From assembly GCF_003369835.1 (NCBI RefSeq), contig NZ_QPMJ01000001.1, forward strand, positions 1,545,589 through 1,609,588: a DNA stretch of 64,000 nt, written 5' to 3'. The position numbers and the translations under genes are program-made. The notes under the pieces are model-generated. The model saw only the letters and a program-made list of their open reading frames with translations, made no database searches and had not been told where the DNA came from. This stretch comes from Halorussus rarus (GTDB taxonomy: Archaea; Halobacteriota; Halobacteria; Halobacteriales; Haladaptataceae). Position 1 is the first letter of the stretch. Each line of letters opens with the position of its first letter. Below are positions 1 to 64,000 of this stretch, piece after piece.

Positions 1-110
1 ACTTCCAGGTCCTCCGGGACGCCCTGTTCCTCGACGAACACCTCGTACCGGACCGCGAGCGCGTCCTCGCGCTCGGCTTCGGTCTCGGCGCGGCGGACCT
101 CGCCAGTCAT
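1..110 (-). CDS. GNAT-family N-acetyltransferase, N-terminal fragment
   Basis: Only the first 36 codons lie in the window; the gene runs off the left edge. The start is ATG on the minus strand at 110. The visible protein reads AVRYEVFVEEQGVP, which matches the opening strand and helix of ElaA/YjcF-like acyl-CoA N-acetyltransferases (R-x-x-V-F-V-x-E-Q-x-V-P). Substrate cannot be told from this piece. The family assignment is from known motifs; the acetyl-CoA binding motif lies outside the window. Confidence 0.75.
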   Translation of the reverse strand, partial: MTGEVRRAETEAEREDALAVRYEVFVEEQGVPEDLE

Positions 111-194
111 CGGTCGAGATTCCGGGGCGACGGTTCTGAACGTTTCGAACGGGGCGCGGCGGTAGCGTGGTTTTCGTCCGACGACGTCCGGCTC

Positions 195-1220
195 TCAGCG
201 CGGCGACAGACCGACCCCCTCGGCGAGGAGTTCGTGCGAGCGGATCCTGTCGTCGGGGTCCTCGATGAGATTCTGGACGATCACCTCGTCGGCGCCGACC
301 GCGTCGGTCATCTCGTCGAGCAGCGTCGCGAGCGTGTCCGGACTCCCCGAAATTGCGCGAGGCCACTCGCCCGGCGGGAGCGACTCCGGCGTCGGGTCGG
401 GCACGCCGCCGAGTTCGTCGACCGCCTCATCGACCGACGGCGGCGGGCCGAAGGCGCCGCGTTGCATCCGCCTGTAGGCGGCCTCGGACGAGGCACGGAG
501 CCGCGCAGCCTCGCGGTCGGTCTCGGCGCACGCGGCGTTGACGGCGAGCGCGCTGTGGGGGTCGTCCAGGCCGGCGTCGAACTCGGATTCCTCGAAGTGC
601 TCGCGGTAGGTCGCCATGGCGTCCGCGGCCGCGGTCGGCCGGATGAACGCCGCGAACGCGTAGGGGAGTCCGAGGTCGCCGGCGATCTCCGCGCTCGCGG
701 GACTCGACCCCAGCACCCAGACCTCGGGCGTCCCGTCGGGCGAGCGCGGAATCTCGATATCGCCGTACGGGTGGCTGTCCGGGAACGCGTCGTAGAGGTG
801 TCGCGCGGTCTCCTCGATCTTCTCGGCGTGGTCGTCGCCCGCCCGACGCGGTCCGCCGGAGCGCAGCGCGCGGTCGGCAGCGGGCATGCCCGTCGCCCGG
901 CCGAGCCCCAGGTCAATGCGACCCGGCGCGAGCGCGTCGAGCGAGGCGAACGTCTCGGCCACCTTGAACGGGGCGTAGTGGTTGAGCAGGACCGTGCCGG
1001 AGCCGACCCGGATCTCGTCGGTCTCGGCCGCCAGACGGGAGATCAGCACCTCGGGGGTCGTGCTCGCTATCGAGTCGGCCAGCCCGTGGTGTTCGGCCAC
1101 CCAGAACCGGGAGTAGCCGAGGCGCTCGGCCGTCTGCGCCAATTCGATCGTGTCCTCGTAGGCGTCGGTCGCGGTGCTCCCGGCCCGGACCGGGGCGATG
1201 TCGACTATCGAGAGTTCCAT
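195..1220 (-). CDS. LLM-class flavin-dependent oxidoreductase
   Basis: A 341-residue luciferase-like monooxygenase-fold protein. The N-terminus (MELSIVDIAPVR), the block RFWVAEHHGL near residues 38-47 and IRVGSGTVLLNHYAPFKVAE near 70-90 are typical of the YhbW/MsnO8 subgroup of FMN-using LLM enzymes, and the length is normal. The substrate is unknown. The ATG at 1220 directly precedes the conserved first strand, so the start is well placed. It is monocistronic, divergent from the small zinc-ribbon gene and separated from the fragment at the left edge by about 85 bases. A second, more F420-like LLM enzyme lies at 35.8-36.8 kb. Confidence 0.88.
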   Translation of the reverse strand: MELSIVDIAPVRAGSTATDAYEDTIELAQTAERLGYSRFWVAEHHGLADSIASTTPEVLISRLAAETDEIRVGSGTVLLNHYAPFKVAETFASLDALAPGRIDLGLGRATGMPAADRALRSGGPRRAGDDHAEKIEETARHLYDAFPDSHPYGDIEIPRSPDGTPEVWVLGSSPASAEIAGDLGLPYAFAAFIRPTAAADAMATYREHFEESEFDAGLDDPHSALAVNAACAETDREAARLRASSEAAYRRMQRGAFGPPPSVDEAVDELGGVPDPTPESLPPGEWPRAISGSPDTLATLLDEMTDAVGADEVIVQNLIEDPDDRIRSHELLAEGVGLSPR

Positions 1221-1418
1221 CGGATCGACTTACGGTTGAGCCCGGACGCAGTTACCGATTCCGTCGTCCGACAGTTCCGCCGGTTCGTGGTCCCGTTCCC
1301 GATCTCGGGTCGAGTCTCGACCCCGACAGATTCCGTCGTCGCCGGGGCTCCAACAGCAGAAACCACAGAATATAACGAAAACGTCGTCCAAGGGATTCGG
1401 CTGGAAGCACTACGAACC

Positions 1419-1538
1419 ATGCCGGACTTCGAGACGTACACCTGCGAGAACTGCGGCGACGAGTTCAAGGCCCACGAGAGCGCGAACGCCGCCGAGAACG
1501 GGTACTGCGGTCCGAAGTGCCAGACGTCGGCCGGCTAG
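1419..1538 (+). CDS. 39-residue zinc-ribbon protein
   Basis: A 39-residue ORF starting at ATG 1419 with two Cys-x2-Cys/Cys-x3-Cys-type knuckles (CENCGDEF and YCGPKC), enough to bind one zinc ion. Such tiny zinc-finger proteins are common and usually missed in haloarchaea. A longer reading frame extends upstream, but the upstream part is the shadow of the divergent gene; the conserved-looking protein starts with MPDFETYTC. Function unknown; a nucleic-acid or protein-binding role is inference only. Confidence 0.6.
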   Translation: MPDFETYTCENCGDEFKAHESANAAENGYCGPKCQTSAG

Positions 1539-1594
1539 TTCGGTCGACGTCTGTTCCGACGATTCGCCTTTTACCCGGTCGTCGCGACGAGTCG

Positions 1595-3088
1595 CTACTC
1601 GTTGGGGCTGTAGTTGGGCGCCTCGTCGGTGATCATCACGTCGTGGGGGTGGCCCTCGGTCTGGCCCGCCGCGGAGACCCGGACGAACTCGCTGCGCTCC
1701 TTGAACGCCGGAATCGTCTCGGCGCCGACGTAGCCCATCCCGGACTGCATCCCGCCGACCAGCTGGTGAAGCTCGCTCTCCAGACTCCCCTTGTAGGGTT
1801 CGGCGGCCTCGACGCCCTCGGGGACGTACTCCTCGTCCTCCTCGGGCTCGTCCTTGAGGTAGCGGTCGCCGTCGCCCGACTGCATCGCGCCGACCGACCC
1901 CATCCCGCGGTACTGCTTGTACTTCTTGCCGTCGATGGTGATGACCCGGCCGGGCGCCTCGTCGGTGCCCGCGAAGTACGACCCGAGCATCACCGCGTCG
2001 GCGCCCGCGGCGATCGCCTTGATGGCGTCGCCGGAGTAACGGATGCCGCCGTCGGCGATGACGGGCACGTCCTGCTGGGCGGCCACGTCCGCGACCTCGG
2101 CGATGGCCGATATCTGGGGCATCCCCGCGCCGGAGACGACCCGCGTGGTGCAGATGGAACCGGGTCCGATGCCGACCTTGATGCCGTCGGCGAAGTCGAC
2201 CACGTCCTCGGCGGCCTCGCGGGTGCCGACGTTGCCGACAACGACGTCGGCGTCGACCGACTCGCGGATCTCGCGCGCCCCGTCGATGACGTTCAGGTTG
2301 TGCGCGTGCGCGCAGTCGATGAAGAGGACGTCGGCGCCGGCCTCGTCGACGGCGACCGCCCGGTCGGTCTCGAACGGGCCGACCGCGACGCCGACTCGGA
2401 GGTGGCCGTTCTCGTCCCGGGCGGCGTTCTGGTACTCGCGGCGCTGGAGGACTCCCTGCATCGTGACCAGGCCGGTCAGCCGGTTGTCGTCGTCGACGAC
2501 CGGGACGCGCTCGATCTTGTGCTCGTACATGAGTTCGAGCGCCTCGCGGGCGGTCACGTCCTCGCCCGCGGTGATGACCTCGTCGGTCATCGCCTCGCGC
2601 ACCTCGTCGCGGTCACCCACTTCGAGGTACGGCCGGATGTCGGTGCCCGAGATGATGCCGAGCACGTCGCCGTCATCGTCGGTGACGGGGGCGCCCGAGA
2701 CGCCCTTCTGCTCCATCATGGCGTCGACCTCGCGGACGGTCTGGTCGGGGGCGGCGGTCACCACGTCGCGGATGACGAGCTCGTCGGCGCGCTTGACGCG
2801 CTCGACCTCGGCGACCGCCTCGTCGACGTCGAGGTTGCGGTGGATGACGCCCAGCCCGCCCTGGCGGGCCATCGCGATGGCCATCTGGCTCTCGGTCACG
2901 GTGTCCATCGCCGCCGAGAGGATCGGGACGCTGATCTCGACGTTCGCCGAGACGCAGGTGGAGACGTCGGCCTCGTCGGGCTCGACGCGACTCTCCTTGG
3001 GTCGGAGAAGGACGTCGTCGAAGGTCAGCGCCTCCGGGACGCGGAGTTTATCAGTGAACTGACCGGTCTGCGGAGAATCTCTTTCCAT
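1595..3088 (-). CDS. guaB: IMP dehydrogenase
   Basis: Inosine-5'-monophosphate dehydrogenase, which oxidises IMP to XMP with NAD+, the committed step of GMP synthesis. The 497-residue protein has the usual length. It opens with [10 protein letters not shown] (about residue 21), carries a tandem CBS pair at roughly 105-215, and has the catalytic loop GSICTTR with Cys313 and the following GAGxPQ block. A longer reading frame continues upstream of 3088, but the family N-terminus begins at [10 protein letters not shown], so ATG 3088 is chosen. It stands alone, with about 300 AT-richer bases upstream that probably hold its promoter. Confidence 0.97.
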
Positions 3089-3365
3089 GTAAGCCGAACG
3101 TATCCCCTCGTGAAAAACGTTGCGAGATGCTGCGGGTTCGGACGTCACACCGACACACGATATGCACGCTCGTGCAACCGACTGTGAATCCGCCTCCCCT
3201 ACGGTCGCGTCCGCACTCGGCAGTGCAGTCGCGCGGCCGACCGAACATGTAAATCCACTCAATAGAATATTTGCGTTTGACGAACGTCGAACCGAACGAC
3301 ATTTGAGTCGGCATAAGTAGTGAATTGAGGATTCGTAGTTGGATGTGGTTGTCTCTCACGCAACG
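3089..3365. other. Intergenic region upstream of guaB
   Basis: No credible coding sequence here. It is more AT-rich than its surroundings and should contain the guaB promoter on the minus strand (for example the AATAGAATATTTG-like stretch near 3260-3275). ORFs that cross it lack haloarchaeal codon bias and acidic composition. Confidence 0.5.
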
Positions 3366-3371
3366 TTTATG
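3366..3371 (+). promoter_or_regulatory. TATA-like box, leaderless spacing
   Basis: TTTATG ends 24 bases before the ATG at 3396, the spacing expected of haloarchaeal leaderless promoters. It is the main reason for considering the short ORF at 3396 to be expressed. Confidence 0.45.
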
Positions 3372-3395
3372 CTTGAAACCCGATTCGTATCCGGT

Positions 3396-3605
3396 ATGGA
3401 CTCTACCAGTCCCATCGCAGCGTGCACTGCTGGTCAGCCGATCGCGACCGCCAGCTCCTGCAAACCGTTTTTCGCGATGGACTTCCTTACACTGGTAGAG
3501 AACACATTCGTGGGACGCCGATGGAACTCCGGCGGCGAGGACGTCCATCGAAGGTACCGCGAACATCACCACCGTTCGGCCGGCGGGTACGGCCGCGCCA
3601 GCTAG
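3396..3605 (+). CDS. Possible 69-residue protein, unrecognised
   Basis: Short ORF beginning at an ATG placed correctly behind a TATA-like box and ending 6 bases before the DUF5794-like gene, so it could be the first gene of that transcript. The product is not acidic, contains two cysteines near the N-terminus and a His/Arg-rich tail (HRRYREHHHRS). I do not recognise a family. A longer in-frame start exists at 3339. It may equally be a non-coding leader; composition argues against coding and promoter spacing argues for it. Confidence 0.33.
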   Translation: MDSTSPIAACTAGQPIATASSCKPFFAMDFLTLVENTFVGRRWNSGGEDVHRRYREHHHRSAGGYGRAS

Positions 3606-3611
3606 CGTCCG

Positions 3612-4532
3612 ATGAGTAGCTCACAACACCCGGTCGCCCTTCGCCTGGAGCGGCAGGTAGGCGGCGCGACGAAGCTGCTGGCCACCGTCATGGCGCTTCC
3701 GCTCGTCGACGGTATCTTCCCCGCGCTTGTGCTGGCGGGCGGCGTCGACAGCGTCACCGGCGTCCTGCAGGTCGGACTGCTCGTCTTCGGCGGGAGCGCA
3801 ACCGTCGCGGTCATCCTCGCCGAGATGGACGGCACGCCCCGCGAGCAGGCCGCGTCGGTGCTGACGGTCGGCGTCGGGGTCATCGCGATCGCGGCGGTCG
3901 AGGCCGCGTTCGCGCCGACCATCGAGAGCGTGCTCCACTCGGCCACCTTCGAGCGGTTCGCCGCGCTGGTCATGCTGGCCATCGCCGCCAAGACCGCCAG
4001 TTCCCGCCTCGGCGAGTACCTGCCCCGGCCGGCGGTCATCGTCGGCCTCGGGATGATCGCGAGCTTCCAGCCCGGCGGCTTCGAGGTCGCGACGGTCAAC
4101 TACGAGCTCATCCTGATGGCGACCGCGGCGGCGGTGACCGGCGTCGCGTTCGCGCTGGCCGTCGCGCTGACCGCGCCGTGGCTCCGGGGCGTCGTCGACA
4201 TCGACCGCTTCCGGTTCGGGAGCGCGGTCGCGCTGGGCATGCTGCCGCTCAGCCTGCTCGGGCTCGCGCCCGGCAACGCGCCGCTGGCGGTCCTCGCGGT
4301 CACCAGCCTACTCGCGTTCGACCCCACCGCGGACGAGAGCGCCGACGACGCCGACGACGGGACCGCCGCGGAGGCGGCCATGGTCGAGACGACCCCCGAC
4401 GAGACCGCGCCGGCCTCGGAATCCGACGCGCTCGGCGCCGTCGCCACCGACGGCTCGGGCGGGTCGGACTCGAACGACGCGAGCTACGGCTACCCCGGCG
4501 AGGCCGACGACGAGCGCGAACCGTGGCTGTGA
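3612..4532 (+). CDS. Haloarchaeal membrane protein, DUF5794-like
   Basis: A 306-residue integral membrane protein. Residues about 15-230 hold six to seven hydrophobic segments with very acidic, low-complexity sequence after residue about 235 (DESADDADDG onwards), so the C-terminal 70 residues should be a disordered cytoplasmic tail. The N-terminus and the VFGGSATVAVILAEMDGTP stretch match, from memory, a conserved haloarchaeal family (DUF5794) of unknown role. In other haloarchaea I recall it next to the zinc-ribbon DUF5795 family, as here. Transport or envelope function is not demonstrable. Confidence 0.75.
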   Translation: MSSSQHPVALRLERQVGGATKLLATVMALPLVDGIFPALVLAGGVDSVTGVLQVGLLVFGGSATVAVILAEMDGTPREQAASVLTVGVGVIAIAAVEAAFAPTIESVLHSATFERFAALVMLAIAAKTASSRLGEYLPRPAVIVGLGMIASFQPGGFEVATVNYELILMATAAAVTGVAFALAVALTAPWLRGVVDIDRFRFGSAVALGMLPLSLLGLAPGNAPLAVLAVTSLLAFDPTADESADDADDGTAAEAAMVETTPDETAPASESDALGAVATDGSGGSDSNDASYGYPGEADDEREPWL

Positions 4533-4667
4533 CGTCGCCCGTGCGAGTGCTCGATTGCACGCGCTGAATTGCCGTCGATGTCGGTTACGAACGCCTTCGT
4601 TCTCCGTTTCTACTGTCGCCGACCAGCGACGGGAAGGCTTACCCGCCCGGACCCGCTTCGTAGTGAC

Positions 4668-4895
4668 ATGGCCGACAATCGCGTCGTGCAGGGTCGCATG
4701 GTGACGCCCGAGTCGCTGGCGGAGCTCATCGAGGGCGAGAGCGTGATGGACGCCGAAGCCATCGAGGAGTCGGACCGCGAGTGCCCCGACTGCGGCGGCG
4801 ACGTGCTCGAAGTCGGATACATGCCGAGCGTGACCGAGTTCGTCACCGGCCGGAAGTGCCAGGACTGCGACTGGGCCGACGCCGACCGCGACTGA
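4668..4895 (+). CDS. Zinc-ribbon protein, DUF5795-like
   Basis: A 75-residue protein with a four-cysteine zinc ribbon: CPDCGGD around residues 41-47 and CQDCDWAD near the C-terminus. The block NRVVQGRMVTPESLAELI at the N-terminus is strongly conserved in haloarchaeal relatives as I remember them. The frame is open further upstream, but ATG 4668 gives the family N-terminus. It lies 135 bases after the DUF5794-like membrane protein and just before tRNA-Trp. Function unknown; the ribbon suggests nucleic-acid or protein contact. Confidence 0.8.
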   Translation: MADNRVVQGRMVTPESLAELIEGESVMDAEAIEESDRECPDCGGDVLEVGYMPSVTEFVTGRKCQDCDWADADRD

Positions 4896-4941
4896 AAGGA
4901 ATCGAAACCCCTTTAGGGCGTATGGACCAACTGAGTCCTGC

Positions 4942-5121
4942 GGGGTCGTGGCCAAGCCAGGGATGGCGACTGACTCCAGAGGCCACGCGCCCGGGACGAA
5001 ACTCCAGCTGATATACCGAGCGACCGACTGATCATCGGCTCGCGACGACGACCCTCTGGAGTTCCGAGGCGCACACACCGGAGATATCAGTCGATCGGGG
5101 GTTCAAATCCCTCCGACCCCA
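4942..5121 (+). tRNA. tRNA-Trp (CCA) with 106-base intron
   Basis: Exons 4942-4979 and 5086-5121 fold into a normal tRNA: acceptor GGGGTCG paired with CGACCCC, D arm GCC/GGC, anticodon stem ACTGA with TCAGT, anticodon CCA at 4976-4978, T arm around TTCAAAT, discriminator A at 5121, no encoded CCA tail. The intron follows G37. A bulge-helix-bulge is visible: CTCC (4974-4977) pairs with GGAG (5080-5083), with three-base bulges AGA (4978-4980) and ATA (5084-5086) that place the cuts after 4979 and 5085. Splicing by the archaeal tRNA endonuclease is established for this gene in Haloferax. Confidence 0.97.
4980..5085 (+). ncRNA. tRNA-Trp intron, box C/D-type methylation guide
   Basis: In haloarchaea this intron is a known box C/D guide RNA for 2'-O-methylation of C34 and U39 of the same pre-tRNA. 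The sequence supports it. CCTCTGGAGT at 5053-5062 is antisense to the anticodon region, and with a D-like box CCGA at 5064-5067 the N+5 rule points exactly to C34. CGACTGAT at about 5025-5032 is antisense to 5086-5093 and positions U39. A C-like box is CTGATAT at 5008-5014. The C', D and D' boxes are more GC-rich than consensus, so their exact limits are inferred. Confidence 0.85.
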
Positions 5122-5561
5122 CTCCAACTCTTACCGCTTCAGAATCAGCAGTATAGGCTCTGTCGCTCAAGCTCACGCCCTCGATGCGTCGAGAGCTTTC
5201 AGTCGGTTAGGGGATGGTGTCACCGCGGAGTTGGAGGAGCGAGGAGAACTGTAATGGCGGTAGTACGGCAAATCGAACTCAACGATTCAGCGTAGCTATG
5301 CCTTTACTTTCAAACTCACCGGACTTTCGCGCTCTCTTCAGCAGCTCTGTGCGACGATATTCTCCATGCAAGTTGTCCAGGTGCAAATCACGAAGGAGTC
5401 GCAGAAAGACGATTCCGTGGGGGCAGGTCGTGCTGAAGGCCTGGAGGCGGTGTTACGTTGAATTGATGTGCGGCGGCGAGATAGACCGTCATATCGGTAT
5501 CCATTACGGATGAGCGTCTCCTGTTTCGAATCGTAGAACTGCTGTAGTACGTAGTGAACGG
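5122..5561. other. Gene-free stretch after tRNA-Trp
   Basis: About 440 bases with lower GC than the rest of the window. Short open frames exist (for example on the plus strand at 5214-5513) but their products are basic, codon use is random-looking, and none matches a family I know. It marks the start of an AT-richer accessory stretch. No transposase remnant could be identified with confidence. Confidence 0.5.
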
Positions 5562-6185
5562 TTAGCTACCAGCAGGAGCACCGTCGTTAGGGGCGGTCGA
5601 GCTGGGGTAGAGGAGGTATCCCATCGCAATCAGAGAAACAGCGAGTAATTCGACGAACGGAAGCCATCCTGGGACGCTCCCATTTTCCAGAGCGACTGTG
5701 TACATCAGAGTCCATGTCCCCGAGAAAACAAGCAACGGAATCCCCACGAAGCGGATGGGACCATTTTTCCGGAGGAAAGCCAGCCCGAAAGACCCAGCCC
5801 CCATCATGTACGGCAGAGGGCTGAGCCATAGGAGATACGGCACTTCGGGGAGCGGACGAATTAGAACTGTCAGGAGACCACTCAAATATAGAATCGGTGT
5901 GAGTGCCATCAGAGCGCCACCCGCAACTGCTAGTCGGGGGGTCTTGGAAGTCAGGTGGTGATACAGGCCAAACAAAGCAACGAACGGGATTGCAAGTCCG
6001 ATGAGTCCAAACAGTCCGGTGGAGAAGATAAAGCCGGCCCATCCCGGTAGTCTCTCTTGGACCGTGAGCGCGATGTAATTCGGAAGAGTCCTGACCGCGA
6101 TATGACTCAATAGAAATCCTCCCGCGATCAAAAAGAGGGCTCCAGTCTTTTCTTCAAGAAGTTCTCGTAGTTCCACGTTGATCAT
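5562..6185 (-). CDS. Polytopic membrane protein, unrecognised
   Basis: A 207-residue protein with about six hydrophobic segments (residues roughly 16-34, 48-75, 84-108, 115-135, 145-165, 170-195) and short polar loops. It contains no recognised catalytic or transport motif. GC content and codon use are lower than in flanking genes. An ATG 10 bases upstream in another frame has better leaderless spacing from a CTTAAG box, so the true start is somewhat uncertain; the ATG at 6185 opens the long frame. It is divergent from the membrane protein at 6387. Confidence 0.65.
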   Translation of the reverse strand: MINVELRELLEEKTGALFLIAGGFLLSHIAVRTLPNYIALTVQERLPGWAGFIFSTGLFGLIGLAIPFVALFGLYHHLTSKTPRLAVAGGALMALTPILYLSGLLTVLIRPLPEVPYLLWLSPLPYMMGAGSFGLAFLRKNGPIRFVGIPLLVFSGTWTLMYTVALENGSVPGWLPFVELLAVSLIAMGYLLYPSSTAPNDGAPAGS

Positions 6186-6356
6186 CGGCGTTCATGTCGT
6201 ACCACTTACCAAACTTAAGTATTACTCTCGTTCTTGGCGGTGGTCGGCTGGTGTCATACGAAGATTCTCGTACTCGTTCTTTGCTCCTCGATTCGCTCAA
6301 TACGGGAAAACAATGATCGACGAGAGCACCGACACTCGGGCAGTCCTGCCCCTACG

Positions 6357-6362
6357 TTTAAC
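6357..6362 (+). promoter_or_regulatory. TATA-like box for the 6387 gene
   Basis: TTTAAC ends 24 bases before ATG 6387, the normal leaderless distance in haloarchaea. It decides the start of the downstream gene against a longer upstream reading frame. Confidence 0.55.
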
Positions 6363-6386
6363 AGATATGAAAATAAACTCCGCAGC

Positions 6387-6914
6387 ATGGAGGCAGAGGC
6401 CCTCGACAAATGGATTGACCGCCGCAGACCTCCCCTTGACTCGCTGCTGTTACACCGGTTCCTCAAACCGCCCCACGGATACGCAATCGGGATCGGCGTC
6501 TGGCCGGTCTATCTGGCGTTCTGGTACGGCACAGTATTCGCGGCAGAAATCCTGGGACCGGTGCCTTTTTCGCTTTCGGTCATCGCTGCAGTTGGTGGCC
6601 TTCTGGCAACGAGCGTCGTTTCGGCACTTGCAGTGTGTATCACCGCCTGGCGAACCCCGTATGCGCGTATTCGAGGGCATTCTCTAGGCATTTCTGTATT
6701 CCTTCTTTTCGCACTGCCCCTCGCTTACGTCTATTTCGGGTCTCCACCTCTGTTACCCGGTCCCTATTCAGCGATAGAGCCGCTAGGACTGAACGTGTTT
6801 GTCGAACACGCGCTGATCACGACGGGACTACTCGGCCCGGCAATCGGGTTCGCGTTCTTGTTTTTCGCGCTACTCGTACTTGCTTTCAGGTGGCGACTCG
6901 AGAGGGGGCCATAG
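6387..6914 (+). CDS. Four-helix membrane protein, unrecognised
   Basis: A 175-residue protein starting MEAEALDKWIDRRRPP, with hydrophobic segments at about 38-58, 62-85, 100-120 and 145-168, and a short basic tail. No family is recognised. The start at 6387 rests on the TATA-like box 24 bases upstream; the frame is open further back, but that sequence is not protein-like. It belongs to the AT-richer island together with the divergent membrane protein. Confidence 0.6.
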   Translation: MEAEALDKWIDRRRPPLDSLLLHRFLKPPHGYAIGIGVWPVYLAFWYGTVFAAEILGPVPFSLSVIAAVGGLLATSVVSALAVCITAWRTPYARIRGHSLGISVFLLFALPLAYVYFGSPPLLPGPYSAIEPLGLNVFVEHALITTGLLGPAIGFAFLFFALLVLAFRWRLERGP

Positions 6915-7129
6915 AAGCGTTCTCACACCGTGATTGACGGTATTCCTGGATCCCTCCTCGTCCGTAGTTGGTGATGGCGATAACGAGGCGCAGACACGGT
7001 CCGAGAAACACTTGCCCTCTGGCGTGGGTTCGCCCGAGGCCGCAATCCCTGATTGCGTCGTTACGTCGCCACCTCCACGTGACGGTTCGCGAGAACTGGA
7101 CCAGTCGGCCACCGAGTGGTGCGCGAAAA

Positions 7130-7215
7130 ATGGGCTGAAACGGGGGAGGGCGGCAGGGGACTGACAGTGGGTGGGGGAGACGGTGGTCGCTTCCTCTGCC
7201 GCCACTCATAATGAA
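7130..7215 (-). repeat. Inverted-repeat module, copy A
   Basis: GGCGGCA at 7149-7155 and TGCCGCC at 7197-7203 form inverted ends. The flanks TGAAACGGG-GGAGG and TCCTCTGCCGCCA are shared with copy B. On the minus strand an ATG follows at 7209, with a second in another frame at 7205, behind an ATTATATG box. The short translations resemble that of copy B but in two frames, suggesting a decayed duplicate. Confidence 0.5.
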
Positions 7216-7566
7216 TATGAGCTAACATATAATCCTTGTCTTATTGTTGGTCCGGCTGGCCTTCCACTACTTTCACATCCTCGCTACTATCGAAAAGCCT
7301 CGAAGAATAGAGATACGTCGAGGAGTGCATTGGTCCCAGGGGAACGGGCGACGCGAGGCGACCCGTGCAGCAATCGAGAACGAACCTGGGCGGTGGTCCA
7401 CCATGCCTGACGCGGTGTACCCCTCCCGGCGGGAAGTCCCGCCTGGCGTGGTGGATACTCGACTACCTTCCAGAGCACACCGGCTTCGTCGAGGTGTTCT
7501 GAGACGCTGTGGGCATCCTGGTGAGTCTTCTCTGACCGACCGAATCGTTTCAGCCTCGACCGGAGG

Positions 7567-7821
7567 CTACTCGGTTTCCAGCAGGTCAGCGATCTCGCTC
7601 TCGTCGGACGCATCGTCTTCGAGCTCGCCCTGCTCGATTCTCTGGAGCTTCGCTCTCACCGCGTCGGGCACGTCTCGTGCTACAGTTATGAGGGTGAGAC
7701 TTACACCACCTCGAGCGTCGAGAAAGGGGGAAGGGGGGAATTGAAACGGGTGGAGGGCGGCAAGAGGGATGTCAGAGGCTGACGAAAGCGGGTGGCTCGT
7801 CGGAAGGTCCTCTGCCGCCAT
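7567..7821 (-). CDS. Possible 84-residue protein in the island
   Basis: Minus-strand ORF starting ATG 7821 (MAAEDLPTSHPLSSASD) behind a very clear TATA box. The C-terminal third is acidic and protein-like (AKLQRIEQGELEDDASDESE), the N-terminal part is encoded by the inverted-repeat module. I do not recognise it. It could be a small real gene or the truncated head of a repeated element. Confidence 0.35.
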   Translation of the reverse strand: MAAEDLPTSHPLSSASDIPLAALHPFQFPPSPFLDARGGVSLTLITVARDVPDAVRAKLQRIEQGELEDDASDESEIADLLETE

Positions 7822-7850
7822 CCGAGTACTGGCACCTTTTTTATATAAAC
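7743..7850 (-). repeat. Inverted-repeat module, copy B, with promoter
   Basis: Second copy of the module: TGAAACGGGTGGAGG then GGCGGCA at 7756-7762 and TGCCGCC at 7813-7819. A strong minus-strand TATA box (GTTTATATAA, 7850-7841) lies about 20 bases before the ATG at 7821. Copy A has the same layout, so promoter and inverted repeat were duplicated together. Confidence 0.5.
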
Positions 7851-8030
7851 CTTATTACTCATGGTCCATTATAAGTCTCTCTCTTACCCCGAGACCTGCG
7901 AGATGGGACGAGTACGTTGTCGCATTTCAGGATAGAGACTGGAAATTACTCCGGGCTTTGTGGATCTGTGAGCTACTTGGCTCCTTTCGGCAGAGATAAA
8001 GTTTGACCGACTGTCGTATCGGCCCAAGAT

Positions 8031-8531
8031 ATGATTCGGTCCTTCGAAGGGACGACACCCCAGATTGCAGAGTCGGCCTACGTCGACGATGCGGCGGTCG
8101 TAGTCGGTGACGTCAGAATCGAAGCGGAGGCGAGCGTCTGGCCGAACGCTACGCTTCGAGGCGATAGCGGTCAGATCGTCGTCGGAGCAGGTGCAAACGT
8201 ACAGGACAATGCCGTACTACACGAAGACGCCGAACTCGAACCGAAGACGACGGTTGGGCACAGCGCCATCGTCCATGCTGCGACAGTCGCCGAAGGAGCC
8301 CTCGTCGGGATGAACGCGGTCGTGCTCGACGACGCCCACGTCGGCGAAGACGCAATCGTCGGAGCCGGCGCCGTCGTCACCGAAGGAACAGAGGTCCCAC
8401 CCGAAACGCTCGTGACCGGTACGCCAGCCGAGCCGAAGGCAGACCTCGACGATTCACCGTCGTCAGCCCCGGCTGAACATTACGTAACACTCGCAACCCG
8501 CCACGAGGAATCATCTGAACGCATCGATTGA
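8031..8531 (+). CDS. Gamma-carbonic anhydrase-like protein
   Basis: A 166-residue left-handed beta-helix protein of the gamma-carbonic anhydrase / YrdA / PaaY group. Hexapeptide repeats run from about residue 18 to 130. The three zinc-ligand histidines are present (His64, His77, His82), as are Arg43 and Gln58 that are conserved around the metal site. The acidic loop of the Methanosarcina enzyme is absent, as in most YrdA-type members, so activity on CO2 is uncertain. The start is the ATG just after a long AT-rich leader; codon use is a little less GC-rich than in the surrounding chromosome. Confidence 0.9.
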   Translation: MIRSFEGTTPQIAESAYVDDAAVVVGDVRIEAEASVWPNATLRGDSGQIVVGAGANVQDNAVLHEDAELEPKTTVGHSAIVHAATVAEGALVGMNAVVLDDAHVGEDAIVGAGAVVTEGTEVPPETLVTGTPAEPKADLDDSPSSAPAEHYVTLATRHEESSERID

Positions 8532-8550
8532 CGTCGAGAATCGCAAGACT

Positions 8551-8589
8551 CTAGAGCGATTTCGGTCTAGACTTCTTCGACCCTTTTTT
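8551..8589 (+). terminator. Hairpin plus T-run terminator
   Basis: CTAGA (8551-8555) and TCTAG (8566-8570) form a short stem, followed by TTTTTT at 8584-8589. It sits just after the carbonic-anhydrase-like gene; archaeal termination on T-runs is established. Confidence 0.5.
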
Positions 8590-8665
8590 CGCGGCGCACA
8601 AGACCCGATTGTCGTCTGTTTCGTACTCGCGGATACGCAAACCGGTATCTGAGGACGAGTTCCCC

Positions 8666-9532
8666 CTACTCCCCGACATCCGATGCGCCTGGAATCGGTC
8701 CCCGAGCCAGCGTTTTCCGCCCGTAATACGCGACCAGACCGAGAGCGATCAGCACGTAGACCGTCAGGTGAACGCTCGTCACGACGCCGACCGCGCGCTC
8801 GTTCACGACGCCATCGACCAGAATCCGGTCGGCGGCCAGAGGGATGAGCACGTCGGCGGTGTTCGCCATCGCGTGGAGCACCATCGCGAGGAGGACGCTA
8901 CCCGTGCTGTTGTACACCCACGCCAGGACGACCGAGAGCGTGAGGATGCCGCCGACCCAGCCGATCTGGTTGACTAGCGGAAAGCTCGAGTGAGGTGTGA
9001 CCGGGATGACGAAGTACGGCAGGTGCCAGCCCGCCCAGACAACTCCGACGACGAGGCTCGCCCGGAGCGCACCGTAGCGCTCGTTGAGGCGAGCCTGGGC
9101 GAAGCCTCGCCAACCCGGTTCCTCGTTCAGCCCGCCGCTCAGCACCATCGCGAACAGGAAGACGCCGACGAACACGGCCGGCGACGGGAGCGTCTGGGCC
9201 AGGTCGACCGGCCCGCGGACCGCGAGGATACCGAGGGTGATGGCCGCCGCGGCCGCGACGGGAAGTCCCAGAGCGACGAGCCACCACCGGGTCCCGACGC
9301 GCCACTTCGTGATCTGGCGGGCCCACTCGCCGACGTCGTCGCCTCGCAGCCACGTCACTGCAGCCGCGCTCACCGGCGGGCCGAAGCTCCCGACGTAGAC
9401 GAGGATCGCCGCCGTCCAACTCGGCGGCATCAACGCCGCGGGCGCCGAGACGACCCAGGTGTAGGCGTACGCACCGACGAAGAACGCAGCCACCGGATGG
9501 TCGTCGACCAGCGGAATCGAACTGTGCGTCAT
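8666..9532 (-). CDS. CPBP-family intramembrane metalloprotease
   Basis: A 288-residue membrane protein of the Abi/CAAX-protease (CPBP) family. The two glutamates and arginine of motif 1 are in NEEPGWRGF (about residue 137), a conserved histidine lies in AGWHLPYF, and HAMAN gives the third motif. Seven to eight hydrophobic segments are visible. In eukaryotes the family cleaves prenylated CAAX proteins; archaeal substrates are unknown. The start ATG 9532 gives a normal N-terminus; the frame extends 22 codons further but through the promoter region of the divergent regulator. Confidence 0.9.
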   Translation of the reverse strand: MTHSSIPLVDDHPVAAFFVGAYAYTWVVSAPAALMPPSWTAAILVYVGSFGPPVSAAAVTWLRGDDVGEWARQITKWRVGTRWWLVALGLPVAAAAAITLGILAVRGPVDLAQTLPSPAVFVGVFLFAMVLSGGLNEEPGWRGFAQARLNERYGALRASLVVGVVWAGWHLPYFVIPVTPHSSFPLVNQIGWVGGILTLSVVLAWVYNSTGSVLLAMVLHAMANTADVLIPLAADRILVDGVVNERAVGVVTSVHLTVYVLIALGLVAYYGRKTLARGPIPGASDVGE

Positions 9533-9675
9533 GGTTGGCGTGCACCTCTTCGGAAGATAAGTATTGTCATAAATCAGTAACTTTGACAGCTCAGTCACTC
9601 GAATTTCTTCGAGTCGTTCGGTCGTCGACTCGACGGTCGACAGCCCTAAGGCCGATTCGTCCCACTCGCCACTCG

Positions 9676-10533
9676 ATGGCCAGTACCGAAGGCGCGTCCC
9701 CGGAGGAGGCGTTCGCCGCGCTCGGCAACGAGAACCGGGTTCAAATCCTCCGCGCGTTCGCCGACGCCGAGTCGTCGGAGCAGCGGACGTTGCGCTTCTC
9801 AGAGCTCTACGATAGGGTCGACATCGACGGAACGAACCAACTCGCGTACCACCTCGACAGGCTCGAAGGCATCTTCCTCCGGCGCGACGACCGGGGGTAC
9901 TCGTTCACCCACGCCGGCGACCGCGTCGTCAGGGAGATTCTCTCGGAGAGCTACAACCGGGCCGCCGCCTTCGAGGAGACGGTCGTCGAGGGGTACTGTC
10001 CGACCTGCGGCAGTCGACGCCTCCGCGCTCGGTATCGGAACCCGCTGCTCGCCGTGTCGTGCATCGAGTGCGAAAATTCCGTCGTGACCTACGACGTCGC
10101 CCCGGGACACGTCGACACCGAATCGTCGGAGGACGTGCTCCGAGCGTGCGACAGGCGCGTCCACTACGAGTACGGGGCCGCCCTCGACGGCGTGTGTCCC
10201 GAGTGCGGGGGGAGTACCGCGGTCGACATCGAGCACAGAGATTCGGCCCACCCCGAATCGTACTACGCGGTCGCGACCTGTCGAACGTGCGAGCGCTGTA
10301 TCTACGCCCCGCTGTCGTTCCGACTGCTCTACGACCCGGGCGTCTGCGCGCTCTACTGGGACCACGGGGTCGACCTGACCAGAGTGCCGTTCTACCGGGT
10401 GACCGAACACGTCACCGGGTGGGAACTGACCGTCGAGCCGACCGAACCGCTCGAAGTCGCGTTCACCGTCGCGGTCGGCGGCGACGAACTCTCGGTCCGC
10501 GTGACCGACGACCTCGACGTCACGCCGGCGTGA
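9676..10533 (+). CDS. ArsR-like winged-helix regulator with zinc ribbons
   Basis: A 285-residue protein. Residues 5-95 form an ArsR-type winged helix (FAALGNENRVQILRAF, YHLDRLEGIFL). The rest carries a zinc-ribbon-like cysteine pattern, with CPTCGS, CIECE, CPECGG and CRTCERC, and a beta-rich end. This two-part layout is common in haloarchaeal regulators (DUF7347/DUF7351 type as I recall). The start at 9676 excludes a non-coding upstream extension. Its last 14 bases overlap the 3' end of the convergent protease gene. Targets unknown; the adjacent divergent CPBP gene is a candidate. Confidence 0.85.
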   Translation: MASTEGASPEEAFAALGNENRVQILRAFADAESSEQRTLRFSELYDRVDIDGTNQLAYHLDRLEGIFLRRDDRGYSFTHAGDRVVREILSESYNRAAAFEETVVEGYCPTCGSRRLRARYRNPLLAVSCIECENSVVTYDVAPGHVDTESSEDVLRACDRRVHYEYGAALDGVCPECGGSTAVDIEHRDSAHPESYYAVATCRTCERCIYAPLSFRLLYDPGVCALYWDHGVDLTRVPFYRVTEHVTGWELTVEPTEPLEVAFTVAVGGDELSVRVTDDLDVTPA

Positions 10534-11227
10534 CGGGCGGTCGGCCGGCAGTAGTCGAAGCGCGATCGTCACCGAGCACCGACGAGAGCCCGGAATCGGC
10601 TCCCTGTCGTGTCTCGCTGCGCCAGGTCACCTCGTAGGTCGCGTTCATCACCCCTCTGGGACGATCGCCGTGCCGCAGGCCCAGCGCGTGCCCGAACTCG
10701 TGGACCAGGGCGTAGACGAGCGACTCGCGGGCCATCCCGTCGACGACGCGTATCGAGTGGTTCGTCACCGGCTCCCGCGGACCAACCACGCCGGTGCACG
10801 CGAGGTACGTCCCGTTCCTGCCGCAGCTATCGATGGAATCGACGACCCGGACGCGGTACGTCGGATCTGCGGCGTCCGACTCGACGCGGTACTCGAACCG
10901 GAAACCCGTGTATCGCCGGCTGTGGCGCGCCCAGTACTCGGCCGCCTCGCGGACCGCCGGCGCGATCGAACGGTTCGTCGCCGCGTTCTCGACGGCGATG
11001 ACCACCACTCCGCCGTGTGCCCTCGCGGCCGCGTCGTCGAACCGGCCGTGGGAGGACAGGCCCGGGGCCGCGGACGGAGCCGAACCGAAACCGGTGGTGG
11101 TCGTCGGGTGTGGCCCGACTGCCCGCGAGTCGGCCGCGGCTGTCGGCGAGCGAGCGACCGGGGTCACGGTCCCCGCGAACGCCGCCAGGACCAGCGCGAG
11201 ACCGACGACGACCCGCACCCGCTTCAT
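10520..11227 (-). CDS. Secreted matrixin-like zinc metalloprotease
   Basis: A 235-residue exported protein. The N-terminus (MKRVRVVVGLALVLAAFAG) is a Sec-type signal. The catalytic motif HEFGHALGLRH with the following GVMN gives the three His zinc ligands and Met-turn of metzincins (matrixin-like, peptidase M10 type). A cysteine pair (DSCGRNGTYLAC) may form a disulfide. ATG 11227 is preferred over one 9 codons upstream because the signal peptide then starts normally. It ends inside the convergent regulator gene by 14 bases. Confidence 0.85.
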   Translation of the reverse strand: MKRVRVVVGLALVLAAFAGTVTPVARSPTAAADSRAVGPHPTTTTGFGSAPSAAPGLSSHGRFDDAAARAHGGVVVIAVENAATNRSIAPAVREAAEYWARHSRRYTGFRFEYRVESDAADPTYRVRVVDSIDSCGRNGTYLACTGVVGPREPVTNHSIRVVDGMARESLVYALVHEFGHALGLRHGDRPRGVMNATYEVTWRSETRQGADSGLSSVLGDDRASTTAGRPPVTPA

Positions 11228-11417
11228 CGGAGGGTGGGCAACGCTCGGCGACAAAAGAATACGCCGCGCGACCGTCCGCGGCCGAGTCGCAGGTGCTGCC
11301 TGAAATCCCGTAATCGCCGCCTGACCTGCGCAGCGAGCGCGGCGCCCGCGGGTGGCCGACCGTCAGCTCCGGGCTTCCTTCCGCGGGGCTTATCAGCGGA
11401 CCGGTGCTCGTCCCGCT

Positions 11418-11996
11418 ATGGACCGCCGCACTGTGCTGCAGGCGCTCGCCGGGGGAGCGGGGCTCGTGCTCGCCGGCTGCACCTCCCGGGACGCGGTGCC
11501 GTCGCCCCAGTCCTCGCCGGAGACGACGGCCGGAGGAGGAACGACGACGCGGGCGGGGGTGACGGAGCCCCGGACGACGCCAGCGTCCGCGACCACCGTC
11601 GACCCGCGGCGCCACGCGGTCTCCGTCACGAAGCGCGTCGAACAGGGCCAGCGGGACCTCGCGCGCGTCGTCCGGGTGGCGGACGGACGAGTGGAGTACG
11701 ACCTGACGTGTCCCGACGGCGCTTCGAAGACGGCCACCGCCGACCTGTCGGCCGAGCGCCGGCTGGCGTTCGAGCGGTCGGTCCTCGCGGCCGACCCGGA
11801 CCGGCTCGCGTCGGCGTACGAGTGTTCGGGCGACTGTCCGCAGGACCTCCCGCAGACCCGGCTCGCGATCACGATCGACGGCGAGTCCACCGAGGTGCGG
11901 ATCGAAGCGGCCGCCGAGATTCCAGCCGCGCTCGACGTCGTCCTGACCGACCTCGAGTCGTTCGAGGAAATGCTCGACGGACCGACCTGCGAGTGA
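11418..11996 (+). CDS. Tat-exported lipoprotein, unknown function
   Basis: A 192-residue protein beginning MDRRTVLQALAGG with the lipobox LAGC at about residues 18-21, so it is a Tat-dependent lipoprotein anchored outside the membrane. A Ser/Thr/Pro-rich linker follows up to about residue 60. The globular part (100-190) has four cysteines (one CSGDC pair) and resembles small haloarchaeal and bacterial lipoproteins of unknown role. The gene is monocistronic. Confidence 0.7.
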   Translation: MDRRTVLQALAGGAGLVLAGCTSRDAVPSPQSSPETTAGGGTTTRAGVTEPRTTPASATTVDPRRHAVSVTKRVEQGQRDLARVVRVADGRVEYDLTCPDGASKTATADLSAERRLAFERSVLAADPDRLASAYECSGDCPQDLPQTRLAITIDGESTEVRIEAAAEIPAALDVVLTDLESFEEMLDGPTCE

Positions 11997-12117
11997 GCGG
12001 TTCGGGTCGGCGAAACGCGCTGTCCGGAGTGCGTCCGCACGGTCCGGTCGGACCCCCGCTCAATCCGGTCAGAATTTTCAAATGTACGAACCGGATTTGA
12101 TAATCCAATGAACAAGG

Positions 12118-12123
12118 TTTATA
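12118..12123 (+). promoter_or_regulatory. TATA-like box of the M6 protease gene
   Basis: TTTATA ends 25 bases before the ATG at 12149. This supports a leaderless start at 12149 rather than the in-frame TTG at 12140. Confidence 0.6.
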
Positions 12124-12148
12124 CCAAGACCGTCACCCCTTGCAGTCG

Positions 12149-15100
12149 ATGCGGGTCACGTCGTTATTCAAATCTAATCTCGTATTTATAATTGGGGCGG
12201 TGTTCGTTCTCGTCGCGGGCCAGGCGGCCGGGTTCGCCGGGGCGGCCGGCGCGGTGCCCGCGCCCGACGACTACGTCACCAAGACCCAACCCGACGGCGC
12301 GGAGTTCCAGGCCAGGCAGTGGGGCAACGAGTTCAACCACGGCTGGGAGACGAAGGCCGGATACACCGTCACCAGGGGAGCCGACGGCTGGTGGCGCTAC
12401 GCGGCGCTCGACGCGGGCGAGCTCGTCCCCACCGACCGGAAGGTAGTCGTCGACGATCCGCCGGGTCGAGTGCCGAAACACCTCCGCGGGACGGCCGACG
12501 CCAGCCCGAAGCTCACCCCGAGTGCCGTCGAGAGCGACTCCTCGACCGCCTCGCTCTCGGCGACCCGTTCGCCGAGCGGGATGCCGACCACCGGCACGGT
12601 GAACCTCCCGGTCGTGCTCATCAACTACGACGACACCGCGACGACCTACTCGGTGACCGACTTCCAGCGGCTGCTGTTCGGCGACGACCCCGCCATCGCC
12701 AGCGGGCCGGGCAGCATGAAGGACTATTATCAGGAGGTCTCCTACGGCCAGCTCAACATCTCCGGGGGGTCGGCGGGCGTCACGGGGTGGTACACCGCAG
12801 AGAACGGCCACGATTACTACGGCGAGAGCTACGTGAACGCGGCGAAACTGGCCAAGGAGGCCGTCAGGAAGTCGGACGCGACGATGGACTTCTCCGAGTA
12901 CGACAACGACGGCGACGGCACCGTCGACGGCGTCATCGTCATCCACCAGGGGCCGGGACAGGAGGCGAGCGGCGACGCCACCGACATCTGGTCCCACCGG
13001 TGGAGCTTCCGGGGCGCCGGAATCGGCGCGTACCAGACCGACGACGGGGTTACGGTCAACTCCTACTCGCTCCAGCCCGAGACGTACCGCAGCGGCATCA
13101 CGACCGTCGGGGTCGTCGCCCACGAGACGGGCCACCTCTTCGGCATGCCCGACCTGTACGACACCGACGGCGGCTCGGAGGGCATCGGGAACTGGGGGCT
13201 CATGGGCGGCGGGTCGTGGAACGGGGTGAACAGGCCCGGCGACTCGCCCGCCCACCTGACCGCCTTCCTCAAGTCGCGGCAGGGGTGGCTCACGCCCGCC
13301 GAGCAGTCGCTGACCGGGCCGATGGGAACGCTGGGCCCGTACGCGAACAACTCCGAGGCGTTCCGGTGGCTCGACAACCCGTACGGCGTGCAGATCGGCG
13401 GGACCGGCGAGTACTTCCTCGCGACGAACCGCCGACAGACCGGGTTCGACCGGGGGCTCCCCGGGGAGGGACTCCTGATCACCCACATCGACGAGTCTCG
13501 GACCGACAACCAGGACGCCGGCCGCAAACTCGTCGACGTCGAGGCGGCCGACGGCGACCGGGACATGGACGCCGAGCGCAACCGCGGCGACGCCGGCGAC
13601 CCCTTCCCCGGGTCGACGAACGCGGACGCCTTCGCGCCCTCGACGACGCCGGGTTCGACCCTCTACGACGGCTCCGCCTCGGGGCTGGAAATCACCGACG
13701 TCACGACCGACGGGACCGACGTCGGGGTGAACATCGTCCCGTCCGCGAGCGCGTCGCCCTCGTCGGTCGACTACGGCGAGGTCCACGTCGCCGAGACCGC
13801 GACCGACGCCGTGACGGTGACCAACGACGGGTACCGTGATCTGAACGTCACCGGCGTCCGCATCGCGGGTGCCGACGCGGCGTCGTTCGAGATTTCCTCC
13901 GGTATCGGCGAGACGGTGCTCGCACCGGGCGAATCGAGCGCGCTGGACGTCGCGTTCGCGCCGGGCGAGCGCGCCGGGCGCTCGGCGACGCTCGTGGTCG
14001 AACACAACGCGTCCGGGTCGCCGACGGAGGTGCCGCTGACGGGCACGGGCGTCGCACCCGACTACAACGTCACGCCCGCGAACGCGATCGACTACGGCGA
14101 CGTGGCCGTCGGCGGCGAACCCGCTCGGGAATCGGTCGTCGTCGAGAACAACGGCTCGGCGCCGCTGAACGTCACCGGCGCCACGTTCGCGGCACCGAAC
14201 GCGTCGAGCTTCGGCTTCGCGGCCGGAAGTGAGGTGCCCGCGACGGTCGTCCCGCCCGGCGGGAGCGTCACCTTCGGCGTCAACCTCTCGGTCGACTCGC
14301 TCGGCGACCGCGCGGCGCACCTGGAGCTGTCGCACAACGTCTCGGACCGCCCGGCGATCAACCTGACGCTGACCGGGACCGGCGCGGACCTGACCCCGCC
14401 GGCCGTCGCCGACGTCACGGCCGTCAACGAGAGCAGCCAGACCACCGAACTGACAGCCGGCGACGCCGCGACGGTGTCGGCGGCGGTCACAGACGCCGTG
14501 GGAGTCGAGACGGTCACGGTGAACGCCTCCGCGCTCGGGGACGCGACGGTCGCCCTGACCGACGGGGACGGCGACGGCGTCTACGACGCGACCGTCCCGG
14601 TCGACGCTCCCGACGCGACCGAAGGGAGCCACGCCCTCCCCGTCACCGCGACCGACGCCGCGGGTCACTCGACCACCGTCGACTCGAACGCCGTCGCGGT
14701 CGACTTCACGGCGCCCGCACTGCGCGTCGAAGCCCCCGCAGAGGGTGCGGCGGTGAACGGGAGCGACCTGACCGCGACCGCCACCGCGTCCGACGCGGTC
14801 ACGGCAGTGGCCGAGGTCGAAGTGAAACTCGACGGCGGCGCGTGGACGGCCGCGACGCTCCGGAACGGAACGTGGGAGCACACCTTCGGCTCGGTCTCGG
14901 AGGGCGAGCACGCGGTGGCCGTGCGGGCGACGGACAACGTGAGCAACGTCGGCGACGCGGTGACGAGGAACGTCACGGTGGACCGCACGGAGCCGTCCAT
15001 CGGGAGCGCGGCGCTCGATCGGACCGAAAACGTCCTCCCAGAGACCCTCGTCCGGGCCGCTGTCGAGTCGAGTGACGACCGGGCCGGCGTGGCGAGCGTG

Positions 15101-16930
15101 ACCGTCGACGGGGTCCGACTTCGCAACGAATCGGGGTTCTGGACCGGGAACGTCTCGGCCGCGTCGGAACTCGGCCCGGAGACGGTGACGGTCGCGGTCA
15201 CCGACCGGGCGGGGAACCGGAACGCGACGACGCTCGACTACGACGTCGGGCGGAACGCGACGCTGAACCGGACCGGCGCGTCGACGTACCGGGCGACGCC
15301 CGCGTCGACGCCGGTGATCCGGAACGTGACGATGAACGTCTCGGCGGGCCCGAGCGACCGGAACGTCACCGTCGGCACCGCGACCGCGAACCCCGCGACG
15401 GCGACGCCCGGCGGGGACGCCGCCCTGTTCTTCCCGCAGGTCGACACCACCGTCCCGAACGCCGACATCGAGAACGCGACGGTCGCGGTCCGACTCGACA
15501 AGGACCGGTACGCCGACCTGTTCGTGGAGGCCGACTCGACGACGTTCTGGGCGCACGACGGCTCCGGGTGGCATCGGACTACGGGCACCCTGCGACGGGA
15601 GACCGGCGACGCCTACTGGTACGACTTCGAGACGACCCACTTCTCGGCGTTCGCGGTCACCGGCGACGTCGAGGACGAACCGCCGTCGGTCACCGCCGTC
15701 ACGCCCGGCGACGGCGACTCGACCACCGACCGCAACCTCACCGTCGGCGCGGAGTACGGCGACGACTTCTCCGGGGTCGACCCGTCCACAGTCCAGCTCT
15801 CGGTCGACGGCCGGGCGGTGACGTCGAGCGCCACCGTCACGGACTCGGCGGTCAGCTACGCCTCGTCGTTCGCCGTCGGGACCCACTCGGTGACGCTCAC
15901 CGTCGGCGACGAGGCGAACAACGTCCGGACTCGCTCGTGGACGTTCACCGTCGCGGAACCCGCGGTCGGTGGCGGCGACGGTGGCGGGAGCGACGGCGGG
16001 GGCGGCGGAGGCGGTGGCGGCGACGTCCCGCCGCCGATGGTCCAGGTAGAGGTGCTTGAAACGACCGACAGCTACGCCCGGGCTGAGATCACGAGCGCCC
16101 GCCGGGGCAGTCCCGGAACCGTCCGGTTCGACAGCGGTCTGACCGGCGGCGACGCGACGTTCGGCGAGCTATCGGTCCGACCCGAAAGCGCCGACGCGAC
16201 GGCAAGGTTCCTCGTCGAGGCGACCGCGTCCGGGTCCGCGCCGGAGGGCGTCTCCGCGCTCGACGCGACGAGTTCGGTCCTCGGCTACCTGACACTCACG
16301 CCGACGTACGTCACAGATAGCGAGCTTCGGAGCGTAACGACCGCCTTCCGGGTCGACGCCTCGCGCGCGGCGGCGCCGGAGAACGTGGCCGTCTACCGCT
16401 ACGACGGGACGGGCTGGAATCGGGTCCACACCGAGTTCGTGGCCGAGCGCGGCGGCGCGTACGAGTTCGAGGCGTCGGCCGGCGCCACCGGAACGTACGC
16501 CGTCGGCCTCGCCACCCCGTCGTTCGCGGTGCAGGACCTCACCGTCGACCGCGCCGGCGCCGGCCCGGACGAGCCGGTGACGGTGTCGGCCACCGTCGAG
16601 AACGTCGGCGACGGCGCGGGCACGAAGACGCTGGCGCTCGCCGTCGACGGGCGGACGGTCGCCACTAGGGAGGTGACGCTCGGGCCGGGGAACCGGACCG
16701 CGGTGGCGTTCGAGCGGACGTTCGAGCCGGGCGAGCACCGGCTCGCCGTGGGCGCCGCGGAGACGACGCTCACCGTCGAGCGGAACGAGACCGACCGGGC
16801 GGGTCTCGAGCAGGCCCGAAAGCGGGAGACGACGAGCGGGAGTGCCGGGGGCGTCCCGGGCTTCGGCGCGCCGGCGGCGCTGGCGGCGCTGGTCGCCGCG
16901 GTCGCGCTCGCCGGACGCCGTCGGGGCTGA
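12149..16930 (+). CDS. Giant M6-type surface metalloprotease, PGF-CTERM
   Basis: A 1593-residue exported protein. The signal segment covers residues 1-35. The immune-inhibitor-A-like M6 catalytic domain (about 140-490) has the zinc motif HETGHLFGMPDLYD at 325-338. Two choice-of-anchor-D-type beta domains follow (about 530-745), then Ig-like modules to about 1060, a beta region, a Gly-rich linker (GGGSDGGGGGGGGGD), a PGF-pre-PGF domain (about 1290-1450), a CARDB-type domain and the C-terminal PGF motif, hydrophobic helix and Arg cluster. That tail is the signal for archaeosortase A, which links the protein to a membrane lipid. Leaderless ATG chosen from the promoter. Probably degrades protein at the S-layer; substrate unknown. 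Confidence 0.93.
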   Translation: MRVTSLFKSNLVFIIGAVFVLVAGQAAGFAGAAGAVPAPDDYVTKTQPDGAEFQARQWGNEFNHGWETKAGYTVTRGADGWWRYAALDAGELVPTDRKVVVDDPPGRVPKHLRGTADASPKLTPSAVESDSSTASLSATRSPSGMPTTGTVNLPVVLINYDDTATTYSVTDFQRLLFGDDPAIASGPGSMKDYYQEVSYGQLNISGGSAGVTGWYTAENGHDYYGESYVNAAKLAKEAVRKSDATMDFSEYDNDGDGTVDGVIVIHQGPGQEASGDATDIWSHRWSFRGAGIGAYQTDDGVTVNSYSLQPETYRSGITTVGVVAHETGHLFGMPDLYDTDGGSEGIGNWGLMGGGSWNGVNRPGDSPAHLTAFLKSRQGWLTPAEQSLTGPMGTLGPYANNSEAFRWLDNPYGVQIGGTGEYFLATNRRQTGFDRGLPGEGLLITHIDESRTDNQDAGRKLVDVEAADGDRDMDAERNRGDAGDPFPGSTNADAFAPSTTPGSTLYDGSASGLEITDVTTDGTDVGVNIVPSASASPSSVDYGEVHVAETATDAVTVTNDGYRDLNVTGVRIAGADAASFEISSGIGETVLAPGESSALDVAFAPGERAGRSATLVVEHNASGSPTEVPLTGTGVAPDYNVTPANAIDYGDVAVGGEPARESVVVENNGSAPLNVTGATFAAPNASSFGFAAGSEVPATVVPPGGSVTFGVNLSVDSLGDRAAHLELSHNVSDRPAINLTLTGTGADLTPPAVADVTAVNESSQTTELTAGDAATVSAAVTDAVGVETVTVNASALGDATVALTDGDGDGVYDATVPVDAPDATEGSHALPVTATDAAGHSTTVDSNAVAVDFTAPALRVEAPAEGAAVNGSDLTATATASDAVTAVAEVEVKLDGGAWTAATLRNGTWEHTFGSVSEGEHAVAVRATDNVSNVGDAVTRNVTVDRTEPSIGSAALDRTENVLPETLVRAAVESSDDRAGVASVTVDGVRLRNESGFWTGNVSAASELGPETVTVAVTDRAGNRNATTLDYDVGRNATLNRTGASTYRATPASTPVIRNVTMNVSAGPSDRNVTVGTATANPATATPGGDAALFFPQVDTTVPNADIENATVAVRLDKDRYADLFVEADSTTFWAHDGSGWHRTTGTLRRETGDAYWYDFETTHFSAFAVTGDVEDEPPSVTAVTPGDGDSTTDRNLTVGAEYGDDFSGVDPSTVQLSVDGRAVTSSATVTDSAVSYASSFAVGTHSVTLTVGDEANNVRTRSWTFTVAEPAVGGGDGGGSDGGGGGGGGGDVPPPMVQVEVLETTDSYARAEITSARRGSPGTVRFDSGLTGGDATFGELSVRPESADATARFLVEATASGSAPEGVSALDATSSVLGYLTLTPTYVTDSELRSVTTAFRVDASRAAAPENVAVYRYDGTGWNRVHTEFVAERGGAYEFEASAGATGTYAVGLATPSFAVQDLTVDRAGAGPDEPVTVSATVENVGDGAGTKTLALAVDGRTVATREVTLGPGNRTAVAFERTFEPGEHRLAVGAAETTLTVERNETDRAGLEQARKRETTSGSAGGVPGFGAPAALAALVAAVALAGRRRG

Positions 16931-17017
16931 GCCAATTCCGGGGACTCGAATCGACCGCCGGCCGTCGGTCGCCACAACAATCACCCGCCTGGGGCCCCAC
17001 TGTACTACCAGAAACCC

Positions 17018-17605
17018 ATGACCAAGGAAGCCCTGGCGTCGTGGCTGCTGAAGCAGAGCGACGTCCCGCTGACCGTGCTGAAGCCGGTCGCGACCAGACT
17101 CGGCATCTCGACGAACTACGTGGGGGCGGCGCTGTTCGCGGGCCAGATCGCCTACGAGAACCAGGACACGATCGTCAAGTACACCAGCAAGGGCGGGGTC
17201 ACGGTCGGCGAGTTCCTCTACGAGCGCTCGCGGGACCGATACGGTCCGGACCACCCGCTGACCCAACACCTGGGCGAGAACGTCGAGGCGATAACCGAGG
17301 CGTTCGCGGGGACCGAGGAGGAGGCCCGCACCTTCGCCGAGTTCTACCGGCGGTACCGGGCGGTGGACCGCCGCCACCGGCTCCGCGACGAGGTCGACGC
17401 CAGCGCGCTGTCGTCGGTCGCCGACCGGCTGCCCGGCCGCGACGACGTCCCCGGCCCCGACGACCTGCCGGACCGCACCGACCTGCCCGGCGCGGACTCG
17501 CTTCCCGACGCGGGCGCGCTGTCCGGCCTCCGCGGCGACGGGGACGACCCGGACGACGCCGACCCGGAGGACGTCGTCGACATCCCCGTGACCGGCCCGA
17601 AGTGA
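17018..17605 (+). CDS. Haloarchaeal hypothetical protein, 195 residues
   Basis: Soluble protein. The first 115 residues are mixed hydrophobic and charged (KPVATRLGISTNYVGAALFA resembles a short amphipathic or membrane-touching helix), and residues 125-195 are a Pro/Asp-rich repeated tail (GRDDVPGPDDLPDRTDLPG) that should be disordered. No catalytic motif. I do not recognise a named family, though the GC-rich codon bias is that of a real haloarchaeal gene. It follows the M6 protease by about 90 bases. Confidence 0.65.
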   Translation: MTKEALASWLLKQSDVPLTVLKPVATRLGISTNYVGAALFAGQIAYENQDTIVKYTSKGGVTVGEFLYERSRDRYGPDHPLTQHLGENVEAITEAFAGTEEEARTFAEFYRRYRAVDRRHRLRDEVDASALSSVADRLPGRDDVPGPDDLPDRTDLPGADSLPDAGALSGLRGDGDDPDDADPEDVVDIPVTGPK

Positions 17606-17678
17606 GTCCGACGCGGGCGCTTCGGGGCGTCGTCGCCGACCCCACCTACTAATTGCCCCGGCTTCGAAGCGCCGCCGG

Positions 17679-18089
17679 ATGAAGTCCCCCGAACACGCGA
17701 CGCTCGGCGCGATAGCCTCGCTGCTCCTCGTCCTCGCGCTCCCGGTCTCCGTCCCCCTCGAAGCCGCCGGCCTGGTGGCGTACGGCGTGCTGCTGTCGGT
17801 GTTCGTCGACCTCGACCACTTCCTGGTCGCGCGCCAGCTGTCGGGCGACTGGTCGCACCTCCGGCGGTGCGTCACCGACCCCGTGTTCGCGTTCACCCAG
17901 CAGGAGCGGGTCTTCGACGGCGTCGACACCGGGACGCTCGAGACCCGGCGGCTGCTGACCCACCTGCTCGTCGGCGGGGCGCTGGTCGGCGCGCTCGCGC
18001 TGTTGGTCCCGGTCTACGCCGTCTTCACCGCGGGCGTGCTCTACGTCCACGTCGTCGCCGACCTGCTCCGGGACGGCGAGATCGCGTGA
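17679..18089 (+). CDS. Small DUF457-like membrane protein
   Basis: A 136-residue protein with membrane segments at about 10-45 and 90-125. The pattern HATLGAI near the start, VDLDHFL near residue 44 and HVVAD near the end resembles the YdjM/DUF457 membrane-bound metal-dependent hydrolase family, which has spaced His/Asp residues. It is shorter than typical members, so the assignment is tentative. It sits in a plus-strand series between an unknown gene and the DNA polymerase. Confidence 0.6.
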   Translation: MKSPEHATLGAIASLLLVLALPVSVPLEAAGLVAYGVLLSVFVDLDHFLVARQLSGDWSHLRRCVTDPVFAFTQQERVFDGVDTGTLETRRLLTHLLVGGALVGALALLVPVYAVFTAGVLYVHVVADLLRDGEIA

Positions 18090-18179
18090 GAAGAGCCGGT
18101 ACTGACCCGCGTTCGCGCGGCTACGACCCCCGCTCGCCGAACTGAACCTTTAAACCGCCGCGACGACCATCCTCCGACA

Positions 18180-19739
18180 ATGACAGGCGGCGGGTCGCGC
18201 CTCCCGGGGACGCCGGACGAGGACGGCGGCGACCCCATCGTGCTCCACGTCGACATGGACTGCTTCTACGCGGCCTGCGAGCGCCGCCGCGAGCCCGAAC
18301 TCGAGGGCGAGCCGGTCGTCGTCGGGATGGGCTACGAGGGCGGCGAGACCCACGGCGCGGTCGCGACCGCGAGCTACGAGGCCCGCGAGTACGGCGTCGA
18401 GAGCGCCCAGGCCATCAGCACCGCGCTCGAACGCCTCCCCCGGATGGCCGAGGCCGAGGACCCCGACTCGGACGTCGACCCCGAGGAGGCGGGCCACTAC
18501 CGGCCGGTCGACATGGACTACTACGAGGAAGTGAGCGCGGAGGTCAAGGAGATACTCCGCGAGTCGGCCGACGTGGTCCGGGAGGTCAGCGTCGACGAGG
18601 CGTACCTCGACGTGACCGACCGGACCGGCTGGGAGGTCGCCGAGGGGTTCGCCCGCCACGTCAGGCACCGCATCGACCGCGAGGTCGGCGTCACCGCCAG
18701 CGTCGGGGTCGCGCCGAACATGTCGGCGGCGAAGATCGCCAGCGACCACGACAAGCCCGACGGCCTCGTCGTGATCGAGCCCGGCGAGGTTCGGGAGTTT
18801 CTCGCGCCGCTCGACGTGGCCGAACTCCACGGCGTCGGCCCGGTCACCGCCCGCGAGCTCCGCGAGATGGGCATCGAGACGGCGGGCGACCTCGCGGCGG
18901 CCGACCGCGCGGTCTTGGAGGAGCGGTTCGGCGAGCGCGGCGCCGAGCTGCACCGCCGGGCCCGCGGCGAGGACGACCGCGAGGTGACCCCGCGAGGCCG
19001 GCCCAAGAGCCTCTCGCGGGAGTCCGCCTTCACCGAAGCCACGGACGACGACGAGGCCAAGCGCGAGCAGGTCCGGACCCTCGCGGAGGCGGTGGCCGAC
19101 CGCGCCCGCCGGAAGGGCGCGCTGTACCGGACCATCGGGATCAAGGCCGTGACGCCGCCGTACGACGTCAACACCCGCGCGAAGTCGCTGCCCGGGCCGG
19201 TCGACGACCCCGACCTCGTCGAGGAGGTCGCGCTCGACCTCCTGGAGGAGTTCGGCGGCGAGGCGGTCCGGAAGGTCGGCGTCCGGGTGTCGAACCTCTC
19301 GTTCGCCGAGGGCGAGCAGGCCAGCCTCGGCGACGCGTGGGTCGCCGGCCAAGAGAACCCGAAGTCGGACTCGGCGGACTCCGAGGCGGCCGAATCCGAC
19401 GTCGGGGCGACGAGCGACGGGGCGGGAGGCGACGGCCGCGACGCGGACGGCCAGCGCTCGCTCGGCGACCAGTGGGACGGCGAGGCGGCGAACGACGGCG
19501 ATTCGAGCGAGGAGAAGGTGGTGGAGACGGACCGATCCGGCTCCGGGACGGGGCCCGACCCCGACGGAGACGGCCAGCTCTCGCTCGAAGCGGAGTGGGA
19601 CGCGGCGGGGGCGAACGGAGACGATTCGCCATCGGGCGGGGACGTCACGGAGTCGGACGAGGCCTCGGAATCGGGCGACGAGCGCGACAACTCCGACGAC
19701 GCGGACCCCGATGGACAGGTGTCGCTCGCGGACTTCTGA
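18180..19739 (+). CDS. dinB: Y-family DNA polymerase (Dpo4/DinB type)
   Basis: Translesion polymerase of 519 residues. The metal-binding acidic residues are in VDMDCFY (Asp25, Asp27) and SVDEAYLD (Asp139, Glu140). Helix-hairpin-helix HGVGPVTARELREMGI starts near residue 217, and the little-finger domain runs to about 375. The last 140 residues are a disordered acidic tail unusual for its content: four PCNA-interaction-like motifs at 380-387, 425-432, 466-473 and 513-519 (Q-x-S-L then an aromatic). The last one, QVSLADF, is at the extreme C-terminus where PIP boxes normally lie. The start ATG follows a TTTAAA-type promoter. Confidence 0.95.
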   Translation: MTGGGSRLPGTPDEDGGDPIVLHVDMDCFYAACERRREPELEGEPVVVGMGYEGGETHGAVATASYEAREYGVESAQAISTALERLPRMAEAEDPDSDVDPEEAGHYRPVDMDYYEEVSAEVKEILRESADVVREVSVDEAYLDVTDRTGWEVAEGFARHVRHRIDREVGVTASVGVAPNMSAAKIASDHDKPDGLVVIEPGEVREFLAPLDVAELHGVGPVTARELREMGIETAGDLAAADRAVLEERFGERGAELHRRARGEDDREVTPRGRPKSLSRESAFTEATDDDEAKREQVRTLAEAVADRARRKGALYRTIGIKAVTPPYDVNTRAKSLPGPVDDPDLVEEVALDLLEEFGGEAVRKVGVRVSNLSFAEGEQASLGDAWVAGQENPKSDSADSEAAESDVGATSDGAGGDGRDADGQRSLGDQWDGEAANDGDSSEEKVVETDRSGSGTGPDPDGDGQLSLEAEWDAAGANGDDSPSGGDVTESDEASESGDERDNSDDADPDGQVSLADF

Positions 19740-19825
19740 CCGGCGGGCGACGGGCGCGGACCGACACGGCCACCACCGTCTGCCGGGACGAGTAGACTGA
19801 AAGGCGCCCGGGACAACTCTCGGAC

Positions 19826-21148
19826 GTGAACCGGAACGACCGGTCCATCGTGGGGCTGGTGATGGTCGCCCACGCGATGGTCCACACCTACGAGCTCTCG
19901 ATCCCCATCCTCGTGACCATCTGGCTCGACCAGTTCGGGGTGACCGCGGGGACGATGGGGTTGGTCGTCTCCGCCGGCTACGCGCTGTTCGGCCTGGGCG
20001 CGCTGCCGGGCGGCGTGCTGGCCGACGCCTACGGGTCGCGCCGGCTCATCGTCGCGTGCCTGGCGGGGATGGGCGGGTCGTTCGCCCTGTTGAGCCTCGC
20101 CCCGAGCGTCCCGGTGATCGCGGCGGCGCTGGTGCTCTGGGGCGCGGCCGCGAGCGTCTACCACCCCTCGGGCCTCTCGCTGATCAGTACGGGCGTCTCC
20201 CAGCAGGGGACCGCGTTCGCGTACCACGGGATGGCGGGCAACCTCGGCATCGCGCTCGGCCCGCTGGCGACCGCGGTGCTGCTCCCGTTCGCCGACTGGC
20301 GACTCGTCGTCCTGCTGCTGGCCGCGCCGGCCGCGCTCGCCGTCGTGTACGCGCTCACCGTCGACGTGGACGAAACCGCCGCCGTGGACGACCCGGGCGC
20401 CGACGGGAGCGAAACCGTCGACGAGTCGGTCGCCGACGGCGGCGACCCCGCAGCGGAAGCGGAGTCGGACGGCGACCCCGCAGCGGAAGCGGAGTCGGAC
20501 GGCGACGCCCGCGCCGGCGGGAGCGTGTCGTCGCTCCCCGAACTGGTCGCGGACTCGAAGGCGCTGTTCTCGGGCGCGTTCGTGCTCGTGTTCGGCGTCG
20601 TGATGTTCTCCGGGCTCTACTACCGGGGCGTGCTCACCTTCCTGCCCGAACTGCTGGCGAACCAGCCGCTGTTCGACCCCGTGACCCTGGGCGGCCGGGC
20701 GATAGAGCCCTCGCGGTACCTCTACGCCGGGCTGCTGGTCATCGGCATCGGCGGTCAGTACGTCGGCGGGAAGCTGACCGACCGCATCCCCGTCGAGTAC
20801 GGTATCACCGGTGCGTTCGCGACTCTCGCGGTCGTGGCGCTGCTCTACCTGCCCGCGCTCCGCGCCGGCCTGGAGGCGATACTCGCGGCGAGCGCGGTCC
20901 TCGGGTTCGCGCTGTTCGTGGTCCAGCCGCTGTACCAGTCCGCCGTGGCCCGGTACACGCCGCCGGGCACCCGGGGGCTCTCGTACGGGTTCACGTACCT
21001 CGGCGTGTTCGGCGTCGGCGCGCTCGGCGCGGGCATCGCCGGCCTCGTCCTCGACCTGTTCTCCCCGAGCGCGCTGTTCGCGATGCTGGCCGCGTTCGCG
21101 CTCGCCGCGGCGGCGTTCGGGGCCGCGCTCTCGGTTCGGTCGTCGTGA
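19826..21148 (+). CDS. MFS transporter, Fsr-like
   Basis: A 440-residue major facilitator protein starting at GTG. Twelve hydrophobic segments are visible, split 6+6 by an acidic cytoplasmic linker at about residues 185-235. The first loop carries the MFS signature-like GGVLADAYGSRR. Overall resemblance is to the fosmidomycin-resistance/YfnC type of efflux carriers; the substrate is unknown. The linker contains a perfect 30-bp tandem duplication. Monocistronic between the polymerase and the HerA-like ATPase. Confidence 0.85.
   Translation: MNRNDRSIVGLVMVAHAMVHTYELSIPILVTIWLDQFGVTAGTMGLVVSAGYALFGLGALPGGVLADAYGSRRLIVACLAGMGGSFALLSLAPSVPVIAAALVLWGAAASVYHPSGLSLISTGVSQQGTAFAYHGMAGNLGIALGPLATAVLLPFADWRLVVLLLAAPAALAVVYALTVDVDETAAVDDPGADGSETVDESVADGGDPAAEAESDGDPAAEAESDGDARAGGSVSSLPELVADSKALFSGAFVLVFGVVMFSGLYYRGVLTFLPELLANQPLFDPVTLGGRAIEPSRYLYAGLLVIGIGGQYVGGKLTDRIPVEYGITGAFATLAVVALLYLPALRAGLEAILAASAVLGFALFVVQPLYQSAVARYTPPGTRGLSYGFTYLGVFGVGALGAGIAGLVLDLFSPSALFAMLAAFALAAAAFGAALSVRSS
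20441..20500 (+). repeat. Tandem 30-bp duplication inside the MFS linker
   Basis: Two identical 30-base units (20441-20470 and 20471-20500), each encoding GDPAAEAESD. They lie in the acidic loop between transmembrane segments 6 and 7, where length change is likely harmless. Recent slippage or unequal exchange explains the perfect identity. Confidence 0.9.
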
Positions 21149-21257
21149 CGGCGGTCCGGGCCGGCGGCCCGGCGCCGATTCGGCGACCCGCGTCGGTCCG
21201 GGGCGGCGGCGACCCCCGACAGTTTATGAGGGGGCGGTGAGAGGTAGCGGCCGAGAG

Positions 21258-22808
21258 ATGTCCCAGGAGACCATCGACGTCGCCGAGGTGAGCGCCGGGA
21301 AAGGGGGCACCGCCGGCGAGCCCGGCGACCCCGTGGAGTTGCCCGTCGTGGAGGTGCTGACCGGCCGCGCGTTCGTGACCGGGAAGAGCGGAAGCGGGAA
21401 GAGCAACACCATGAGCGTCATCGCCGAGAAACTCCTGGACGGCGGCTACCCGGTGATGCTGGTCGACACCGACGGGGAGTACTACGGGCTGAAGGAGGAG
21501 TACGAGCTGCTCCACGCCGGCGCCGACGAGGAGTGCGACATCCAGGTCAACCCCGAGCACGCCGAGCGGCTCGCCTCGCTGGCGCTGGAGGACAACGTCC
21601 CCATCATCCTCGACGTGTCGGGCTACCTCGACGAGGACGACGGCAAGGAGCTCCTGAAGGCGGTCGCCCAGCAGCTGTTCGCCAAGGAGAAGAAGCTCAA
21701 GAAGCCGTTCCTGATGGTGGTCGAGGAGGTCCACGAGTACATCCCCGAGGGCGGCGGGATGGACGAGTGCGGCCGGATGCTCATCAAGATCGGCAAGCGC
21801 GGGCGCAAGCACGGCCTGGGCATCGCGGGCATCAGCCAGCGCCCGGCCGACGTGAAGAAGGACTTCATCACGCAGTGCGACTGGCTCGTCTGGCACCGGC
21901 TCACCTGGAACAACGACACCAACGTCGTCGGGCGCATCCTCGGCAACGACTACGCCGAGGCCATCGAGGACATGGACGACGGCGAGGCGTTCATGACGAC
22001 CGACTGGTCCGAGGAGACCCGCCGGGTCAAGTTCCACCGCAAGCAGACGTTCGACGCGGGCGCGACCCCCGGCCTCGACGACTTCGAGCGCCCCGACCTC
22101 AAGTCGGTCAGCGACGACCTGGTGAGCGACCTCCGCGAGATAAGCGAGGAGGAGAGCCAACGCGAGGACCGCATCGAGGAGCTGGAGCAGGAGCTCCGGG
22201 AGAAGGAGAACCACGTCGAGGACCTCGAACGCCAGCTCGAGGAGGCCCGCGAGATGGAGGAGGTCGCCGACAAGTTCGCCAAGGCGATGCTCGACACCTC
22301 GCGCAACCGGCGGGCCAACCCCTACATCGACACCGGCGGCGGCCCGCAGGTCCAGCAGCAGGCGGGCCAGGGCGCCCAGCAGGCCGACCTCGGCGGCTTC
22401 GAGCAGGCCGAGGCGAAGGACGCCGAGCGCGCCGCGGAAGACGAACGTGACGACGGCGACGGGGACGCGGCGTCGGACGCCGGCGACCGCGACCCGCTCG
22501 ACGCCGTCCGCGAGGAGCTCGACGCGCTCGAACCGGTCGAGCGCGGGATGCTGGCCTACTACCTCCGGGAGGGCCCGGCCACGCCGGTGGAGGCCCACAT
22601 CACCGCCGGCGGGGCCGACGACCGCGAGCTCGCCTACAACCACAACCGGACGCTCCGCCGGCGGGGGTTCGTCCAGCACGCCGGCGCCGGCGAGTACGTC
22701 GCCGCGCTGCCGAGCCTGCTTGCGGCGCTGACCGACGGCGAGATGGACGACGACAGCCGGAGCGAGGCGCTGTCGGCGGTCGCCGAGGAGCTACCGGACG
22801 TGGAGTGA
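21258..22808 (+). CDS. HerA/DUF87-type ATPase
   Basis: A 516-residue FtsK/HerA-superfamily ATPase. Walker A GKSGSGKSN is at residues 42-50, and a Walker B-like strand FLMVVEEVHEYIPEGGG lies near 152-168 with the acidic pair. The C-terminal third has a coiled coil (about 290-350), a disordered acidic stretch, and a winged-helix-like end (about 425-500). HerA relatives pump DNA with NurA nuclease, but no nurA is adjacent; stand-alone members of this haloarchaeal type have no proven role. The longer upstream frame is the shadow of the MFS gene; ATG 21258 gives the family start. Confidence 0.88.
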   Translation: MSQETIDVAEVSAGKGGTAGEPGDPVELPVVEVLTGRAFVTGKSGSGKSNTMSVIAEKLLDGGYPVMLVDTDGEYYGLKEEYELLHAGADEECDIQVNPEHAERLASLALEDNVPIILDVSGYLDEDDGKELLKAVAQQLFAKEKKLKKPFLMVVEEVHEYIPEGGGMDECGRMLIKIGKRGRKHGLGIAGISQRPADVKKDFITQCDWLVWHRLTWNNDTNVVGRILGNDYAEAIEDMDDGEAFMTTDWSEETRRVKFHRKQTFDAGATPGLDDFERPDLKSVSDDLVSDLREISEEESQREDRIEELEQELREKENHVEDLERQLEEAREMEEVADKFAKAMLDTSRNRRANPYIDTGGGPQVQQQAGQGAQQADLGGFEQAEAKDAERAAEDERDDGDGDAASDAGDRDPLDAVREELDALEPVERGMLAYYLREGPATPVEAHITAGGADDRELAYNHNRTLRRRGFVQHAGAGEYVAALPSLLAALTDGEMDDDSRSEALSAVAEELPDVE

Positions 22809-22887
22809 GTCGGCAGCCGGGGAGCGACGTGCCGGACGTTTCCGTCGAGCGAGGGGACTTTTACGGATACGCGGGCTACTCTCGGCC

Positions 22888-23163
22888 ATGAACACGCTGG
22901 CGCCGGCGGGCGACGACTGGTGGAAGCTCCCCCAGCACGCCTACGTGGTCGTCTACGACGAGCGCGAAACGGAACTGCTGACCATCTACGACTGCGGCGC
23001 GGCCCAGAAACCGCCCTCGGCGCGGGTGCTGGGGAACCTGGTCAGGGTCCGGGCCGACCACGAACTGGAGCGGACCGCAACGGGCTACATCGTCCGGATG
23101 CGCGAGGAGTCGGTGCTGGAGAAGCAGGACGAGGATCACTGGCTCATCGTCGACGAGGATTGA
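22888..23163 (+). CDS. Conserved-looking 91-residue protein, unknown
   Basis: Small soluble protein, MNTLAPAGDDWWKLPQH, with alternating beta-type segments. No cysteines beyond one, no motif I recognise. Codon bias and acidic balance are those of a genuine haloarchaeal gene. The start is at the ATG about 80 bases after the HerA-like gene. A role cannot be assigned. Confidence 0.6.
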   Translation: MNTLAPAGDDWWKLPQHAYVVVYDERETELLTIYDCGAAQKPPSARVLGNLVRVRADHELERTATGYIVRMREESVLEKQDEDHWLIVDED

Positions 23164-23480
23164 CCGGGAGCCGCTGTTTGATTCTATCTGACGGTCGCGG
23201 AGACACCGCCCGGCGCGAATAGTTGCCTGCAGAGGCGACTGAAATGCACGCGACCGGGCGGCCCCTTTCATCCACCCCACGGCACCGCACCGCGACAGCC
23301 TCACGCCTCCCTCGCACGCCTGGCGGACCACGAGGGTCCGCCGTGGGAGCACGCTCCCACGAGCCTCGGCTCGCTCTGCTCGCCGAGACGCCAGCGTGCG
23401 CCGGATAGTGCGGTCAAGCGCGGCCGAATATTCAGGTCGAGGAGGTCCGAGAACGGAAGGTAGAGTCCGGCTCGAAGACC
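23164..23480. other. Convergent intergenic region with structured element
   Basis: No gene is visible in this stretch. It separates the 3' ends of the 91-residue gene and the DyP-like gene, and holds the four-helix palindrome cluster at 23313-23400. Confidence 0.6.
23313..23400. repeat. Cloverleaf-like palindrome cluster
   Basis: Three consecutive hairpins: GGCGGACC/GGTCCGCC (23322-23342), CGTGGGAGC/GCTCCCACG (23342-23361) and CTCGGC/GCCGAG (23365-23387). They are enclosed by an outer stem, CGCACGCCTGGCG (23313-23325) with CGCCAGCGTGCG (23389-23400), which has one bulged base. Some arms are mutually exclusive. It could be a bidirectional terminator, a structured RNA or a palindromic mobile repeat. 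Confidence 0.7.
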
Positions 23481-24755
23481 TCAACCGAGCTTCGGGAGCG
23501 CGCGCCGGTTCCGGGGCGGCAGGAGGTAGTTCCCGCGGCGCTGCACGAACATGTACTCGAGGATGCCGTTGTTGACCCGCTGGCGGATGGTGATCGTGTC
23601 AGTGAGGTCCGCGCCGTTCATCGCCTCGCGGGTCTCGACGAAGTCCGAGATGGCCCGCTGGAGCGAGAGGAAGTGGACCCCCGCCTGGTTGCCGTCGGTC
23701 GAGTCGAAGTCCCGCCGGAGGATGATGGGCCGGTCGTTCTCGCGGACCTGGGCCTGTTTCTGGGAGTGACCGACGCGGCCGTGTTCGCGGGCGGCCTGCT
23801 GGAGGTCGTCCCCGCAGTCGTCGACCCGGCTGGTGTCGCCGAGGCTCTCGCCGGTCCCCTCGACCAGGTTCTGCTCGGCGTGGAACGGACAGAACATCTC
23901 GGCGACCCGCTCCTCGTGGTCCTGCTCGCCGTACCAGTCCTCGAGCCGGAGCCGGATCTTCGAGACGTGCTGGGTCGTCCCGTCCGCGAACGGCCCCTCC
24001 GGGATGGCGACCCGGTCCTCGGTAGCCTGGTTGCGCTCGTAGCCCGACTTGAACCCCATGTAGAGCGGCGCCTCCTCCGGCACCGGCTCCGAGTCGGGAA
24101 TCCCCTGGACGTCCTGGTTGTCGGCGGGCAGGCCGTCGCCGATGAACCCCGTCCGGCGGTCGATCCGCTCGAACACCCCCGAGAGTTCGTTCGCCATCTT
24201 CACGCCGTTCACCGTCGACTGCTCGCCCAGCAGCGCCTGCTCGGCCGCGAGGACGACCTGGGCGTGGTCGCTGGCGAGGTGGACGACCGCGTCGGGCGTG
24301 TCGAACGCCGGGTCCTCGAACGAGGCGAGCGCCTTCGGCTGCGGCAGGTCGACCGACCCGGGCAGCGACGCGTCGAACCGGTCGAAGTACGCCGGCGAGT
24401 AGCTCGCGGTGAACAGCAGCCCCCGGTGGCTCCACTCGTAGGCGCGTTCGAGGCTCCGGAACGCCGACTCGACGGTCTGGCGGTCCTGCTGGGACGGCAC
24501 GCCCTGCTTCCGGTAGTTCAGGTAGAGCAGCACCCGGTGGCGCGGCCCGAGGAAGTTGCCGTGGTCGTCGGTGTTCAGGTACTCGTTCCACGCGAACTGT
24601 CGCTCGGGCAGCGACGACTGCCAGTCCGTCCCCCGCGGGGCGTCGGGCGTCCCGAACCGGTCGACGAGCGAGTCGAGCGCCGGCGTCCCACCGATAGCCA
24701 CGGCCGACCGGACGAACGACCGCCGGGTCACCCCCCGATTCGCACTCGGTGACAT
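23481..24755 (-). CDS. Tat-exported DyP-like peroxidase
   Basis: A 424-residue exported protein with twin-arginine signal RRSFVRSAVAIGG (residues 11-23). Features resembling dye-decolourising peroxidases are GFIGDG at 203-208 (compare GFxDG), QHVSKIRLR near 262-270 in the place of the proximal-His motif (His263), and a closing FLSLQRAISDFVETREAMNG block. Length and order fit the family, but similarity is weak, so it may be a divergent branch (DUF7405, as I recall). Heme binding is inferred. It is next to a P19-like protein, reminiscent of EfeB/EfeO pairs in iron uptake. Likely extracellular. Confidence 0.65.
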   Translation of the reverse strand: MSPSANRGVTRRSFVRSAVAIGGTPALDSLVDRFGTPDAPRGTDWQSSLPERQFAWNEYLNTDDHGNFLGPRHRVLLYLNYRKQGVPSQQDRQTVESAFRSLERAYEWSHRGLLFTASYSPAYFDRFDASLPGSVDLPQPKALASFEDPAFDTPDAVVHLASDHAQVVLAAEQALLGEQSTVNGVKMANELSGVFERIDRRTGFIGDGLPADNQDVQGIPDSEPVPEEAPLYMGFKSGYERNQATEDRVAIPEGPFADGTTQHVSKIRLRLEDWYGEQDHEERVAEMFCPFHAEQNLVEGTGESLGDTSRVDDCGDDLQQAAREHGRVGHSQKQAQVRENDRPIILRRDFDSTDGNQAGVHFLSLQRAISDFVETREAMNGADLTDTITIRQRVNNGILEYMFVQRRGNYLLPPRNRRALPKLG

Positions 24756-24803
24756 TGCTCAATTCTAGCGGCTAATTTATATTGAGGCTTCGGGTGACGC
24801 GAT

Positions 24804-25928
24804 TCAGAGCGTCACCGACGCCTCGCCCATCTGGAGGAACGCCGTCTCGTACCCCTCGTGGCGGGCCACCTGCGGCGGAACCGTCGGCCGGATGCTGACC
24901 TGGTCGCCCGACTGCAGGCTGCCGACCGGCGCGCCGTAGTGGTAGTTCAGCCGCGGGTCGAGCGTCCGGCGGAGCCGCCCGTCGTAGACGGTCCGGTTCC
25001 CCCTGGTGACGGTCGCCTCCAGCCCCATCATCGGCAGGACGAGCCGGTTGTACGGCGTCCGGACCGACACCGCGAGGTAGGGCCTGCCGTCGGCGAGCGG
25101 ACCCGCCTGGTCGGCGGTGAGCCTGGTTACCACCAGTTTGGCGTCGTCGCTGGTCGCGGTTCCCGCGACCGTTCCGGGGAGCTGGCCCTTCTTCGGCGCG
25201 CGTCCGATTGGGAACGACCCCATCTGCATCGGCCTGACGGCTCCCGGCTGGTAGGCCTGCTCGACCTGCCGGATGGTGATCTGGCTCCGAGTCTGCTCGT
25301 TGAACGCCAGTTCGACGGTCGCGCTCGCGCCCTCGCCGAACTTCCCCGAGAAGGCGCCGGTGCGCGGGATGCTCATCCCGCCGATGCTGACCTTGACGGT
25401 GTAGGTGCCGTCGCCCGGAAGCTGGAAGTTCGCCCCGTAGTGGGCGCCCATCCGCTGGGACAGCATCGGGTAGATGACCTCCTGTGAGACCAGCGAGTCG
25501 CCCCGCCGGATCTCGAGCGACACGCCGGCCTCCGGCAGGACGGTGCCGGTCTCGGGGTCCCAGACGACGGCCATCAGGTGGACCGAGTCGCTCTCGCGCC
25601 TGGCGTGGCGGGAGAGCTCCGAGCCGGTGACCGTCCAGAACACGTGCGGGATCGTGTACATCACCGCCACCTCGTAGTCGCCCGCCCGCGCGGTCCCCTG
25701 CATCGACATCGTCTCGATGAACGACTGGACGTACACCCCGTCCGGGCGCTCGGCCCGGGTCGTCGTCCGCTGCTCGCCCGCGGTCTTCTCCCCGCCGGTC
25801 GCGGTCGTCGCTCTCGTCGTCCCGGTCTCCTGTGGCCCCCCGTCACTCGCTCCGGTCGACCGCGCGGCGACCGCCCCGACCCCGGAAGCGAGCGCCGTGC
25901 CGAGTGCGAGGTACTCGCGTCGGCGCAT
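24804..25928 (-). CDS. Tat-exported P19/Tp34-like iron-site protein
   Basis: A 374-residue exported protein, MRRREYLALGTALASG, with a Thr-rich linker to about residue 70. Residues 75-215 resemble the P19/Tp34 periplasmic iron or copper proteins: a His-containing strand (VHLMAVVWDP) and the block MGAHYGANFQLPGDGTYTV, which is characteristic of that fold. The second half (about 255-374) is another beta domain. In haloarchaea such proteins have been named DUF7350, as I recall. It lies 48 bases upstream of the DyP-like gene in the same direction, so the two are probably co-transcribed. Metal binding is inferred. Confidence 0.7.
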   Translation of the reverse strand: MRRREYLALGTALASGVGAVAARSTGASDGGPQETGTTRATTATGGEKTAGEQRTTTRAERPDGVYVQSFIETMSMQGTARAGDYEVAVMYTIPHVFWTVTGSELSRHARRESDSVHLMAVVWDPETGTVLPEAGVSLEIRRGDSLVSQEVIYPMLSQRMGAHYGANFQLPGDGTYTVKVSIGGMSIPRTGAFSGKFGEGASATVELAFNEQTRSQITIRQVEQAYQPGAVRPMQMGSFPIGRAPKKGQLPGTVAGTATSDDAKLVVTRLTADQAGPLADGRPYLAVSVRTPYNRLVLPMMGLEATVTRGNRTVYDGRLRRTLDPRLNYHYGAPVGSLQSGDQVSIRPTVPPQVARHEGYETAFLQMGEASVTL

Positions 25929-26013
25929 GCGTAATCACCGGTTCGACGGCACACGCGGGCTTAACGTTTCGGCTCGGAATCGCGAGGGACCGGCGGCGAA
26001 ACTGGTGCCGACC

Positions 26014-26967
26014 TCACGCCGACGCGTTGGTGGTGGTCGGCGTCGGCGTGTTCACCAGCGACGCCGAGGCCTCCGCGGTCGTTGGAGTCGGCGTGTTCAC
26101 CAGCGACTCGCCCGACGTGGCGCTGGCGGTTGCGGTCGCCGTCGCGTTCCCCGACGTCGGCGTGTTGACGGCGTTCCCATCGCCCGACCCGGTTTTCTCC
26201 AGGTTGAAGAACGACCCGACGGTCTCGTTGCCGGCTTGCAAGACGGTATCGGAAGCGGGGTCGAACGACCCGTCCCCGTCGGAGGTGTGGACGACCGCCC
26301 AGAGGCTGTACCGGGCGTCGAGCGACCCGTAGTACGACCCGTTCATCGACACCGTCACGTTCTCGTGGGTCCCGGCGGACAGGGCGGTCTGGCCGACGAC
26401 CTGCCCCGGCGAGTAGTCCTGCTCGGTCGCGTGGATCGCGACGTAGCCGTCCGACGCCAGCGAGACGTTCCGGATCGTCACGTTCGGGCCGTCGGTCGTC
26501 TGGCGGACCTCGAACGGGTTGGCGGCGACGACGTACGCCTGCCCGGAATCGGCCTTCGCCACCGGAATCGCTCGCCCGGTGAATCCGCCGAACGACCGGA
26601 ATATCTCGTCGTCCCCTCGCTCAAACCGGCCGTCGCCGTCGTTCCGGTGGAGCGTGGCCCAGACGGTCACCGTGTCGCCAGCCGAGCGCCAGAACTGCCG
26701 GTCCATCCGTATCGGGACCGAGGAGTGGTAGCCCGGGCCGAACTGCCGGACGCCGACCACCTTCCCGGGCTCGCCGCCCTTGTCGGCGTGGAGGACGAGG
26801 TACCCCCCGTTCTGGAGGAAGAAGTTCTCGACGACGACGGTGCCGTCGCTCGATACCTGCGGGTCGACCGTGAGGTGGTTGCCGTGCGCCGCCGCGACGC
26901 CGGCGAGGCCGGCGGTGACGAGCAGACACGCCACGGCTACCACCGTCGTCCGCGTCCTATCGTGCAT
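26014..26967 (-). CDS. Exported protein with two DUF7282-like domains
   Basis: A 317-residue protein with a Sec signal (residues 1-27). Two similar beta domains follow: about 28-135 (VENFFLQNGGYLVLH) and 140-255 (IRNVSLASDGYVAIH), each with a repeated YxxxxxxxxxxLWA/VWA-type strand and Asp-rich calcium-like loop (DGDGRFERGDD; DGDGSFDPASD). These are typical haloarchaeal DUF7282 units. The tail is Thr/Pro-rich with three VNTP elements and no C-terminal anchor. Role unknown; the context is exported metal and redox proteins. Confidence 0.75.
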   Translation of the reverse strand: MHDRTRTTVVAVACLLVTAGLAGVAAAHGNHLTVDPQVSSDGTVVVENFFLQNGGYLVLHADKGGEPGKVVGVRQFGPGYHSSVPIRMDRQFWRSAGDTVTVWATLHRNDGDGRFERGDDEIFRSFGGFTGRAIPVAKADSGQAYVVAANPFEVRQTTDGPNVTIRNVSLASDGYVAIHATEQDYSPGQVVGQTALSAGTHENVTVSMNGSYYGSLDARYSLWAVVHTSDGDGSFDPASDTVLQAGNETVGSFFNLEKTGSGDGNAVNTPTSGNATATATASATSGESLVNTPTPTTAEASASLVNTPTPTTTNASA

Positions 26968-27054
26968 GGTTTAGAGGGAGGACGGCCCCGAGCGACGGCC
27001 GTCTATCTGCTCCGGCGACGACGGCGCGGGGCCGCCGTCGAACGAGTCGCCCGC

Positions 27055-28545
27055 CTACTGGTTGTTCTGCCACTGCGCGATGAGCTCCTGCAGCCGGTCG
27101 GTCGTCATCTCGACGTTGTCGCCCGCGACGCCCGTGTTCGGCACGGTCTCGCCCTCCTCCCAGTAGGAGACGGCCTGCTCTATCTCGTCGCGCTCAAGCC
27201 GGCCGTTGTCGTTCGCGTCGATGGCCTCCTCGACCGAGAGCACCGGCGGCTCCTCGTTGCGGACCCGGAACGTGTAGATGCCGGTCTCGAGGTCGCTGAC
27301 GACCACGACGTCCCTGCCGGCGTGGTAGTCTGCGCCCCACGCCATCGGGGCCGCCCCGACCCAGGACGCGCCGTTGGCCTGGTCGGCCCGGTCGTCGGTG
27401 AGGTACTGGTGGGCGGGCACCGGGTCGGTCGGGTCCGAGATGTCGAACACCACCGCGCCCTCGTGGTAGCAGCCGTCGACCAGCAGCCGGCGGCCGTCCT
27501 TGTGGACGACCTGGTGGTTGTGCGTCGTCCAGTCGTAGAGCTCGACGTCCTCGTCCTGCCGGATGGCGTTCGGCCCGTGGGTGAAGCCGATGTGGACCGG
27601 GTTCTCGAACGACCCCTGGTCCCAGCCGACGTCGAGGATGTGCTTGCCGCCGGGCAGCCCCGTCCCCTTCTCGTCGCCGAGGACGACCAGGTCGTCGACC
27701 GGGTCGGCCGCCGCGAAGTGGGCGAGTTCGTAGCCCGGCGTGCCGACCTCGGTGTACTGAGGCCTGTACTTGTAGTCGAAGGTCCCGACCAGTTGGAGGT
27801 TCCGCGGGTCGCTGATGTCGTGGGCGGCGTAGCCCACGAAGTTCCCGGCGATGTACGCCGAGTGGAGCATGTCACGCTGGCGGTCGAGCGTGATGTCGTG
27901 GTTCGAACCCATCGGCTCGAACTCCCCGATCATCTGGGGGTTCGCCGGGTCGCTGGTGTCCCACGCCGTGATGCCCTCCGAGACCGCCGACGGGTTCTCG
28001 ACGTTCTGGAGGTCGCCTATCGGCGAGTTGACCAGGTAGAGGACTGGTTCGCTGTAGTGGGCCTCCATGTTGTGGACGCCCGACGGTCGGTCGATGCGGC
28101 CGATTATCTCGGGTTCTTCGACGCTGCCCTGGCCGTACCCGTAGTCGATTATCTCGACACCGCCTTGTCCCTGGTCGTCGTTGGGCTCCTGGCTCCGGTA
28201 GTACAGACCGTTGCGGGCGTCGAACTCCACGTCGGCGTTCCGGGTGTGCTCCGACGAGGGAACCCGGTGTGCCTGCTGGGGGTTCGAGAGGTCGCTCAGG
28301 TCGACCAGGAACGACCCGCCGGTCCCGAGATAGCTCCCGAGCGCGGCGTACTGGCCGTCGGGTCGGATGGCCTCCTCGGCGTAGCCGCCCTCCGGGTCCG
28401 AGAGCAGCGAGTGGCCGAGCCGCTCCAGCCGCCCCCGAACGGTTCGAGATTGGTTCTCCTGTGCCCCTACTGTCCCCGCGCCGCCCGCGACGAGCGTCGT
28501 CACACCGAGTGTCTTGAGGAAACCGCGTCGAGTTCTCTCGACCAT
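27055..28545 (-). CDS. Tat-exported LVIVD-repeat protein with EF-hand
   Basis: A 496-residue protein starting MVERTRRGFLKTLGVTT, a twin-arginine signal. The body (about 60-415) is built of LVIVD-type repeats (GGSFLVDLSDLSNPQ, GVEIIDYG, GITAWDTSDPANPQ), predicting a beta-propeller. Residues about 430-496 contain an EF-hand/dockerin-like calcium loop, DANDNGRLERDE, and a helical end. The upstream extension of the frame is not used because the signal peptide starts at 28545. Function unknown; it may bind ligands at the cell surface. Confidence 0.8.
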   Translation of the reverse strand: MVERTRRGFLKTLGVTTLVAGGAGTVGAQENQSRTVRGRLERLGHSLLSDPEGGYAEEAIRPDGQYAALGSYLGTGGSFLVDLSDLSNPQQAHRVPSSEHTRNADVEFDARNGLYYRSQEPNDDQGQGGVEIIDYGYGQGSVEEPEIIGRIDRPSGVHNMEAHYSEPVLYLVNSPIGDLQNVENPSAVSEGITAWDTSDPANPQMIGEFEPMGSNHDITLDRQRDMLHSAYIAGNFVGYAAHDISDPRNLQLVGTFDYKYRPQYTEVGTPGYELAHFAAADPVDDLVVLGDEKGTGLPGGKHILDVGWDQGSFENPVHIGFTHGPNAIRQDEDVELYDWTTHNHQVVHKDGRRLLVDGCYHEGAVVFDISDPTDPVPAHQYLTDDRADQANGASWVGAAPMAWGADYHAGRDVVVVSDLETGIYTFRVRNEEPPVLSVEEAIDANDNGRLERDEIEQAVSYWEEGETVPNTGVAGDNVEMTTDRLQELIAQWQNNQ

Positions 28546-28732
28546 TCCCTGTGAAACCCCAACACAGATAGTTATGAATATTCGCCATTCTTTGAACACT
28601 GGCGCGAATCGATTCTAGTGTCAACCATTTCTGCACGAATCTCGCGGTCGACGGGGAACGCTCTAACTGTCGCCGCGAACCGGCCCGGGTCGCCCGGGTC
28701 GGTCCCCGTCGACTCGACCGCGGCCAGCGAGG

Positions 28733-30277
28733 TTACCCGGACGCGGTCGTCGTCTCGGCCCCCGCGGCTTCTGACTGGTCGCCATCGGTCGTCACCGTCG
28801 CCGTGCCTGGTCCCGCTTCGGGAACCGGACCTTCGAAGACGAGCTCCGTGCCCGGACCGACGCCGGTCTCGTTGGCGAACCCGCGCGGGAGTTCGACCAC
28901 GTACTTCGCCTGCCCGTCGCTACTGTACCGGTCCACCTCCGAGTCCGGGGCGTTCGGCTGGGCCTGGGCGTGTTCGACGTTCAGCACCGTCCCGTTCGGG
29001 GCGACGAAGATGATGTCGAGGTCGACGTAGGTGTTCTTCATCCAGAATGTGCGCGGATCGCGCTCGTCGTAGACGAACACCATGCCGCTCCGGTCGGCCA
29101 GCGACTGTCGGTACATCAACCCCCGCTGGCGCTCCTCGGACTCGTCGGCGACCCGGAGGGTCACCGTGACGTTGTCGCCGTCGGGCACGACGAACGTCGC
29201 GGTCACGTTCCGCTCGACGTCCGTCGTCGCCGGAAGAGTGGTCGTCGTCTCCATCTCAGCGGTCGTCTCGGCACTCTCCTCGGCGGTCGTGGTCGCCATC
29301 GCTTCCATAGTCGTCTGCTCCGCCGCCGCGGTGGTCTCGGTCGCAGTGGTCGTCGCGGCGGCCTCGCCCGCGGCGGTCGTGGTGGCGTTCGCCGTCTCGT
29401 TCGGGACCGGTTCGCCGCTCAGGTTGACCTGTACGGCCGTTGCGGCCGCCTCCATGCTCTCACCGAAGCCGCTGGCGGAGACGAAGTACGGCCCCTCGGC
29501 CGCCTCGCGGTCGGTCCCCAGCAGGACCGAGACGTCGAGCGACTCGCCGGGCGCCAGCGACTCGGTCGACGCCCACGCGGCGTTCTCCTCGCTCCACGTC
29601 ACGTTCCCCGGTTCGGTGTGGTTCAGCACCGTCCAGTTCGACGGCACGCCGGCGAGGCTGACGACCGGCGCGACCGTCTCGTTCTCGCCCTCGTTGGCGA
29701 GCGAGAGCTCTACCGTGACGTTCTCGCCCGGCCGGACCGACTCCGGCCCCGAGGCCGACAGCGACAGCGGCGCCTCGTCGCCGAACGAGCCGACCGGGAA
29801 CTCCTCGACGGCGGTCGCGACGCTCCCGCCCGCGTCGAACGCCCGGGCCGAGACGTGGTACACCGACTGGGCCGTCTCGTTGGGGAGTCGGAGCGTCACC
29901 GAGACGTTCAGCGACTCGCCGGGCGCGAGCGACTCGGTCGACGCCCACGCGGTGTTGGTCTCGCTCCACGTCACGTTCGGGCCGGCCGACTGGGTCACGA
30001 CCTCCCAGCCGCCCGGCACGTTCGCGAGTTCGACCACCGGCGCCGTGCTCGGTCCGTCGCCGGTGTTGGTCAGCGTGAAGTTGGCGGTGACGTTCTGGCC
30101 CGGAACGATGACGCTAGAGCCGTTCGCCGCGAGCTGCAGATCGGCCTCAGCACCCTGTACCCCCACTGCGTCCGACGGCTGGCCCGCCGCGGGCGCGAGC
30201 GCGCCCGCCGCGACCAGCGACAGTGCCACGATTACCGGCACCGCGACGGCGAAAACTTCCCCCGATTCGGTTGTCAT
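28733..30277 (-). CDS. Exported two-domain CARDB-like protein with DUF192 end
   Basis: A 514-residue exported protein. After the N-terminal signal come two closely related beta domains (about 45-165 and 170-290), each with the motif TWSETNTAWASTESLAPGES or its near copy, so a domain duplication. A long Thr/Ala/Glu linker follows (about 295-355), then a DUF192 domain (RGLMYRQSLADRSGMVFVY, about 385-495). DUF192 is a small exported beta fold of unclear role. The duplicated domains are adhesin-like. Start ATG 30277; an earlier ATG lies 7 codons upstream. Confidence 0.8.
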   Translation of the reverse strand: MTTESGEVFAVAVPVIVALSLVAAGALAPAAGQPSDAVGVQGAEADLQLAANGSSVIVPGQNVTANFTLTNTGDGPSTAPVVELANVPGGWEVVTQSAGPNVTWSETNTAWASTESLAPGESLNVSVTLRLPNETAQSVYHVSARAFDAGGSVATAVEEFPVGSFGDEAPLSLSASGPESVRPGENVTVELSLANEGENETVAPVVSLAGVPSNWTVLNHTEPGNVTWSEENAAWASTESLAPGESLDVSVLLGTDREAAEGPYFVSASGFGESMEAAATAVQVNLSGEPVPNETANATTTAAGEAAATTTATETTAAAEQTTMEAMATTTAEESAETTAEMETTTTLPATTDVERNVTATFVVPDGDNVTVTLRVADESEERQRGLMYRQSLADRSGMVFVYDERDPRTFWMKNTYVDLDIIFVAPNGTVLNVEHAQAQPNAPDSEVDRYSSDGQAKYVVELPRGFANETGVGPGTELVFEGPVPEAGPGTATVTTDGDQSEAAGAETTTASG

Positions 30278-30379
30278 TTCTCCAGACACAACGCACAAGC
30301 TATCCGCATATATTGATTCTGCATAGTATCTCCCGAGGATAATCCAGAATAAATGACCGAAGTGTCGCGAACGCTCCGA

Positions 30380-31024
30380 TTACAGGGGCGCGACGAGGTC
30401 CGCCAGCGCCGCCTTCGGGTCGTCGGCCTTGGCGACGCCGCTCGCCAGCAGCACGCCCTCGGCGCCGAGCTCCCGGGCCGACGTCAGGTCCTCGCCGGTC
30501 GAGATGCCCGCGCCGCAGTAGACCGGCACCGAGTCGTCGACCGCCTCGGCGGCCGCCACGGCGTCGGTGACCACGTCTGGGTCGGCCTTGCTGACCGGCG
30601 TGCCGGTGCCGATGAGTTCGGGCGGTTCGACCGCGACCGCGTCCGGACCGAGCGCGGCGACCGCGCCGATCTGGTCGGGGTTGTTCGCGCAGACGCAGGT
30701 CTCGAGGCCCGCGCGCTCGGCGGCGTCGAGCGACGCGTCGATGTCCGCGAGCTTCAGGCGGCGCTCGGAGTGGTTGAGCAGCGTCCCGGTCGCGCCCGCG
30801 TCGGCGGCCGCCTCCGCGAGCGTCGACCCGGTGTGGCTGCCGTGTTCGACCGAACTGACGTGCTGGGCCCACGTCTCGACGCCGGTGTCGGCGACGCGGT
30901 CGAGGTGGGCGGCCTGGGGCGCCACGGCGATGTCGGCGCCGGTCTCGTCGGCGACCTCGCTGGCGGTGCTCGCGACGTCGACCGGGTCGCACGGGTAGGC
31001 CTTCAGGTTGACGACGACCTTCAT
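30380..31024 (-). CDS. tpiA: Triosephosphate isomerase
   Basis: Interconverts glyceraldehyde-3-phosphate and dihydroxyacetone phosphate. The 214-residue protein is the short archaeal form. Active-site residues are visible: Lys8 in [10 protein letters not shown], catalytic His85 in LNHSERR and catalytic Glu133 in [11 protein letters not shown], with the phosphate loop YCGAGIS further on. The gene is alone, facing the iron-box-preceded operon that starts at 31126. Confidence 0.97.
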
Positions 31025-31101
31025 GGCTGAACCGACCGCCGGGCGCGACTAATAGGTTGCGAGACCGGCAGACGCCGACTCCACATGGCAACCCCTAAGT
31101 T

Positions 31102-31115
31102 TTAGGCTGGCCTAA
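31102..31115. promoter_or_regulatory. DtxR/Idr-type iron-box-like palindrome
   Basis: TTAGGCTGGCCTAA is a perfect 6-bp inverted repeat with a 2-base centre, 10 bases before the ATG at 31126. It matches the TTAGG...CCTAA core recognised by DtxR/IdeR-family metal regulators, including haloarchaeal Idr proteins. At this distance a bound repressor would block the transcription start. Regulation by iron or manganese is inferred. Confidence 0.5.
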
Positions 31116-31125
31116 CTCGACCGCG

Positions 31126-31695
31126 ATGGAACTGACGCGCCGGGACGCGCTTGTAGCGCTGGCAGCCGGCGGCGCCGCGGTCGGGGCCGGCGCCGTGGTC
31201 GAAGACGGCCGGGTCGCTGAACGACTGCTCGCGGACGACGCCGGCGGGAGTGATGCCGCTGCCAGCGATTCCTCCCCCGAGGACCACCTGGAGACCCTGC
31301 TCTCGGTCGCGGACGTGGTCTACCCCGCCGCGGTCTCGGGCGTCGAGGAGTTCGTCCGGACCTACGCGCTGGGCCGCGTCGAGGACCGTCCCGAGTACCG
31401 CGCGGGGATGGTCGACGCTGTCTCGACGCTCGACGAGTACGCCCGGACGTGGCACGACGCCCCCTTCCGGGACCTCGACGCCGAGACCCGGGAATCGGTG
31501 CTCGACCAGATGGGCGTCGACACCGCCGACCCGGCCCCGGAGGGCGCCGACCGCGAGCGCGTCCGGTACTACCTGGTCAACGAACTGCTGTACGCGCTCT
31601 ACACCTCGCCCACGGGCGGGAAGCTGGTCGGCATCGAGAACCCCCAGGGCCACCCAGGTGGGACCGCGAGCTACCGGCGGGGGCCGCAGGGATGA
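31126..31695 (+). CDS. Gluconate 2-dehydrogenase subunit 3-like protein
   Basis: A 189-residue protein starting MELTRRDALVALAAGG, a Tat-type signal. The rest resembles the small subunit of membrane-bound GMC-type dehydrogenases (LLSVADVVYPAAVSGVEEF, FRDLDAETRESVLDQM, YYLVNELLYALYTSPTGG). The small subunit helps export and mature the catalytic partner. Its stop codon overlaps the start of the GMC gene (ATGA), so the two are translationally coupled. Confidence 0.85.
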   Translation: MELTRRDALVALAAGGAAVGAGAVVEDGRVAERLLADDAGGSDAAASDSSPEDHLETLLSVADVVYPAAVSGVEEFVRTYALGRVEDRPEYRAGMVDAVSTLDEYARTWHDAPFRDLDAETRESVLDQMGVDTADPAPEGADRERVRYYLVNELLYALYTSPTGGKLVGIENPQGHPGGTASYRRGPQG

Positions 31696-33374
31696 CGGAA
31701 CGCGAGGGGAGCGCGCCATCGGCGTCGGCCGGCGGGGACGTCGATAGAACGCCCTCGGAACGCGCCGACGTCTGCGTCGTCGGCGCCGGGCCGGCGGGCG
31801 CACTGGTCGCCCACCGCCTCGCCGAGCGGGGTCGCGATGTGGTGGTGCTGGAGGCCGGCGAGCGGTTCGACCCCGCCGACCGCGAGCGCCGGATGGAGCG
31901 CTCGATCCGGCCCGGCCACGACCCCCTCTCGGTCTGGGAGCTGGGCGGCCCGCGCGACGCGTACGCCTCCGAGGGCGAGCGGTTCTACCCGCTGAACCGG
32001 GCCCGGGTCAAGGGCGTCGGCGGGTCGACCCTCCACTGGCAGGGGATGGTGATGCGCCTCCACGAGTCGGACTTCGAGGAGTGGCCCATCGACTACCGGG
32101 ACCTCCGGCCGTACTACGCCGAGGCCGAGCGAGCGCTGGGAGTCGCCGGGGCCGACGACAACCCGTACGCGCCGCCCCGCGAGGAGCCGTTCCCGCTGCC
32201 GGCCTTCGGGCCCTCCTACAGCGACTCCATCTTCGCCGAGGCCTGCGAGCGCCTCGGCGTGACGATGCACTCGGTGCCCAACGCCCGCAACTCCGAGGGC
32301 TACGACGGCCGGGGCGCCTGCGTCGGGTACGGGACCTGCAAGCCGGTCTGTCCGTCCGGCGCGAAGTACTCGGCCGATCACCACGTCCGGAAGGCCGAGG
32401 CGGAAGGGGCGCGCGTCCTCGACCGAGTTCCGGTCCAGCGCCTCGTCCACGACGATGCGGGCGAGCGCGTGACCGCCGCGGTGTACGCCACGCCGGAGGG
32501 CGAGACCCACCGCCAGGAGGCCCGGGAGTTCGTCTTGGCCGCGGGCGGCGTCGAGATTCCCCGCCTCCTGCTGCTCTCGGAGTCCGAGCGGTACCCCGAC
32601 GGCCTCGCCAACTCCTCCGGGGCGGTCGGCCGGTACTTCATGGACCACCTGTTCGCGGGCGTCGGCGGCACCCTCGACCGCCGGACCCGCCAGAACCACG
32701 TCGGGTTCATCACCAGCGAGTGCCACCAGTTCTACGACGACCCGACGCGGGGGACCGAGGGCCGGGGCACGGACGGGTCGGCGAGCGGAATCCCGGCGTG
32801 GTCCCGCGGGGGCGACGAACCCGTCCCGGGCCCCATCAAACTTGAGTTCCTCAACTACGCCGGCCCCTCGCCGGTCGAGACGGCGCTGTCGGGCGACGAG
32901 TGGGGCGACGACCTGCTCGACACGCTCCGGGAGGGGTACGGCAACGCGATCGCGACGGGCGGACTGGTCGGCCAGCGCCCACGGAAGGAGAACCGCATCG
33001 CGCTGGACCCGACCACGACCGACGACCACGGCAATCCCGTGCCCGAGATCCACTGGCGCCTCGACGCCCGGACGAGGGCCACGCTCCGGCGCGCGAACGA
33101 GATCCAGCGCGCGGTCATGGACGAACTCGGCGCGGACGTCTCGTGGACCGTCGGTCCGGAGAACACCGGCCCGGCGTTCCATCACATGGGAACTACCCGC
33201 ATGGGAACCGACCCGGCCGAGAGCGTGGTGAACCCCCGACTCCGGACCCACGACCTCCGGAACCTCTCGGTCGCGTCGAGCAGCGTCTTCGCCACGAGCG
33301 GGGCGCTCAACCCGACGCTGACCATCGCGGCGCTCGCGCTGAAGGCCGCCGACCACGTCGACGAGCGACTGTAG
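31692..33374 (+). CDS. GMC-family FAD-dependent dehydrogenase
   Basis: A 560-residue glucose-methanol-choline oxidoreductase. The FAD dinucleotide-binding motif VVGAGPAGALVAHRLAE starts near residue 29, GVGGSTLHWQGMVMRL is the second FAD contact, and the C-terminal block contains HHMGTTRMGTDP and VFATSGALNPTLTIAALA with the active-site His. It lacks its own signal, as expected of a subunit exported with the Tat partner encoded just upstream. Probable sugar or polyol oxidation at the outer face of the membrane; no cytochrome c gene is adjacent. Confidence 0.92.
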   Translation: MTEREGSAPSASAGGDVDRTPSERADVCVVGAGPAGALVAHRLAERGRDVVVLEAGERFDPADRERRMERSIRPGHDPLSVWELGGPRDAYASEGERFYPLNRARVKGVGGSTLHWQGMVMRLHESDFEEWPIDYRDLRPYYAEAERALGVAGADDNPYAPPREEPFPLPAFGPSYSDSIFAEACERLGVTMHSVPNARNSEGYDGRGACVGYGTCKPVCPSGAKYSADHHVRKAEAEGARVLDRVPVQRLVHDDAGERVTAAVYATPEGETHRQEAREFVLAAGGVEIPRLLLLSESERYPDGLANSSGAVGRYFMDHLFAGVGGTLDRRTRQNHVGFITSECHQFYDDPTRGTEGRGTDGSASGIPAWSRGGDEPVPGPIKLEFLNYAGPSPVETALSGDEWGDDLLDTLREGYGNAIATGGLVGQRPRKENRIALDPTTTDDHGNPVPEIHWRLDARTRATLRRANEIQRAVMDELGADVSWTVGPENTGPAFHHMGTTRMGTDPAESVVNPRLRTHDLRNLSVASSSVFATSGALNPTLTIAALALKAADHVDERL

Positions 33375-33462
33375 TGTTGGGGGCGGGCGCCCGGCGGGCA
33401 ATCGTCTGGAGAGGCCGCACACGATAATCACGTTTTTCTGATACACCCGTGTCCGAGTACAG

Positions 33463-34179
33463 GTGAGCAGAATCATCGCCATCGGTGGCGGCGAGATCAG
33501 GGACCGAGAGACCGAGCCGATAGACCGCCGCATCTGCGGATCGACCGGCGAAGACTCGCCCGCCGCCCTGTTCGTCCCGACGGCGAGCGGCGACGCGGCC
33601 GGGTACTGCGACGGGTTCGACGCGTACTACGGCGACCACTTCGGGTGCCGGACGCGCCATCTGACGCTCCACGACGAGGACGTTGACGAGGACGAGATCC
33701 GGGCCGACGTCGAGTGGGCCGACCTCGCGTACGTCGGCGGCGGGAGCACTCCGCTGCTGCTGGAGCGGTGGCGCGAGACCGGAGCCGACCGACTGCTCCG
33801 CGAGGCCTGCGAGGACGGGACCGTGCTCGCCGGCCTCAGCGCCGGCGCGATGTGCTGGTTCGCGAGCGGCCTGTCCGACGCGGCGGACGACGCGGCGTAC
33901 GCGGGCGTGGAGTGCCTGGGCTGGGTCGACGACATCGCGGTCACGCCGCACGCTCATCCACTTCGGCGCGCTGCGTTCCGTGAGTACCTGTCAACGCGGT
34001 CCGAGGCAGGAATTGCGCTCGAAGACGGCTGCGCGATCGAGATCCGGGACGACGAGTTCCGCGTCCTCTCTGTCGGCGGCGACGAAACCGCCTACAGTTA
34101 CCGCCACCGCGACGGCACGATTCGGGTCGCCGAACTCGGCGAGAGCGAGGCGTTCCGGGACCTCGAAACGCTCCGCTGA
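33463..34179 (+). CDS. Peptidase S51 (dipeptidase E-like)
   Basis: A 238-residue class I glutamine-amidotransferase-fold peptidase. The serine nucleophile is in GLSAGAMCWF (about residue 127), the glycine-rich loop YVGGGSTPLLL precedes it, and a candidate catalytic His is in TPHAHPLRRAAF. Family members cleave Asp-X dipeptides or cyanophycin-type substrates. GTG is the start; a TTTTTCTGATAC-like stretch upstream may be its promoter. Monocistronic. Confidence 0.88.
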   Translation: MSRIIAIGGGEIRDRETEPIDRRICGSTGEDSPAALFVPTASGDAAGYCDGFDAYYGDHFGCRTRHLTLHDEDVDEDEIRADVEWADLAYVGGGSTPLLLERWRETGADRLLREACEDGTVLAGLSAGAMCWFASGLSDAADDAAYAGVECLGWVDDIAVTPHAHPLRRAAFREYLSTRSEAGIALEDGCAIEIRDDEFRVLSVGGDETAYSYRHRDGTIRVAELGESEAFRDLETLR

Positions 34180-34318
34180 GACCGATCCCACGTACTCGCT
34201 CTCGCTACTTGCAGGTGGAACGGAATCGAGCGATCCATTGCCCCTATGGCCGGAGTCGGAGCGGTCTCGGCACGAATTTGGAAAAACTCCTAATGGGTCC
34301 GACGTCGCGAGTGGGAGT

Positions 34319-35125
34319 ATGTCCCACGACCGACCCGACGCGCGGACCCGCCGCCGACTCCTCGGCGTGGCCGCGGCGACCGGCGCGAGCGCGCTCGCGG
34401 GCTGTACCGGCGGTCTGTCCGCCGATTTCCCCGGCGCCGGTGATACGGAGGCGACGACCGCGACCACCACCGGCCCGCCGCTCGGCGACCACCCCGCCGC
34501 CGAGGGTATCGCCGACCAGGCCCGGTTCGGTCCGCCGCCGGCCGACGCCGAGGGGGTCGTCGTCGCGTTCGAGGACCCCTCCTGCCCGCGCTGCGCCGCC
34601 TGGGAGACCGGAACGGTGCCGAAGCTCCGGGAGCGACTCGGCGACCGCGTCGCGGTCGTCTTCCGGTCCTACCCGGTCATCTACCCGTGGGGGAGGCCCG
34701 CGACCCAGGCCATCGAGGCCGCGTTCGCCCGCGAAACCGGGAGTAAGGCGACCCAGGCGACGACCGACGAGCGGTCGACCACCACCTCCGGCCCGACGCC
34801 CTACGGAACTCGACAGGGGTCGACCGCGACGTGGGCGCTGATACGCCACTACTTCGAGAATCAGGACCGCTTCGACGCCGACAACGTCCTCGACCTCACC
34901 CGGGCGTTCCTCGCCGAGGAGACGGACCTCGACGCCGACGCGGTGGTCGCGGACGCCGAGGCGAAAGCGCACGACGACGCGGTGCAGGCCGACCTCGCGG
35001 GGGGCGATGCGGCGGGGGTCGGCCGGACCACGCCGACCGTCTTCCTGTTCCGCGACGGCGAGTTCCGGACGAGCGCGAGGGGGAGCATCAGCTTCCGGGT
35101 CGTGAACGCCGCGCTCGGCCTATGA
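34319..35125 (+). CDS. DsbA-like thioredoxin-fold lipoprotein
   Basis: A 268-residue exported protein. The N-terminus RTRRRLLGVAAATGASALAG-Cys is a Tat signal with lipobox. The redox motif Cys-Pro-Arg-Cys in the context EDPSCPRCAAW lies near residue 93, and the cis-Pro segment TTPTVFLF near 236. Residues about 143-172 are an unusual Thr/Ser-rich insertion (see the inverted repeat at 34771-34827) between two helices normally adjacent. It probably oxidises or isomerises disulfides outside the membrane. The stop overlaps the start of the next gene. Confidence 0.85.
   Translation: MSHDRPDARTRRRLLGVAAATGASALAGCTGGLSADFPGAGDTEATTATTTGPPLGDHPAAEGIADQARFGPPPADAEGVVVAFEDPSCPRCAAWETGTVPKLRERLGDRVAVVFRSYPVIYPWGRPATQAIEAAFARETGSKATQATTDERSTTTSGPTPYGTRQGSTATWALIRHYFENQDRFDADNVLDLTRAFLAEETDLDADAVVADAEAKAHDDAVQADLAGGDAAGVGRTTPTVFLFRDGEFRTSARGSISFRVVNAALGL
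34771..34827 (+). repeat. Inverted-repeat-bounded in-frame insertion
   Basis: GCGGTCGACC (34771-34780) and GGTCGACCGC (34818-34827) are perfect 10-bp inverted repeats, 37 bases apart, inside the DsbA-like gene at the point where the protein has extra Ser/Thr residues. It reads as an in-frame insertion; direct-repeat target duplications are not clear. Confidence 0.5.
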
Positions 35126-35742
35126 GCCGCCCGACCGGTTCCCGGCTCCGACCGCGACTGCCGACCCGCGCCGACGACTGGCGGCTGATGGCCCGGACGG
35201 TCCGCCTCGTGCTGGGACTGCCGGCGTACGCCGCGCTCGCGCTGAGCGCGGCAGTCGTCGCGCTCTCGGCGTTCGTGCTCGGCCAGAATCTCGCGCTGAC
35301 GCGGTTCGCTGTGTCGGCACCCACAGGGCTCGCGGACAGGGCGACGATTCTGCTCGGTCTCTACCCCTTCCTCGGCACGAACTACGGTCCGGTCGCCGAA
35401 CTGCTGCTCGTGGCCGTGGCGGCCCTCTCGGGCGTCGACGTGGCGCTCGTCGGCTACCACTTCCGGGAGCACGGGCTGGGCGGACGGGAGGGAGAGCCGG
35501 GCGGCGTCGCCGGAGGGGGAACGGTGGGACTCATCCTCGGCGCACTCGGGGCCGGCTGCGCAGCCTGCGGTTCGGCCGTCCTCGCGGGCCTGTTCTCGCT
35601 GTTCGGGGTTGCGGGCGCGGCGACCCTGCTCCCGTTCGACGGCGTGGAGTTCTCGGTGCTGGCGCTGGTCGCGCTCGTGCTGTCGATACACTGGGTCGCG
35701 GACGGGATGCGGGGCGGCGAGATCCGGGGCTGTCCGGTCTGA
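35122..35742 (+). CDS. Membrane protein with CxxC, partner of the DsbA-like gene
   Basis: A 206-residue protein with four or five membrane segments (about 28-50, 75-105, 128-150, 155-175, 180-198). A glycine-rich helix carries LGAGCAACGSAV, giving a CxxC in or near the membrane; a single cysteine is near the C-terminus. The ATG overlaps the upstream stop (ATGA), so the two are coupled. I infer a redox partner, perhaps DsbB/VKOR-like in function, although it is not recognisably of either family. Confidence 0.65.
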   Translation: MSRPTGSRLRPRLPTRADDWRLMARTVRLVLGLPAYAALALSAAVVALSAFVLGQNLALTRFAVSAPTGLADRATILLGLYPFLGTNYGPVAELLLVAVAALSGVDVALVGYHFREHGLGGREGEPGGVAGGGTVGLILGALGAGCAACGSAVLAGLFSLFGVAGAATLLPFDGVEFSVLALVALVLSIHWVADGMRGGEIRGCPV

Positions 35743-35793
35743 TCTTCCGGGGCGGACGCCTGCGCTCGACGTCGAGTTCCGAACTCGGCGGCG

Positions 35794-36759
35794 CTACTCG
35801 AACTCCGGAAGGATCTCGTCCTCGTAGAGGTCGAACAGCGCCTCCTGGTCCGGGCCGATCTGGTGGACGTACACGTGGTCGTAGCCCGCGTCGACGAACT
35901 TCTGCAGGTTCTCGACGTGGGCCTGCGGGTCGGGGTCGGTCACGATGCTGTCGGCCTCCCGGACCTGCTCTTTCGTGACCATCTGACTGGCCTGCTCGAA
36001 GAACTCGGGGATCTCGAGTTCGCTGGAGAGCTGGCCCGGGATGAGACTGTTGGGCCACCACTCGTGAGCGGTCTCGACCGCCTCGTCCTCGCTGTCGGCG
36101 TAGCAGACGGTGAGCTGGCTGAACTTCGGCCCCTCGCCGCCCTCCTGCTCGAAGGTCTCGACCACGTCCTGGGGGCCGACCGACCAGAACCCGTCGCCGA
36201 GGTCGGCCGCGCGCTTCGCGGCGTGCTCGCCGTACGCCGAGACGACGACCGGCGGGGTCTCCTCGGGCGTGGTGAACAGCCTGGCGTTCCGGACGGTGTA
36301 GTGGTCGCCCTGGTGGTTGACCATCTCGCCGGTCCAGAGCTTCCGGACGACCTCGACCGCCTCGTCGAGCATGTCGAGCCGGACGCGGTGGGAGGGCCAC
36401 TGCTCGCCCGTGACGTGCTCGTTCAGGTTCTCGCCGGTCCCGACGCCGAAGTAGAACTGCTGGCCGGACTCCTCGAACATCTTGGCGACCGTGGCGGTGG
36501 CCTGCGCGAGGATGGCGGGATCGTACCGGATGATGGGACAGGTCACGCCCACGCCCACGTCGATGTCGTCGGTCGCCGCGGCGACGCCGCCGAGCGTCGA
36601 CCACGCGAACGGCGCGTTGCCCTGCTGGCTCACCCAGGGGTGGTAGTGGTCGGAGATCGAGGCGAAGTCGAAGCCGACCTCCTCGGCGCGGACGGCGTGT
36701 CGGACGAGGTCTGTGGGGCCGTGCTCCTCGCTGGAGAGCGTGTAGCCGAGTTCGACCAT
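35794..36759 (-). CDS. F420-dependent LLM-class oxidoreductase
   Basis: A 321-residue TIM-barrel protein of the TIGR03557-like F420-using group. The N-terminus MVELGYTLSSEEHGP, the block ISDHYHPWVSQQG, and VGVGVTCPIIRYDPAILAQA are strongly characteristic; the conserved YFGVGTGENLNEHVTG segment follows near residue 105. Substrates of the haloarchaeal members are unknown. It is immediately downstream of nuoCD (47 bases), in the same direction, so the two may share a transcript. Confidence 0.9.
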   Translation of the reverse strand: MVELGYTLSSEEHGPTDLVRHAVRAEEVGFDFASISDHYHPWVSQQGNAPFAWSTLGGVAAATDDIDVGVGVTCPIIRYDPAILAQATATVAKMFEESGQQFYFGVGTGENLNEHVTGEQWPSHRVRLDMLDEAVEVVRKLWTGEMVNHQGDHYTVRNARLFTTPEETPPVVVSAYGEHAAKRAADLGDGFWSVGPQDVVETFEQEGGEGPKFSQLTVCYADSEDEAVETAHEWWPNSLIPGQLSSELEIPEFFEQASQMVTKEQVREADSIVTDPDPQAHVENLQKFVDAGYDHVYVHQIGPDQEALFDLYEDEILPEFE

Positions 36760-36806
36760 AGAGTCGGCACGGGAGTTGCGGGTAAGGCGGTTGTGGCCAC
36801 CCGCCT

Positions 36807-38477
36807 CTACCGGTCGACCGACCCCAGGACGATGTCGAGGCTCCCGAGCGCGGCGACGAGGTCGGGGACGTACTCGCCCTCCGCCATCGCTTCGAGCGCG
36901 TGGAGGTTGTTGAAACACGGGCTCCGGATCTTGAACCGCGCGGGCTTGGAGGTCCCGTCCGACCGGATGTAGATGCCCATCTCGCCCTTCGCGGCCTCGA
37001 CCGCCTCGTACACCTCGGTGTCGGGGTCGGGCTTGAGCGTCCGGGGGACGTTGGACTGGATGGTGCGGTCGTCCTCGGGCCAGTCCTCGAGCAGGTCGAC
37101 GCACTGGCTGATGATCTTTGCCGACTCCTCGACCTCCTGCATCCGGACCAGCACCCGGGAGTAGTTGTCGCCGTAGGGCTCGGTGACGACGTTCCAGTCG
37201 AGCTCGTCGTAGTAGCCGTAGGGGTCGTCCCGGCGGACGTCGTAGTCGATGCCGGACCCGCGAGCGACCGGCCCTGTGCAGCCGTAGTCCTTGGCGGTCT
37301 CGGCGTCGATGACCCCGGTGTCCACCGTCCGCTTCTGGAAGATCTCGTTGTCGGTCATCATGTTGTGGTACTCCTGGACGCGCCGGGGCAGGTCGTCGAG
37401 GAAGTCCCGGATCTTGTCGAAGAACTCGTCGCGGGGCTCCGGGATGTCCCAGACGACGCCGCCGAGCCGGAAGTAGTTGAACATCATGCGCTGGCCCGTC
37501 AGGTCCTCCATGATGTTCTGGACGACCTCGCGGTCGCGGATGGCGTACATGAAGATGGCCGTGAAGTCGCCGTACACGTCGAGCGCGAACGTCCCGAGGG
37601 CGAGCATGTGGCCCATGATGCGGGTGAGTTCGACCGACATCGTCCGGATGACCTGGGCGTACTCGGGCACGTCGATGTCGGCGAGGGTCTCGGCCACGCG
37701 GGCGTACGCCCACTCGTTGGGCAGGTTCGCGGTGTAGTCCCACCGGTCGGGGTACGGCATGATCTGGTAGCGGTAGTTGTCCTGCTGGCACATCTGCTCC
37801 TCGCAGCGGTGGAGGTAGCCGATGTCGGGTTCGACGTCCGCGACCTGCTCGCCGTCCAGCACCGTCTTGAGGTGGAGCACGCCGTGGGTCGCGGGGTGGT
37901 GGGGTCCGATGTTGACGAACATCGTGTCCGACTCGGTGTCCTTCCCGGACTCGGCGAGCGGATTGACGTGCTCCTCGAGCGAGACCACCTGCGGCTTGTT
38001 CTGGTCGTAGTCCCGGCTCAGCGGGTGGCCCTGCCAGGTCTCGGGCAGCAGGATTCGCCGGAGGTCCGGATGGCCCTCGTACTCGATGCCGACGAGGTCG
38101 TACGCCTCGCGCTCGTGCCACTCGGCGGTCTTGTACACCGACGCCGCCGACTCGTTCCACGGGTCGTCGGAGTCGGTCGGGACGACCACGCTGACCTGCT
38201 GGGTCCGGTCGTCGTACTTGGTCAGGTGGTAGATGCTCTCGTAGCGGTCCTCGTACTCCTGGGCGGTCAGCAGCGAGAGGTGGTCGAAGCCCGCCTCCTC
38301 CTTTAGCGTCCGGAGGACGTCCTCGACGGCGTCCGGGCGGATCACGAACCCCTCGGCGTTGAGGTGCTCCTCCCGGCGGAGCACCTGCTCGTCGAGCAGG
38401 GCCTCGAGTTCGTCGTAGTCGACCCCGTACTGCTCGGGCGGCGCGGCGTCCGGGTCGGTCTCGGGCGCGTCGCTCAT
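36807..38477 (-). CDS. nuoCD: NADH-quinone oxidoreductase subunit CD-like (fused)
   Basis: A 556-residue fusion of the 30-kDa (NuoC, about 60-180) and 49-kDa (NuoD, about 185-556) complex I subunits, the normal arrangement in haloarchaea. The quinone-site block GPHHPATHGVLH and the Tyr/His-rich loops (YLHRCEEQMCQQDNYRYQ) are intact. In haloarchaea this gene normally sits in a nuoA-N operon; here no other nuo gene is within the window on either side. It starts at ATG 38477 with about 150 bases upstream. Either a relocated or an extra copy. Confidence 0.95.
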   Translation of the reverse strand: MSDAPETDPDAAPPEQYGVDYDELEALLDEQVLRREEHLNAEGFVIRPDAVEDVLRTLKEEAGFDHLSLLTAQEYEDRYESIYHLTKYDDRTQQVSVVVPTDSDDPWNESAASVYKTAEWHEREAYDLVGIEYEGHPDLRRILLPETWQGHPLSRDYDQNKPQVVSLEEHVNPLAESGKDTESDTMFVNIGPHHPATHGVLHLKTVLDGEQVADVEPDIGYLHRCEEQMCQQDNYRYQIMPYPDRWDYTANLPNEWAYARVAETLADIDVPEYAQVIRTMSVELTRIMGHMLALGTFALDVYGDFTAIFMYAIRDREVVQNIMEDLTGQRMMFNYFRLGGVVWDIPEPRDEFFDKIRDFLDDLPRRVQEYHNMMTDNEIFQKRTVDTGVIDAETAKDYGCTGPVARGSGIDYDVRRDDPYGYYDELDWNVVTEPYGDNYSRVLVRMQEVEESAKIISQCVDLLEDWPEDDRTIQSNVPRTLKPDPDTEVYEAVEAAKGEMGIYIRSDGTSKPARFKIRSPCFNNLHALEAMAEGEYVPDLVAALGSLDIVLGSVDR

Positions 38478-38629
38478 CGGCGACCACCGCGAGCGCGGCC
38501 GTGACTATTGGTAGCAAGTAGCGCGTGCATTCCCATTCCCGCATCAGTTTCGGTCTCGGACATCAATAGGACTAACGTCTGTCACCGCCGGCGGCGACCG
38601 CGAAAAAAGCGCGAGTTCGGGCGAATCGG

Positions 38630-39616
38630 TCAGTACTGCGGGCGCCGGTGGCGCTCCTCGCCGCGGCGACTCCGGTCGGACTCGTCGGCCTGTGACGACT
38701 GGCTGCCTTCACCCCGGGTCTGCTCGCTCCGGCGACCCTGGTGCTCCTGCCCGCGAATCATGGTCTGCTGGACCGGGCTGAAGCCGCTCTCGGAGCTGCC
38801 CCCGTACTGGTTCTGGCCCTGCTCCTGGCGGCCTTGCTGTCCGGACTGGCGGTGCTGTCCGGACTGGCGGTGCTGCTCGGACCGCTGCTGTTGGCCGGAC
38901 TGGCCGTATCGCTGGTGCTGGCCGTGTTGGCTACTCTGATGTTGTCCGGACTGCTGACCGGACTGTTGGCCAGTCTGCTGATGCTGGCCCTGACCGCCCT
39001 GCCGGCTGTCGTCGCCGGTGTACTGGCCGCCGCTGCCGCCGTGCTCGCTCAGTTGGTGGACGCCGCTCTCCTGGTGGCGGCTCCCGCCGCGGTTCTGGTT
39101 CTGGCCGACCTCGTGGCGCTGATCGCTCTGATGGCGCCCGGACTGCTCGTTGCGGCCGGACTGCTGGGAGCCACCGGACTGCCGACGGTTGCTGCCGTAT
39201 CGGTTGGACTGCTGGCTCTGCTGGTCCTGCTGACCCTGCTGGCTGCTCCCGTGATGGTGGTGATGATGGTGATGGTGCTGCTCGCCGGACTGGTCGCCCA
39301 GCTGCTGGTCGCCGTGCTCCCGGACGTCCCGGCCGCCCATCTGGTGCTGACCGGTCTGATGCTGACCGGACTGGCTGCGCTGGTCGGACTGTCCCCGCTG
39401 GCCGGACTGTTGATACTGGCTCGACTGCCGGTCCGACTGATGGCCGGCGCCGGTCTGGTGCTGGCCGGGCAGGTTCTGCTGGGACTGATCGGCTCGTCGC
39501 TCTCGGCCGCCGGTCGAGTAGCGGCCCTGGGTGTCGCCTTCGCCCTGTTCGCTGCGCTGGTACTGACTGGACTCTTCGCGGTCGCTCCCCCAACGGTTGC
39601 GGTTGTCTCGTGCCAT
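38630..39616 (-). CDS. Gln/His/Ser/Gly-rich low-complexity protein
   Basis: A 328-residue protein almost entirely of Q, S, G, H, R and D, without hydrophobic core, containing nine consecutive histidines near residues 114-122 and many SGQHQ/QSGQ units. It is roughly neutral to basic, against the strongly acidic proteome. The opposite strand is also open for 880 bases as a Leu/Ala-rich frame, but that frame has no plausible start signal and is the mirror of Gln codons. The minus frame starts with MARDNRNRWGSDREESSQYQ, a more protein-like head. Role unknown; disordered, possibly metal-binding or condensate-forming. Confidence 0.65.
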   Translation of the reverse strand: MARDNRNRWGSDREESSQYQRSEQGEGDTQGRYSTGGRERRADQSQQNLPGQHQTGAGHQSDRQSSQYQQSGQRGQSDQRSQSGQHQTGQHQMGGRDVREHGDQQLGDQSGEQHHHHHHHHHGSSQQGQQDQQSQQSNRYGSNRRQSGGSQQSGRNEQSGRHQSDQRHEVGQNQNRGGSRHQESGVHQLSEHGGSGGQYTGDDSRQGGQGQHQQTGQQSGQQSGQHQSSQHGQHQRYGQSGQQQRSEQHRQSGQHRQSGQQGRQEQGQNQYGGSSESGFSPVQQTMIRGQEHQGRRSEQTRGEGSQSSQADESDRSRRGEERHRRPQY

Positions 39617-39826
39617 GGTTGAATCCCCCGTTAGATACTCCGCGGGTCTCTCCTTATGTGTACTGGGCGGATTCTGACAAAATGCCGCCGGGCGTCGGGT
39701 TGGGCGGGGAACTCGGCCGGAGCTCGTCGTCTCGCGGCGCGGCGGTAGTGACAGCTGGCGGTCAATTCAGGTGGCGGGCTGGCGGAGGTGAGCAACCTTA
39801 AGGCAGGCCGCCCACACCTCTCCCAC

Positions 39827-40900
39827 ATGGAACCACGGGACCTCTCTTCGCACACGGTGTACCAGGCCGGACGGGGCGTCGAGGAGGTCGCCCGGGAGCT
39901 CGGACTCGACCCCGACGACCTCGTGAAGCTCGCGTCGAACGAGAACCCCTTCGGCCCGAGCCCGGCCGCGGTCGAGGCCATCCGGGAGGCGGCCGACACG
40001 GCCAGCTCCTACCCCAAGGCCTCCCACGCCGACCTCACCGAGCGGCTGGCCGACCGGTGGGACGTCGCACCCGCGCAGGTCTGGCTGGGCAACGGCGGCG
40101 ACGGCGTGCTCGACTACCTCGCCCGCGCGATGCTCGACCCCGGCGACTCCGTCCTCGTGCCGACGCCCGGGTTCGCCTACTACGGGATGAGCGCGCGCTT
40201 CCACCACGGCGAGGTCGAGGAGTACAGCCTGTCGAGGACCGACGACTTCGCGCTGACGTCCGAGACAGTCCTCTCGGACTACGATGGCGAGCGGATCGTC
40301 TACCTCACGAGCCCGCACAACCCGACCGGCAAGCGGTTCGACCGCGACGCGGTCGCCGAGATCGCCGGCGAGACCGACGAGGACACCCTCGTCGTCGTCG
40401 ACGAGGCGTACGGCGAGTTCGCCGACGCCCCGAGCGCGGTCGACCTCGTCGACTCGCGGGACGACGTGGCGGTCCTCCGGACGTTCTCGAAGGTGTACGG
40501 GCTGGCCGGCGTCCGACTCGGCTACGGCATCGTCCCGGAGGAGTGGGCCGACGCCTACGCGCGGGTGAATACCCCCTTCGCCGCGAGCGAGATCGCCTGC
40601 CGGGCCGGCCTCGCCGCGCTCGACGACGACGAACACGCCGAGCGGACGGTCGAGACCGCCGCCTGGGCGCGCGAGTACGTGTACGAGCACCTCGACGCGC
40701 CGACGTGGGAGAGCCACGGCAACTTCGTGCTCGCGGAGGTCGGCGAGGCGAGCGAGGTCGCCGACGAACTCCAGCGGCGGGGCGTCATCGTCCGGGACTG
40801 CACCAGCTTCGGCCTGCCCGAGTGCGTCCGCATCACCTGCGGCACCGAGGAGGAGACCCGGCGGGCGGTCTCGGAGCTCAACGAGGTGCTGTCGTCGTGA
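39827..40900 (+). CDS. hisC: Histidinol-phosphate aminotransferase
   Basis: PLP-dependent aminotransferase of histidine biosynthesis, 357 residues. The N-terminal LASNENPFGPSP, substrate motif SPHNPTG (162-168), cofactor Asp192 in VVDEAYGEF, and the Schiff-base Lys222 in TFSKVYGLAGVRLGYG are all present. A CCTTAAGG-type promoter lies about 28 bases upstream of ATG 39827. The stop codon overlaps the GTG of the adenylate kinase gene, so it heads a three-gene cluster. Confidence 0.95.
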   Translation: MEPRDLSSHTVYQAGRGVEEVARELGLDPDDLVKLASNENPFGPSPAAVEAIREAADTASSYPKASHADLTERLADRWDVAPAQVWLGNGGDGVLDYLARAMLDPGDSVLVPTPGFAYYGMSARFHHGEVEEYSLSRTDDFALTSETVLSDYDGERIVYLTSPHNPTGKRFDRDAVAEIAGETDEDTLVVVDEAYGEFADAPSAVDLVDSRDDVAVLRTFSKVYGLAGVRLGYGIVPEEWADAYARVNTPFAASEIACRAGLAALDDDEHAERTVETAAWAREYVYEHLDAPTWESHGNFVLAEVGEASEVADELQRRGVIVRDCTSFGLPECVRITCGTEEETRRAVSELNEVLSS

Positions 40901-41475
40901 GGGTCGCGGTCACCGGGACGCCCGGCACGGGCAAAACCTCGGCGGTCGAGGTGCTGGCGGCCGACAAGGAGTTCGCCGACTTCGACCTCGAGGTCGTCCA
41001 CCTCAACGACCTCATCCGCGAGGAGGGACTCTGGGACGAGCGCGACGAGGAGCGCGACAGCCTCGTCGCGGACCTCGACGCAGTGGCCGACCGACTCGCG
41101 AACCGCAACGACGTCCTGGTGGAGTCGCACCTCGCCCACCACCTCGACGCCGACCGTGTCGTCGTGCTGCGGTGCCACCCCGAGGAGCTGGAACGCCGGC
41201 TCACCGAGCGCGGGGAATCCGAGTCGAAAGCTGAGGAAAACGCCGAGTCAGCGAAGCTGCCTCGAGCTCTCGCTCGCAAGGCTCGCGAGAATGCGGAGAG
41301 CGAGGCCCTGGACGTCGTCCTCTCGGAGGCCGTGAGCGAGCACGGCGTCGAGAGCGTCTACGAGGTCGAGACGACCGACCGCGACCCCGAGGCGGTGGCC
41401 GCCGAGATCGCGGCGGTCGTCGCGGGCGACCGCGAGCCCAGCGCGGGCACGGTGGACTACCTCGAGTACCTATGA
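40897..41475 (+). CDS. Adenylate kinase family protein (Fap7-like)
   Basis: A 192-residue P-loop kinase. RVAVTGTPGTGKTSAVEVL gives the Walker A motif at residues 8-14. The family is the archaeal/eukaryotic hCINAP-Fap7 type, tied to ribosome maturation and ATP/AMP balance. Start is GTG 40897 overlapping the hisC stop. Residues about 111-135 contain an internal duplication, KAEENAES then KARENAES separated by nine extra residues, that looks like an in-frame insertion. It overlaps the next gene by ATGA. Confidence 0.88.
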   Translation: MRVAVTGTPGTGKTSAVEVLAADKEFADFDLEVVHLNDLIREEGLWDERDEERDSLVADLDAVADRLANRNDVLVESHLAHHLDADRVVVLRCHPEELERRLTERGESESKAEENAESAKLPRALARKARENAESEALDVVLSEAVSEHGVESVYEVETTDRDPEAVAAEIAAVVAGDREPSAGTVDYLEYL

Positions 41476-42080
41476 CGCTCGACCAGTTCCGCCACGTGGC
41501 CGACCGGCTGCTCGACCCGTTCGTCTCGCTGTCGACCCGGCTGGGGTTGACCCCCGACAGCGTCAGCGTCGTCGCGTTCGCGTTGGCCGGCGGCGCCGCC
41601 GGCGCGTTCTACCTCGGCGGACGGGCGCCGATCTGGTACTTCGCGGGGGCCGTCCTGGTGTTCCTCAACGGGTGGCTCGACCTGCTCGACGGCGCACTGG
41701 CGCGGGAGCTCGGCACCGACTCGGAGGCCGGCGACCTGCTCGACCACGTGCTCGACCGGTACGCCGACATCGTCATCATCGCGGGGCTGGCGGCCGGCAT
41801 CGACCGGTACGCGCTGGGCCTGGCCGCGGTGACCGGCGTGCTGATGACCTCCTACCTCGGGACCCAGGCCCAGGCGGTCGGGCTCGACCGGGTGTACGGC
41901 GGTCTGCTCGGCCGGGCCGACCGGCTCGCGCTCATGGGCGCGACCGGCCTCCTCGCGGCCGCGGTGTCGGTCGAGCCGGCCGGGCTGTCGGTCGTGGGAT
42001 GGCTGCTCGCGGTCTTCGCGGTAGTCGGCCACTTCACCGCGCTCCAGCGGTTCTACTACGCGTGGAAGGCGCTGTCGTAG
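41472..42080 (+). CDS. CDP-alcohol phosphatidyltransferase
   Basis: A 202-residue membrane enzyme joining a polar alcohol to CDP-archaeol. The signature D-x2-D-G-x2-A-R-x8-11-G-x3-D-x3-D is found in LDLLDGALARE...GDLLDHVLDRYAD (about residues 74-101). Five or six hydrophobic segments are visible. Candidates are archaetidylinositol-phosphate, archaetidylglycerol-phosphate or related synthases; the substrate cannot be read from sequence. The start overlaps the stop of the adenylate kinase gene, so it is the third gene of the hisC cluster. Confidence 0.88.
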   Translation: MTLDQFRHVADRLLDPFVSLSTRLGLTPDSVSVVAFALAGGAAGAFYLGGRAPIWYFAGAVLVFLNGWLDLLDGALARELGTDSEAGDLLDHVLDRYADIVIIAGLAAGIDRYALGLAAVTGVLMTSYLGTQAQAVGLDRVYGGLLGRADRLALMGATGLLAAAVSVEPAGLSVVGWLLAVFAVVGHFTALQRFYYAWKALS

Positions 42081-42220
42081 GCGCGACCGTCGGCCGTCGA
42101 TTTCGCGACCGTCGGGCGGGAGGACCGGCGGCATCCGGACGAGGCGGGCATCGAACCGGTGGAAGTATCAGTTAGGTTTTTCACATTCGGTGGTGTCGAA
42201 ATCAAGCGAGGGACCGCACG

Positions 42221-42475
42221 ATGACCGACGACCGACCCGGCGAACCGGGTATCAGCGTGGAGTTGGAGGAGATTCTGCCGGCGAACAGCCACATCACCAT
42301 GGAGGAGTTCCTCGCGGTCGCCGAGGAGGTGGACTCGCTGTTCGAGTTGAGCCGCGAGACCCGGCTCTCGCGCGAGACCTGCCGGCGGGTCCTGAAGTAC
42401 TACCGGCGGAGCGAGGAGGTCAAGCAGGGTTTCGGCTACCTCCGGGACAAGCGCGGCGACGACAGACTGCCGTGA
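42221..42475 (+). CDS. Small helical protein, unknown
   Basis: An 84-residue protein, GISVELEEILPANSHITMEE at the start, largely alpha-helical by composition with many Arg/Glu. It resembles no family I can name, though a helix-turn-helix-like middle (LSRETCRRVLKYYRRSEEV) is possible. Acidic and GC-rich codons support it. It precedes MBF1 by about 110 bases. Confidence 0.6.
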   Translation: MTDDRPGEPGISVELEEILPANSHITMEEFLAVAEEVDSLFELSRETRLSRETCRRVLKYYRRSEEVKQGFGYLRDKRGDDRLP

Positions 42476-42556
42476 CGATGGCTCGCCGCGGCGGACTGTC
42501 GTAGGGTGATTCGGGGGCGAGCGCCGGGCGCGACCGGGGACCGCGTCGGCGTGGAA

Positions 42557-42562
42557 TTTAAG
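42557..42562 (+). promoter_or_regulatory. TATA-like box of the MBF1 gene
   Basis: TTTAAG ends 24 bases before ATG 42587, a standard leaderless arrangement. It confirms the start of the MBF1 gene against an upstream in-frame ATG. Confidence 0.6.
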
Positions 42563-42586
42563 AGCGGCGACAGACTACCTCCCCCT

Positions 42587-43114
42587 ATGGTACAGTGTGA
42601 GATGTGCGGTGCCGAGACGAGTTCCCCGAAGACCGTCAAGGTCGAGGGGGCCGAGTTGGACGTCTGCGACAACTGCGCGGACTTCGGGACCGAGGTGAAG
42701 ACCCAGGACACCGCGTCGACCTCCACCAAGTACTCGACCTCCTCCTCGTCGGGGAGCTCCGGGTCGTCCTCGTCGTCGGGCTCGACGTCGTCGAGCTCCT
42801 CGCAGTCGCGGCGCTCGGACATGTTCGACGACATGGACGAGCTCGCCCAGGACTACGACGAGCGCATCCGGCAGGGCCGGGAGGACGCCGGTCTGAGCCA
42901 GGAAGACCTGGCGAGCGAGCTCAACGAGAAGGCCAGCCTCATCCGGAAGCTCGAGCGCGGCGACATCCTGCCGAGCGACGAGGTCCAGCGCAAACTGGAG
43001 CGTAAGCTCGACCTCCAGCTGACCGCCGGCGGCTCGGCCGACGAGGAGGAGTGGAGCGGCGGCAGCTCGACCGGCGAGTACACGCTCGGCGACGTCGTCA
43101 AGCGGAAGGACTAG
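42587..43114 (+). CDS. Multiprotein bridging factor 1 (archaeal MBF1)
   Basis: A 175-residue protein. The N-terminal zinc ribbon has CEMCGAE and CDNCADFG. A long Ser-rich linker follows (about 45-78). The C-terminal Cro-type helix-turn-helix starts near residue 88 (RIRQGREDAGLSQEDLASEL, NEKASLIRKLERGDILPS). It bridges TBP and regulators in eukaryotes; the archaeal role is a ribosome- or transcription-linked one. Well conserved across haloarchaea. Monocistronic. Confidence 0.95.
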   Translation: MVQCEMCGAETSSPKTVKVEGAELDVCDNCADFGTEVKTQDTASTSTKYSTSSSSGSSGSSSSSGSTSSSSSQSRRSDMFDDMDELAQDYDERIRQGREDAGLSQEDLASELNEKASLIRKLERGDILPSDEVQRKLERKLDLQLTAGGSADEEEWSGGSSTGEYTLGDVVKRKD

Positions 43115-43344
43115 CCGGCCCGTCTCGCACGGCCGGTCGTCTCGACTCGGCAGTTCGTTCCGACCGCGCTAGGCCGTCCCCGCGGCGACCCCGCCACCGC
43201 GGGTCGCCGATCGCCTGGGAGGCGTCCGTAGACCGAGACTCCTCGCGTGGGACTTCCGACACGCCGGCAGTCCCCGACGGTTCGCAGCGAGCTCTTCTGC
43301 GCGAGGTTACATTTACGTAGCCCGTCGACGAAGTCACACGTCAC

Positions 43345-43617
43345 GTGTCCAGTATGCGCGACCTGCTACGCAGGACCGGACGGTTCCTCGACGACCACTG
43401 GGTGCTGAAGTGGTTCGTCGCGCCCGTCCTGTTCATGGCTACCCTGCTGCTAGCCGTGGCGCTGGTCGTCACAACCAGACCGGCCGAGTCCGGACAGCTC
43501 GTCGGCCTGTTCGTCGGGTTCTCGCTGGCCGTCGTCGCGGTCGGGCTGGCGCTCGACTGGGCGGTCCGGCGCGCGACCGGCTGGAACCTCCTCGCGTCGA
43601 ACCGCGACCGCGGGTGA
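43345..43617 (+). CDS. Small two-helix membrane protein, unknown
   Basis: A 90-residue protein with two transmembrane segments (about 24-44 and 52-70) and positively charged ends ([17 protein letters not shown]). The start is GTG 43345 or the ATG three codons downstream (43354). No family recognised. It lies in a plus-strand string of single genes. Confidence 0.55.
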
Positions 43618-43762
43618 CCGCGGGGCAGGTCGCTACGAAGTCGAGCGGGAGCGAGGGAGTCGGAAGCGGACCGCCCGGCCTCGGGCGGTCGGCGCTCGCC
43701 AACACCCTTTTAGAGGGGAACGGGACTTTAAGTGTGAAACGGGAGTACCTCTACCCGCATCC

Positions 43763-44500
43763 ATGAAGCTCACCTGGTACGGCCACTCGACGTGGCACGT
43801 CGACGTCGACGGCACCGAACTGCTCATCGACCCGTTCTTCGACAACCCCAAGACCGAAACCGACCCCGAGGAGCTCGACCCCGACTACCTGTTGCTCACC
43901 CACGGTCACGCCGACCACATCGGCGACGTCGACCGCTACGAGGGGACCGAACTGGTCGCGACCCCCGAGGTCGTCGAGTACTGCCGCGACGAGTTCGGCG
44001 ACTTCGAGGCGGTCGGCGGCATGGGGATGAACCTCGGGGGCACCGTCGATCTCGACGACGCCTTCGTCACGATGGTCCGGGCCGACCACACCAACGGGAT
44101 GGACACCAGCTACGGCACCTCCGGCGGGATGCCAGCGGGGTTCGTCGTCAGCGACACCAAGCCCACGCAGGTGTCCGACGAGGAGAGCCGGTCGTTCTAC
44201 CACGCCGGCGACACCTCGCTCCAGACCGAGATGCGCGACGTCGTCGGCCCGTTCCTCGAACCCGACGTCGCCGCGGTGCCCATCGGCGACCACTTCACCA
44301 TGGGGCCGTGGCAGGCCGCGGTCGCGGTCGACTGGGTCGACGCCGACTACGCGCTCCCAATGCACTACGACACCTTCCCGCCCATCGAGCAGGACCCCGA
44401 CGACTTCCGGCGCGAGGTCGAGGCCACGGGCAGCGACGCCGAGGTGCGGATTCTGGAGGGCGACGAGACGTTCGACCTCGGCGAGGAACTCGACTACTGA
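43763..44500 (+). CDS. UPF0173 metal-dependent hydrolase (beta-lactamase fold)
   Basis: A 245-residue metallo-beta-lactamase-fold protein. The zinc motif is [10 protein letters not shown] (about 47-56), with another metal His in [11 protein letters not shown] and a late [12 protein letters not shown]. The N-terminus [17 protein letters not shown] is the hallmark of the UPF0173/YtkL family. Substrate unknown. TTTAAG at 43727-43732 is a possible promoter. Confidence 0.93.
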
Positions 44501-44624
44501 CGCCCGGCGGTCCGCCGCCTTCGGTCGGTCCCGGCTTTTCCGACGGCGTGTTCCCTTTCGCGGGTCATCGCGGTTCGCCGGGGCGTTCCGCTCGACCCGG
44601 ACGTGAGCAATACTTAGGGGTCTG

Positions 44625-44644
44625 GCGGGCGAAGCTCCGCCCGC
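44625..44644 (+). promoter_or_regulatory. Hairpin abutting the OsmC start codon
   Basis: GCGGGCG (44625-44631) and CGCCCGC (44638-44644) are perfect 7-bp arms around a 6-base loop, ending immediately before ATG 44645. It could be an operator, or an RNA hairpin that hides the start codon. Chance is possible in GC-rich DNA. Confidence 0.4.
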
Positions 44645-45040
44645 ATGTCGAAGAACGTCATCACCGTCTCCAGAGAGGGGTACACCGCCGACAACGACAT
44701 CCGCGAGTTCGAGATGACCGTCGACGCGACCGGCGAGGAGGCGCCCGACACGCTCGAAACGCTGCTCGCCGCGTACGGGTCGTGCTACGTCCCGGCGCTC
44801 CGGGTCGGCGCCGAGCAGCGCGACGTCGGCGACCTCGGTCGAATCGAGATCGACGTGAACGGCGACCTCAACGACGACGACAAGCTGAAAGCCGTCCAGT
44901 TCGCCGTCAAGACCGAAGCCGAGATGGACGACGGACAGGCCGACGAGGTCGTCACGCGGGCCAACCAGCTCTGCAAGGTCCACGACGCCCTGAAGGCCGA
45001 GATCGAGGCCGACGTCACAGTCGAGAGCGACGCGTTCTGA
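44645..45040 (+). CDS. OsmC family peroxiredoxin
   Basis: A 131-residue OsmC/Ohr-fold protein. The two catalytic cysteines are in LLAAYGSCYVPALRVGAE (about residue 46) and NQLCKVHDAL (about 115). It reduces organic hydroperoxides in relatives. Length is normal. A hairpin lies directly before the start. Confidence 0.93.
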   Translation: MSKNVITVSREGYTADNDIREFEMTVDATGEEAPDTLETLLAAYGSCYVPALRVGAEQRDVGDLGRIEIDVNGDLNDDDKLKAVQFAVKTEAEMDDGQADEVVTRANQLCKVHDALKAEIEADVTVESDAF

Positions 45041-45247
45041 ATCGGCACCGGCCGCCGACCCGGCCGTCTTTCGCCAGGAAACTGCCGAATGACGGCCGCT
45101 AAGTTGGACTTTTTCTACGAGTGACGCAGCCGGGAGTGCCCCGGCCGAGCGCGCCGGAGCGCCGGACCGCACTCGTGTGTCGCGCTCCCGAGAACTACCA
45201 CCCGGGTTGATACGGCTGGTCGTAGTGGGTCCTGTCCGGGTGGAGAG

Positions 45248-45961
45248 ATGAGAGAGACAGACTCGAACGACGCGAGGGAGCGCGAGGAGACCGACGACCG
45301 GCCGGTCGACCGCCGGACGATGCTGAAGGGGACCGCGGCGGCGGGGCTCGCCGGCGGCGCACTGTCGGGGAGCGGGGCGGCCCAGAGCCTCCCCAACAAG
45401 ATCAGGATCGAGGCCGACGAGACGCCGCTTTGGTACGAAATCAGCGTGAGCGGGCGGATCGTGAAGGGCTCGCAGGCCGGCGAGACCGACGAGATATCCG
45501 ACGACGGGACGACCGTCGAGGGGTACGAGCGGGACGACAACAACGGCGTCGACGACTACCGGTTCTCGGGCCGGATCACCGGCTTCGAGGTCACGGAGGG
45601 GTCGGTGGATTCGATCAGCGTCAACGGCGAGACCGTCGACGACCCGGTCGGACTCCCGGAGTCGTCGGACGACTCGGACTCGGCGAACGGGTCGCAACTG
45701 CCGAACGCGGTCACCATCGAGCCCGGGAACGAGGGCGAGCGGGTGGCCTATCACTTCCGGGTGTCCGGGACCGTCGAGCCCGGGCCGGAGGCCGGCACCC
45801 TCGGCGTCGACACCATCGAGGACAACGTCGTCCAGGGCAAGGTCGGCGGGTCCATCGAGGGCAACGACGACCCGGTCGACGACTACCTCTTCTCGGGCGC
45901 CATCGCGTTCGACGACGCCGACGGCCCGCTGACCGTGACCATCGAGTTCGGCGGCGAGTGA
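45248..45961 (+). CDS. Tat-exported protein with duplicated domain
   Basis: A 237-residue exported protein. The twin-arginine signal is PVDRRTMLKGTAAAGLAGG. Two similar beta units follow: LPNKIRIEADETPLWYEISV ending in FSGRITGFEV, and LPNAVTIEPGNEGERVAYHF ending in FSGAIAFDD, joined by a Ser/Asp linker. Both contain GDD/NNG-VDDY turns. This repeat type is common in haloarchaea and of unknown role. Confidence 0.75.
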   Translation: MRETDSNDAREREETDDRPVDRRTMLKGTAAAGLAGGALSGSGAAQSLPNKIRIEADETPLWYEISVSGRIVKGSQAGETDEISDDGTTVEGYERDDNNGVDDYRFSGRITGFEVTEGSVDSISVNGETVDDPVGLPESSDDSDSANGSQLPNAVTIEPGNEGERVAYHFRVSGTVEPGPEAGTLGVDTIEDNVVQGKVGGSIEGNDDPVDDYLFSGAIAFDDADGPLTVTIEFGGE

Positions 45962-46117
45962 TCGAATCGTCGGTCGGAAGCCGGGCGGCCTTTTTTCCGG
46001 ACCGGATTCGCCGCGCTCGCTCGGGTCCGCCACAGGTCGTGTGCACGCTCGAGGTCCCGCGCAGAATCCCGTCAGACAGGAAAACCCTCATACCATCCCC
46101 AACCCAACGGTTCGGGT

Positions 46118-46567
46118 ATGGCCGAACGCGCGTGGCAGGACATCATCGTCGGCGACCGGATGGCGGTCGACCAGGAGTTCGCACAGCGAGTCACGGATTC
46201 GGAGTTCTCCCGTCAGGAGTGGGGGCTCATCATGACCGCGGTGGAGTTCGAGATAGAGCACCCCGACGACGACGAGCGCGCCCGGATCGTCGCCGACACC
46301 TCGAAGGTCGAGCAGGTGATGCCCGAACTCGAGAACATCCGCAACCAGATGAACTCGATGGCGGGCGGCGGTGGCGGCGGCGACGGCGGCGGAGGCGTCT
46401 TCGACTCGGTGAAGGACGCGCTCGGGCTGGGCGGCGGTGGCGGCGGCGTCGACCGGGAGCGGGTCGAGGCGGCCAACCGGCTCGCTCAGGAGTACGCGGG
46501 CGAGCTCCAGCAGCGGCTCGAGTCCCAGGGCAAGTGGAAGCAGGTCCGCAACGCCGCGAGCGACTGA
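46118..46567 (+). CDS. DUF5799-like haloarchaeal protein
   Basis: A 149-residue protein. N-terminal IIVGDRMAVDQEFAQRV and WGLIMTAVEFEIEHPDDD are conserved in a haloarchaeal family (DUF5799, as I remember). A Gly-rich linker (GGGGGGDGGGGV, GLGGGGGGV) splits two helical parts. Its stop codon overlaps the start of the decarboxylase gene, so the two are co-translated. Role unknown. Confidence 0.75.
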   Translation: MAERAWQDIIVGDRMAVDQEFAQRVTDSEFSRQEWGLIMTAVEFEIEHPDDDERARIVADTSKVEQVMPELENIRNQMNSMAGGGGGGDGGGGVFDSVKDALGLGGGGGGVDRERVEAANRLAQEYAGELQQRLESQGKWKQVRNAASD

Positions 46568-47208
46568 TGTGCGGACACCGACCCGAGCGGACGCTCCTGT
46601 CGGGGAGCTTCGCCCCGGGCGCGTGGCGGTACGCCCTGCTGGCGCTCGCGCTGGCGATACCGGTCTCGGTGCTATCGCGGCTCGGGAAGTGCTCGCGGCG
46701 CTGGAACCTTGCGGCCCCGGCGCTGGCCGTCGGCGCACTGCTCTTCCACCGCGACCCCGACCGGACCCCGCCCGACTCGGGCGTCCTGGCGCCCGCGGAC
46801 GGTCGCGTCTCGGTGGTGCGCGAGGAGGGCGACCGGGTCCGCGTCGGCGTGTTCATGAACGTCACCGACGTCCACGTCAACCGCGCGCCGGTCGGCGGTC
46901 GGGTCGAAGCGGTCGACCACGAACCGGGCAAGCACCGGCCGGCGTTCTCGAAGGAGTCGGACAGAAACGAGAAGCTCCACGTCCGGTTCCCGGACCACGA
47001 GGTGACGCTCGTCGCCGGGGCGTTCGCCCGGCGCATCCACCCCTACGTCGACGAGGGCGACCACCTCGGCCGGGGCGAGCGACTCGGCCACATCTCGTTC
47101 GGGAGCCGCGCCGACGTTCTGCTCCCAGAGTCGGTCGACCACGCGGACCTGACCGTCCGGCGGGGTCAGAAGGTCCGGGCGGGCGAGACGAGGATCGCCG
47201 AACTCTAG
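46567..47208 (+). CDS. asd: Archaetidylserine decarboxylase
   Basis: A 213-residue phosphatidylserine-decarboxylase-family enzyme that makes archaetidylethanolamine from archaetidylserine. The N-terminal part has two hydrophobic segments; catalytic-domain motifs are VLAPADGRVSVV, MNVTDVHVNRAPVGG, and the self-cleavage region HISFGSRADVLLP with Gly-Ser, which generates the pyruvoyl group. In Haloferax this enzyme is needed for archaeosortase-dependent anchoring of surface proteins such as the PGF-CTERM protease in this window. Starts at ATG 46567 inside the upstream stop. Confidence 0.92.
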   Translation: MCGHRPERTLLSGSFAPGAWRYALLALALAIPVSVLSRLGKCSRRWNLAAPALAVGALLFHRDPDRTPPDSGVLAPADGRVSVVREEGDRVRVGVFMNVTDVHVNRAPVGGRVEAVDHEPGKHRPAFSKESDRNEKLHVRFPDHEVTLVAGAFARRIHPYVDEGDHLGRGERLGHISFGSRADVLLPESVDHADLTVRRGQKVRAGETRIAEL

Positions 47209-47360
47209 TCGCCGCTGTAGTCGCCGCCGTGAAACAGCGTCCGCTCCTCGGCCTCGTAGATGCTGATGAGTTCGCCGACGATCTCGTCGTAGGACTCGTC
47301 CTCCACCCGGAGGCTGTCCAGGCGTTCGATGGTCTCCTCGTCGAGTTCGATCTGTGGCAT
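47205..47360 (-). CDS. 51-residue DUF7557-like, antitoxin-type protein
   Basis: A small protein too short for usual gene calling: MPQIELDEETIERLDSLRV, then helical charged sequence and FHGGDYSGD at the end. The head (Ile-Glu-Leu-Asp-Glu-Glu-Thr) is typical of haloarchaeal ribbon-helix-helix or antitoxin-like small proteins (DUF7557, as I recall). No toxin gene is adjacent. Its 3' end overlaps that of the decarboxylase by 4 bases. Confidence 0.65.
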   Translation of the reverse strand: MPQIELDEETIERLDSLRVEDESYDEIVGELISIYEAEERTLFHGGDYSGD

Positions 47361-47663
47361 CGGGCGAGCGTACGCTGCGGACCTCCTTAAGCGACCGGGG
47401 CCCCTTCCGAACGGGCGATGCGGTGCGCCGAATGCCCGTCGGTTCGGCCGCTCGCGACACGGAGACGAGTATCCATCCTCCGGTCGGCGGGACGGTCCCG
47501 CGTCAATCTCGTCCGGCCACCTTAAATTACGGGTACGATTGCGGAATCAACCGGGCGAGGAAGTCGCGTAACTACCAGTTACCGGTGGCGCCAACGGTTG
47601 ATTACGGGGATGTAGGTACTGGATAACAAAGTGGGTAGGATTGTGTGTATCTATCGCGCAGAC
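47361..47663. other. Intergenic region with nested inverted repeats
   Basis: 300 bases without a gene. The outer repeat is AATCAACCG (47545-47553) with CGGTTGATT (47595-47603), and the inner is GTAAC (47568-47572) with GTTAC (47578-47582). Together they could fold as a stem interrupted by a loop or act as an operator, upstream of the zinc-ribbon gene. Confidence 0.45.
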
Positions 47664-47897
47664 ATGACCACGACCGACAACCGCCTCACCAACGGCGACG
47701 ACACGATGGCCGAGAACCGATGTCAGAGCTGCGGCTCCTTCGTCACGCGGGACTTCGCACGCGTATTCGGGAACAACCACAACGAGGTGTTCGGCTGTCT
47801 GGAGTGCATGACCGCGACGGAAGTCAAGAAGGGAGGGGCGCGGGCCGACGAGGTCGACACGACCAACCTCATCGGCGGCCGCGAACCGCTCCGATAA
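47664..47897 (+). CDS. Haloarchaeal zinc-ribbon protein, DUF7563-like
   Basis: A 77-residue protein containing CQSCGSFV and CLECM, four cysteines for a zinc ion. The block RCQSCGSFVTRDFARVFG is conserved in many haloarchaeal small proteins (DUF7563, as I recall). Starts at 47664 (MTTTDNR) or at the internal ATG 47706 (MAENRCQSCG), the latter fitting the family N-terminus better. Function unknown. Confidence 0.72.
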   Translation: MTTTDNRLTNGDDTMAENRCQSCGSFVTRDFARVFGNNHNEVFGCLECMTATEVKKGGARADEVDTTNLIGGREPLR

Positions 47898-47933
47898 CTC
47901 GTTCGGGACCGTTCCGGAACTATTCTCGTCGAC

Positions 47934-48923
47934 TCAGAGTTCGGCCAGCACCGCCTCGGTCACGTCGCTCGTCGTCGCGTCGCCGCCGAGGTCGGGGGTG
48001 TGGGGCCCCGACGCCAGCACGGACTCCACGGCCGCGCGGACGCGCTGGCCGGCGTCGTCGTAGCCCAGATACTCCAGCAGCATCGCCGCCGACAGGATGG
48101 CGGCGCTCGGGTTCGCGACGCCCTCGCCGGCGATGTCGGGTGCGGTGCCGTGGACCGGCTCGAACAGCGCGCGCTCCCCGCCGACGTTCGCGCTGGGTAG
48201 CAGGCCCAGCCCGCCGACCAGCCCGGCCGCCAGATCAGACAGCATGTCGCCCGCGAGGTTCGGACAGACGACGACGTCGTAGTCCTCGGGGCGCTGGACC
48301 AGATGCATCGCCAGCGCGTCCATCAGCGCGTCGTCGGTCGGCACGTCGTACTCCTCGCCGACCCGCCGCGCGGTCTCCAGGAAGAGCCCGTCGGTGGTCC
48401 GCATCACGTTGGCCTTGTGGGCTATCGTCACGCCTAACCCGCGGTCGGCGGCGTACTCGAAGCCGTAACGCGCGATTTCCGCCGAGGCGGACTCGGTAAC
48501 GACCCGTGTCAGCGTGGTTACGCCCGGCGCAATCTCGGACTCGTGGCCCGCGTAGACGCCCTCGGTGTTCTCCCGGACGAACACCAGGTCGGTCTCGGGG
48601 TTCGGGGCGTCGATGCCGGGGTAGGCACGGACCGGCCGGACGTTGGCGAACGAGTCGACCGCCCGCCGGAGCGGGATGATGACGTCGGCCGCGGTCTCGC
48701 CGGCCGCGCCGAACAGGGTCGCGTCGGCGCTCGCCGCGAGCTCGCGGGTCTCGTCGGGCAGCGCCTCGCCGGTCCGCTCCTTCACCTCGTCGCCGGCCTC
48801 GGCCTCGGTGAACTCGAAGTCGGGGCCGACCGCCTCCAGCACGTCGCGGGCCGCGGCGGTGACCTCCCGTCCGATGCCGTCCCCGGGGATTACGACGACG
48901 TGCTCGGAACCGTCCGCAGTCAT
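47934..48923 (-). CDS. leuB: 3-isopropylmalate dehydrogenase
   Basis: NAD-dependent dehydrogenase of leucine biosynthesis, 329 residues. The N-terminal [14 protein letters not shown], catalytic Arg/Lys/Asp region ([41 protein letters not shown]) and [18 protein letters not shown] site are all visible. It is the last gene of the ilv-leu operon; its ATG overlaps the leuD stop by ATGA. Confidence 0.95.
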
Positions 48924-49594
48924 TCGGCCTCCTCCACGTACGGCAGGCCGGCCGCCGTCGCGGCGACCGACTCGGCGTTCGACTTCAGCAGCGCGGTGGT
49001 GTCCCAGACGCCCTCGACCAGCGCCTTGCGCTGGGCGTCGTCGACCGTGGCGTCGATCTCGCGGTCATCGTAGCTGACCGACTCGGCCGCGACGTCGATA
49101 TCGATCTCGGTGTCGGGGTGCTCGTCGACGTAGTCCTGCAGGGCTTCGATCTCCTGCTGGCTCGCGGTGACCGTCGGAATGCCGAGCGCGAGGCAGTTGC
49201 CCGCGAAGATCTCGGCGAAGCTCTCGCCGACGATGGCGTCGATGCCCCAGCGCATCAGCGCCTGCGGGGCGTGCTCGCGCGAGGAGCCGCAGCCGAAGTT
49301 GGCGTTGACGACCAGTACCGAGGCGTCCCGGAACCGGTCCTCGTTGAAGGGGTGGTCCTTGACTTCGACGGTTCCACCGTCTCCGTCTCGTTGCTCCTCC
49401 GGAGCAACGCCGTCGTCGTCGGTGAACCGCTGGTCCTGGAAGACGAACTGGCCGAGGCCGTCGAAGGTGATCGCCTTCAGGTACCGCGCCGGGATGATCT
49501 GGTCGGTGTCGATGTCGTTGCCCCGGAGCGGGATGCCGGTCCCGGAGACGCGCTCGACCGTCTCGATGTCGGTCTCGGTGGTCTGTCCGCTCAT
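48920..49594 (-). CDS. leuD: 3-isopropylmalate dehydratase small subunit
   Basis: A 224-residue swivel subunit pairing with LeuC. Motifs are [19 protein letters not shown] near residue 25 and [12 protein letters not shown] near 99. The stretch at about 62-78 ([19 protein letters not shown]) is longer than expected between FTDDD and HPFNEDRF, and the DNA there contains a 9-bp inverted repeat (49389-49409). It overlaps both neighbours by four bases. Confidence 0.95.
49389..49409 (-). repeat. Palindromic insertion in leuD
   Basis: Perfect 9-bp inverted repeat CGTTGCTCC/GGAGCAACG around a TCC centre, inside the protein-coding sequence at a position where the protein is longer than expected. A second short palindrome, ACGGT/ACCGT, is at 49368-49380. 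Confidence 0.5.
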
Positions 49595-51030
49595 GCCCGC
49601 GTCACCTCCGAGTCGTCGACGTCGGTCTCGGGGAGCTCCCGGACGTCGGTCACCTCGCCCTCGACCGCGGCGGCGGCGACCATCCGGGGGTTCATCAGCA
49701 CGGTCCGGCCCTCCTTGCTGCCCTGTCGGCCGACGAAGTTCCGGTTCGACGACGACGCGGAGGCCTCGTCGCCCTCCAGCTGGTCGTCGTTCATGCCGAG
49801 GCACATCGAGCAGCCCGCGCCGCGCCAGTCGAACCCGGCCTCGGTGAACACCTCGTCGAGGCCCTCGGCCTCGGCGGCGGCCTTCACGCGCTGGCTGCCG
49901 GGCACGACCATCGCGCGGACGTCGTCGTGGACCTCCCGTCCCGCGACGACCCGGGCGGCCCGCCGGAGGTCCGGCAGGCGCGCGTTGGTGCAGGAGCCGA
50001 GGAAGGCGACGTCGATCTGGTAGCCCTCCATCGTGTCGCCTGGCTCGACCCGCATGTGCTCCTGGGCCCGCCGGGCGGTGTCCCGCTTGTCTTCGGGTAG
50101 CTCCTCGGGGTGGGGAATCGGCTCGGTGACGCCGACGCCCTGGCCCGGCGTCGTGCCCCAGGTCACCATCGGTTCGAGCGCGTCGCCGTCGATGACGACC
50201 TCGTCGTCGTACTCGGCGTCGTCGTCCGACGCGATGGACTCCCAGTAGGGTTTGAGTTCCTCGAAGCGCTCGGGGTCGTCGGCGAAGGCGTCGGTGTCGG
50301 CGAGCCACTCGTAGGTGGTCTCGTCGGGGTTGACGTACCCCGCCCGGGCGCCGCCCTCGATGGACATGTTGCAGATGCTCATCCGACCCTCCATGTCGAG
50401 GTTCTCGACGGCCTCGCCGGCGTACTCGTAGACGTAGCCGACGCCGCCGTCGGTCCCGAGCTTCCGGATGATCTGGAGGATGACGTCCTTGGCCTCCACG
50501 CCCTCGCCGAGCTCGCCGGTGACCCGAATCCGGCGGACGTCCTTCTTCTCCATCGCCACGGTGCCGGTCGCGAGCACGTCCCGGATCTGGGAGGTGCCGA
50601 TGCCGAACGCCAGCGCGCCGAACGCGCCGTGGGTCGAGGTGTGACTGTCGCCGCAGACCACCGTCATGCCGGGCTGGGTCAGCCCCTGCTCCGGGCCGAT
50701 GACGTGGACGATGCCCTGGTCGCCGGTGTCCGGACTGGAGAACTCGATGCCCGCCTCCCGGACGTTCTCCTCGAGTTCGGCCATCATCTCCTCGGCCGCG
50801 CCCTCGTAGGGACGCTCGCGGTCGGCGGTCGGGACGATGTGGTCGACGGTGGCGTGGGTGCGCTCGGGGTACGCGACCTCGAGGTCGCGCTCGCGGAGCA
50901 TGCCGAACGCCTGCGGACTGGTCACCTCGTGGATGAGGTGGAGGCCCACGAACAGCTGGTCCTGGCCGGTCGGGAGCCCGGCGACCTTGTGGCGGTCCCA
51001 CACCTTGTCGTACAGGGTGCGCTCGCTCAT
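49591..51030 (-). CDS. leuC: 3-isopropylmalate dehydratase large subunit
   Basis: A 479-residue aconitase-family enzyme. The [4Fe-4S] cluster cysteines are in FLGSCTNAR and [28 protein letters not shown] lies near residue 116. Forms the isomerase with LeuD. The ORF extends 12 codons upstream, but [16 protein letters not shown] is the family start at 51030. Its stop overlaps the leuD start. Confidence 0.95.
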
Positions 51031-51147
51031 CGGCACCACCTCCGGTTCGTCCGTACTTCGTTGCAACCCCCGGGCGTCGCTCCGCCGGAGACGTCACTGT
51101 TCGTCGCTGCGTCGGAGAAATCAGTTCGTACGTGCATCGCTACGGGC

Positions 51148-51480
51148 TCACTCTTCGGACTCTACGGTCCGGTACTCGCCGCCCCGCTCGAAGACGCGGT
51201 CCGCGCTCTCGCCGTCGTCGTGCGGCGGCGTGTGGCTCACGTCCTTCATCCGGTCGGCAGCCTCGTTCTCTTCGTCCACCTCTTCTTCAGCGGCCTCCGG
51301 TTCGACTGCCTCCCGGCGACCCCCGTCCGCGGCGACGACCGGCCCGCGCTCGAAGGGCCGGTTCACGGTGCCGCGGGCGGCGTGCGGGTGGGTGTGGCTC
51401 ACGTCGCGCATCGGCGTCGCGCCGCGCTCGGTGGTCGTCTCGTCTGGCTCGGTCGCCTCGTGTCGGTCTGTTCGGTTCAT
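51148..51480 (-). CDS. Small two-repeat protein inside the ilv-leu operon
   Basis: A 110-residue, acidic, probably disordered protein. It carries one motif twice: MRDVSHTHPHAARG...FERG (about residue 24-45) and MKDVSHTPPHDDGE...FERG (about 78-100). It lies 4 bases after ilvC and 117 bases before leuC, on the same strand, so is part of the operon. I recall such small genes at this position in other haloarchaea, without known function; here the motif is duplicated, unlike a single-copy version. Confidence 0.7.
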   Translation of the reverse strand: MNRTDRHEATEPDETTTERGATPMRDVSHTHPHAARGTVNRPFERGPVVAADGGRREAVEPEAAEEEVDEENEAADRMKDVSHTPPHDDGESADRVFERGGEYRTVESEE

Positions 51481-51484
51481 TGTC

Positions 51485-52552
51485 TCAGTCGTCCGCTCGC
51501 ACTCGCTCGGACTCGTCGTCCTCGGTCGATTCCTCTGCCTGTTCCTCGTCGGCCCACGCGAACAGGGCGCGGAGCCTGGCGCCCACGTCCTCGATGTCGT
51601 GGTTCACGTCGGCCTCCTTCTGCTGGCGGTACACCGGCCGGCCGGTCTGGTTCTCCGAGATCCACTCCCGGGCGAACTCGCCGTTCTGGACCTCCTCGAG
51701 CGCCTCCTCCATGTTCGCGCGCACGTCCTCGTCGATGATCTCGGGGCCGCGGGTGAGCCCGCCGTACTCGGCGGTGTCCGAGACCGAGTCCCACATCTCG
51801 CGCATCCCGCCCTCGTACATCAGGTCGACGATGAGCTTCATCTCGTTCAGGCACTCGAAGTAGGCCATCTCGGGGCTGTACCCCGCGTCGACCAGGGTCT
51901 CGTAGCCCACCTTGATGAGCTCGGTGATGCCCCCGCAGAGCACCGCCTGCTCGCCGAACAGGTCGGTCTCGGTCTCCTCGCGGAACGTGGTCTCGACCAC
52001 GCCCGCGCGCGTGCAGCCGATCGCCTTCCCGTAGGCCAGCGCCTCCTGCTTGGCGTCGCCCGTGGCGTCGCGGTACACCGCGAGCAGGCCGGGCGTCCCC
52101 TCGCCGCTCTCGTAGTTGCGCCGGACGAGATGGCCCGGCGACTTCGGGGCGATCATCGTCACGTCCACGTCCTCCGGGGGTTCGATCTGGCCGTAGTGGA
52201 TGTTGAACCCGTGGGCGAACTGGAGGGTGTCGCCGGCCTCGAGTTCGTCCTCGACGTCGTCGTACACCGCGGGCTGGACCGTGTCGGGCACGAGCACCGA
52301 CACGATGTCGGCCCGGCTCGCGGCCTCCCTGGGCGTCGCCACGTCCAGGCCGTCCTCGCGGGCGGCGTCCCGGGAGGACGACTCTTCGCGCAGGCCGACG
52401 ACCACGTCGACCCCGCTGTCGGCGAGGTTCTGGGCGTGGGCGTGGCCCTGGCTCCCGTAGCCGAGCACGGCTACGGTCTTGTCGTCGAGGTACGCGTCGT
52501 CCGCGTCGTCGTCGTAGTACACTGTCGTGTCGAATTCGTCGTTCTCTGTCAT
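51485..52552 (-). CDS. ilvC: Ketol-acid reductoisomerase
   Basis: A 355-residue NADPH enzyme converting acetolactate to dihydroxy-isovalerate. The nucleotide-binding motif [16 protein letters not shown] is near residue 28, with [19 protein letters not shown] and catalytic [20 protein letters not shown] further on. The last 20 residues are an extra acidic tail common in halophiles. The gene is in the operon after ilvN. Confidence 0.96.
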
Positions 52553-52588
52553 CTGTCGTGTGTAGTTTGTCGGTGAGTCTGTCTCGGG

Positions 52589-53302
52589 TCAGTCGTCGTA
52601 CGTTCCGGTCTCGACCCGCTCGGGCTCCTCGTCGTCAGATTCCCCGCTCTCCTTGGCGTGGCCCGGCTCCTCGCCGGGCGTGGTCGGGGTGTCGCCCCGC
52701 GCCAGCGCGGTCTGGCCGGTCCGGGCGATCTCGATGATGCCGAACTGCCGGAACGCGTCGATGGCGTCGTCGATCTTGTGCTGCTCGCCGGTGATCTGGA
52801 CCGTGATGGTCCGGGGCCCGGCGTCGAGCGTCTGGCCCTCGTACATCTGGGTGATGGCGTGGACCTTGTCCGGCTCGTCGCCCCGCACCTTCAGCACGAC
52901 GAGCTCGGCCTGAACCGCGTGGTCGTCGAGCTCGCCCACCTGGATGACCGGCCGGAGCTTCGCGACCTGCTTCTTCACCTGGTCGATGCCGGCGTCGGTC
53001 TCCTCGACGACCAGCGTGATGCGGGCGTGGCCGTCGACCGTCGTCGGCCCGACCGTCAGGCTCTCGATGTTGAACTGCCGCCGGGAGAACAGCCCGGACA
53101 CCTTCGCCAGCACGCCTGGCTCGTGTTCGACCAGCGCGGAGACGACCGCGGTCCGGGTCTCCTGCTCGGCCTCGACCGCAGGGTCGATGCGGACGCCGTG
53201 CTTGTTCCGCCGGCCCTGTGGATCGGGGCGCTCCTCCGGCCGCGGGCCGGCGAGTTCGCCGCCCCTGTTCCCGACGTCGCCGCTCTCGTCCTCCGAGCTC
53301 AT
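52589..53302 (-). CDS. ilvN: Acetolactate synthase small subunit
   Basis: A 237-residue regulatory subunit. An ACT domain starts near residue 50 (VSALVEHEPGVLAKVSG, FNIESLTVGPT), binding branched-chain feedback inhibitors. A second part (about 130-205) helps activate IlvB. N- and C-terminal extensions are acidic and disordered. The start overlaps the ilvB stop (ATGA). Confidence 0.93.
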   Translation of the reverse strand: MSSEDESGDVGNRGGELAGPRPEERPDPQGRRNKHGVRIDPAVEAEQETRTAVVSALVEHEPGVLAKVSGLFSRRQFNIESLTVGPTTVDGHARITLVVEETDAGIDQVKKQVAKLRPVIQVGELDDHAVQAELVVLKVRGDEPDKVHAITQMYEGQTLDAGPRTITVQITGEQHKIDDAIDAFRQFGIIEIARTGQTALARGDTPTTPGEEPGHAKESGESDDEEPERVETGTYDD

Positions 53303-55125
53303 AGCTGGTCCTCCGATAGCGCGAACTTCCCGTTGTCGCCGCCGCTGGGCACCATCGGGTAGACGTTCGCCGCGGGGTCGATGCGGAAGTCGATGACCGA
53401 CGGGCCGTCGTAGGCCAGCGCGGCCGCGACGGTGTCGGCGACCTCGTCGTAGTCCTCGACGGTGTAGCCCTGGGCGCCGAACGCCTCGGCCAGCGGCTCG
53501 AACTCGGGGCACCACGAGTACTCGGAGGCCGAGTGGCGGCCGTCGTAGAAGGCGTCCTGCCACTGGCGGACCATCCCGATGTACTCGTTGTTGAGCACCG
53601 CGACCGTGATGTCCAGGTCCTCGCGGACCGCGACCGACAGCTCCTGGATGGTCATCAGGAACGAGCCGTCGCCCTCGAAGCAGACGACCTGCTGGTCGTC
53701 CTCGGCGGCGAACCGGGCGCCGATGGCCGCGGGCAGGCCGTAGCCCATCGTGCCGAGGCCGTGGGAGGAGACCCACGTCCGGGGCCGGGTGTAGGTCCAG
53801 TACTGGACCGCCCACATCTGGTGCTGGCCGACCCCGGTCGTGACGATGGTGTCGTCGCCGGTGGCCTCGTCGAGCGCCTCGACGACGAACTGGGGCTTGA
53901 GCGGCTCGTCGTCGGGCGTGGCGTAGTCCATCGGGTACTCGGCCTTCCACTCGCGGCACTGCTCGCGCCACTCCCGGTAGCCGTCGGCGATGGCGTCGGC
54001 GTCCATCCCGGTCTCGCTACCCAGTTCGTCGTCGAGCTGCTCGAGGACCGTGCCGGCGTCGCCGATCAGCGGGACGTCCGCGTGGACGTTCTTCGAGATC
54101 TCCGCCGGGTCGATGTCGACGTGCAGGACCTCGGCGTCGGGCGCGAACGTCTCGACGCCGCCGGTGAGCCGGTCGTCGAACCGGGTGCCGACCGCGAGCA
54201 TCACGTCGCAGTGGGTGGTCGCCATGTTGGCGTAGCCGGTGCCGTGCATGCCTACCATCTCCATCGCCAGGTCGTCGTCCTCGGGGAACGTCCCGACCGC
54301 GGGCATCGAGGTGGCGACCGGAATCTCGTACCGGCGGGCGAACGCCCGGAGCTCCTCGCTGGCCTCGCCCTTGAGCACGCCGCCGCCCGCCAGGATGACG
54401 GGCTTGTCTGCGCGTTCGAGCGTGCGCGCGGCCGCACGGACGGACTCGGCGTCGGCGTCGGTCCGCGGCCGGTGGGTGTCGGGCGTCGTCGCCTCGCCGG
54501 GCTCGCGGGTCGTCTCGGCCTGCGTCACGTCCTTCGGCAGGTCGACGAGCGTCGGTCCGGGCCGGCCGGACGCCGAGTAGGCGAACGCCTCGCCCACCAC
54601 GTCGCCGACGGTGTCGGCCCGGTCGGCGAAGTAGTTGGTCTTGGTGATGGGCGCGGTGATGCCGGTGGTGTCGGTCTCCTGGAACGCGTCGTTGCCCACG
54701 AACTCGGTCGGCACCTGGCCGGTGAGCGCGACGACGGGGTCCGAGTCCATGCTCGCGTCGGCGATGCCGGTCACGAGGTTGGTCGCGCCCGGCCCGGACG
54801 TGGCGAGACAGACGCCCGGCGTGCCCGAGACGACGCCGAAGGCGTCGGCGGCGTGTGCCGCGCCCTGCTCGTGGGCCATCATGACGTGGCGGAGCGGCGA
54901 GTCGAACACCGCGTCGTACACCGGCATGATGGCGCCGCCCTGGATGCCGAACAGGGTCTCGGCGCCCGCGTTCTCGAGGGCGGTCACGACCGACTGGGCG
55001 CCGGTCTGGACCCGTTTCTCCTCGGTCTCGGGCTCGGTGCGTGCGTCGTCGGCCGTCGCCTCGGTCGAGGACTCCTCGGCGTCGGCCTCGTCGGGGTCGG
55101 CGCGCCGCGGTGCGGACTCACTCAC
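53299..55125 (-). CDS. ilvB: Acetolactate synthase large subunit
   Basis: A 608-residue ThDP/FAD enzyme, first step of isoleucine, valine and leucine synthesis. The catalytic Glu is in MMAHEQGAAHAADAF (about residue 83), FAD site in the middle, and ThDP motif GDGSFLMTIQEL near 515 with the Asn-Asn end. It starts at GTG 55125. The first 45 residues are an acidic extension. It is preceded by a leader ORF and hairpin (see 55268-55399) that probably controls the operon. Confidence 0.96.
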   Translation of the reverse strand: MSESAPRRADPDEADAEESSTEATADDARTEPETEEKRVQTGAQSVVTALENAGAETLFGIQGGAIMPVYDAVFDSPLRHVMMAHEQGAAHAADAFGVVSGTPGVCLATSGPGATNLVTGIADASMDSDPVVALTGQVPTEFVGNDAFQETDTTGITAPITKTNYFADRADTVGDVVGEAFAYSASGRPGPTLVDLPKDVTQAETTREPGEATTPDTHRPRTDADAESVRAAARTLERADKPVILAGGGVLKGEASEELRAFARRYEIPVATSMPAVGTFPEDDDLAMEMVGMHGTGYANMATTHCDVMLAVGTRFDDRLTGGVETFAPDAEVLHVDIDPAEISKNVHADVPLIGDAGTVLEQLDDELGSETGMDADAIADGYREWREQCREWKAEYPMDYATPDDEPLKPQFVVEALDEATGDDTIVTTGVGQHQMWAVQYWTYTRPRTWVSSHGLGTMGYGLPAAIGARFAAEDDQQVVCFEGDGSFLMTIQELSVAVREDLDITVAVLNNEYIGMVRQWQDAFYDGRHSASEYSWCPEFEPLAEAFGAQGYTVEDYDEVADTVAAALAYDGPSVIDFRIDPAANVYPMVPSGGDNGKFALSEDQL

Positions 55126-55267
55126 GGCGGACCACTCCCGAACCGGTCGGTCGTCGATACTCTGCTGGCTGTGCGTCCTGGGGTGTCGTTGTTGTGCGTG
55201 TCACTGTCGGTCGAGCGCGCTTGTCGGTCTGGAGACGATGCGGAACGTCGGGTCGGAGAAGTGGTAG

Positions 55268-55289
55268 TGTAGGGGCTCAAGCCCCTACA
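55268..55289 (-). promoter_or_regulatory. 10-bp hairpin at the leader ORF stop codon
   Basis: On the minus strand TGTAGGGGCT-TG-AGCCCCTACA is a perfect 10-bp inverted repeat. The loop contains the stop codon of the 40-codon leader ORF. No strong T-run follows, so it may act through translation or RNA structure rather than simple termination. Confidence 0.75.
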
Positions 55290-55399
55290 ATAATCACGCG
55301 CTCGACAGTCGCACTGCTCGCGGCGGCCGGGCTGGTCGCGCCCGGGCGGTCGCGGGGCGCGAGGCGTCTCGCGCCGGTGGCAGTGGTCGACTGTCGCAT
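55277..55399 (-). CDS. ilvB leader peptide, 40 codons
   Basis: ATG at 55399 opens a 40-codon frame on the minus strand, ending at 55277. It begins MRQSTTATGARRLAPRD and ends TVERVIIVGA, with Val-Ile-Ile-Val codons directly in front of the hairpin whose loop holds the stop. The ATG lies 29 bases behind TTATGA, a leaderless start. Arrangement resembles bacterial ilvB/leu attenuator peptides, whose regulated amino acids appear as control codons. Regulation is inferred; no archaeal precedent is known to me. Confidence 0.7.
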   Translation of the reverse strand: MRQSTTATGARRLAPRDRPGATSPAAASSATVERVIIVGA

Positions 55400-55428
55400 C
55401 GTTACTGGATACGTACCGGGCCCGACGT

Positions 55429-55434
55429 TCATAA
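55429..55434 (-). promoter_or_regulatory. TATA-like box of the ilvB leader
   Basis: TTATGA on the minus strand, 29 bases before ATG 55399. It would start transcription close to that ATG, giving a leaderless leader-peptide mRNA followed by ilvB. Confidence 0.5.
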
Positions 55435-55606
55435 TCCTTTCCCGCGTGGCAACCCTTGCGCGAGAATCGACGGGGTCCCGTCCCGCCGGAGACGCCGCGG
55501 CCCGCGTCGCTTCCGCGGTGGCAACCCCCGCTTCGGGCGAGTCGGCTACCGTTCCGCCCGGCCGCCGCGCGCGGCTGGCCGGACGGGGCGACTCCGGCGG
55601 TCGCCA

Positions 55607-56818
55607 TCAGGCGCGGACCTCCGATTCCTCGCGGGTCACGTCGGCCTCGCGGGCGAACCGCTCCAGGTCGGCGACCGTGACGCGGTTCTTCTCCGCGCCG
55701 TAGTCCTTGACCCGGCGGGTCACCTCCCGGACCTCGGCGTCGGTCGGGGCGAACCCGTTGTCCTCCAGGCGCTTGCGGACCGAGTTCGCGCCGGTGTGCT
55801 TGCCCAGCACGAACTCCCGCTCGGCGCCGACCATCTCGGGAGTCATCACGCCCGGCTCGAACGTGTCGGAGTTCTCGATGACGCCCGCGGCGTGGATGCC
55901 GGACTCGTGGGCGAACGCGTTATCGCCGGTGACCGGCTTGTTCGCCGGTATCGGGACGTCGCTGTACTCCTCGACGATTGCCGAGAGCTCGGCGATGCCG
56001 GTCGTGTCGATCCCGGTGTCGACGCCGTAGACGCTCTCGACGGCCATCACGACCTCCTCGTAGGCCGCGTTGCCCGCGCGCTCGCCGATGCCGTTGACCG
56101 AGACCTGGGCCTGGTCGGCCCCGGCCTCGAAGCCGGCGACGGCGTTGGCGGAGGCCATGCCGAAGTCGTCGTGGGTGTGGACGTCGATGCGGGCGTCGGT
56201 GTGCTCGTCGACCAGTCGGACCAGGTCGGCGAACCGTCCCGGCGTCGCGACGCCGCAGGTGTCGGGGATGTTTATCCAGTCGACGTCGGCCTCGGAGACG
56301 GCCTCGACGACCGTCTCGAGGTACTGCTCGTCGGTCCGGGTGGCGTCCATCGGCGAGAACATCGCGGTGACGCCCGCCTCCTTCACCCGTTCGACCGCCT
56401 GCACCGACCGCTCGACGACCTCCTCGCGGGTCGCGTGCATCGAATCCTCGATCTGGACGTCGCTGGTCGAGGCGAAGACGTGGACCATCTCGACGCCGGA
56501 GTCGATGGCGGCCTCCACGTCCTTGTCGACCACGCGGGCCAGCCCGCAGGTGGTCGTCGTCGTGCTGGCGGCGATGTCGCTGACGGCCTCGAACTCGGCG
56601 TCGGAGTTGACGGGGAACCCGGCCTCGATGACGTGGGTGCCCATCCGGTCGAGGGCGTCGGCGATAGTTCGCTTCTCGTCGTAGGAGAAGGAGGTACGGG
56701 GAGCCTGTTCGCCGTCGCGCAGGGTCGTGTCGAACACCCGCGCGGACTCGAACTCGGTCTCAGTAGCTAGCGTGCCGTCGAAGAACTCGACCCGCCCGGC
56801 TGGTACCGGACGAACCAA
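55607..56818 (-). CDS. leuA: 2-isopropylmalate or citramalate synthase
   Basis: A 403-residue condensing enzyme of the LeuA/CimA/homocitrate-synthase family. The catalytic start is RVFDTTLRDGEQAPRTSFS, with MGTHVIEAGFPVNSDAEF and metal ligands in HTHDDFGMA. It lacks the C-terminal regulatory dimer domain. The first start codon in frame is TTG 56818; a properly placed ATG at 56834 behind a TTAAATA box is out of frame, consistent with a one-base insertion near the G-run at about 56790. Product choice between isopropylmalate and citramalate is not decidable here. Confidence 0.9.
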   Translation of the reverse strand: MVRPVPAGRVEFFDGTLATETEFESARVFDTTLRDGEQAPRTSFSYDEKRTIADALDRMGTHVIEAGFPVNSDAEFEAVSDIAASTTTTTCGLARVVDKDVEAAIDSGVEMVHVFASTSDVQIEDSMHATREEVVERSVQAVERVKEAGVTAMFSPMDATRTDEQYLETVVEAVSEADVDWINIPDTCGVATPGRFADLVRLVDEHTDARIDVHTHDDFGMASANAVAGFEAGADQAQVSVNGIGERAGNAAYEEVVMAVESVYGVDTGIDTTGIAELSAIVEEYSDVPIPANKPVTGDNAFAHESGIHAAGVIENSDTFEPGVMTPEMVGAEREFVLGKHTGANSVRKRLEDNGFAPTDAEVREVTRRVKDYGAEKNRVTVADLERFAREADVTREESEVRA

Positions 56819-56860
56819 TGTCGTTGTCGGACATCGTATCCCGTTCTGGCCACCTTCTCC

Positions 56861-56867
56861 TATTTAA
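56861..56867 (-). promoter_or_regulatory. TATA-like box of the leuA transcript
   Basis: TTAAATA on the minus strand, 26 bases before the ATG at 56834 (first base on minus strand). That ATG begins a 24-codon frame (MSDNDIGSSGTSRAG) that does not continue into leuA. Confidence 0.5.
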
Positions 56868-57185
56868 CTGTGTCGCTGCGACAGACGGCGGAGGGCTGGG
56901 GACGGTCGCCGTCGGGGAGGCGAAAACGGAAAATCGCCCGACTGAAACGGCCTGTAATTCCCCGTATGTCCTAAGTCTACCTTATACTCAGACAATCGTC
57001 ACAGGCGCGATTCACTCGGCGAATCGTTGATTTTCAACATTCTCCTGTGGAAGATACTCGGGCGCGGTGCTACCAGTTCCCAGTCAGTTACTCGGACCTG
57101 CCGGAGCTATCGCCCTGTGGCCGTCCCAGACCGACGTTGCCCCAGCAACAACAGTAAGGTAGCTGGCGGACGAAGTGGCACCTGC
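56868..57185. other. Intergenic region between leuA and the ferritin-like gene
   Basis: About 320 bases of AT-richer DNA between divergent genes. It presumably holds both promoters. No credible coding frame; the frame extending into it from the ferritin-like gene is basic and Cys/Arg-rich, unlike a haloarchaeal protein. Confidence 0.5.
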
Positions 57186-57635
57186 ATGACGACTCAAGAG
57201 GTCACCGACCTGCTCAAGAAGGCGTACAGCGACGAGATCGAGACCGTGATGAACTACCTGACCAACTCCATCGTGCTCGACGGCGTGAGCGCCGAGGAGG
57301 TCAAGGAGAGCCTCGAGACCGACATCCAGGAGGAGCTAGGCCACGCCGAGATGCTGGGCCAGCGGCTCAAGCAGCTCGACGAGCGCCCGCCGGCCTCCTA
57401 CGACTTCGAGGCCCGCCAGGAGAGCCTCCAGCCGCCGGAGGACAGCACCGACGTGCTGTCGGTCATCAACGGCGTGCTCGACGCCGAGGAGGACGCCATC
57501 GAGACGTACCGGTCGCTCATCACGGCCGCCGGCGACGAGGACCCGGTGACCGAGGACATCGCGGTGACCATCCTCGCCGACGAGGAGGCCCACCGCACCG
57601 AGTTCCGCGGGTTCAAGCGAGAGTACGACGACTGA
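57186..57635 (+). CDS. Ferritin-like four-helix protein
   Basis: A 149-residue rubrerythrin/ferritin-like protein: EIETVMNYLTNSIVLDGV, EELGHAEMLGQRLKQLDE (Glu-x-x-His), and EEDAIETYRSLITAAGDED plus DEEAHRTEFRGF in the second pair of helices. Two Glu-x-x-His carboxylate sites for a di-iron centre are present. Probably stores iron or removes peroxide. ATG 57186 gives a normal N-terminus; the upstream frame is not coding. Confidence 0.88.
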   Translation: MTTQEVTDLLKKAYSDEIETVMNYLTNSIVLDGVSAEEVKESLETDIQEELGHAEMLGQRLKQLDERPPASYDFEARQESLQPPEDSTDVLSVINGVLDAEEDAIETYRSLITAAGDEDPVTEDIAVTILADEEAHRTEFRGFKREYDD

Positions 57636-57729
57636 GGAGCGCGCCGTTCTGGCAGCTACATCCTAGTTTCTCGGTGTCCGACCGCCCTCGGGGGCAAGGA
57701 CTTTGCCGGGGGAGTGCGAGCGGCCGCGT

Positions 57730-58032
57730 ATGGGCAGTTTCGACCTCGACCTCCAGACCGTCGAGAAGGAGATAGACGACGGCGATACCGACCGCGAGCA
57801 GGGCGACCGACGCATCGTGCTGGGCGAACTGGACGGCGAGACCGACGAGCGCGAGTGGTTCGAGGTCGTCGACCGCGGCGACGTCCTCGTGCTGGCCATC
57901 GAGGGCGACCTCGCGGAGCTGGCGGCCGACCTCGCGCCGCGCGTCAAGGAGCGCGGCGGCAACCTCGTCCACTTCCGGGAGTTCCTCATCGTGACCCCCG
58001 GCGACGTGAGCGTGGACACCGACCGGCTCTGA
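57730..58032 (+). CDS. Haloarchaeal DUF5779-like protein
   Basis: A 100-residue acidic protein, MGSFDLDLQTVEKEIDDGD, with repeated beta-like segments (RIVLGELDGETDEREWFEVV, LVLAIEGDLAELAADLAP). It matches a conserved haloarchaeal family of unknown role (DUF5779, from memory). Start at the ATG that gives the family N-terminus. Confidence 0.72.
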   Translation: MGSFDLDLQTVEKEIDDGDTDREQGDRRIVLGELDGETDEREWFEVVDRGDVLVLAIEGDLAELAADLAPRVKERGGNLVHFREFLIVTPGDVSVDTDRL

Positions 58033-58078
58033 GCCGACTCGCTTCCGGGAGGGAGTACTGGAACGCCGAGTAGAACAC

Positions 58079-58756
58079 CTACTGGAACGTCAAATAGTGA
58101 CCGTCCGGGTCGCGCACGCGCACGCCGTCGTCCAGCTCCTCCACCGCACACACCTCGTCGCGGACCGCATCGGCCACGGCGTGGGGGTCCTCGGCCGCGA
58201 ACCCCACGTCGACGTGGAGGCCCCCTCGGGCGTCGGCGATGCCGAGGTGGGGTTCCCAGAGCTCGAGGTCCACCGGCCCGGCGAGGCGGACCCTGCGGCG
58301 CTGTTCGCCGCGGTCGACGACCTCGAAGCCGAGCGACCGGTAGACCGACTCGGCGCGCGCGAGGTCCTCGACCTCGAGGACGATCTCGAAGATCTCGGTG
58401 ATGTCGGCGTCGCCCTCGCCGACGCCGCCGATCTCGACGCAGTTGCCGTCCGCGTCGTAGAAATACAACGACTTCGCGCCGCCGAAGTCGAACTCCGTGA
58501 GGTCGAACGACTCCGCGAGCCGGTCGTACCACGCCCGGTAGCGGTCCGGCGGTGCGGCGAATGCGTAGTGGGTGTGGACCCCGCCGCGGGGCACGCCGCC
58601 GGGCTCGCGGAGGACGAGGTCGGACCCGCCGGCGTCGAGAACCACTTCGCCGTCGCCCTCGCGGACCACCGGGAGGTCGAGGTGGCTCGCGTAGAACTCC
58701 CGCGCGCGGTCGAGGTGCTTCGCTTCGAGCGCCAGCCATCGCAACCCCGAGAGCAT
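58079..58756 (-). CDS. VOC-family (glyoxalase-like) protein
   Basis: A 225-residue protein with two VOC (vicinal oxygen chelate) modules: residues about 5-115 (LRWLALEAKHLDRAREFYAS) and 125-225 (FEIVLEVEDLARAESVYRS). Metal-ligand histidines and glutamates typical of the family are partly present (HTHYAFAA; VEIGG). Likely dioxygenase, glyoxalase or antibiotic-binding activity; substrate unknown. ATG 58756 is the plausible start. Confidence 0.85.
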   Translation of the reverse strand: MLSGLRWLALEAKHLDRAREFYASHLDLPVVREGDGEVVLDAGGSDLVLREPGGVPRGGVHTHYAFAAPPDRYRAWYDRLAESFDLTEFDFGGAKSLYFYDADGNCVEIGGVGEGDADITEIFEIVLEVEDLARAESVYRSLGFEVVDRGEQRRRVRLAGPVDLELWEPHLGIADARGGLHVDVGFAAEDPHAVADAVRDEVCAVEELDDGVRVRDPDGHYLTFQ

Positions 58757-58925
58757 GGTCCCGTCGTACGCACGCCCGGCGCATAAACCCCCGTGCGCGA
58801 CCTGACTTCGAGACGTCACGGGCCGGAGGCCGACGACGGCGCGACCCCCAGTTCTCGTCACCGGGACCGCACTCGTCGCCGGGTCGTCGGTGGGGATTTT
58901 GTGGCTCGGCCCCGTACCGGCGGCC

Positions 58926-59603
58926 ATGCCGATGAAGAAGTCACAGCCCGCGACGGATTACGAGGAGATAGCCCGCTGGGACGGCGGCGTGGGCTGGATC
59001 GCCCACCCGAACGAGACGATGCTCCGGGCCAGCCACGCCCTCGCCACCGACGCGGGCGTCTGGGTGATAGACCCCGTCGACGCCCCGGGCATCGACGACC
59101 TGCTCGCGGAGTTCGGCGACGTGGCGGGCGTCGTCGTCCTGCTGAACCGCCACTACCGCGACGCCGACGCCGTCGCGCGCCGTCACGACGTTCCGGTCTA
59201 CGTCCCCGCGTGGTTCGACGAGGTCGAGGAGCTGGACGCCGAACTCCGCCGGTTCGACGACACCCTGCCGGACACGGACTACCGCGTGCTGGAGGTGTTC
59301 GACAGGTTCGGCTGGGAGGAGGCGGCGCTCTACGACGACCAGTCCGGAACGCTGGTCGTCCCCGAGAGCGTCGGCAACGCGCCGTACTTCACCACGCCCG
59401 GCGAGCGGATCGGCGTCCACCCGATGCTCCGGCTGACCCCGCCGTCGGGGCTGCGGGGCCTCCGGCCCGAGCGCGTGCTGGTCGGGCACGGACGCGGCGT
59501 GTCCGACGACGCGACGCGTGCGCTCGCCGACGCCCTCGACGGGTCGCGGCGGGCGGCGCCGAAACTCTACGCCCAGAGCCTGCGGCTGCTGTTCCAGCGG
59601 TAA
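58926..59603 (+). CDS. MBL-fold-like protein lacking metal motif
   Basis: A 225-residue protein with the overall strand pattern of metallo-beta-lactamase-fold proteins (ASHALATDAGVWVIDPVDAPG, VVLLNRHYRDADAVA, YFTTPGERIG, VLVGHGRG), but the HxHxDH zinc motif is replaced by NRHYRDAD. It is probably a non-catalytic or altered relative. Common in haloarchaea as an unnamed family. Start at ATG 58926 (or 58932). It precedes the CHAT gene by about 120 bases. Confidence 0.7.
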   Translation: MPMKKSQPATDYEEIARWDGGVGWIAHPNETMLRASHALATDAGVWVIDPVDAPGIDDLLAEFGDVAGVVVLLNRHYRDADAVARRHDVPVYVPAWFDEVEELDAELRRFDDTLPDTDYRVLEVFDRFGWEEAALYDDQSGTLVVPESVGNAPYFTTPGERIGVHPMLRLTPPSGLRGLRPERVLVGHGRGVSDDATRALADALDGSRRAAPKLYAQSLRLLFQR

Positions 59604-59635
59604 CGGCCGCGATAATCTCCGAGCCCGACGCGGCG

Positions 59636-59643
59636 ATAAATTT
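59636..59643 (+). promoter_or_regulatory. TATA-like box of the CHAT transcript
   Basis: ATAAATTT ends 27 bases before the ATG at 59671, the spacing of a leaderless mRNA that would begin at the short upstream ORF. Confidence 0.5.
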
Positions 59644-59670
59644 TTGGAGTGTCGCCGTAAACGAGAAGAT

Positions 59671-59727
59671 ATGCATTTCCTCCGAGGGGTGGATTCGACT
59701 CCGAAACGGCGGGAGGTGGGGCCGTGA
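59671..59727 (+). CDS. 18-codon upstream ORF of the CHAT gene
   Basis: MHFLRGVDSTPKRREVGP then TGA, whose TGA overlaps the GTG start of the CHAT gene (59724). It begins where a leaderless transcript would start. Either a short coupled leader peptide, or the original N-terminus now shifted out of frame relative to the CHAT ORF. Confidence 0.45.
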   Translation: MHFLRGVDSTPKRREVGP

Positions 59728-61802
59728 GCCTCTCGTTCGAGCCGACCGCCGGCCAGCGCGGCGTCGAGGTCAGGGACCACATCGAGCGCCGCACCTACGC
59801 GATTCGAACGCCGACCGACGTCTCGCCGACGCCGGCCGACGCCGGCGCCTTCCGGTTCCCCGTGGACGAGGCGGTGTCGATCGAGACCGGCGCGGTCGAA
59901 CTGCCGACGTTCGTGGCGTCGTACGTTCGGGACGCCGACGGCGAGATGCGCCTCCAGGTGAACCCCGGAACCGACCGACAGCTCCCGGCCGGAGCATACG
60001 ACGTCGAGCTGTGCACGCCGATGAAGCTGTACCTCGCGGTCGACGGTCCGCTGTCGGTCACAGCGAGCGACGACCGGATCCGGTTCGGGTTCGGGTCCGA
60101 GACCGGAGTGCGAGTCGGCGCGCGGTCGCACCACGAGCGCCCGGCGGCGACGGTCACCACGACCGAGAACCCCCGCGACGTGATGGCCGCGCTCTCGACG
60201 CTCGGGTCGGCGCTGAAGACCACCTCGCCCGAGCGGTCGTTCCCGACCCTGCGGGGTCACCCGCCGCTGATCGAACTCGGCGAGGAGCTTAGCGTTCCGG
60301 ACGGGCTCGACACGCCCGACACCGGCGTCCGCATCGAACTGCCGCCGGACCGGGGTCGCGCGTACGTGGCCGCGCCGCTCGCGTTCTACCTCGGCGCGGA
60401 ACTGGTGCCGAGCACTACCGCCAAGATCGTCACCGACGCGGGGTTCGAGTACCCGCTCGACGGCCCGCAGGGGTTCGAGGAGACGGTCGCGCGGACGCTC
60501 CAGCAGACGTTCTTCTTCGACTGCGTCACCCGAACCGAGGGGTACTACCCGGTCCGATTGCACGAGCGCGAGGCGGTCGAACCGCTCGTCGACCTCGACT
60601 TCGCGGACCTCTACGGCCGGTCGCTGGCCGATCGCCTCGAGGCGTACCTCTCCGTCCCGTTCGAAGTGGTCGCGGACCACGTGCCGACCTGGAAGCTGAC
60701 GACCCACGTCGACCCCACGCCCGAAAACGTCTCCTCGCTGCCGTTCCTGGTCGACGACCTCGCGGTCGTCCGGACGCCGGACGTCCGCCGGCCGACCGCG
60801 GAGAACGCCGGGGCCGCGGTGGCTGGCGTCGCGCGCGACGGCGGGACGACCGACGGCGCGTTCACCCGGAGCACCGCCGAGTCGACCGAGACGCTCCCCG
60901 TGGTCGAACCCGAGCGGACCGACTCGGTCGAGCAGGCGTGGCTCGGCGACCACGCGCCGGTCGACGCCAGCAAGGCCACCACGACCGCGTTCCGCAACCG
61001 CCTCGACCAGGAAACGAGCTCCGGCGACATCGAAATCGCGGTCGTCTGTAACGACACCGCGATGGACGAGGAGCGCGACATCGCCGCGGAGGTGTACGGT
61101 TCGCGGGAGTCGCTCCCGTTCGACGTGGCGGTCCACCGCGACCTGACGACCGATCGGCTCCGCGAGGTGCTCGCCGAGGAGACGGCGTTCCTCCACTACA
61201 TCGGTCACATCGACGACAGAGGCTTCGAGTGCGCCGACGGCCACCTCGACGCGGCCGACGTCGAGGAGGTCGGCGCCGAGGCGTTCATGCTGAACGCCTG
61301 CCAGTCCTACGACCAGGGGATGGCGCTCATCGAGGCGGGCAGCGTGGGCGGTGTCGTCACCCTCAGCGACGTCATCAACAGCGGCGCGGTCAGGGTCGGC
61401 AAGACCATGGTCCGCCTGCTGAATCGCGGATTCCCGCTCCGCGTTGCTCTCTCGATCGCGAAGACGCGGAGCATCGTCGGGAACCAGTACATCGTGGTCG
61501 GTGACGGGAACGTGGACGTGGTTCAGACGGAGAGTGGCGTTGCGTTACTGAGCGAGATAGAAGTAGACGGTGAGCAGTATGATGTTACTGTTCATGGTTA
61601 CATCTCGAATGATAAAGGAATGGGTATGATGAGCATGCCAAAATTCGGGGATGAAAACAAATATAGCTTGGCCCCCGGTGAAATTAACAAATTTAAAATG
61701 TCGGAACCTGAATTAGAGTTCTTCTTGAGCGATGAAAACGTCCCTCTAAGAATAGACGGTGAGCTTATCTGGAGTGAAGACGTTAATCTCTCGGAAATTT
61801 AA
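59724..61802 (+). CDS. CHAT-domain caspase-like protein
   Basis: A 692-residue protein. The first 390 residues are a beta-rich region of unknown fold; a low-complexity linker follows (about 355-400). Residues about 430-590 look like a CHAT (caspase HetF-associated with TPRs) protease: FLHYIGH at 489-495 with candidate catalytic His495, and LNACQSYDQG with candidate Cys526, the His-Cys dyad order of caspases. From about residue 612 the DNA becomes AT-rich and the tail is encoded differently. Starts at GTG 59724. Substrates unknown; a 44-residue membrane peptide gene faces it. Confidence 0.82.
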   Translation: MSLSFEPTAGQRGVEVRDHIERRTYAIRTPTDVSPTPADAGAFRFPVDEAVSIETGAVELPTFVASYVRDADGEMRLQVNPGTDRQLPAGAYDVELCTPMKLYLAVDGPLSVTASDDRIRFGFGSETGVRVGARSHHERPAATVTTTENPRDVMAALSTLGSALKTTSPERSFPTLRGHPPLIELGEELSVPDGLDTPDTGVRIELPPDRGRAYVAAPLAFYLGAELVPSTTAKIVTDAGFEYPLDGPQGFEETVARTLQQTFFFDCVTRTEGYYPVRLHEREAVEPLVDLDFADLYGRSLADRLEAYLSVPFEVVADHVPTWKLTTHVDPTPENVSSLPFLVDDLAVVRTPDVRRPTAENAGAAVAGVARDGGTTDGAFTRSTAESTETLPVVEPERTDSVEQAWLGDHAPVDASKATTTAFRNRLDQETSSGDIEIAVVCNDTAMDEERDIAAEVYGSRESLPFDVAVHRDLTTDRLREVLAEETAFLHYIGHIDDRGFECADGHLDAADVEEVGAEAFMLNACQSYDQGMALIEAGSVGGVVTLSDVINSGAVRVGKTMVRLLNRGFPLRVALSIAKTRSIVGNQYIVVGDGNVDVVQTESGVALLSEIEVDGEQYDVTVHGYISNDKGMGMMSMPKFGDENKYSLAPGEINKFKMSEPELEFFLSDENVPLRIDGELIWSEDVNLSEI

Positions 61803-61804
61803 AT

Positions 61805-61939
61805 TCACGGTCCGGCAACTGTTCCGTAAAGCGCACCTGACGCATTCCCTGCCTGCGACAGTAGCAGCAGCATCGTGAACAGGACGCCCATCATTCGCGG
61901 ATTTTCCTTCAGGTACGTGGTCAGATCGGTTTCAGCCAT
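61805..61939 (-). CDS. 44-residue single-membrane-span peptide
   Basis: Too short for gene finders: MAETDLTTYLKENPRMMG, a hydrophobic helix (VLFTMLLLLSQAG, residues about 19-31) and a short tail (NASGALYGTVAGP). Starts ATG 61939 behind an AT-rich TATTTTATAC promoter. It converges on the CHAT gene with 2 bases between stops. I recall such small proteins (DUF7503-like) repeatedly next to haloarchaeal CHAT proteins, which suggests a functional pair. Confidence 0.68.
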   Translation of the reverse strand: MAETDLTTYLKENPRMMGVLFTMLLLLSQAGNASGALYGTVAGP

Positions 61940-62000
61940 CACACCAATTGGTAATAGCTATGGTAGTATAAAATATTCTATATTTTACGAGACATTTTTG

Positions 62001-62020
62001 CGTCTGACGTAAGTCAGACG
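62001..62020. promoter_or_regulatory. Perfect 8-bp inverted repeat
   Basis: CGTCTGAC-GTAA-GTCAGACG: perfect arms around a 4-base loop, in an AT-rich patch between the divergent 44-residue peptide and the 62128 gene. Candidate operator or terminator; it lies about 50 bases upstream of the small gene's TATA-like patch. Confidence 0.5.
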
Positions 62021-62127
62021 ACTACCCGCACCATTGAAAACAGTTACCACTCGCCACGACCCTGGCTCCACCGACCAGAGGTCGTGCGGGGCAGTATGGT
62101 TAAACAGGGACGCCTCTAAAGGCGGAT

Positions 62128-62541
62128 GTGGTGTACGTAACTCGGGGTCTGGCGAACGTGTTGCTGAATTTCGCGGCGGAGTCGGAGCCGGACGATCTCA
62201 CGGTTTCGCTCGCGGTCACGCCCGCGGGCGAACTGAAAGGAATCGAGGACCTGCCGGCGGAAGCCCCGGTCTTCACGCACTTCTACCCGCCTGACGCCGG
62301 GAAGTCGCTGACCGCCGTGTTCGGGGTCGACCTGTCGGTTCCGGCCGGCCAGACCCAGGGCCGGTTCGTCTCCCACCCCAGGGGCAACCTCGGGGTGGAC
62401 AAGACCGACGACCTCCACGAGGCGATACTCGTCGCGGTCCCGCCGTGGGACGAGTCGTCGCTGGCGGCGTTCGACCGGTCGGGCCGCCGGCAGCCGCTGG
62501 AGGTCGTCGACGCCGAACCGCCCGCGGAGTCGCTGGCCTGA
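62128..62541 (+). CDS. Haloarchaeal conserved protein, unknown
   Basis: A 137-residue protein starting at GTG 62128 behind TTAAAC (62100-62105). VLLNFAAESEPDDLTVSLAV and the rest predict a mixed alpha/beta fold; histidines in FTHFYPP and FVSHPRGN recall a JAMM-like fold but the His-x-His-x10-Asp motif is not complete. No firm family. It overlaps nothing and is followed by the RHH gene on the other strand. Confidence 0.65.
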   Translation: MVYVTRGLANVLLNFAAESEPDDLTVSLAVTPAGELKGIEDLPAEAPVFTHFYPPDAGKSLTAVFGVDLSVPAGQTQGRFVSHPRGNLGVDKTDDLHEAILVAVPPWDESSLAAFDRSGRRQPLEVVDAEPPAESLA

Positions 62542-62549
62542 CCCGGTCG

Positions 62550-62759
62550 CTACTCCAGGTACCCGAGTTCGCGCAGCTGACCCGTGATCTCCTCGAACTC
62601 CGACTCGGTCAACTGGCCCTCCTTCTGGTGCTGGATGACGATGCTCCGGAGCAGGAATCGCACCAGGTCGCTGGTACTGGAGAAGCTGGTCCCCTCGATG
62701 GTCTCGTCGACGCGGTCGGCCAGGTCCTTCGGAATGGAGACGGTGGTGTACTCGGTCAT
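62550..62759 (-). CDS. Ribbon-helix-helix regulator
   Basis: A 69-residue protein with the CopG/MetJ-like fold: TEYTTVSIPKDLADRVDETI forms the DNA-binding strand and first helix, TSDLVRFLLRSIVIQHQKEG the second. ATG 62759 gives the family start; the longer frame upstream is not conserved-looking. Target genes unknown; may control its own or adjacent genes. Confidence 0.85.
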   Translation of the reverse strand: MTEYTTVSIPKDLADRVDETIEGTSFSSTSDLVRFLLRSIVIQHQKEGQLTESEFEEITGQLRELGYLE

Positions 62760-62833
62760 GCGACCAACTGCGGCCGCACGGGGGATAGATGTTGTGTACT
62801 CGCAGCGCGATTGCATCGGGAGGAGTCGATGGG

Positions 62834-63109
62834 TCACATCCCCATGTCTTCGGCCGCCTCGGGAACCGGCATGTCGTTCGGCGAGACGCCGAGCAGTTCG
62901 GCGGCGTGGTCCAGCGCCATGTCGAATCCGTAGTAGCGTTCGAGTTCGTCGCCGTCGGGGCTCGGTCGGATCTTCAGCATGGCGTACCCCTCCACGTTCT
63001 GGGCCACCGCGGCGGTCGCGCCGCCGCGGTCGAACTCGATGACGCGCTCGTCGTCGGTCTCGTAGTATCGCGCGGTGACGTCCTCGCGTTCGGCCTCCTG
63101 TTCGGTCAT
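62834..63109 (-). CDS. Haloarchaeal DUF7111-like protein
   Basis: A 91-residue acidic protein, MTEQEAEREDVTARYYETDD, with beta-type segments VIEFDRGGATAAVAQNVEG and LERYYGFDMALDHAAELLGV. A family of this look (DUF7111, from memory) is widespread in haloarchaea without known function. Start at the ATG that gives the acidic N-terminus; the upstream extension is basic and is not used. Confidence 0.7.
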   Translation of the reverse strand: MTEQEAEREDVTARYYETDDERVIEFDRGGATAAVAQNVEGYAMLKIRPSPDGDELERYYGFDMALDHAAELLGVSPNDMPVPEAAEDMGM

Positions 63110-63246
63110 GGCCGGGAGTTCGAGTCGGTGGCAGTCGAAGGTACCGGTTCGTCCCGGACGAACGCGGCGGTACGAGTACCGGGAAGCTGCCACTCCCGAC
63201 CGTACTCGACGACGACGTCCGAAAAAAGGTGATCCGGGGTAGCGAT

Positions 63247-64000
63247 TCAGACCGCGGCGTAGACCTCGACGACTGCCGCGCTCGGAACGTCAGTCACTGC
63301 GAACGCACTCGACTGGGTCGCCGAAACGCTCGCCGGCTGGGTCACGGACGCGGGCAGGGCCATGCTGTCGGACTCCTGGGTCTGGTTGGTCTCGACGTTT
63401 ATCGACGAACTCGAACTCTGCTCGTTGCCGTCGCCGTCGGTGTACTGCTCGTCCTCTTGCTCGACCTCAACGTCGGAGCTCTGCTCCTGCTCGTTGTCGT
63501 CGCCGTCCTCGATATCCTGCTCGCTGTTCTGCTCGACCTCGGCGTCCTGTTCGACCTCCTGCTCGTTGTCATCGCCGTCGGTCTCCTGGTCGATCTCCTG
63601 TTCGACTTCGGCGTCCTGCTCGGACTCCTGCTCGTTGTCGTCGCCGTCTTCTATCTCCTGATCGCTCTCCTGCTCGACGTCGCTCTCCTGTTCGGCGTCC
63701 TGCTCGTTGTCGTCGCCGTCAGCTTCCTGTTCGACCTCGTTCTCCTGTTCGATGTCCTGTTCGGCGTCCTGCTCGTTGTCGTCGCCGTCCTCAACTTCCT
63801 GTTCGGCGTCCTGCTCGGCCTCGTTCTCTTGTTCGGCCTCCTGTTCGTTGTCGTCGCCGTCAGCTTCCTGTTCGGCCTCGTTCTCCTGTTCTAGTTCTTG
63901 CTCGAGGTCCTGTTCGTTGTCGTCACCGTCTTCGACTTCTTGCTCGCCCTCTTGCTCGCCTTCGTTCTCCTGCTCGAGTTCCTGCTCGTTGTCGTCACCC
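63247..64000 (-). CDS. Glu/Gln-rich repeat protein, C-terminal part
   Basis: The gene begins beyond the right edge; 251 codons are visible, ending at TGA 63247. Most of it is a repeat of DGDDNEQ followed by 10-25 residues rich in E, Q and D (eight copies, the last varied to DGDGNEQ), then a Ser-rich region and a low-charge end, ALPASVTQPASVSATQSS...VVEVYAAV. Extremely acidic even for a halophile. No signal is visible because the N-terminus is outside. Possible surface or matrix protein; function unknown. Confidence 0.8.
   Translation of the reverse strand, partial: GDDNEQELEQENEGEQEGEQEVEDGDDNEQDLEQELEQENEAEQEADGDDNEQEAEQENEAEQDAEQEVEDGDDNEQDAEQDIEQENEVEQEADGDDNEQDAEQESDVEQESDQEIEDGDDNEQESEQDAEVEQEIDQETDGDDNEQEVEQDAEVEQNSEQDIEDGDDNEQEQSSDVEVEQEDEQYTDGDGNEQSSSSSINVETNQTQESDSMALPASVTQPASVSATQSSAFAVTDVPSAAVVEVYAAV
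63417..64000 (-). repeat. Imperfect repeats encoding DGDDNEQ
   Basis: The core TGCTCGTTGTCGTCGCCGTC (plus-strand view) recurs about every 60-90 bases across this stretch, giving DGDDNEQ on the minus strand. Unit length varies and copies differ at third positions, so they diverged after duplication. It continues past the window. Confidence 0.8.

Follow-up and report, generated by a model that had tools for sequence, protein, structure and literature searches.

What lies between leuA and ilvB in the Halorussus chromosome, and what might it do for the genes behind it? The window (the whole stretch of DNA that we have analysed, 64,000 nucleotides long) carries at this place a short open reading frame that the first-pass annotation had described as a TATA-like box followed by an ATG and a 40-codon frame ending Val-Ile-Ile-Val-Gly-Ala-stop, and every one of these elements is found on the minus strand: the TATA-like promoter element GATTATGA (55429-55436) is located about 30 nt 5' of the leader ATG (55399-55397), and the leader ORF of 40 codons plus TGA (55277-55399), whose frame is kept in relatives, encodes MRQSTTATGARRLAPRDRPGATSPAAASSATVERVIIVGA. 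The control codons ATT ATT GTA (Ile-Ile-Val, 55286-55294) occupy positions 55294-55292, 55291-55289 and 55288-55286, and are followed by GGG, GCT and the stop codon TGA (55279-55277), giving the peptide its Val-Ile-Ile-Val-Gly-Ala C-terminus. The leader ATG is probably also the expected RNA start, in which case the transcript would be leaderless.

Around the end of this frame, the hairpin that had been described as a perfect 10-bp structure, which we call P1, is present at a length of 9 Watson-Crick base pairs with a 4-nt loop. Its left arm TGTAGGGGC (55281-55289) overlaps the Val, Gly and Ala codons, in line with the overlap with control codons that had been claimed; its loop TTGA (55277-55280) does contain the stop codon; its right arm GCCCCTACA (55268-55276) has compensatory variants in relatives. 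The CCCC core of the right arm is followed by a G-free tract of C, U and A (55255-55271), which is richer in U near its end. An outer helix, P2, pairs GTCGAGCGCGT (55296-55306), situated in the leader codons 5' of Ile-Ile-Val and limited to certain lineages, with GCGCGCTCGAC (55210-55220). The next gene is acetolactate synthase, as the first-pass annotation had it, at a distance that we correct from 150 to about 143 nt, counted from the last base of the P1 stem to the GTG start at 55125. As a whole, the observation is real: a leader, its codons and a hairpin stand before ilvB.

The conservation of this arrangement has been followed across the haloarchaea, and it is by comparison that we have established the ORF with its choice of codons, the P1 hairpin, the G-free tract and the link to ilvB. 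A search for ilvB relatives yielded 80 haloarchaeal loci, and in 80/80 the motif AT[TC]GTAGGGG occurs in a short frame whose Ile-Val-Gly-Ala/Val end is separated from the stop by 0-6 further codons. The pattern ATYGTAGGGG-N3..14-CCCC, applied whatever gene follows, is matched in 375 of 391 haloarchaeal genomes; the reversed pattern, used as a control on the same 391 genomes, mostly gives zero. The 16 misses comprise 10 compensated variants, one genome without a true ilvB, one locus cut by the contig end and four genomes without a leader, which belong to the divergent families f6 and f11 and have ilvB directly after leuA. In the P1 variants GTAGGGCC/GGCCCTAC, GTACGGGCC/GGCCCG and GGGCC/GGCCC both arms have changed together and the hairpin is kept; in other variant leaders the Ile before GTA is replaced by Val, Leu or Arg; GTA itself is unchanged in every variant leader among the 10. 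The features that the first-pass annotation had proposed to compare across ilvB upstream regions are thus all retained: the frame is open in relatives, P1 is maintained with compensatory changes in the variant lineages, and the Ile and Val codons are conserved in the numbers given below for the comparative set of 174 distinct leaders, which form 77 similarity clusters.

Searches beyond this set of leaders have returned little. The P1 palindrome occurs nowhere else in the 4.37-Mb genome, and this single copy argues against a repeat or mobile hairpin. Elsewhere in the phylum the strict pattern retrieves unrelated hairpins only, and no clear leader has been found before leuA in deep lineages. Because uORFs have been published before pheS and the Trp-tRNA ligase gene of H. 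volcanii (PMC4983044), a leader was also searched for before pheS; none was found there or before trpE in the Halorussus genome. Rfam covariance models (T-box, riboswitch and others) gave no gathering-level match in the leader region of the window and of 20 relatives.

The genes that follow the leader are those whose products it appears to count. The cluster runs leuA-ilvB-ilvN-ilvC-small protein-leuC-leuD, all on the minus strand, with the leader between leuA (55607-56834, located 5' of the leader) and ilvB (53299-55125, directly 3' of it). The ilvB product, the acetolactate synthase large subunit, matches TIGR00118 over its cut-off (E=2.4e-210) and contains the Pfam TPP enzyme domains; the ilvN product, the small subunit (52589-53302, start approximate), the ilvC product, ketol-acid reductoisomerase (51485-52552), and leuC and leuD (49591-51066 and about 48920-49600, together 48920-51066) exceed the cut-offs of TIGR00119, TIGR00465, TIGR00170 and TIGR00171, respectively. 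The small protein with DVxHTPPH...FERG repeats (51148-51480), encoded within the ilv operon and found after ilvC in many relatives, has no Pfam or NCBIfam match. The control residues, Ile and Val, are products of this downstream operon, and the leader stands directly before ilvB in 172/174 distinct leaders. In the remaining two (L082 and L083, genus g2) the gene behind it encodes the small DVxHTPPH...ANRVFERG protein, which in these genomes is unlinked to the ilv operon and is preceded by a separate Ile-Val leader. The two genomes concerned, G123 and G326, have two leader copies each, L188 and L189 before ilvB and L082 and L083 before the small HTPPH protein. Judged by gene arrangement, such a leader copy of its own would tie this uncharacterised protein to branched-chain amino-acid control.

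Whether the frame is read by ribosomes can be asked of the ATG. ATGs picked by their TATA spacing alone are in frame with GTA in 153 of 156 cases, where one third would be expected, and in 61/62 after cluster weighting; the highest-scoring TATA-like hexamer reaches 4/6 or more in 149/174 leaders and lies at position -33 from the ATG in 115. This peak at -33 is compatible with a predicted RNA start at the ATG or a few bases 5' of it, and 72% of the protein-coding transcripts of Hfx. volcanii are leaderless (PMC4983044). By these measures the leader is translated. A product that works as a small protein, with the hairpin and the rare codons as by-products, would agree with the conserved start and with a length that is similar in most species, but the N-terminal two thirds of the peptide diverge, leader lengths vary widely overall, and it is the synonymous choices at the end of the frame that are frozen; we regard this possibility as barely credible. 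Ile, Leu and Val are enriched in the last seven codons only, where their share is 29-57% between positions -7 and -2 and reaches 98% at -1, versus 6-20% earlier in the frame.

Among these codons, the Val codon GTA is invariant (174/174 leaders). Across the ilvB genes of 80 species it makes up 0.3% of the Val codons; the figure is 1.4% in the window genes and 7/189 in the leader bodies. It is retained in the 98 leaders in which its G and T are unpaired, and base pairing therefore cannot explain why it is frozen. Ile precedes it in 167/174 leaders, in 129 of them as ATT, a codon that accounts for 4.3% of the Ile codons in ilvB. In published theory, attenuators become more sensitive when their control codons are rare (PMC1183508). 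It might alternatively be the nascent peptide that acts, its C-terminal Ile-Val-Gly-Ala/Val blocking the ribosome at the stop codon upon a free amino acid in the manner of TnaC, and these residues are indeed conserved in most leaders; the variants IRVRAAMAH, GIVRAR, SPIVGPA and GRVGAP, however, alter the peptide and keep GTA and the hairpin, and a peptide sensor has no need for GTA over GTC, which makes an arrest peptide highly unlikely in our judgement. That the leader peptide senses amino-acid supply through its codons we consider very probable.

The hairpin that these codons enter is the one RNA structure common to all leaders. The core pairs of P1 are kept in 99-100% (cluster-weighted), and its covariation is limited because the left arm hardly varies; the loop measures 3-9 nt across the 174 leaders, and in 165/174 the stop codon lies in or beside it, the right arm beginning 1-7 nt 3' of the first stop-codon base. 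The near-perfect inverted repeat of the window could suggest a DNA operator, or an RNA hairpin bound by a protein, next to an incidental ORF; such a site is hard to reconcile with the locked frame of the ATG, the stop codon in the loop, the enriched control codons, loop lengths that allow no fixed half-site spacing, and the half of the leaders that are not palindromic beyond 5-6 bp, and we hold it to be very improbable. Downstream of the P1 CCCC, the G-free run has a median of 17 nt, compared with a median of 0 and a 99th percentile of 8 for other CCCC in the same loci. Only about 6-7% of the clusters have a TTTT at most 22 nt from P1, i.e. there is no general U-tract, and a weaker U/C tract is present. 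No universal antiterminator or competing helix has been found.

The second helix does not compete with the first: P2 nests around P1, pairing the codons just 5' of the control codons with sequence that lies 40-65 nt further downstream, and it is strong in some lineages only. It is perfect over 10-12 bp in 13/13 distinct Halorussus-type leaders, and helices of different sequence occupy the same place in other genera. Its class-wide support is moderate (8.1 clusters versus 3.1 expected; 3.7 versus 0.6 at a stricter threshold); the windowed test and the helix test support it in some lineages only, and class-wide long-range pairing by duplex energy is not significant overall. As a separate observation, leaders of Natrialbaceae and Halorussus share a CGCAYCGTTTTC-like block, located about 26-40 nt 3' of P1 and 5' of the P2 right arm.

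From these elements we infer the RNA 5' end, the stalling of the ribosome, the direction of the response and its output in termination, as follows. The RNA would begin at the leader ATG or immediately beside it, and the ribosome would therefore load at the RNA 5' end; near the end of the leader it would read Ile-Val, the Val being the rare GTA at the foot of P1. In a shortage of charged tRNA-Ile or tRNA-Val(UAC), the ribosome would stall at the control codons and cover the left arm of P1, which would stay unfolded, and transcription would continue into ilvB. When supply is ample, the ribosome would pass quickly, stop in the P1 loop and depart, upon which P1 would fold, the G-free pyrimidine tract would be exposed and the polymerase would terminate early, by way of the hairpin and the weak U/C tract or through the factor FttA. 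The geometry agrees with such a scheme, since a ribosome whose A site holds GTA would cover the P1 left arm, and one at the stop codon all of P1, so that P1 could fold only after departure; this gives a simple two-state switch, whose direction and output would be those just described. Taken as a complete chain, a leader peptide that senses branched-chain amino acids and attenuates the ilvB operon at the level of transcription is the account that we favour, with moderate confidence.

The output is the step at which this account has its main competitor: the sensor may be the same, and the position of the ribosome may alter the translation of ilvB or the stability or processing of the mRNA instead. 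The missing U-tract terminator would fit such an output, as would the SD-like motif that precedes ilvB in about half of the checked leaders and the lineage-specific P2, which persists in the full-length RNA. Against it, no leader segment pairs in excess with the ilvB start region, and P1 and ilvB are separated by anything between 69 and 242 nt; absent pairing and loose spacing together argue against translational coupling, and make this output, in our estimate, rather unlikely. Sequestration of the ilvB start, tried as a candidate, has been rejected for lack of a pairing signal. Early termination is favoured on the same two grounds and because hairpin termination is known in H. volcanii, where in a reporter test an upstream hairpin ended 59% of the transcripts (PMC7237163). 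FttA, which prefers U-rich RNA (PMC11616081), is a possible helper of this termination. The label "transcription attenuator" is accordingly one that we infer.

Compared with the bacterial trpL, hisL, leuL and ilvL/ivbL attenuators, the haloarchaeal element has in common a leader ORF that carries rare codons for pathway products towards its 3' end, a hairpin that would fold or not according to where the ribosome stands, and an amino-acid operon downstream. It differs in being archaeal and probably leaderless, in having its stop codon placed within the loop of the only universal hairpin, in lacking both a universal antiterminator and a U-tract, and in relying on one invariant GTA codon and not on a long codon run. 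It is not filed as a member of the bacterial-type attenuator family, because alternative helices and a U-run were tested for and not found; the attenuator-like leader peptide of the first-pass annotation thus holds as a leader peptide, with its frame, Ile/Val codons and hairpin conserved, and gives way as regards classical ilv/leu attenuator anatomy, which has a universal alternative hairpin and a U-tract.

Other bacterial systems offer partial parallels. In E. coli pyrBI, the leader ribosome masks a hairpin and UTP is sensed through polymerase pausing; the likeness lies in a leader ribosome that prevents the folding of a hairpin, and the difference in the haloarchaeal codons, which point to the supply of Ile and Val. 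TnaC-type leaders lead to factor-dependent (Rho) termination after the stop codon, and resemble the present one in that a short leader is directly followed by an unstructured, G-poor tract; here, in contrast, there is no conserved arrest peptide and, as archaea are not known to have Rho, FttA would have to act.

The first-pass annotation knew of no described archaeal case, and we have found none for an ilvB leader in the open-access literature, a search that lay mostly outside subscription journals, where a report may have escaped us. A paper of 2014 found archaeal attenuators to lack direct support in vivo (PMC4247193), and according to one of 2021 neither attenuation nor antitermination of transcription was known from archaea (PMC8448881). 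By its sequence the element looks like a translation-based amino-acid supply switch, a type of control that has so far not been described from Archaea. Since it occurs in nearly all sampled haloarchaea, whether archaea use attenuation, and in what manner, becomes directly testable in Haloferax volcanii, where ilvB1 is HVO_1508 and its disruption leads to a requirement for Val, Leu and Ile (PMC4300041); the leader would also serve to probe how leaderless translation is coupled to archaeal transcription termination.

The neighbouring leuA presents an anomaly of its own. At its 5' end in the window (56834-56750, minus strand), the promoter-spaced ATG (56834), positioned by its TATA spacing, opens the frame MSDNDIGSSGTSRAGRVLRRHASY, which ends in a stop and lies one base out of the enzyme frame. 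The same holds for 84/84 distinct haloarchaeal leuA 5' ends (from the relatives L001-L120), and 75/84 have no in-frame ATG, GTG or TTG between this ATG and the catalytic motif; the block CGAGTTCTTC[CGA]A hardly varies in either frame. These findings point to a likely +1 slippage at CTT, a rare Leu codon. A start problem in leuA2 has been described by Pfeiffer and Dyall-Smith (2021), who proposed slippage or a CTG start, perhaps dependent on leucine (PMC8305020); it concerns the same organisms and gene cluster, but the leuA gene with its out-of-frame ATG, and the account given there of leuA2 does not mention the ilvB leader. Our alignment extends the anomaly to the whole class.

A broader proposal may be put forward tentatively, as somewhat less than an even prospect: that a class-wide archaeal attenuator has evolved independently, built from a leaderless 5'-end ribosome, one ultra-rare Val codon, a single hairpin around the stop codon, a G-free tract and early termination perhaps by FttA, and accompanied by a second sensor in the form of a +1 frameshift at the rare Leu codon of leuA. 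Elsewhere in the window, at 4942-5121 on the plus strand, where ARAGORN reported no tRNA, an Rfam tRNA match is spread across 180 nt, and the sequence is therefore probably an intron-containing tRNA.
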